Of a stretch of DNA of 24,015 nucleotides, positions 1-24,015 are shown in pieces. The position numbers and the translations under genes were made by a program. The DNA lies in IMG/VR virus record IMGVR_UViG_3300032235_000863, positions 1 to 24,015 of that record. The stretch is one strand, 5' to 3'. Source of the stretch: a virus. The number at the start of each line of letters is the position of its first letter. Position 1 is the stretch's first letter. A model generated the notes under the pieces. The model made no database searches and was not told the DNA's origin. It saw only the letters and a program-made list of their open reading frames with translations.

Positions 1-620
1 CAAATGCTAGTTCAAAAGAAAAACGATCTCTTCTTCAAAGAGCAATTGATGCACACTCACACTCTACTTTTATGAGAAGAGAGGGATTTCTGCCCTTTGA
101 TTATTTTATTCCTAAGAAGAATGATCCTAGAGGAAGATATGGAAAATCTGCTGAAGGTGCTGAAATTTTACTTCCATCTTTCGGTGGAAAAATTGATGTT
201 GGCACAAAATATGGTGGTTATGGAAAAAGTGCAGAAATTTATAGTGGAAACAAAATGGTTGCTTTGACTGGTCACGGTGATACTAGATATGAAAAAGGTG
301 GTTTTACCAAGAACGGTCCTCATATGGCAATGATTGGTGAAAAAGGTAGAGAGTTTGTTATTGATGCAGATTCTACTGCTGCTATTGAACAAACTTTTCC
401 GGGATTTTTAAGTGCTATTAACGAAGCGAAATATAAAGATGCAATAAATGTCTTAAGAAATTTTGCTTCTTATGAATCAGAAGCACCACAAACAATTTTT
501 GTTCCACTTCCAGAAATGGCAGAACAGGGTATGGTAGATTCTGAATATTCTGGTGGTAGTATGTTCATTAGTGGTGGAGAAGAATCTGATCCATTTAGTT
601 CCCTTTATATTGGTGGGTAA
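1..620 (+). CDS. Tail tape-measure-like structural protein, C-terminal part (5' end outside window)
   Basis: The frame is open from position 3, so this is the 3' end of a gene that begins before the window; an internal ATG at 72 is not the likely start. About 205 residues are visible. A stretch around the middle, reading MAMIGEKGREFVIDADST, matches the kind of sequence found near the C-terminus of many phage tape-measure and tail-tip proteins (the 'GE.G.E.V' signature). A Gly/Tyr-rich stretch and a short helical segment (AINEAKYKDAINVLRNFAS) flank it. Its place directly before a gp27-like hub gene fits a protein of the tail-tube or central hub. The signature is suggestive rather than specific, so the exact role is an inference; a different large tail-tip protein is possible. 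Confidence 0.55.
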   Translation, partial: NASSKEKRSLLQRAIDAHSHSTFMRREGFLPFDYFIPKKNDPRGRYGKSAEGAEILLPSFGGKIDVGTKYGGYGKSAEIYSGNKMVALTGHGDTRYEKGGFTKNGPHMAMIGEKGREFVIDADSTAAIEQTFPGFLSAINEAKYKDAINVLRNFASYESEAPQTIFVPLPEMAEQGMVDSEYSGGSMFISGGEESDPFSSLYIGG

Positions 621-643
621 ATAATATTAATAGGTATTAAGAA

Positions 644-1984
644 ATGGCAAATCCAATAGTTTCTAAAAGTTCGGAACCATCTTTTATAGAAAGGTTTGAT
701 GTCTATTCAAATAAAGGTGGGACATCAGTGAGTGTAGTTAATGGCGCTGTTCGTTTAATGTACTATGAAAGTATATTGCAAGATACTGTGAGGATTACAT
801 ACACCTTTGCCGATGCTGGAAACAATACGATCAGCAATAAAACAGCATTGGAAGGATTGCCGATTGTTGGACAAGAAAAAGTTTCTGTTAAATTTAAAGA
901 TAACAACGAAAATACTTTAAATCTAACAATGTATGTCAATAAAGTTACACCTTTAAGTGATGATACAACAAAATCTATGGTTCAACTTGAATTAGTTTCT
1001 AAAGAATTTATATTGAATGAAAAGGTTAGACTTAACAAGAGATTTGATGGAAATATTTCGGATCATATTAGAAAAATTTTAACAGATTCTTCTTTTCTTG
1101 GAACTCAAAAAAAAGTTGATATAGAAGAAACTTCAAACTCTTATAACTTTATAGGGAATAATAGAAAACCTTATTACGCAATGAATTGGTTATCAAAAAA
1201 AGCAGTTTCCGCACAAAATCAGAAAAAGGGGGATAGTGCAGGGTACTTTTTTTATGAAACTTCGGAAGGATTCTTTTTCAAATCCATAGATGGTTTACTT
1301 TCTCAAGAGAAAAAAAAGTCAATAATCTTTAATCAATCTCCAGACTCAAAAGGAGAAAACATTCCTGCAGGATATGATGTGAAAGCAATAGAGTATTCAA
1401 AAGATAACAGAGTTGATATTCAAGAAAAACTCAAAATGGGTGCTTTTTCTACAAGAACAATTCTTTTTGATCCTTTTAATTGCTTTTATCAGGTGATTAC
1501 TCCAAATGCTAAGCAAAAAGAAAATGCTTTGAAACTTGGTGGAAAGGAATTGCCAAATTTAAATCCAGAGTTTAATAGAGAAGGAGCAAATAAAGAATTT
1601 TCTCGGACAACTTATTACTTAATAGATAAAGGATCTTTGCCATCAGGAAATACGGAACAACAAATTAGCAAATCAAAGGATGAAAATTTTGAATATAAAG
1701 ATATCTTAAATCAATCTATAATGAGATATAATCAATTATTTTCTGTTAAAAGTACAGTTACAATTCCTGGTGATTTTTCATTACATGCTGGAGATGTTGT
1801 TTTTTGTGACACTAAACAGCTTTCAGGTGAAGATGAAGAAATAAACAAGGAATATGGTGGTCTATATATTATAGCAGATTTATGTCACTACATTTCACCA
1901 AAAGAAACTTATACTAAACTCAATTTGGTAAGAGATTCTTTTGGAAGAACTGGTAATCACACCTCTGGCAAAATACCACTATGA
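644..1984 (+). CDS. Baseplate central hub protein, gp27-like
   Basis: A 446-residue protein, somewhat longer than T4 gp27 (391 residues). The first 120 residues are beta-rich (YYESILQDTVRITYTF, then KVSVKF and LNLTMYVNKV), as expected for the first hub domain. A region with F..N..VRLNKRFDG, where one subdomain would meet the next, and later beta segments (STVTIPGDFSLHAGDVVF) resemble gp27/gpD-type hub proteins that form the pseudo-hexameric ring joining tail tube and spike. The main support is order: it lies just upstream of the OB-fold gp5-like gene, the same partnership as gp27-gp5 in T4. No strong Shine-Dalgarno is seen before the ATG (AATAGGT lies about 10 nt upstream). Its stop overlaps the next start as ATGA. 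Sequence-level recognition is moderate. Confidence 0.6.
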   Translation: MANPIVSKSSEPSFIERFDVYSNKGGTSVSVVNGAVRLMYYESILQDTVRITYTFADAGNNTISNKTALEGLPIVGQEKVSVKFKDNNENTLNLTMYVNKVTPLSDDTTKSMVQLELVSKEFILNEKVRLNKRFDGNISDHIRKILTDSSFLGTQKKVDIEETSNSYNFIGNNRKPYYAMNWLSKKAVSAQNQKKGDSAGYFFYETSEGFFFKSIDGLLSQEKKKSIIFNQSPDSKGENIPAGYDVKAIEYSKDNRVDIQEKLKMGAFSTRTILFDPFNCFYQVITPNAKQKENALKLGGKELPNLNPEFNREGANKEFSRTTYYLIDKGSLPSGNTEQQISKSKDENFEYKDILNQSIMRYNQLFSVKSTVTIPGDFSLHAGDVVFCDTKQLSGEDEEINKEYGGLYIIADLCHYISPKETYTKLNLVRDSFGRTGNHTSGKIPL

Positions 1985-2199
1985 CTGACAGAACACTCCA
2001 ACAACATATTAATGATGATAGAAATGAATTAGATAATCCAAATACTAGTGGACAAAGACGTAGACATTTGGAAGATGAACTTGATGCCTTAGAGCAATAT
2101 CAAAATAATCATCCAGATGATAAGCACGATCCAACATCTTTAGAGTTATATTGTGATTCTCATCCCGATGCACTTGAATGTAGAGTATATGATGATTGA
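1981..2199 (+). CDS. Small acidic hydrophilic protein between hub genes
   Basis: A 72-residue protein starting in an ATGA overlap with the gp27-like gene, which implies translational coupling. It is strongly charged: an N-terminal helix-like half (LQQHINDDRNELD, then QRRRHLEDELDALEQYQ) and a His/Asp-rich C-terminal half with two cysteines (LYCDSHPDALECRVYDD). There is no signal peptide or membrane segment. Family not recognised. Being wedged between two hub genes with a 4-bp overlap and a 6-bp gap, it is likely a baseplate assembly factor or a minor hub component; this is inferred from position only. The CX7-8C spacing could bind a metal, but nothing else supports that. Confidence 0.7.
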   Translation: MTDRTLQQHINDDRNELDNPNTSGQRRRHLEDELDALEQYQNNHPDDKHDPTSLELYCDSHPDALECRVYDD

Positions 2200-2205
2200 T
2201 AGATA

Positions 2206-3930
2206 ATGGAAGGTGGATCTCTTTTTAACCCAGGATTTTTAGGCGCAAATTTTAACTGGTGGATTGGTCAAATCGCCAATGATTCCGCTTGGAGGGATAA
2301 TATTCTTGCGGGAAAATTTGAGAGTAAAGATCAAATACCTGGATGGGGAAGAAGATATAAAGTTAGAATTATAGGACTTCACGACAAAGAAGAGGCAAAT
2401 ATTCCTTCAGATCAACTTCCTTGGGCACAGGTAATGTATCCTGTAACTGGTGGCGGTGGACAAGCACATGCTTCACAAACTGCAAACCTTCGTCAAGGAA
2501 TGTTTGTTTTTGGTTTTTTTATTGATGGGCAGGATCAACAAGTTCCTGTTATTATGGGAATTCTTGGTAATAATGCTCAGACTGCATTAAACACTAAATC
2601 AGGAACTGATGAAACCAATTTTGCTGCGGTAAGTGGACATGCTACTCCATCTGACAGAAATAAGGATCCAAACATAAGAGTTCCTGATGAAGGATTAGTA
2701 ATTAACAAACCAAAAGCACAAGAACAATCGGAAGAATGTTCTCCTGCTCCTCCAGGAGTTGCTGTAAATCAATTTGGGTTGCGTGCTGATAAATCTTTAT
2801 CAAAATCACAATTTAGAGATCAACAAAGTGCTATTGCTGAAGCTGATGCAAGAGGTTTAACTGGAACTGAACGCAGCAACTTTATTCAAAAAGCAGTTTC
2901 TGACGGTATCAAAGCAAGATGTCAGGAAGCAAATTCTCCAACATCTCCATCTCAACCGGGAGCTACTAAAGAAAACGTAGATGCTGTCCATGAAGTATCT
3001 AAAGCAGATGTAGTAAGAAATGAGTATTACCATAGAAAAACCGCAATACTTTCTCCATGTGACAGAGTAGGTTCTGCATTAAAAGCAATTCAAGTTGCTT
3101 TGGAAAACTTGACCAAAGATATTGATAAAATACTAAATGCTGCGGAAAGTTATGTTGATGCAGTTTCAAACATTCTCTCTAGCATACAAAGTTTAATTGC
3201 AAATTTTGCATGTGAAATTGCAAAATATATGAAAATTGTTTTTAATAAAATAATGGAGTATGTCTTAAAGACAATTAACAAAGGATTAAGTCCAACAGTT
3301 AGTGCAATACCTCCCAACAAAAGATCAAAATATTTTGATATCAAAGAACAAATTACCGAATTAATTACTTGTCTCTACAACAAGATAACTAATAATTTAT
3401 GTGGACAAATACAAGCATTTTTAGATAAACAATTAAAACTTAAATTACCAACTAACACACCAAATCAACAAACATTAAATCCAAAAACACCAACTACTCC
3501 CATTTGTTCTGTAGAAGCATTAACAGGTAATATTATTGCATTGAATTTGCCAGTAATTAATACGGAAGTCAATGGTATTTTAGATAATGTAAATAAATTT
3601 TTATATGATATTCAATCCGAAATTGGAGAAGTATATGATGTTATTGGGTCAGTAAAAAATTTAATTGGTGGAATTAGTGGAAGTATAACTTCTGCTTTAA
3701 AATTTGAAAATTTGGCATTAAATATATTTGGTTGTGATTTAAAAGCAAATTGTCCGGCATCAGATTATTTTTCTATCCAAAATGGAAGTGGTGCCTTAGA
3801 AAGTTCACAACAACCAAGAGTAACAGAAGTTGATGATAAAGCACAAAATCCAACTGATACTATATCTCCGGTAAAAGATAAACCATTTGCTCAACCTGGG
3901 CAAAATGAACCAGATTTAAAACCATCGTAG
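2206..3930 (+). CDS. Baseplate hub / tail spike base protein, gp5-like OB-fold
   Basis: A 574-residue protein. Residues about 15-130 (WWIGQIAND, GWGRRYKVRIIGLHD, LPWAQVMYPV, GMFVFGFFIDGQDQQVPVIMGIL) match the OB-fold domain of gp5/gpV-type hub proteins: conserved WAQV.YP, a glycine-rich loop, and the VxGFFxDG..Q.PVIMG strand pair. T4 gp5 continues with a lysozyme domain and a triple beta-helix. Here neither is seen. Instead there is a Pro/Gln/Ser-rich linker, a long helical region at about 290-415, and a Pro/Thr-rich tail. Nine cysteines are scattered through the non-OB part. It should trimerise on the gp27-like protein encoded just upstream and act at the tail tip. The missing beta-helix may be supplied by the gene at 7637. 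OB-fold assignment is firm; the C-terminal two thirds are of unknown function. Confidence 0.8.
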   Translation: MEGGSLFNPGFLGANFNWWIGQIANDSAWRDNILAGKFESKDQIPGWGRRYKVRIIGLHDKEEANIPSDQLPWAQVMYPVTGGGGQAHASQTANLRQGMFVFGFFIDGQDQQVPVIMGILGNNAQTALNTKSGTDETNFAAVSGHATPSDRNKDPNIRVPDEGLVINKPKAQEQSEECSPAPPGVAVNQFGLRADKSLSKSQFRDQQSAIAEADARGLTGTERSNFIQKAVSDGIKARCQEANSPTSPSQPGATKENVDAVHEVSKADVVRNEYYHRKTAILSPCDRVGSALKAIQVALENLTKDIDKILNAAESYVDAVSNILSSIQSLIANFACEIAKYMKIVFNKIMEYVLKTINKGLSPTVSAIPPNKRSKYFDIKEQITELITCLYNKITNNLCGQIQAFLDKQLKLKLPTNTPNQQTLNPKTPTTPICSVEALTGNIIALNLPVINTEVNGILDNVNKFLYDIQSEIGEVYDVIGSVKNLIGGISGSITSALKFENLALNIFGCDLKANCPASDYFSIQNGSGALESSQQPRVTEVDDKAQNPTDTISPVKDKPFAQPGQNEPDLKPS

Positions 3931-3934
3931 AAAT

Positions 3935-6900
3935 ATGTCTTTCAATTTATTTGCATCACCCACTCAAGATGATATTAAGGTTGGATACGTTGATCCTACT
4001 TTGGGATACGTTGAGGACGTAACTATTTGTGAAGCTAATTCTTACGCAAAAGACAATCCTGGAACTACCTTTATTTTTAGAGATGGTAATAACATTATTA
4101 GATATTTAAACATCAATGAAGTTAATGGATTGACGGTAAATGACTTAAAGGCAAACAAAGAAAGTTGTGAAGGAATACAAGTATATAAAGAATGTGGACC
4201 ACCGACAATTCAATTTTTTGGTGGTGGAGGAATAGGTGCAGCAGGAAATCCAATAATTGGTGTAGATGGGTCACTGCTTGCTGTAGATGTTGTTAGAGGA
4301 GGACATGGATATGAATATGCCCCAATTGTAGCAGCAAAAGATCCATGCCAATTTGGTAATGGAACAGTTTTAACAGCTATTCTTGGAGAAACTGCTGATC
4401 AGATAGAAGTTTTTGAGGGTGAAGAGGATTATGAAGAGTATGAACTTTGTGAGGATACTGATGTTGGATATGGATTGAATTATGGTCTTGATGGACAAGT
4501 TTTAGGAAATTGGGAACCTGGAACCTATACAAGAGTTGGGACAGATCCAATAAAAAGAGAAATTGAAATATACCAAAAAGCATTAGAAAAACCTTTCTGG
4601 ACAACAAGAAAGTTTCCAGCAGATAAAATTAATACTTCGGAGACAGCATTATATTCAAATCCGTTTAATGTAACTCACCCAGAGTGGGGTGAGTTTATGA
4701 ACACATATGCAATTTCTCCAGTTAAACCATCGGAAACAACTGGTAGTGATGAATCTGGAATAACATTTTCCATGGAATGGGAACAAAATTTTCCAATTAC
4801 CGGAGAATATATTTTTAGAGGAACTTGCGATAATACGGCTATTGTATACATTGATGGACAATCTGTAGGTAAACTGGATAGTTTTAAATCTAATCCCAGA
4901 GCAATGCAAAAAACCATTGAAGAGGGAAATCATGTTATCAGAATTGACCTAACAAATGCGCCAGTGTATGAAACGATAACGACAACGACACCAAATTTGA
5001 TAGATGTTGATTTTAAAGTTTATGGAGCAGGTGCATATAAAGACCTTGCATTTACTTTTACTTCCTCAGATGGAAAAGATTCTTTTACTATTAAAGGGGC
5101 GCAAAAAAATAAGGAAACAAGAACAGAAACTATTAAAATTAGACCAAATGTAACATATAAAGTTAAAGCAATAGAAGATTCAAAAAAACATAAATTTGTA
5201 GAGCAAGGATTGATTAAGAATGGGTCTAAGGCAAAGGAAGCTGGGCTTGGAACATCGGATAAAATCTTTGCGGATTATACTACATCAGGTAATGATAATG
5301 ATGATATACAAATTACTGTTTCTCAAGGAACTTTTACAAGTTCAAATAAAAAGCAACTAAGTGAAGGAAGAAATACATATGATTTAAATTTTAAAATTCC
5401 TAGCAATTCTACTAATACTGCAAGCACTACTACTAGTGTTGAAGTAATATCATCAAAGTCTTGGCAACAAAACCCAATGGGGGTTTCAATGATAATTGAT
5501 GCACCATTTCCACCAATTCCTCAAGAACAACCACCATTACAAACCGGAAGATGTCCACCCAATCCAATTTGGAGTACCAGATTTCCCAATTCATCTCCTA
5601 AATGGTATCCCGTAAGGTTTACTGAAAATAATTCTTGGAGTGAATTTATGAACAGGTATGCCATATCTCCGGTTTTACCTCTGAATACTCCAGGAAGTGA
5701 TCAATCGGGAACAAATTTTTCAACTAGTTGGCAAGTGGATTTGCCATACGCAGGATTTTATGGTGTTAAGGGCACTAGAGATAATAATGGAAGATTATTA
5801 ATTGATGGAAAGGAAGTATCAACTTTAGATGGATTTAATGTCAGTAATCCAAAGCTAAGGAAAGTTTATTTGACAAAAGGAAGACATACAATTACAGTAG
5901 AAGTTTCAAATACGCCAGTAACTACTAGTTCTACTGTTGATACAAAAATTTTTAGTACTCAAGATTGGAGATCTTCATTATCTGGACCAACAACTACAAC
6001 TACCGCTGCAAATATTAAAGCAAAATTTATTTTACAGGGAGCAAATGCATATTTGCAAGTAGATGGTTCTGGATCAGGTAATATTTCTTTTCAAATGGAT
6101 GTTAATGATAATCCTTATCTGTATGGATTGGCAGCTAAAGAGATTTTTATTCCCTCAGATTCTGGTGGAGTTAGATTGAAAAGAAATCCTATTTCCGAAA
6201 AAGATAGTGATAGTGGTAATTCTAAATTTACTGGAGGAAAAAAATATGGGCCAATTCAAATTGTAGGGGCAAGTCCTTCATCTAGAGGACCAATTGTAAA
6301 TAACTCAAATGTTCTTGGTATTAGAGACGCAGATGGAGATGATCAAAATATTAAAATCACCATAGGAGATATCAAACCAGATCAAGTAACAAGTACTCCA
6401 CCATCTACAGGTGGAACTTCAGTAAGCCTTTCAAAAAATGGAGTAACTTATACTGGACCATCTTTATTTGGATATATTGATTCTAGGTGGTCTAAGTATA
6501 TGAATGAGTTTTCTGTTTCGCCTAAAGTTTTTAACTCTGCGAGTTCTCCAGAGAATCCTGTAATTGGAAAATATACATTAACTTGGAAAAATGTTAATTT
6601 TCCTCAAAATGGAATGTATAAGTTTAATTTTCAAGCAGATAATAACGCTACGTTGAAAGTTGGTGGAAGAGAAATATTTAAAACTTCTGATTTTGTTGGA
6701 AATAAAGTTCAATATACATTTAATATCACTGCAGGAAAATACGATGTTGTTATAGAACTAGAAAATGTAAAATCGCAAAATGGTGGCCAAAATGAATTTA
6801 TTTTTGAGAAAAACCCAATGGGCACTGCACTTTTTATTAGTAAAGATATAGTTTCAACATCAACAAATCAAACCCCTTGGACAAACAATCCAATGGCAGT

Positions 6901-7594
6901 ATCTGCTATTCTAATTCCCCCTCCCTGCGCGAAAAAAATAGGAGGAAAAGGTGTTGTTGAAAAAGTTATCGTAAATGATCCTGGAAATGGATATTTACAA
7001 CCAAGTGGAGAAGGAACATACACAACAACTCTTGTTTTAGATGAAGTAATTGTGGAAAATCCAGGAATAAATTATAGATGCGGTGAAGACCCTATTCAAA
7101 TAACTCCCAGCAATGGTGTAGTTCTTGATTATGTTTGTGATTCTTTTGGTAGAATTTCTGAAGTTAAAGTTTTAAATCCTGGAGTCGGATTTAATGTTTA
7201 TCCAGAAATTACAATTCCTTCAGAAACAGGAGTAAATGTAAAATTTAGACCTGTTTTTAGAGTTATAAGAGATCCAATAGTAGATATTCTACAAGGTTTA
7301 ATAGAACAAGAAAAACTCATTCAAGTTACTGATCTTGTTGGATTAAAACAGACTGGATATGTTGAAGGTAGAGCATATTATGGTGCTGTTTATTATGATG
7401 AAGGTGCTAGATATGCTGGATATTATAAGACTGTTGGAACTCAAGTAAGAGTTTACGACACTCTTCAAGAAAGTGTTACTGCTCAGGTTACTACTCCTGC
7501 AAGTGCTATTCAGAGATCTGGTACTGATGTTACAAGTAATGATCCCAGACTCAATATTCCCGGAACACCAGAATCTACCACAGAACAGGCTTGA
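3935..7594 (+). CDS. Large virion structural protein with three PA14-like modules
   Basis: A 1219-residue protein starting 4 bp after the gp5-like stop. Three homologous modules lie at about residues 242-345, 559-662 and 843-947. Each begins with W..(F/Y)MN.(Y/F).(I/V)SP, continues through a strand ending in W, then a D..N...I/L.(I/V)(D/G)G(Q/K/R) loop, and ends in G.H.(I/V). .(V/L).(N)..V. This is the layout of PA14-type carbohydrate-binding beta-barrels. Between them are Thr/Ser-rich linkers and an N-P-M motif that recurs near residues 513, 960 and 984. Near both ends sit short repeats of the form V..(N/D/G)PG.GY...P. No enzyme motif is seen. It probably forms part of the baseplate or a sugar-binding attachment structure. 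Virion location is inferred from position. Confidence 0.75.
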   Translation: MSFNLFASPTQDDIKVGYVDPTLGYVEDVTICEANSYAKDNPGTTFIFRDGNNIIRYLNINEVNGLTVNDLKANKESCEGIQVYKECGPPTIQFFGGGGIGAAGNPIIGVDGSLLAVDVVRGGHGYEYAPIVAAKDPCQFGNGTVLTAILGETADQIEVFEGEEDYEEYELCEDTDVGYGLNYGLDGQVLGNWEPGTYTRVGTDPIKREIEIYQKALEKPFWTTRKFPADKINTSETALYSNPFNVTHPEWGEFMNTYAISPVKPSETTGSDESGITFSMEWEQNFPITGEYIFRGTCDNTAIVYIDGQSVGKLDSFKSNPRAMQKTIEEGNHVIRIDLTNAPVYETITTTTPNLIDVDFKVYGAGAYKDLAFTFTSSDGKDSFTIKGAQKNKETRTETIKIRPNVTYKVKAIEDSKKHKFVEQGLIKNGSKAKEAGLGTSDKIFADYTTSGNDNDDIQITVSQGTFTSSNKKQLSEGRNTYDLNFKIPSNSTNTASTTTSVEVISSKSWQQNPMGVSMIIDAPFPPIPQEQPPLQTGRCPPNPIWSTRFPNSSPKWYPVRFTENNSWSEFMNRYAISPVLPLNTPGSDQSGTNFSTSWQVDLPYAGFYGVKGTRDNNGRLLIDGKEVSTLDGFNVSNPKLRKVYLTKGRHTITVEVSNTPVTTSSTVDTKIFSTQDWRSSLSGPTTTTTAANIKAKFILQGANAYLQVDGSGSGNISFQMDVNDNPYLYGLAAKEIFIPSDSGGVRLKRNPISEKDSDSGNSKFTGGKKYGPIQIVGASPSSRGPIVNNSNVLGIRDADGDDQNIKITIGDIKPDQVTSTPPSTGGTSVSLSKNGVTYTGPSLFGYIDSRWSKYMNEFSVSPKVFNSASSPENPVIGKYTLTWKNVNFPQNGMYKFNFQADNNATLKVGGREIFKTSDFVGNKVQYTFNITAGKYDVVIELENVKSQNGGQNEFIFEKNPMGTALFISKDIVSTSTNQTPWTNNPMAVSAILIPPPCAKKIGGKGVVEKVIVNDPGNGYLQPSGEGTYTTTLVLDEVIVENPGINYRCGEDPIQITPSNGVVLDYVCDSFGRISEVKVLNPGVGFNVYPEITIPSETGVNVKFRPVFRVIRDPIVDILQGLIEQEKLIQVTDLVGLKQTGYVEGRAYYGAVYYDEGARYAGYYKTVGTQVRVYDTLQESVTAQVTTPASAIQRSGTDVTSNDPRLNIPGTPESTTEQA

Positions 7595-7636
7595 TAAAAC
7601 TTTATTAAATAATACTATATTGATTTTCTAATAAGA

Positions 7637-8305
7637 ATGCCAACATCCCAAAATACTTATAATACAAAAGTTGGAACTCCACCTAAAGCGGGTAGAGAAG
7701 AACTTCTTGCGGGCAATTTATCAAAAAATAACACTTCAAAACAAAATTATACTGCAGTAAGATATGGTAATGATCATGGTTCAATAAGTTTTGGGCATAT
7801 TCATAAACAAGGTGACGTAACTGCAGGAGCTATGCTTCAGGCATTTGATGCAAGACATTCTATTGTAATGGATAATGATGGTCCAAGAGCAAAATGCACT
7901 CAAATTACTGCTCCTAACAGAGTTGTAATTGAATCTGGTCAAGATTCAAAAGAATCTGAAGAAACACTTGTTATTCATTCTTGGAATGGAAATATCGCAA
8001 TTGTAGCTTCAAATGGAAAATTAAGACTTCAGGGAACTGATGTTGAAATTATAGCAGTTGGTGAGGGAGGAACAAAAGGAAATATTCAATTAACTGCAGA
8101 TACTGGTGCAATTAAATTGGATGCACAAAAAGTTTTAGCAAATGCTAAATCATTATTGAGATTAGCATCTCCAGGAACTGTAGAACTCTCAGCAAACAGT
8201 CAACTATCAATCTATGCTTCACTCATTCGTGGAGTCACTGATGCTGTTGCTAATAGAGATTCTAAAGTAGGTGGAAGAAACATTCAAAGAAAAAACAATA
8301 AGTAA
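7637..8305 (+). CDS. Tail spike beta-prism protein, like the gp5 C-terminal needle
   Basis: A 222-residue protein. Residues about 60-200 are short alternating strands with turns (NGNIAIVASNGKLRLQGTD, KGNIQLTADTGAIKLDA, SPGTVELSANSQLSIYAS), a pattern typical of intertwined trimeric beta-helix/beta-prism spikes such as the C-terminus of T4 gp5 or gpV-type needles. The N-terminal 60 residues are polar. A conserved-looking GHIHKQGDV...AFDARHSIVMDN segment connects the two parts. The C-terminus ends in a basic tail (GGRNIQRKNNK). No Shine-Dalgarno is evident, but an ATTAAATA-like late promoter element lies near 7604. It may be the needle part that the gp5-like protein lacks, encoded apart. Domain type is recognised by repeat pattern only. 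Confidence 0.55.
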   Translation: MPTSQNTYNTKVGTPPKAGREELLAGNLSKNNTSKQNYTAVRYGNDHGSISFGHIHKQGDVTAGAMLQAFDARHSIVMDNDGPRAKCTQITAPNRVVIESGQDSKESEETLVIHSWNGNIAIVASNGKLRLQGTDVEIIAVGEGGTKGNIQLTADTGAIKLDAQKVLANAKSLLRLASPGTVELSANSQLSIYASLIRGVTDAVANRDSKVGGRNIQRKNNK

Positions 8306-8317
8306 AGGAGAGAAATT

Positions 8318-8977
8318 ATGGCATTTTTAATGGATGATGTTGCTGCAGGTGGTCAACTTATATGTGGGGCAGGAACACCAAAAGCACTTGGAATGGGTGA
8401 TTCTAAAATAAGAGGATCTGGATTTTTTGAAGGTCCATTTCAAGTAGGAAAAGCAAGTGACCATTCAATTCCGAGAGCAACACTCTTAATTGGAAGACTT
8501 GCAAATTCTGATGTTGGGACTACATTATATTCTTTATGGTGTAGAGCTTATTCTAGATTTCAAAGTTTTGTGAGAGTAGACACTCTTTTAAAATCAACTT
8601 TTATTGAAGCAAAAGTTGTTAGAACAAAAATTCTTCAAGCATCAATTAAAAACTTTGTAATTCCTCACCCAACAAAAGAAGGAAAACAGTTGGTTCATAC
8701 CTGTTTAGAAGGACCAGAAAATGGTGTTTATTTTAGAGGAAGACTGTTAAATAAAACACAAATAGAACTACCAGAGTACTGGACAGGATTGGTAGATGAA
8801 GATACAATTACAGTATCTATTACTCCAATCGGAGCTCATCAAGATATTATCGTAAAAAGAATTGGAGATAATACCATATATCTTCAGGCAAAACCTGGCA
8901 TTCCCATTAATTGTTTTTATCATATTTTTGGAACCAGAAAAGATGTACCACAATTAGTAACGGAGATTGATGCATAA
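8318..8977 (+). CDS. Virion-associated protein with IPHP...EGP.VY.RG module (first paralogue)
   Basis: A 219-residue protein with a good ribosome binding site (AAAGGAGA, 8304-8311) before the ATG. Residues 110-219 form a module beginning IPHPTK, followed by C(L/I)EGP...VY.RG(R/K)L, LP.YW..LVD, TPIG..Q and INC. The next gene carries the same module. The motif F.I.HP.....L.H...EGP...VY.RG is known from C-termini of various phage fiber and structural proteins, where it is thought to be a tip or folding domain; a catalytic role has not been shown to my knowledge. The N-terminal 109 residues (Gly-rich start, then basic strands) do not resemble the paralogue's. The gene ends in a TAATG one-base overlap with the next, so the two are coupled. 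Confidence 0.7.
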   Translation: MAFLMDDVAAGGQLICGAGTPKALGMGDSKIRGSGFFEGPFQVGKASDHSIPRATLLIGRLANSDVGTTLYSLWCRAYSRFQSFVRVDTLLKSTFIEAKVVRTKILQASIKNFVIPHPTKEGKQLVHTCLEGPENGVYFRGRLLNKTQIELPEYWTGLVDEDTITVSITPIGAHQDIIVKRIGDNTIYLQAKPGIPINCFYHIFGTRKDVPQLVTEIDA

Positions 8978-9720
8978 TGGCATACACATTTGAAAAATAT
9001 GGAACTTTTGCAGGTCCTGGAGTAAGTGTTGAGTATAGGGATAATGATGATTTTTCTGTAGAACCTTTTGATGGGTACTTCAATTTAACTGATGTATCCA
9101 TGGTTCTTGCTAATACAACAGCGTCTCCTGCTGATTACGTTTATATGCATTTAAATGGGACCAGTACATCTACAGTCACGTTAGAAAGAAGCACAGGTCC
9201 CATTCCAACCTTTAATATTGAAGCAAATAATGCAAATTTTAGTAATAATGTAAATATCACTAATAATTTAGAAGTATTTGGGGCTATTAAAGGTCCAACA
9301 ATTGAGGATCTTAAAGATAAGATTAATTCTAAAAAAGGATTTGATATTCCACATCCCACTAAAAAGGATCATAGGCTTAGATATATTTGTATTGAAGGAC
9401 CTTCTGCCGAAGTTTATCTTCGTGGAAAACTAGAAAATGAATCTGTAATAAAATTACCTGATTATTGGATAAATCTAGTTGATGTTGAAACTATTGGTGT
9501 ATCTTTAACTCCAATAGGACATTATCAAGAATTATTTGTTGAAAGGATAGAATGGGGGACTCAAATTATAGTTAAAAATAATTCCGCAACAGCAATTAAT
9601 TGCAATTTTGTTGTTTTTGCAGAGAGAAAAGACACTGAAAAGAATGTTTCAGAATACCAAGGATTGACACCAAACGACTATCCAGGAGATAATAAAGAAT
9701 ATAATATCAATGGTCTATAA
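8977..9720 (+). CDS. Virion-associated protein with IPHP...EGP.VY.RG module (second paralogue)
   Basis: A 247-residue protein. Residues about 120-230 repeat the module of the previous gene: IPHPTK, C(I)EGP, VYLRGKL, LPDYW, LVD, TPIG, INC, ERKD. I count about 45 identical residues over some 95 aligned by eye. The N-terminal 119 residues differ from the paralogue: an aromatic/acidic start, then a fiber-like stretch (NGTSTSTVTLERSTGPIP; NFSNNVNITNNLEVFGAIKGP) that looks like a trimeric shaft. An additional acidic/Asn-rich tail of about 15 residues follows the module. It starts and ends in TAATG overlaps, so translation of 8318-10397 is probably coupled. Likely a minor fiber or tail decoration; function not known. 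Confidence 0.7.
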   Translation: MAYTFEKYGTFAGPGVSVEYRDNDDFSVEPFDGYFNLTDVSMVLANTTASPADYVYMHLNGTSTSTVTLERSTGPIPTFNIEANNANFSNNVNITNNLEVFGAIKGPTIEDLKDKINSKKGFDIPHPTKKDHRLRYICIEGPSAEVYLRGKLENESVIKLPDYWINLVDVETIGVSLTPIGHYQELFVERIEWGTQIIVKNNSATAINCNFVVFAERKDTEKNVSEYQGLTPNDYPGDNKEYNINGL

Positions 9721-10397
9721 TGAATAAAGTTCATGAAATATTTCCCCTGGTGGTCTATCAGGGATTGATAGATTGTCATGAAGAATTTAAAAAAAATAAT
9801 TTAGATTCTTTAAAAGACTATTGGTTTAATGGTTATGAAAATGAAAGTCCAGAATTTTCTGGAAAAATATTTGTTCATCATCAAGAGCAATATAAACTAT
9901 TTTTTAATTCATTAAAGAAAAATATTGACGAGTATATGCAGCATTTGAATGTTGATCATACTAAATTAAGTTATCATATTATTAAAGCATGGGTTGGATG
10001 TCATTTAGACGATACAACACCATCAATTACTCCTCATTATCATAATGAATCTAATATTAGTTTTGTTTATTATTTGAAAACAGACGAAACTTCTGACAAA
10101 TTTTGTATAAATCAAAAAAACAATCGTAATGAAGTTGCTGGAGGATTATTTGAAACTGCAGATAAAAGGAACACTTTATTAGGATATAATCGGTATAATT
10201 GTAATTATTACACTATCAGTCCGATTGAAGGTACAGTACTTTTGTTTCCAAGTAATACATATCATTTTACGCAAAAATTTACAGAAAGAAAAGGAGAAAG
10301 GATTGTTATACCAGGCGATATTCGCATTACTCTTAAAAAAGAGAATCCAGATTATCATCAAGGATCAACACATCCATCTCAATGGTTAGAACTTTAA
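9720..10397 (+). CDS. 2OG-Fe(II) oxygenase-like protein
   Basis: A 225-residue protein with the layout of small phage 2-oxoglutarate/Fe(II) oxygenases of the type with an 'H.H..S..S.VYYL' motif. Residues 106-119 read HYHNESNISFVYYL, supplying the first metal ligand(s). A second conserved block holds H182 (NTYHFTQKF) and R194 (GERIVIPGD), which would bind iron and the 2OG carboxylate. The N-terminus (EIFPLVVYQG) is the usual start of this family. In the classical fold the second ligand is Asp in H.D; here the corresponding place has His108 or Asn109, as in the H.H subgroup, so activity cannot be assumed. It overlaps the previous gene by TAATG and so belongs to the late tail operon. Substrate unknown; modification of a virion protein or of a host target is possible. 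Confidence 0.75.
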   Translation: MNKVHEIFPLVVYQGLIDCHEEFKKNNLDSLKDYWFNGYENESPEFSGKIFVHHQEQYKLFFNSLKKNIDEYMQHLNVDHTKLSYHIIKAWVGCHLDDTTPSITPHYHNESNISFVYYLKTDETSDKFCINQKNNRNEVAGGLFETADKRNTLLGYNRYNCNYYTISPIEGTVLLFPSNTYHFTQKFTERKGERIVIPGDIRITLKKENPDYHQGSTHPSQWLEL

Positions 10398-10398
10398 G

Positions 10399-10407
10399 TA
10401 ATAAATA
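10399..10407 (+). promoter_or_regulatory. T4-type late promoter element before the glycine-rich gene
   Basis: TAATAAATA matches the ATAAATA core of T4-like late promoters recognised by the phage sigma factor gp55. It sits in the only gap of this stretch, about 35 nt upstream of the ATG at 10441, with no ribosome binding site resembling AGGAG in between. Assignment is by motif and position. Confidence 0.5.
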
Positions 10408-10440
10408 ACTATTAATAAAGTAAATCAGATAAATTAACAA

Positions 10441-11358
10441 ATGAGTTATTTAAGTCAATTTGCTAGTGGCGGAACTATTCCATTTAAAATAAATCCATCT
10501 GCAATTCCTCTAGATCTTCTACTTGTTGGTGGAGGTGGCGGCGGGGGTGATTATTATTATGCAGGTGGCGGTGGTGGTGGAAGAGTTGTTTACATTCAAA
10601 CTGTTTATGTTGTAAAAGGAGATACTTATACAATAACAATTGGAGCTGGAGGTGCAGGAGCTTCTTCAGGATCAACTTCAGGATCTCAAAATGGCGGTGA
10701 TACTCTCTTTGGACAAATAAGATCCGAGGGTGGTGGTGGAGGTGGCGGGTATTATTTTACGTCTGCAAAAGCAGGTGGTTCTGGTGGCGGTGGATCATAT
10801 TATTACACCACAGGAGGAGCTCCTTTGTCTTCAACTGCATCCGGATCATTTACATTTAATTTTTTATCTCCCAATCTTAGCGGTTCAACTTCTTCATATG
10901 GAAATAGTGGAGGAACCGGTTCCAGCACAATTGCTGGAGCTGGAGGTGGTGGTGCAGGATCAGTTGGTGGAAATGGTAGTAGTAACGCAACTTATAATGG
11001 CGGAAATGGAGGAATAGGAATACAAAATAGTATAACAGGAACTGCTACTTATTATGCTGGAGGAGGTGGTGGGGCCGGATATTCTACTTATGGTTCAGGA
11101 ACTGGTGGAGCTGGAGGTGGTGGAAATGGTAGTTATTATATTAACAATAATGGAACTGCTGGAACACCTAATACTGGTGGTGGAGGGGGTGCATCAAACT
11201 ATGATTATGGCGGAAAAAATGGTGGATCTGGAATTGTTATAATTGCATATCCCGATACATATGCAGCTCCAACTTCCATTACAGGAACTAATGATCAGCC
11301 AACAAGATCTGGGTACAGAGTTTATAGATTTTATAGTTCAGGTTCAATTACATTTTAA
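10441..11358 (+). CDS. Glycine-rich fiber-tip adhesin-like protein
   Basis: A 305-residue protein dominated by long runs of glycine broken by Tyr, Ser and Asn (residues about 30-265, for example LLLVGGGGGGG, YYYAGGGGGGRVVY, GGGGASNYDYGGKNGGSG). It begins with a short non-repetitive segment and ends with a beta-rich cap, GIVIIAYPDTY then YRVYRFYSSGSITF. This arrangement is that of the glycine-rich domain family found at phage fiber tips; in the T4-like phage S16 the gp38 adhesin packs poly-glycine II helices into a receptor-binding sandwich. Here the role is probably surface recognition at the fiber tip. There is no similarity to a fiber chaperone such as T4 gp38 proper. The glycine tracts are encoded by GGTGGAGG-type DNA, which gives long open shadows in other frames. 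Confidence 0.75.
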   Translation: MSYLSQFASGGTIPFKINPSAIPLDLLLVGGGGGGGDYYYAGGGGGGRVVYIQTVYVVKGDTYTITIGAGGAGASSGSTSGSQNGGDTLFGQIRSEGGGGGGGYYFTSAKAGGSGGGGSYYYTTGGAPLSSTASGSFTFNFLSPNLSGSTSSYGNSGGTGSSTIAGAGGGGAGSVGGNGSSNATYNGGNGGIGIQNSITGTATYYAGGGGGAGYSTYGSGTGGAGGGGNGSYYINNNGTAGTPNTGGGGGASNYDYGGKNGGSGIVIIAYPDTYAAPTSITGTNDQPTRSGYRVYRFYSSGSITF

Positions 11359-11364
11359 AAACTT

Positions 11365-11751
11365 ATGGCACACTTTGCAGAAATTAATCACGAAAATCAG
11401 GTTCTTCGTGTAATTGTTGTTGGGAATTCGGATTGTATGAATGAACAAGGACAAGAATCTGAAGATGTTGGAATTGCATTTTGCAAGTCCCTATTTGGAG
11501 ATTATACAAATTGGAAGCAAACCAGTTATAATGGAAATTTCAGAAAAAATTATGCAGGAGTTGGATGTTATTATGATGAAATGAGAGATGCTTTTATTCT
11601 ACCAAAACCATTTGAAAGTTGGAGATTAAATGAAGTAACTTGTAGGTGGGAACCTCCATTCCCAATGCCAGAGCAGGACCCAGAAAACCCAACTCCATAT
11701 AGATGGTTAGAAGACAAGCAAGAGTGGGAAAAAATCACAATACCTTCTTGA
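11365..11751 (+). CDS. Small conserved phage protein, MAHFAEI family, function unknown
   Basis: A 128-residue soluble protein. The start MAHFAEI..ENQVLRVIVV, the middle E..GIAFC..LFG....W.QTSYNGN.R..YAG.G..Y and the Trp/Pro-rich end (FESW.L......W.PP.P.P, then Y.W.E....W) are features I recognise from a protein common in marine T4-like and other cyanophages, usually near tail-fiber genes. No function is established to my knowledge. It has three cysteines and no membrane segment. The gene starts 6 bp after the glycine-rich gene without a clear ribosome binding site. Its stop codon lies inside the -35 box of a sigma-70 promoter at 11748. It closes the late tail block before the early-type island. 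Confidence 0.75.
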   Translation: MAHFAEINHENQVLRVIVVGNSDCMNEQGQESEDVGIAFCKSLFGDYTNWKQTSYNGNFRKNYAGVGCYYDEMRDAFILPKPFESWRLNEVTCRWEPPFPMPEQDPENPTPYRWLEDKQEWEKITIPS

Positions 11752-11776
11752 CACCAGCACCGCACCGTGCTATGAT
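11748..11776 (+). promoter_or_regulatory. Near-consensus sigma-70 (early-type) promoter
   Basis: TTGACA at 11748-11753 and TATGAT at 11771-11776 are separated by exactly 17 nt, a near-perfect match to the bacterial sigma-70 consensus. It does not resemble the ATAAATA late elements in front of neighbouring tail genes. The predicted start is near 11783, about 20 nt before the ATG at 11803. The -35 box overlaps the stop codon of the preceding gene. A palindromic site (11762-11770) fills the spacer. It probably drives the small-gene/tRNA/Mom island early in infection using host RNA polymerase. Confidence 0.75.
11762..11770. promoter_or_regulatory. Palindromic site in promoter spacer, possible operator
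   Basis: GCACCGTGC is a perfect dyad around its central base and lies between the -35 and -10 boxes. A matching site, GCACGGTGC, lies at 11821-11829, and the surrounding 10-mers (11761-11770 and 11821-11830) are exact reverse complements. Placement between promoter boxes is where a repressor would block polymerase. No protein is known to bind it; the pair could also pair in the antisense direction. Confidence 0.35.
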
Positions 11777-11778
11777 AC

Positions 11779-11803
11779 TTAGGTAATCACGAAACAAACC
11801 TAA
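11779..11803 (+). promoter_or_regulatory. Leader hairpin reaching the start codon
   Basis: TTAGGT (11779-11784) and ACCTAA (11798-11803) can pair with a 13-nt loop. The 5' arm holds the only AGG near the start and the 3' arm ends on the A of the ATG at 11803. If the transcript starts close to 11783 only part of the 5' arm would be present, so its function depends on the true start site. Confidence 0.3.
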
Positions 11804-11985
11804 TGAAAGATGAATACCTTGCACGGTGCGTGGTTGATCCTTTGAAGAGGACTGTTTATCTTTACTCTAATGAAGGGACAGAAAAAAAAGTGTCCTGTGA
11901 TACGGTTGATGAGTTTATGAACGTGTTAGAATTTGTACGTTCAACAGTTGATGAGAAAACACTCTCATACGCAAATCCTCTATGA
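11803..11985 (+). CDS. Small early-type protein, function unknown
   Basis: A 60-residue protein, first gene behind the sigma-70 promoter. It reads as a compact beta-alpha unit: YLARCVVDPLKRTVYLYSNEG (strands), then a charged helix (TVDEFMNVLEFVRSTVDE) and a short tail. I do not know a function; similar short proteins occur in small-gene clusters of T4-like cyanophages. There is no typical ribosome binding site, and codons 7-10 contain the second palindromic site (11821-11829). The stop overlaps the next start as ATGA, so the two are translated together. Small size and early promoter suggest a host-takeover protein, which is inference. Confidence 0.7.
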   Translation: MKDEYLARCVVDPLKRTVYLYSNEGTEKKVSCDTVDEFMNVLEFVRSTVDEKTLSYANPL

Positions 11986-12161
11986 GACCAGAAACAAGAG
12001 AATCAATGGAAATGCTTTTCACTGCTAAGTGGAACGTTCCGAAGGCAGCAGAAAACTGTAATCTCACCAATAAAGAAATGAAGATTACGTTTAATGAATA
12101 CTGCCGTTTACATCCCGCCACTTATATGGTAGAATCTAACAGTCAACTCAGTTTCCTCTGA
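11982..12161 (+). CDS. Small early-type protein overlapping the previous gene, function unknown
   Basis: A 59-residue protein starting in an ATGA overlap. Sequence features: MRPETRESMEMLFTAKWNVP, then AAENCNLTNKEMKITFNEY and a short tail. The middle, AAENCNLTNKEMK, reads like a helix-turn-helix recognition unit ('..AAE.C.(I/L)(S/T)..E....F..Y'), as in small phage regulators, but it is too short to be sure. Its last codons form part of a terminator hairpin, and the stop TGA lies inside the 3' arm. A second sigma-70-like promoter is embedded in its 3' third. Reading-frame quality, coupling and plausible composition support it as real. Confidence 0.65.
   Translation: MRPETRESMEMLFTAKWNVPKAAENCNLTNKEMKITFNEYCRLHPATYMVESNSQLSFL
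12107..12135 (+). promoter_or_regulatory. Second sigma-70-like promoter, inside the end of a gene
   Basis: TTTACA at 12107-12112 and TAGAAT at 12130-12135 are 17 nt apart, each one mismatch from consensus. The predicted start is near 12142, so it would feed tRNA-Leu and the genes downstream of the terminator at 12145. Being inside a coding region lowers confidence. Confidence 0.45.
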
Positions 12162-12168
12162 GTTTTTT
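12145..12168 (+). terminator. Rho-independent terminator between small genes and tRNA-Leu
   Basis: AACTCAG (12145-12151) pairs perfectly with CTGAGTT (12158-12164) around a 6-nt loop, followed by a run of T to 12168. It ends 2 nt before tRNA-Leu. The stem is only moderately GC-rich, so some read-through is likely. Confidence 0.7.
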
Positions 12169-12170
12169 AT

Positions 12171-12243
12171 GCCCGTGTAGTCCAGCGGAAGAGACAAACG
12201 ACTTAAAATCGTTCCAGCGTCGGTTCGAATCCGACCACGGGTA
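12171..12243 (+). tRNA. tRNA-Leu (anticodon UAA), short variable loop
   Basis: A full cloverleaf of 73 nt. Acceptor GCCCGTG pairs with CACGGGT (first pair G-U), D arm is GTC/GAC (3 bp), anticodon stem AACGA/TCGTT holds loop CTTAAAA with anticodon TAA, T arm is GTCGG-TTCGAAT-CCGAC, discriminator A; CCA is not encoded. The loop CTTAAAA, 3-bp D stem and A73 are typical of bacterial tRNA-Leu(UAA), but the variable loop is only CCAGC, not the long arm of class II tRNAs. It would read UUA (and UUG), codons common in this AT-rich phage. Confidence 0.9.
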
Positions 12244-12275
12244 TTAGAGGAAATAAACAACCTCTAAATAAACAA
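12244..12275. repeat. Inverted repeat plus 10-bp direct repeat after tRNA-Leu
   Basis: TTAGAGG (12244-12250) and CCTCTAA (12261-12267) form a 7-bp inverted repeat directly abutting the tRNA 3' end. The loop AAATAAACAA (12251-12260) is repeated exactly at 12266-12275. CTAAATA at 12264-12270 resembles a late promoter element for the gene at 12293. No T run follows, so it is not a terminator; it may mark tRNA 3' processing. Confidence 0.6.
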
Positions 12276-12278
12276 AAG

Positions 12279-12293
12279 TAGGAAAAATTCCTA
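12279..12293 (+). promoter_or_regulatory. Hairpin masking the ribosome binding site, ending on the start codon
   Basis: TAGGAA (12279-12284) pairs perfectly with TTCCTA (12288-12293) across a 3-nt AAA loop. The 5' arm is the Shine-Dalgarno (AGGA) and the 3' arm ends on the A of the ATG at 12293. This would hide the start in the folded RNA. Confidence 0.5.
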
Positions 12294-12562
12294 TGAAGTA
12301 CAGAATTGATGCCAGATATGTTTGGTATAATCGCGGAACTCAAATTGTTCTGATGTACTTTATAAATCAAATTCCTTTTACTTTTGATGATGTTCCAGAT
12401 GATGGTCTTTATGATTTGAGTCTGATTGAAGTAGCAGACAACGAAAGACGCTTTGAACCAGAAGATCTTTATCAAGCATCATATTATCTGATGTTGGAAG
12501 AGTGTCACCCTCTGATGTTTGAACTTGAACTGGAAAATCCAGAAATGTTGCCTGCAGATTAA
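12293..12562 (+). CDS. Small acidic protein between two tRNA genes, function unknown
   Basis: An 89-residue acidic protein. It starts with beta-like strands (MKYRIDARYVWYNRGTQIVLMYFIN), has a D-D-x-P-D-D-G loop (FTFDDVPDDGLYDLSLIEV), and ends with an acidic helix-rich part (FEPEDLYQASYYLMLEECHPLMFELELENPEM). There is no membrane segment or known catalytic motif. I do not recognise a function. It sits between tRNA-Leu and tRNA-Thr; only 2 nt separate its stop from tRNA-Thr, so the tRNA must be cut out of the same transcript. Net negative charge and small size are typical of phage proteins that bind host nucleic-acid-binding proteins, but that is speculation. Confidence 0.75.
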   Translation: MKYRIDARYVWYNRGTQIVLMYFINQIPFTFDDVPDDGLYDLSLIEVADNERRFEPEDLYQASYYLMLEECHPLMFELELENPEMLPAD

Positions 12563-12564
12563 AT

Positions 12565-12636
12565 GCCCTTGTAGCTCAGTGGTAGAGCAACGGTTTTGTA
12601 AACCGTTGGTCGCTGGTTCAAATCCGGTCGGGGGCT
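12565..12636 (+). tRNA. tRNA-Thr (anticodon UGU)
   Basis: A 72-nt cloverleaf. Acceptor GCCCTTG pairs with CGGGGGC (two G-U pairs), D arm GCTC/GAGC with loop AGTGGTA, anticodon stem ACGGT/ACCGT with loop TTTGTAA and anticodon TGT, variable loop TGGTC, T arm GCTGG-TTCAAAT-CCGGT with wobble pairs. The discriminator is U and CCA is not encoded. It reads ACA, a frequent Thr codon in the fiber genes here. Confidence 0.93.
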
Positions 12637-12639
12637 CTT

Positions 12640-12655
12640 GAGTTCTTTATAACTC
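12640..12655 (+). promoter_or_regulatory. Short hairpin between tRNA-Thr and the next start codon
   Basis: GAGTT (12640-12644) and AACTC (12651-12655) pair around a 6-nt loop, 3 nt after the tRNA end and 2 nt before the ATG at 12658. No T run follows, so termination is unlikely; tRNA processing or control of the next start is possible. Confidence 0.4.
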
Positions 12656-12657
12656 CA

Positions 12658-12852
12658 ATGTCATTAATTTCACAAAAAGACCGAGAACTTGCTATTGAAG
12701 CGTTAGAGCATTATAAGACAAAAATTCCACTAACCATCACTATGGGAGAACTTGTTTCTGATACCGTCATCAAACAAGACGAACAAAAAATGATGGAGAT
12801 AAACGCTCTAATCAATTGGATTAAATTGGAGTATCAAAAGAATGAACATTAA
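12658..12852 (+). CDS. Small helical protein, function unknown
   Basis: A 64-residue protein, predicted by eye to be two helices: KDRELAIEALEHYKTKIP at the N-terminus and KQDEQKMMEINALINWIKLEYQKN at the C-terminus, joined by a short turn. Composition suggests a helical hairpin or small coiled coil. No ribosome binding site is seen; a hairpin ends 2 nt before the ATG. The 3' end overlaps the next gene by 11 nt. Function unknown; similar short proteins are common in the small-gene clusters of T4-like cyanophages. Confidence 0.7.
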   Translation: MSLISQKDRELAIEALEHYKTKIPLTITMGELVSDTVIKQDEQKMMEINALINWIKLEYQKNEH

Positions 12853-13003
12853 ACTCTGGTATTGCGAGTCCATGAAACAATGGCGATGGACTCTTACAGA
12901 TAGTTCGCGTCCTATTCGTAAGCAAGAATCTGGTCAGCAACCAGATCTTCGCGATGCAATGAATGATATTGCAAGTACAGTAGAATATATGATGAAATCC
13001 TAA
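12842..13003 (+). CDS. Small Trp-rich protein upstream of the Mom-like gene, function unknown
   Basis: A 53-residue protein starting inside the end of the previous gene (11-nt overlap). The start MNIKLWYCESMKQWRWTLTD has three Trp and reads as two beta strands, as in a small single-domain beta-sheet; the end (QPDLRDAMNDIASTVEYMMKS) looks helical. A GGAG at about 12829-12832 could serve as a ribosome binding site. It ends 5 nt before the Mom-like gene, suggesting coupled expression. It could be a partner of that enzyme, but nothing beyond position supports this. Confidence 0.65.
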   Translation: MNIKLWYCESMKQWRWTLTDSSRPIRKQESGQQPDLRDAMNDIASTVEYMMKS

Positions 13004-13008
13004 TACAA

Positions 13009-13656
13009 ATGAGTAAAAATACTCAGTACTTTATAGATAGAGTAAGTAAAGAAGAAATCAAAAATCTTCTTTACAATTTTCACTATCTTAAAGACGAATC
13101 AAAGGACTTCAAAAGTGGATACAATTACGGTTTATTCAAATCCAGTATTTCTGACGTTTTGCATATCGGTAACTGCTACGCTACTTGTGTTTTCACTAAA
13201 ATCCCCGTCCCAGAAATAGCAGTTGGGGCATTTGGATTGCAAAGACATGAACAAGAAGGTTTGTATGAACTTTCTAGGTTATGTGTACACCCCGACATTC
13301 AAAAGACAGAGTATAATATAACTTCTTGGTTTGTCAGTCGTTGCATTAGGAGATTTAGAAAAGATGCCAGCGTTCGTTGTATTCTTAGTTACGCTGATGC
13401 TAATCACCACACTGGAACTATATACAGAGCTTGTAATTTTGGTTACTACGGGTTAACAGATCCCAAAAAAGATTTTTATTATGCCGATGGAACAAAACAC
13501 TCAAGAGGAAGTGTAAAGGGTGCTAAAGGTGAATGGAGAGACCGAAGTAGAAAGCATAGATACTTAATGATATTTGATAAGGAACTCAAAGAACGGTTGA
13601 CATGGGAAGAAGAAAAGTGGTATAATAGTAAAGACGATACTGAATCGTTACAGTGA
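13009..13656 (+). CDS. Mom-like GNAT-fold DNA-modification protein
   Basis: A 215-residue protein resembling phage Mu Mom and related GNAT-fold proteins. Residues 86-96 read YELSRLCVHPD, the beta4 segment of the family (E-L-S-R-L). Residues 127-148 hold SYAD, then GTIYRACNFGYYG, the 'S.AD....GTIY.A.NF.Y.G' block seen in Mom. In Mu, Mom converts adenines in phage DNA to N6-carbamoylmethyl-adenine and so blocks many restriction enzymes. Basic C-terminal residues (HSRGSVKGAKGEWRDRSRKHRY) suit DNA binding. It lacks a clear Shine-Dalgarno and is the last gene of the early-type island, ending before a strong terminator. DNA modification is inferred from family; another GNAT substrate is possible. 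Confidence 0.8.
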   Translation: MSKNTQYFIDRVSKEEIKNLLYNFHYLKDESKDFKSGYNYGLFKSSISDVLHIGNCYATCVFTKIPVPEIAVGAFGLQRHEQEGLYELSRLCVHPDIQKTEYNITSWFVSRCIRRFRKDASVRCILSYADANHHTGTIYRACNFGYYGLTDPKKDFYYADGTKHSRGSVKGAKGEWRDRSRKHRYLMIFDKELKERLTWEEEKWYNSKDDTESLQ

Positions 13657-13676
13657 CCCAAAAAGTGTGACTTCAG

Positions 13677-13700
13677 AACCCTCTTCGGAGGGTTTTGTTG
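13677..13700 (+). terminator. Strong rho-independent terminator after the Mom-like gene
   Basis: AACCCTC (13677-13683) pairs perfectly with GAGGGTT (13688-13694) around a UUCG tetraloop, followed by a T-rich tail (TTGTTG). It separates the island from the late fiber operon. Confidence 0.9.
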
Positions 13701-13703
13701 TAT

Positions 13704-13711
13704 GATAAATA
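13704..13711 (+). promoter_or_regulatory. T4-type late promoter for the 2008-residue fiber gene
   Basis: GATAAATA carries the ATAAATA late core (13705-13711), directly after the terminator at 13677-13700 and about 30 nt before the ATG at 13742. The terminator-then-late-promoter arrangement marks a clean transcription boundary. Confidence 0.65.
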
Positions 13712-13741
13712 ATCCATAACGGAACTATAAGTATTAATAAG

Positions 13742-16700
13742 ATGGGTCTTTCACGCCTCGATAATTTTTTGAAGTCTGTAAGAGGAACAATATTATATGT
13801 TGATCCAAATAGTCTTGACTCCACTGATAGTATTGAAAATCAGGGGAATAGCCTCACAAGACCATTTAAAACTATTCAAAGAGCATTAATTGAAGCATCT
13901 AGATTTTCTTATCAAAGAGGATTAAACAACGATAGATTTGGCAAAACAACTATTCTAGTTTATCCAGGAGATCATATTGTTGATAATAGACCCGGTTGGA
14001 TTCCTGACGGGACAAATAATTATAAGTTAAGAAATGGAACATCATCAAATGATTTTCCACCATTTGATTCAACAACTAGTTTTGATTTAACAGACCCAAA
14101 TAATTCTCTCTACAAATTGAATAGTATTCATGGTGGTGTTATTATACCTCGTGGTACTTCACTTATTGGTATGGATCTTCGCAAAACAAAGATCCGTCCA
14201 AAATATGTTCCAAATCCAGAAAATGATAATATTGAAAATTCTGCTATTTTCCGCATAACAGGTGGATGTTATTTTTGGCAGTTTTCTATTTTTGATGCGG
14301 ACCCAAATGGATTATGCTATGTAGATTATACAGATAATCTGTTTGTACCCAATTTTTCTCACCACAAATTAACAGCATTTGAATATGTTGATGGAGTAAA
14401 TAATGTCACGATTCAAGACGTATTTTATCAAAATCGTCTGAACTATGATAGAACTGATCTTGACATGTATTATGAAAAGGTTGGTATTGCATACGGAGCT
14501 TCTTCTGGAAGAGCAATTGAACCAGATTACCCATCAGATTCTTTAGATATTGAACCAAAAATTGATGAATATAGAATTGTTGGATCTACTGGTATTTCTG
14601 TTGGTATTACAAGTATTAGATCTGGAAATGGTGTTGTTTCTTCTAATAAGATTAGAGTTACTGCAGTAAATCCCATTCCAGGATTAGAAGTTGACACACC
14701 TATCCGCATTGAAGGAATTTCTGCAGATGGATATAACGGTCAATTTGTTATTTCTGAAAAATTAGATGATCGTACTATTGTTTATACAGTTCAAAATTCA
14801 CCTGCAGTAGCACTTCCCTCTCCTGCAGGATCAATTCTATCTCTTTCTTCTGATACTGTTACTTCAGCTTCTCCTTACATTTTTAACATCTCAATGAGAT
14901 CTGTGTATGGAATGTGTGGTGTTTTAGCAGATGGAGATAAAGCTGGTGGATTCAAGAGCATGGTTATTGCTCAGTTTACTGGTATTGGACTACAAAAAGA
15001 TGATAAAGCTTTCGTAATTTATAATCCAGACACAGGATTATACGAAGATAATACAATAGTTGGTAATGAAACTCTAAGTTCAAATTCTAGATCTGTATTT
15101 AAACCAAAATATAAAAATTATCACATTAAATGTATTAACGATGCGTTCATTCAAAACGTTTCAATTTTTGCCATTGGATATGCTGAACATTTTTCATCTG
15201 AAAGTGGTGGAGATATGTCCATCACGAACTCTAACTCAAACTTTGGTGCAAAATCATTAGTTTCTAGTGGATTTAGAAGAAACGCTTTTCCAAGAGATGA
15301 TTTTGGTTACATAACACATATTATTCCACCAAAAGAATTTCCTATAGATGAATACTCAGTTGAATTTGCATCATTAGATGTTGCAACAACTATAGGAATT
15401 GGAACAACTACTGAAAGATTGTATCTTTATTCTCAAACAGATCAGGATGTTCTTCCAGAACATGTTATTGAAGGTTTTAGAATTGGGGCAAAGGAAAATG
15501 ATTATTTGAATTTAACAATATCTCAAAATGGAATTACTGATCAATACATATCTAGAATTGTGATGTCAAATTCTCAGACAAGTTCTGAGAAATCTTTTAG
15601 AGTTTCTAGAAGTATTGCAGGAATCAACAGTATAGGTCAATATAGCACTACCTCTCAAGAAAATGTAATTACCTTACAACAAATTCATACGTTTGAAAAT
15701 GGAGAAACAGTTCGTGTCATCAGTGATAATGGACAATTACCAGATGGTTTATCTCCAAATAGTGTTTATTATGTAATTACAAATGCCAATGCTTCTAGCG
15801 GACTTACTACGACAAGAAATATTAAACTTGCAAATACACTAAACGATGCGAAAAACTCCAATGAAATTTCTATTAATAATATAGGTGGAAGTTTAACTAT
15901 AGTAAGTAGAGTATCAGATAAAAAACCAGGTGATATTGGGCACCCAATTCAATGGGATACTTCGCAAAATCAGTGGTATATAAAAGTTGCAACTGCATCT
16001 ACAGATAATACGATTAGATCAGCTTTCTCAGCACTAGGAACTCCTATTCTTGGTAATGTAACTCCAAGAACATTTATTACTCGTAAAAAAGATAATAGAA
16101 ATTCTTCCGATAGAATTTATAGATTTAGATACGTAATTCCATCAGATACAAATAATTCTTATGGAAAACCACCAACAGATGGATTTGTAATTCAAGAATC
16201 AAATACATCTATTGGATCAACTGATGGTGAAATCCAAACTTACTTTGGAAGTGGATCCTTAAGCAATATTAATCAACAAAGAAACTTTAGATTTATTTCA
16301 AATGCAAATTGGAGTGGAAATTCTGCCAATATTTTAACAGAACTTCCCCACAATTTATTAGTTGGAACTCAAGTTGAGTTAGTAAATATTGAAAGTGGAT
16401 ATAATCCAACTGGAGCTGCACAAACTGGATTTAACAGACTATACACTGTTACAGGTGTAACAAGTTCTAGAGAGTTTGTTGTAGGATTAAATACAGATCC
16501 TGGTGCATTTTTAAATGATATTAATGTTCGTAATACATCTCTACCTTATTTTAAAAAGAAAAAGTATCTAACAACCTATTTTATTCAACAAACTAAAGAA
16601 GTTCAAAAATATATTACAGGAGAACAGGATGGAATTTACCACATAACTGTTCTTAATGCTTCAAACTCTCCAGTAGTAAATCCATTTTTTGATGATAATT

Positions 16701-19700
16701 ATGCACAACCGGTTAAGAATCTTTATCCACAATTAAACAGAGATAATCCAGTTTCTGATCCAACAGAAACTAATTCTTTTGCATCATCATCTTTAATTGG
16801 CGAAGTTGTAGTTAATGATGTAAAAAGTAGTATTACAAAAGAAACGATTAATAAATTATTAAAAGATGTTAATATTGGTATTGGTGTAACAAATATTATA
16901 TCTACAACAAATACATCCCATGATATTTTTACATCTGTTGATCATGGATTTAATAGAATTACAAAAGTTGGTATCGCCAAAACTGGTACTGGATATGTGC
17001 CTGGAACGTATCATAATGCAAAACTAATTGGATTTGTTGGATCTCCATCCGGACTTCATGCTACAGCAAAAGTAACAATTGATTCTTACGGAAGTATTTC
17101 TAATGTTATTATTATGCATGGGGGAAGTTCCTACGGAATCGGTAACACTTTATCAGTTGTAGGAATTCCAACAATCACTGGACATAGTGTTGGTGTGGTT
17201 TCTGTTACTAAAATATATGATAATGTAGGAGATGTCATCAAAATTTCTGGCATTTCTTCCAACTCATATTCGGCATACAATGATTTGTATAGAATCGTTA
17301 ATGTTAAAGTTGGAGCTGCTAAGAGTTTTGTTACAGAATCTGCATATTCAGTCGTAGGTGCTGCTATAACCACAACTGGAATCGGAAATACTATTTCCTC
17401 TGGGTCATTTGCGTATTTAACTGGAAAGGCAGTTGCTATTTCTAGCGTTAGATATACACCATCTACAGGTATTGCAACAATAGTAACTTCCAATTATCAT
17501 GGATTTAACATTGAAAATAAAATTAGATTAGCTGGATCTGATGCATCATTATACAATGGAGATTTTGTCATTACCAGTAATGTCGGGTTAACTTCATTCA
17601 CTGTTAATGTCGGAATTAGAACACTCTCTCCAAACGTCACCACTTTGGGATATGTTTATCCTAGAGGAATCGCATCAAATGATGGGATTGTTTCATCAGA
17701 TAATGAAAATATTGGTGGTAGAATGGCATATACTTATGCCGGAATTACAACGTCCCTTTATTTTGAGATTTCAGATTCAACGACAGATAATGTAACTATT
17801 AGAGGAATTCAAAATCTTGACATAAGAATAGGTGATTATCTACAAATAGACAATGAAATAGTCAGAGTTAAAACTACTGTTTCTCAAACAATTGCCGAGG
17901 GTGATCCAATTTATGTTTTCAGAGGGGCATTTGGAACAATAGCAGCAAGTCACAGAATTAATTCTACTGTCAAGAGAATATTTGTAAATCCTGTTGAATT
18001 GAGAAGAAATTCTATTATTCGTGCTTCTGGGCATACTTTTGAATATGTTGGATTTGGTCCAGGCAACTATTCTACCGCATTCCCAGATAAACAGGACCGC
18101 TTAATTTCTGCCCAAGAGGAACTCTTAGCACAATCTACCAGAAAAGATGGGGGTGTAAACTTCTACACTGGTATGAATGATAAAGGAATTTCATACTCGG
18201 GTAACAAAAAATTAAGCACAATTAATGGACAAGAAGAAATTTTTGATACTCCTTTCCAGACTGTAACTGGTGAAGATATTTCAAATGAATCTGCAATTAA
18301 TATTACCAGTGCAATTGAAGGTAATTTCACAAGATCTATTCGGGTTGAAGGTGGATCTGATGGTAAAGCGATTTCAGAATTTAATGGACCTATTTTAATA
18401 AATGACAAATTAACGTCAACTTCACCTAGAGGTGTTGAAGCGGTTTCTCTATTTTTACAAGGTGATGCTTCAGTTTCTAGAAAATATACTGTTGGTATTT
18501 CCACACCATCACTTGCAGGAAACCCAGGAGACGTTCAATATAATGCATCTCCAACGACAGGTGATTATATTGGATGGGTTTGGACTACAAATAATCAGTG
18601 GGAGAGATTTGGTAGAATTTTCCCATATTCAGAAAATACTATCGGCGTTTCTGCGAATAATAGTTATGTTGGTCTTGCTTCTAACCTCAACTTTACTGGA
18701 TCTGGATCAGTTAAAGTTAGTGGATCATATAATTCAGTTGGTATAGCAACATTTACTATATCGGCCGATCCTTCTGCAATTGGACTTCGTAGGGAAGGTT
18801 CTTATCTTGGAGTTACAACTCAAATTGATTTAAGAACTAGAAACTTAGATCTCACTACACAAATTACACCAGCAGGAATTTCTACAGTTACTATAGTTGG
18901 ACTTGGTACTACAGAATCTCATAGAGCTACCCAATTTATCAAAATTGGAGCAACAGCAACTAATTTCTTAAAAGCTGGTGGCGCAGATTCTACACTTACA
19001 TCTTCTGAAGTTACTACTGCTCTTGGATTTATTCCTGCAAACTCATCTTCAGTCTCTGGCGAATATCCATTAGGAAACTCTGTAGTTCTTGATAGTATTG
19101 ATCAGTCAATAAATGGAGGACCATTTAATGGTTCAAGAACTGATTTTACGATGAAAATTAATGGAAATGCATTTATCCCTGCAGGTAATTCTGCTAACTT
19201 GCTTGTTTCTATTGGTGGAGTAATTCAAAAACCAGGAACAGATTATACAATTGTTCAAACTGCAGGAGCAAATACTAGCACAATTAGATTCGCAACTGCC
19301 CCACAAACAGGGAAGTCTCATTTTATTGTTGCATTAGGAGGTCAAGGTGCATTATTAAGTGACCTTGCATGGAATAACAAAGGCGAATTAGTTGCCGCTG
19401 TGGGCGATAATACTGCAGCAATTGTAGGTCCAGGTGCTGATGGAACTTTCTTTACCGCAGATTCAACAGTTGGAGTTGGAGTAACTTGGAAAACTCTTTA
19501 TGATGTTACAACGACATCTACTGGTAAAACACTGACAAATCGTGAGTTTTGTAATGTAACTGCAAATAGTATCACAATATCTCTTCCATCAACTCCTCAA
19601 ACAGGATGGTTTGTTCTTATCGGAAATACTGGTTCATTTACCAATATAACTGTCGGTAGAAATGGAAGTAATATTATGGGACTTGCAGAAGATATGATAT

Positions 19701-19768
19701 TAGACTTTGAATATGCTTCAGTTGGGTTTATGTTTGTCAACGCTTCTCTTGGATGGAGATTAATTTAA
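13742..19768 (+). CDS. Giant modular tail-fiber / virion structural protein
   Basis: A 2008-residue protein. The start (LSRLDNFLKS..GTILYVDP, then RPFKTIQRALIEASRF, IIPRGTSLIGMDLRKTKIRP) matches the opening of pectin-lyase-like beta-helix virion proteins found in T4-like cyanophages. Later parts are strand-rich with repeating (V/I)GI.T/VGIT motifs. A GxGY-type repeat pair (GTGYVPGTYHN, GGSSYGIGNT) lies near residues 1075-1143. Near 1593-1623 is GNPGDVQYN...GDYIGWVWTT..QWERFG, and near 1803-1866 a fiber module (FIPAGNSANLLVSIGGVIQKPGT..TI) that recurs widely in cyanophage fibers. The last 120 residues (NSITISLPSTPQTGWFVLIG, NGSNIMGLAED, ASLGWRLI) form a likely tip domain. No enzyme signature was found. 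Probably an attachment structure; a specific gene name would be a guess. Confidence 0.8.
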   Translation: MGLSRLDNFLKSVRGTILYVDPNSLDSTDSIENQGNSLTRPFKTIQRALIEASRFSYQRGLNNDRFGKTTILVYPGDHIVDNRPGWIPDGTNNYKLRNGTSSNDFPPFDSTTSFDLTDPNNSLYKLNSIHGGVIIPRGTSLIGMDLRKTKIRPKYVPNPENDNIENSAIFRITGGCYFWQFSIFDADPNGLCYVDYTDNLFVPNFSHHKLTAFEYVDGVNNVTIQDVFYQNRLNYDRTDLDMYYEKVGIAYGASSGRAIEPDYPSDSLDIEPKIDEYRIVGSTGISVGITSIRSGNGVVSSNKIRVTAVNPIPGLEVDTPIRIEGISADGYNGQFVISEKLDDRTIVYTVQNSPAVALPSPAGSILSLSSDTVTSASPYIFNISMRSVYGMCGVLADGDKAGGFKSMVIAQFTGIGLQKDDKAFVIYNPDTGLYEDNTIVGNETLSSNSRSVFKPKYKNYHIKCINDAFIQNVSIFAIGYAEHFSSESGGDMSITNSNSNFGAKSLVSSGFRRNAFPRDDFGYITHIIPPKEFPIDEYSVEFASLDVATTIGIGTTTERLYLYSQTDQDVLPEHVIEGFRIGAKENDYLNLTISQNGITDQYISRIVMSNSQTSSEKSFRVSRSIAGINSIGQYSTTSQENVITLQQIHTFENGETVRVISDNGQLPDGLSPNSVYYVITNANASSGLTTTRNIKLANTLNDAKNSNEISINNIGGSLTIVSRVSDKKPGDIGHPIQWDTSQNQWYIKVATASTDNTIRSAFSALGTPILGNVTPRTFITRKKDNRNSSDRIYRFRYVIPSDTNNSYGKPPTDGFVIQESNTSIGSTDGEIQTYFGSGSLSNINQQRNFRFISNANWSGNSANILTELPHNLLVGTQVELVNIESGYNPTGAAQTGFNRLYTVTGVTSSREFVVGLNTDPGAFLNDINVRNTSLPYFKKKKYLTTYFIQQTKEVQKYITGEQDGIYHITVLNASNSPVVNPFFDDNYAQPVKNLYPQLNRDNPVSDPTETNSFASSSLIGEVVVNDVKSSITKETINKLLKDVNIGIGVTNIISTTNTSHDIFTSVDHGFNRITKVGIAKTGTGYVPGTYHNAKLIGFVGSPSGLHATAKVTIDSYGSISNVIIMHGGSSYGIGNTLSVVGIPTITGHSVGVVSVTKIYDNVGDVIKISGISSNSYSAYNDLYRIVNVKVGAAKSFVTESAYSVVGAAITTTGIGNTISSGSFAYLTGKAVAISSVRYTPSTGIATIVTSNYHGFNIENKIRLAGSDASLYNGDFVITSNVGLTSFTVNVGIRTLSPNVTTLGYVYPRGIASNDGIVSSDNENIGGRMAYTYAGITTSLYFEISDSTTDNVTIRGIQNLDIRIGDYLQIDNEIVRVKTTVSQTIAEGDPIYVFRGAFGTIAASHRINSTVKRIFVNPVELRRNSIIRASGHTFEYVGFGPGNYSTAFPDKQDRLISAQEELLAQSTRKDGGVNFYTGMNDKGISYSGNKKLSTINGQEEIFDTPFQTVTGEDISNESAINITSAIEGNFTRSIRVEGGSDGKAISEFNGPILINDKLTSTSPRGVEAVSLFLQGDASVSRKYTVGISTPSLAGNPGDVQYNASPTTGDYIGWVWTTNNQWERFGRIFPYSENTIGVSANNSYVGLASNLNFTGSGSVKVSGSYNSVGIATFTISADPSAIGLRREGSYLGVTTQIDLRTRNLDLTTQITPAGISTVTIVGLGTTESHRATQFIKIGATATNFLKAGGADSTLTSSEVTTALGFIPANSSSVSGEYPLGNSVVLDSIDQSINGGPFNGSRTDFTMKINGNAFIPAGNSANLLVSIGGVIQKPGTDYTIVQTAGANTSTIRFATAPQTGKSHFIVALGGQGALLSDLAWNNKGELVAAVGDNTAAIVGPGADGTFFTADSTVGVGVTWKTLYDVTTTSTGKTLTNREFCNVTANSITISLPSTPQTGWFVLIGNTGSFTNITVGRNGSNIMGLAEDMILDFEYASVGFMFVNASLGWRLI

Positions 19769-19787
19769 TTTAAAAGGAGGATTCCAA

Positions 19788-19994
19788 ATGTCTCAAACAC
19801 AAGTAGATTTAATTTTAGACGGGTCTGTGGGAACATCTGACCTAGCCGATTCATCTGTGACAACTGCAAAGTTGGCAGATGCAAATGTGACGACAGCAAA
19901 AATTGCAGATGGTGCGGTCACAAAAGGAAAACTTGATTCAAGTATTACTTTTAGCGCACCATTTACTACTATTGGGTTTTTTATTCCAATTTAA
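19788..19994 (+). CDS. Short fiber-like protein with (A)D..VTTAKLAD repeats
   Basis: A 68-residue protein preceded by the best ribosome binding site in the window (AAAGGAGG, 7 nt before ATG). Residues 14-50 are a chain of near-repeats (TSDLADSSVTTAKLADANV, TTAKIADGAVTKGKLDSS), a trimeric shaft motif seen in phage fibers. It then ends abruptly in a hydrophobic tail (FSAPFTTIGFFIPI). Fiber proteins with this motif usually continue into a longer tip domain, so this may be a truncated fiber or an adapter. Its stop lies 3 nt from the stop of an opposite-strand gene, tail to tail. The strong ribosome binding site argues that it is expressed. Confidence 0.7.
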   Translation: MSQTQVDLILDGSVGTSDLADSSVTTAKLADANVTTAKIADGAVTKGKLDSSITFSAPFTTIGFFIPI

Positions 19995-19997
19995 TTA

Positions 19998-20378
19998 TCA
20001 ACTACCATCTTCTTTTATTGAAATAATATTATATGCATTAATATTACTTAATGAGAAGGTATGCCCATTAGCGAGCATAATTTCTGTAGGAAAAGCTAGT
20101 GTATCTACTATAGAAAAATTTGCCGCAACTGCATTATTTGCCGTCATAGCACTTAAAGTAATAGGACTTGTAGTACTATTACCTGAATAAAATGCGATAT
20201 TTTTTCCAAATGCTCCCACATTATTATGAATTACAGAAACTGCTCCACCAGAACCCCAACTCATAGTTACATTATTTACGTCAACAGCACGAGCATAATT
20301 AATGATAATTCTTACATTTTGTCCCGTGCTATTAGTATAAGAAAAATTGCTAGATCCACTAAAAACTTCAGAAGCCAT
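19998..20378 (-). CDS. Fiber-tip-like beta-rich protein on the opposite strand
   Basis: The only convincing minus-strand gene here, 126 residues. Composition is Ser/Thr/Asn/Gly-rich and beta-like: SGSSNFSYTNSTGQNVRIII, MSWGSGGAVSVIHNN, FGKNIAFYSGN, IVDTLAFPTEIMLANGHTFSLSN, AYNIISIKEDGS. I recognise this as the kind of small tip domain that ends cyanophage fibers, though not a named family. There is no signal peptide. A CTAAATAATA element (20401-20410 in reverse) could serve as its late promoter. It converges on the 68-residue gene and diverges from the 990-residue fiber, so it has its own transcription unit. A shadow plus-strand frame over the same DNA has no comparable composition. Orientation is the odd feature. 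Confidence 0.7.
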   Translation of the reverse strand: MASEVFSGSSNFSYTNSTGQNVRIIINYARAVDVNNVTMSWGSGGAVSVIHNNVGAFGKNIAFYSGNSTTSPITLSAMTANNAVAANFSIVDTLAFPTEIMLANGHTFSLSNINAYNIISIKEDGS

Positions 20379-20400
20379 ATTTACTGTTAATATACTTTTT

Positions 20401-20410
20401 TATTATTTAG
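20401..20410 (-). promoter_or_regulatory. Possible late promoter of the opposite-strand gene
   Basis: On the minus strand this reads CTAAATAATA, close to the late core, about 25 nt upstream of the minus-strand ATG at 20378. It lies back to back with the plus-strand TATAAATA at 20416-20423. Confidence 0.35.
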
Positions 20411-20415
20411 TGTCT

Positions 20416-20423
20416 TATAAATA
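20416..20423 (+). promoter_or_regulatory. T4-type late promoter for the collagen-like fiber gene
   Basis: TATAAATA is an exact match to the T4 late consensus, 27 nt before the ATG at 20450. It is the clearest late promoter in the window and helps to identify the weaker ones. Confidence 0.8.
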
Positions 20424-20430
20424 ACTAGAA

Positions 20431-20449
20431 AGGTAGGCGCTCTCCACCT
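20431..20449 (+). promoter_or_regulatory. Hairpin abutting the start codon of the 990-residue fiber gene
   Basis: AGGT (20431-20434) pairs with ACCT (20446-20449), and inside it GG (20436-20437) pairs with CC (20444-20445), leaving a bulged A and a 6-nt loop. The 3' arm ends at the base before ATG (20450), and the AGG elements that would bind the ribosome are in the 5' arm. Confidence 0.45.
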
Positions 20450-23422
20450 ATGGCAATTCAGAAGAATTTTGTAGTAAAGAACGGTCTTGAAGTAGATACT
20501 GACCTTATTGTAGCCGATTCCTTAAATAATAAAGTAGGTATCGGAACGACTGTACCGAGAGCAAAGTTAGAAGTTTTAGGTGGAATTGCAGCAACAGATT
20601 TAAATGTAAGTGGAATTTCTACGGTTAAAACATTAGTACTTGAAGGTCCTATAGCAGCTGGAAGTCTTACGAGTTTAGGATCCACCGGACAATATTTAAG
20701 AAGTACTTACTCTGGTGTTGAATGGGCATCTTTTCCTAATTTTAGAACAGTAGAAACTTTTACTGCTTCGGATGGTCAATTTGTTTTCCCATTTGTTCAT
20801 ACTCCAGGTGAAGTTGATGTATATGTAAATGGTGTTAAACTTTCTAATTCAGAATACAGTGATAGTAGCGTTGACGTTACTTTAATAAACTCATCTTTCC
20901 AAGGAGATACTGTAGAATTAGTCGGTTATGGGGTGTTAGGTGCATATACCGGATCTACTGGAATTTCTGGAATTACTGTTCTAGACGAAGGTGTTCCAGT
21001 AGGAATAATAGATACTGTCACATCAATTAACTTTGTTGGTGGTGACGTTGTTGCTGCAGGAACAGGAGCTGGAGTAACAGTCACAATTGCACCAACTGAT
21101 TTAAATTATATTGAAGGTGATGCTAGAATTACAGGAATACTTACTGTAGGTCAGACAAGTGTAACTATCAATGGACCTCAAAATAGTATCAGAACGGGAA
21201 CAATAACTACAAAAGAACTTAAAGTTATTGGAGGTTCATACTCAAGTCTTGACTTTTTTAAAACCGTTGATAATCCAGTTGGTATTGGATCCACGGTAAT
21301 TATTTTAGATAGTACATCGGGAATTATTGTTGGAGATAAAATAACAGTAGTTGGTGTTTTAACAGAAGCATCAATTGTTTCAATAGGAACTGTTCCATTT
21401 GATCTTTACAACAGAACATTTTTAAATACTTTTACCAATATTAACATTGGTATTGGATCAACTGCTATTGGTGTGGCAAGCACTACTGGAGTTTCAATAG
21501 GAAGTTCCATCAGTATTGTTGGTATTATTACAAATGCTCCTGTAGTAGGATTTGCCACTGTTGCAGTTGGGGGAGGATATGTACATGCTGCATTAATTGG
21601 TCCCGGATTTGCAAAGACATTTGTTATTCCCGTCAACTCCCCTGTTGGATTCTCAAGTGCGATTACTCAAAAAGATGTCGTTAGAATTGGAACAGGTAGT
21701 ACTATAAATGTAGGCATCTCATCTGCAAGTACGGCTATTATACAACGATTTGTAAGTTCTTCTAGCGATTTAAATGTTTCTGGAGTAATCACTGCCGCAT
21801 ATTTTTACGGTAATGGATCAGGATTAACTAATCTGGGTGGTAGTGGGGGAATTGGAACTCAATGGGTAACAACGAATGTAGGAATTCATACTTTATCTAA
21901 AGTTGGTATAGGAACCACTGCAAAATCATTATATTCTCTTGACGTAAATGGAGATTTAAATTTTAGTGGTTCTTTATATCAAAATGGAAGTTCTTTTGTT
22001 GCATCCAGATGGACTACAGGAATTGGAAATGATATTTATAGATTAGATGGTGATGTTGGTATAGGAACAACAAATCCATCTTCAAAATTATCTGTTACTG
22101 GCAATACTTACCTCAATGGATCTGTTGGTATAGGAACCACAAATCCAAATACTAATTTGCATGTGCAAGGTAATATTAAAGTAACAGGAGTAATCTACGA
22201 TAAAGATGATAATGCAGGTTCTGCTGGATATGTAATATCATCTAATGGATCAAATATTACCTGGATTGATGGAACTTCTTTAGGTGCTCAGGGAACTCAA
22301 GGTTCTTCAGGTTCTCAAGGTGTTCAAGGAGTTTTAGGTGCTCAGGGAAATGAAGGTTATGTTGGGCAAGATGGTTCTCAAGGAAGTCAAGGAACTATAG
22401 GTGCCCAAGGAACTCAAGGAATTATAGGTGCCCAAGGAACTCAAGGAACTTTAGGTGCCCAAGGACTTCAAGGACTACAGGGATTAGATGGCCAATTTGC
22501 GGGTCAAGGAACTCAAGGAACTTTAGGTGCCCAAGGAAGTCAAGGAACTTTAGGTGCCCAAGGATCTCAAGGTCTTAATGGGTCTCAAGGTATTCAAGGA
22601 GCTATAACACCATTAGATATAAATTCATCCTCATCTGGATCATTTAGTGTTGTTCTTACATCATCAACATCTGGTTCAATTTCCACAATTTCTATTGGAA
22701 ATACGACATCAAATCCTCTCATTTATAACGCATCAATTCCTGGAGTTGGTATAGGAACAACTAATATTAGTGCTTCATTACACTTAGCAGCAGGAAAATC
22801 TGCAGCGAATGGATCCCCATTAAAAATAAATTCGGGTTTATTATTAACATCTCCAGAAGCAAATGCAATTGAATATGATGGAATCAACCTTTTCTTTACT
22901 CAAAATGATACTACAAATGGATCCAAGAGATCTTTTATTGATGCAACACAGTTCTACAGATTGAGTGCCGATCAGACACCAATTTCAGCATCTACTATAG
23001 AAACTTCGGTTTCTTGGTTTGGTTCTGGATCTTCCTTTGCTTTAATGAACGGATATTATTATGAAATAGAAGGTAATTTATTCTTCACTAAGACCACTAG
23101 TGGAACTGTAACTTTAAGTTTTGGTTCTTCTTCCGCTCTTGGTTATACATCATTAACGGCAACATCTTCAATATTTGGATCAACAGCTAATGGCGGAAAT
23201 GTTAATGTTGGAATTGCTCAAACAGTTAGTATGTCTGCTACTGGAAGCATTGTTGGTGGAGTTTCTGGGTTAATTTATGTAAGAGGTATTATTATTCCAG
23301 CAGATAATTGCAGAGTAACTACAAAAGCACATGTAGGTGCTGGATCCATTACGCCAAAACAAGATAGTTACGTTAAGATTCGTTGTTTAGGGAATGCAAA
23401 TTCTATTGGCAATTTTGCATAA
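20450..23422 (+). CDS. Tail fiber with collagen-like segment
   Basis: A 990-residue fiber. Five units of the form (V)GIGTT.P..(K/N)L.V are spread through it (near residues 26, 486, 535, 561 and 766), a trimeric fiber repeat common in marine phages. Near residues 105-165 is FPFVHTPGEVDVYVNGVKLSNSEYS, a module shared with other cyanophage fibers. An AAYFYGNGSGLTNL segment (about 447) recurs in the next gene. Residues 612-718 are collagen-like G-X-Q triplets. The final 200 residues (YYYEIEGNLFFTKTTSGTVTLSFGS, then GLIYVRGIIIPADNC, VKIRCLGNAN) are beta-rich and likely form the host-binding tip. No S74 chaperone motif is seen at the end. Expression follows a consensus late promoter. Attachment role is inferred from module content. 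Confidence 0.85.
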   Translation: MAIQKNFVVKNGLEVDTDLIVADSLNNKVGIGTTVPRAKLEVLGGIAATDLNVSGISTVKTLVLEGPIAAGSLTSLGSTGQYLRSTYSGVEWASFPNFRTVETFTASDGQFVFPFVHTPGEVDVYVNGVKLSNSEYSDSSVDVTLINSSFQGDTVELVGYGVLGAYTGSTGISGITVLDEGVPVGIIDTVTSINFVGGDVVAAGTGAGVTVTIAPTDLNYIEGDARITGILTVGQTSVTINGPQNSIRTGTITTKELKVIGGSYSSLDFFKTVDNPVGIGSTVIILDSTSGIIVGDKITVVGVLTEASIVSIGTVPFDLYNRTFLNTFTNINIGIGSTAIGVASTTGVSIGSSISIVGIITNAPVVGFATVAVGGGYVHAALIGPGFAKTFVIPVNSPVGFSSAITQKDVVRIGTGSTINVGISSASTAIIQRFVSSSSDLNVSGVITAAYFYGNGSGLTNLGGSGGIGTQWVTTNVGIHTLSKVGIGTTAKSLYSLDVNGDLNFSGSLYQNGSSFVASRWTTGIGNDIYRLDGDVGIGTTNPSSKLSVTGNTYLNGSVGIGTTNPNTNLHVQGNIKVTGVIYDKDDNAGSAGYVISSNGSNITWIDGTSLGAQGTQGSSGSQGVQGVLGAQGNEGYVGQDGSQGSQGTIGAQGTQGIIGAQGTQGTLGAQGLQGLQGLDGQFAGQGTQGTLGAQGSQGTLGAQGSQGLNGSQGIQGAITPLDINSSSSGSFSVVLTSSTSGSISTISIGNTTSNPLIYNASIPGVGIGTTNISASLHLAAGKSAANGSPLKINSGLLLTSPEANAIEYDGINLFFTQNDTTNGSKRSFIDATQFYRLSADQTPISASTIETSVSWFGSGSSFALMNGYYYEIEGNLFFTKTTSGTVTLSFGSSSALGYTSLTATSSIFGSTANGGNVNVGIAQTVSMSATGSIVGGVSGLIYVRGIIIPADNCRVTTKAHVGAGSITPKQDSYVKIRCLGNANSIGNFA
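22283..22602 (+). repeat. Collagen-like tandem repeats in the fiber gene
   Basis: Triplets G-(A/T/S/L)-Q repeat across about 107 residues, grouped into 9-residue units of the type GTLGAQGTQ (27 nt). At DNA level GGTGCCCAAGGAACTCAAGG recurs nearly unchanged, so copy number could change by slippage or recombination. One non-collagen break (QFAGQ) occurs near 22490-22504. Confidence 0.9.
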
Positions 23423-23432
23423 TCATCCAATT

Positions 23433-23439
23433 CTAAATA
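23433..23439 (+). promoter_or_regulatory. Late promoter-like element before the last fiber gene
   Basis: CTAAATA lies 23 nt before the ATG at 23462 in the gap after the previous stop, followed by an AGGAG ribosome binding site (about 23447-23451). It matches the ATAAATA core at all but the first base. Confidence 0.4.
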
Positions 23440-23461
23440 AAGTTATAGGAGATCCGTAAGA

Positions 23462-24015
23462 ATGGCATACAATAGAGATCTATCCCAATTTGCATCTATT
23501 GTAGAAGTAAATAATACTTCTAAAAGAATTGGAATATCAACAGACATATCTGTATCTGGAGTAGTAACAGCTAATTATTTTTATGGAGACGGTAGATATT
23601 TAACTGATATTGTTGCTTCATTTGTGCCATCAGGAGCAACACAATCGGTACAAATTAATAATGGTGGATATCCAGCTGGCGCAAGTGAATTTTTCTATAA
23701 TGTAGTTTCAAATAATGTTGGTATTGCTACATCAACTCCAACATCAAAACTTCACGTAAATGGCAATTCTCTATTCATTGGAATTTCAACATTTACAAAT
23801 GGTCCAGTAATTATAGGTTCTGGAACTTCAACAGGAACTGCAACTCAAAGACTTCAAGTTACAGGAAAATCATATTTTACAGACTCTCTTGGTATTGGAG
23901 TTACAAATCCAACCAATAGAGTTGTGATTGGCGGAGAAACAGCACAATATCCACAATCACTACAAGTTCTATCAACACTCCATTCTTCATCAAGAAGAGC
24001 AGCAATTGCTATTGG
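23462..24015 (+). CDS. Tail fiber protein, N-terminal part (3' end outside window)
   Basis: Open from the ATG to the end of the window, about 184 residues, with a good ribosome binding site (AGGAG, 10 nt upstream). It begins MAYNRDLSQFASIVEVN, then (V)SGVVTANYFYGDGRYLTDI, the same module as in the previous fiber (AAYFYGNGSGLTNL), followed by units VGIATSTPTSKLHVNG and LGIGVTNPTNRVVIGG. Cyanophage fibers often open this way and run for several hundred residues. The C-terminal tip, which would suggest specificity, is not visible. Fiber assignment is secure from module content; the exact position in the virion is not. Confidence 0.85.
   Translation, partial: MAYNRDLSQFASIVEVNNTSKRIGISTDISVSGVVTANYFYGDGRYLTDIVASFVPSGATQSVQINNGGYPAGASEFFYNVVSNNVGIATSTPTSKLHVNGNSLFIGISTFTNGPVIIGSGTSTGTATQRLQVTGKSYFTDSLGIGVTNPTNRVVIGGETAQYPQSLQVLSTLHSSSRRAAIAI

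Follow-up and report, generated by a model that had tools for sequence, protein, structure and literature searches.

A Mom-family gene carried as cargo beside the tail-fibre gene in uncultured T4-like cyanophages

The product of Mu Mom is N6-carbamoylmethyl-adenine, which blocks cutting by bacterial restriction enzymes, whereas T4 protects its DNA through cytosine changes. Involvement of acetyl-CoA and iron in the biochemistry of Mu Mom has reportedly been proposed. In the com-mom operon of Mu, an overlapping upstream gene encodes the zinc-finger translational activator Com. The Mom family comprises GNAT enzymes that move an acyl group to adenine N6, and jumbo phages have fusions of Mom domains with predicted nucleases, for which a role as a restriction-modification-like weapon was proposed (PMC7824862). 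Mom is not new to T4-like phages: Mom proteins are already annotated in the Aeromonas phages PX29 and AS-zj (Straboviridae), and the Synechococcus phage S-SSM7, a Kyanoviridae cyanophage, has a stand-alone Mom on record (YP_004324330.1). In the literature searched, Mom was not directly reported from cyanophages.

In this study, we analyzed a 24,015-nucleotide stretch of viral DNA (positions 1 to 24,015 of IMG/VR record IMGVR_UViG_3300032235_000863; hereafter the window). The baseplate and fibre genes of the window match those of Synechococcus T4-like phages, and its structural gene order is syntenic with those of S-SM2 and SynMITS9220M01. Among 37 contigs from relatives that carry mom, 19 have photosystem reaction-centre genes, of the psbA/psbD type and often in two copies. 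Because of the baseplate and fibre matches and the photosystem genes in relatives, the window is, as judged from its gene content, an incomplete fragment of an uncultured Kyanoviridae-like cyanophage. The features of the mom locus are listed in Table 1.

Table 1. Features at and around the mom locus (positions in the window)
Feature	Positions	Strand	Remarks
Sigma70-like promoter	11748..11776	+	TTGACA-17-TATGAT (with TG); ahead of the gene/tRNA cluster ending in mom
tRNA-Leu(TAA)	12170..12244	+	Left part of conserved cassette
89-aa conserved cyanophage protein	12293..12562	+	phrog_4134
tRNA-Thr(TGT)	12565..12637	+	Next genes in cyanophages lacking mom: phrog_2818 gene, then fibre gene
64-aa small ORF	12658..12852	+	Overlaps 12842; optional neighbour, in 28/81 loci
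53-aa conserved cyanophage protein	12842..13003	+	phrog_2818, E = 4.6e-27; directly upstream of mom
mom-like gene	13009..13656	+	215 aa, ATG start; Mom-family protein, GNAT fold
Sigma70-like promoter	13597..13626	+	TTGACA-18-TATAAT, extended -10 (TG), 12/12; within mom 3' end
Candidate short non-coding RNA with terminator hairpin	13632..13704	+	Stem 13674-13683/13688-13697, UUCG loop
T4-type late promoter motif	13705..13711	+	ATAAATA; serves the fibre gene at 13742
Tail-fibre gene	13742..19768	+	phrog_529; right flank of insertion site

The mom-like ORF matched the Pfam family PF25680 (Mom) with an E value of 1.3e-19 and 71.1 bits against a cutoff of 27.1, covering positions 2-198 of the 202-position profile, and the PHROG family phrog_1384, "Mom-like DNA modification protein," with an E value of 1.4e-28. 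In a direct BLASTP comparison, Mu Mom aligned to the 215-residue protein over 133 columns at 25% identity (E = 4e-6), and the identity between the two lies at about 22-25%. The similarity of the product to the Mom family is thus well above chance. The blocks from which a first-pass annotation had recognized a Mom-like enzyme in a T4-like phage were found where it had placed them (YELSRLCVHPD at residues 86-96, SYAD at 127-130, and GTIYRACNFGYYG at 136-148), and the assignment itself was borne out by both families and by the structural comparison described below. Relatives of the protein are encoded in 286 candidate stretches of viral contigs; mom is under purifying selection, with dN/dS values of 0.06-0.12 between the window gene and its close relatives.

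When the window protein by itself was searched against PDB sequences, it returned noise only, and a profile search reached the Mu Mom crystal structure 8bv8 weakly (E = 0.014); a comparison at the level of structure was decisive for the Mom assignment. An AlphaFold2 model was built from 43 aligned relatives without templates (pLDDT 80.6, pTM 0.76). Its top solved match was 8bv8 (Foldseek E value of 8e-11), and 8bv8_A superposed with Z 17.9 over 183 residues against Z 13.9 for the runner-up GNAT, the model not being fully independent of Mu Mom because four Mu-type sequences were in its input alignment. The structural check proposed in the first-pass annotation thus placed Mu Mom, and not an unrelated GNAT, on top. 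An ordinary GNAT acetyltransferase, acting on a protein, a tRNA, or a small molecule, could resemble Mom through its fold alone, and GNAT structures such as 1y9k (Z 13.9) do match the model by the hundred. However, these matches have lower scores, with Mu Mom standing 4 Z units above every other GNAT; the Mom HMM scored far over its cutoff, while the Pfam search matched no acetyltransferase family besides Mom; and the conserved residues and motifs of the family are present. We consider that this explanation can hardly be right.

The active site was compared in an alignment of 23 Mom proteins from Mu, Listeria phage A511, ICP1, and Aeromonas, Enterococcus, Mycobacterium, and other phages. In window numbering, H25, Y26, E87, D130, G136, Y139, N143, G148, and H164 do not vary among the 23 proteins, R90 and N103 are shared by 22, and position 106 is a serine in 21; S127 is also among the family-conserved residues present in the window protein. 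The Mom motifs H-Y, E-L-x-R, N-x-x-S, S-x-A-D, and Y-x-A-x-N are all present. Mu S124 corresponds to S106 and Mu N121 to N103, and the title of the 8bv8 entry describes S124A as an inactive mutant of Mu Mom. A seven-sequence alignment had set Mu S124 opposite N103, which would have meant an altered active site; the 23-protein alignment overturned this. An insertion of 3 residues just before the N-x-x-S motif is particular to the cyanophage clade to which the window protein belongs.

In a phylogenetic tree, the window clade groups with gp15 of Roseobacter phage CRP-212 (MZ892988) with 100/100 support, and a long branch separates the window clade from Mu Mom. CRP-212 gp15 is the nearest Mom protein from a cultured phage (51.5% identity), but it differs from the window protein in having a C-terminal MazG nucleotide pyrophosphohydrolase domain (PF03819), and its host is not a cyanobacterium. 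The CRP-212 record annotates MazG alone, from a later start codon than that of the Mom-MazG fusion (L083:5986-6918). S-SSM7 Mom lies apart from the window clade, with the Enterococcus and ICP1 Mom proteins; it is 26.5% identical to the window protein, and its gene occupies another locus, adjoining a tRNA-Leu and near psbA. From this placement, cyanophages probably acquired Mom at least two times, that of S-SSM7 being probably a separate acquisition. The PX29 and AS-zj proteins belong to other Mom clades and have other gene neighbourhoods. The window clade is thus distinct from the Mom proteins of T4-like phages already on record.

Mu Mom and the window protein share the fold, the family HMM, and the conserved residues, including the counterpart of Ser124; they differ in the clade-specific short insertion, in gene neighbourhood, and in com, which the window lacks. 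From these likenesses we infer the substrate and chemistry of the window enzyme, and we regard it as likely that it modifies adenine N6 of phage DNA against host restriction and that its gene is a cargo gene, probably an early one. The enzyme would attach an acyl-derived group (carbamoylmethyl in Mu) to adenine N6 of the replicating phage DNA, and the modified adenines would leave host restriction enzymes unable to cut the progeny genome. Given the 22-25% identity to Mu Mom and the 3-residue insertion near the N-x-x-S motif, another transferred group or target sequence is possible. Protection of phage DNA by a Mom relative that has diverged to a group, target base, or sequence other than that of Mu would also suit the fully supported separate clade with CRP-212 on its long branch, but the family-conserved residues, the counterpart of Mu S124 included, are kept, and we judge such a divergence to be unlikely, if worth weighing.

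The locus was then compared with those of cultured relatives. SynMITS9220M01 and S-SM2 have a tRNA-Leu, a phrog_4134 gene, a tRNA-Thr, a phrog_2818 gene, and a tail-fibre gene in this order, and the window has the same order with mom added after the phrog_2818 gene and ahead of the fibre gene; no Mom match was found anywhere in the genomes of S-SM2 or SynMITS9220M01. Among 63 IMG/VR contigs chosen for a fibre late-promoter motif with at least 1.5 kb upstream, and so not an unbiased sample, mom was present at this junction in 30 and absent in 33. The gene is cargo that a relative may have or lack, with the tRNA/small-gene cluster on one side and the tail-fibre gene on the other, and since it recurs at one site in many uncultured relatives, it looks like widespread cargo and not like a novel type of system. 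If its predicted function holds, Mom-type DNA protection would extend to uncultured cyanophages of a seemingly common group whose cultured same-site relatives are without mom.

The neighbours of mom also bear on what the enzyme is for. Base modification could serve something other than self-protection, marking the DNA of the host or of rival phages or, together with a nuclease, forming a weapon akin to restriction-modification, the role proposed for the fusions in jumbo phages (PMC7824862). The window protein gave weak matches to HNH/homing-endonuclease families of PHROG, but it is a stand-alone single domain without a nuclease fusion, and mom lies among tRNAs and small genes conserved in cyanophages, next to a fibre gene. 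We consider a weapon of this kind very improbable and retain protection of the phage's own DNA as the preferred function. The first-pass annotation had also suggested that the ORFs at 12658 and 12842 might be accessory factors of Mom. Both ORFs are conserved, but this suggestion did not hold: a homologous pair occurs in S-SRM01, whose whole genome has no Mom family match, and the phrog_2818 gene is present in 82 cultured cyanophage records, including those of the mom-less S-SM2 and SynMITS9220M01. Because both ORFs occur in cyanophages without mom, they are neighbours and not partners of Mom. No zinc-finger cysteines like those of Com were found in either product (zero Cys in 12658 and one in 12842), and the window has no counterpart of the Mu activator; Mom would probably act here without a Com-like factor.

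We also searched eight long contigs of mom-positive relatives, which may be incomplete, for the enzymes of cytosine modification. Each carries one mom, and none encodes a protein of PF00303 (thymidylate synthase/dCMP hydroxymethylase type), the family that includes dCMP hydroxymethylase, or a C5-cytosine methylase (PF00145). With both families missing from these contigs, an adenine route in place of the cytosine route of T4 is plausible from gene content, and it could explain how some cyanophages evade host restriction. Adenine methyltransferases of the D12 type accompany mom in several of the relatives, and some encode N6/N4 methylases; owing to the D12-type enzymes, Mom need not be the sole adenine modification there.

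Next, we consider how mom may be transcribed. The promoter at 11748-11776 is a strong one, and when 106 distinct homologous regions upstream of the cluster were compared, 87 matched it at 11 or more of the 12 positions. The late promoter motif ATAAATA has four copies in the window, which is rarer than chance; those at 10401, 13705, and 20417 lie directly before the genes at 10441, 13742, and 20450, and after that at 10401 the next copy comes only beyond mom. Since the promoter at 11748-11776 is of the host (sigma70) type, early transcription of mom from it is probably the simplest reading. We infer this timing with reserve because a terminator-like hairpin at 12145-12164 separates the promoter from mom. 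Transcription from this promoter would run through mom and stop at the hairpin after it, and the fibre gene would be driven by its own late promoter.

The second sigma70-like promoter, within the 3' end of mom, is a second and separate lead on phage gene regulation, together with the short RNA that may follow it. The Leu of an LTW motif is coded by TTG in 35 of 35 distinct relatives' genes (TTG makes up 8% of the mom leucine codons elsewhere), and Tyr-Asn is coded by TATAAT in 26 of 26 relatives; the relatives share ancestry, so these counts are not independent. In one relative (L044), TATAAT is kept despite a shifted frame, with a spacer of 17. A hairpin with a UUCG loop starts about 50 nt past the -10 element, and the fibre late promoter then follows. 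The candidate RNA at 13632-13704 has a fold z score of -3.0 and matched no Rfam family, and GTGTG is present at 75 of the 92 distinct junctions, its background frequency being 3.6%. A 22-base pattern of the promoter/RNA module was found in 33 contigs, with a single copy in each, and in 32 of these it immediately precedes a late-promoter motif. It seems to us evenly balanced whether the last codons of mom also function as a sigma70-type promoter from which a conserved, terminator-ended phage RNA of about 60-75 nt is made.

A similar module is found in mom-less cyanophages (e.g., L085 and L095), in which a TTGACA-17-TAATAT promoter close to the 3' end of phrog_2818 is followed by GTGTGAAGGAAGTGC and then a terminator. 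Because of this occurrence, the RNA module probably predates the insertion of mom. Yfr1-type cyanobacterial RNAs contain the ultraconserved motif ACUCCUCACAC (PMC2518516), and a GUGUGA(A)GGA motif of the candidate RNA, seen at the junctions of L095 and L115, is nearly complementary to it. This complementarity raises the idea that the RNA binds a host regulator, perhaps as a Yfr1 sponge, which we regard as improbable. The pairing stays speculative because the duplex energies are modest, 0.6-2.6 standard deviations better than those of shuffled sequences, and because the copy in the window has the GUGUGA core alone.

Two further gene arrangements were noted outside the mom locus. On the contig IMGVR_UViG_3300049043_000133 (L072, G034), the photosystem reaction-centre match at about 47278-49930 is in pieces, one of which has internal stops, and the broken gene possibly reflects an intron or an insertion. 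In the window, the adjacent genes at 8318-8977 and 8977-9720 match the same PHROG families (17490 and 28536), which suggests a tandem duplication; at the corresponding place in S-SM2, two genes assigned to a single T4-like cluster (GC 1158) lie side by side.
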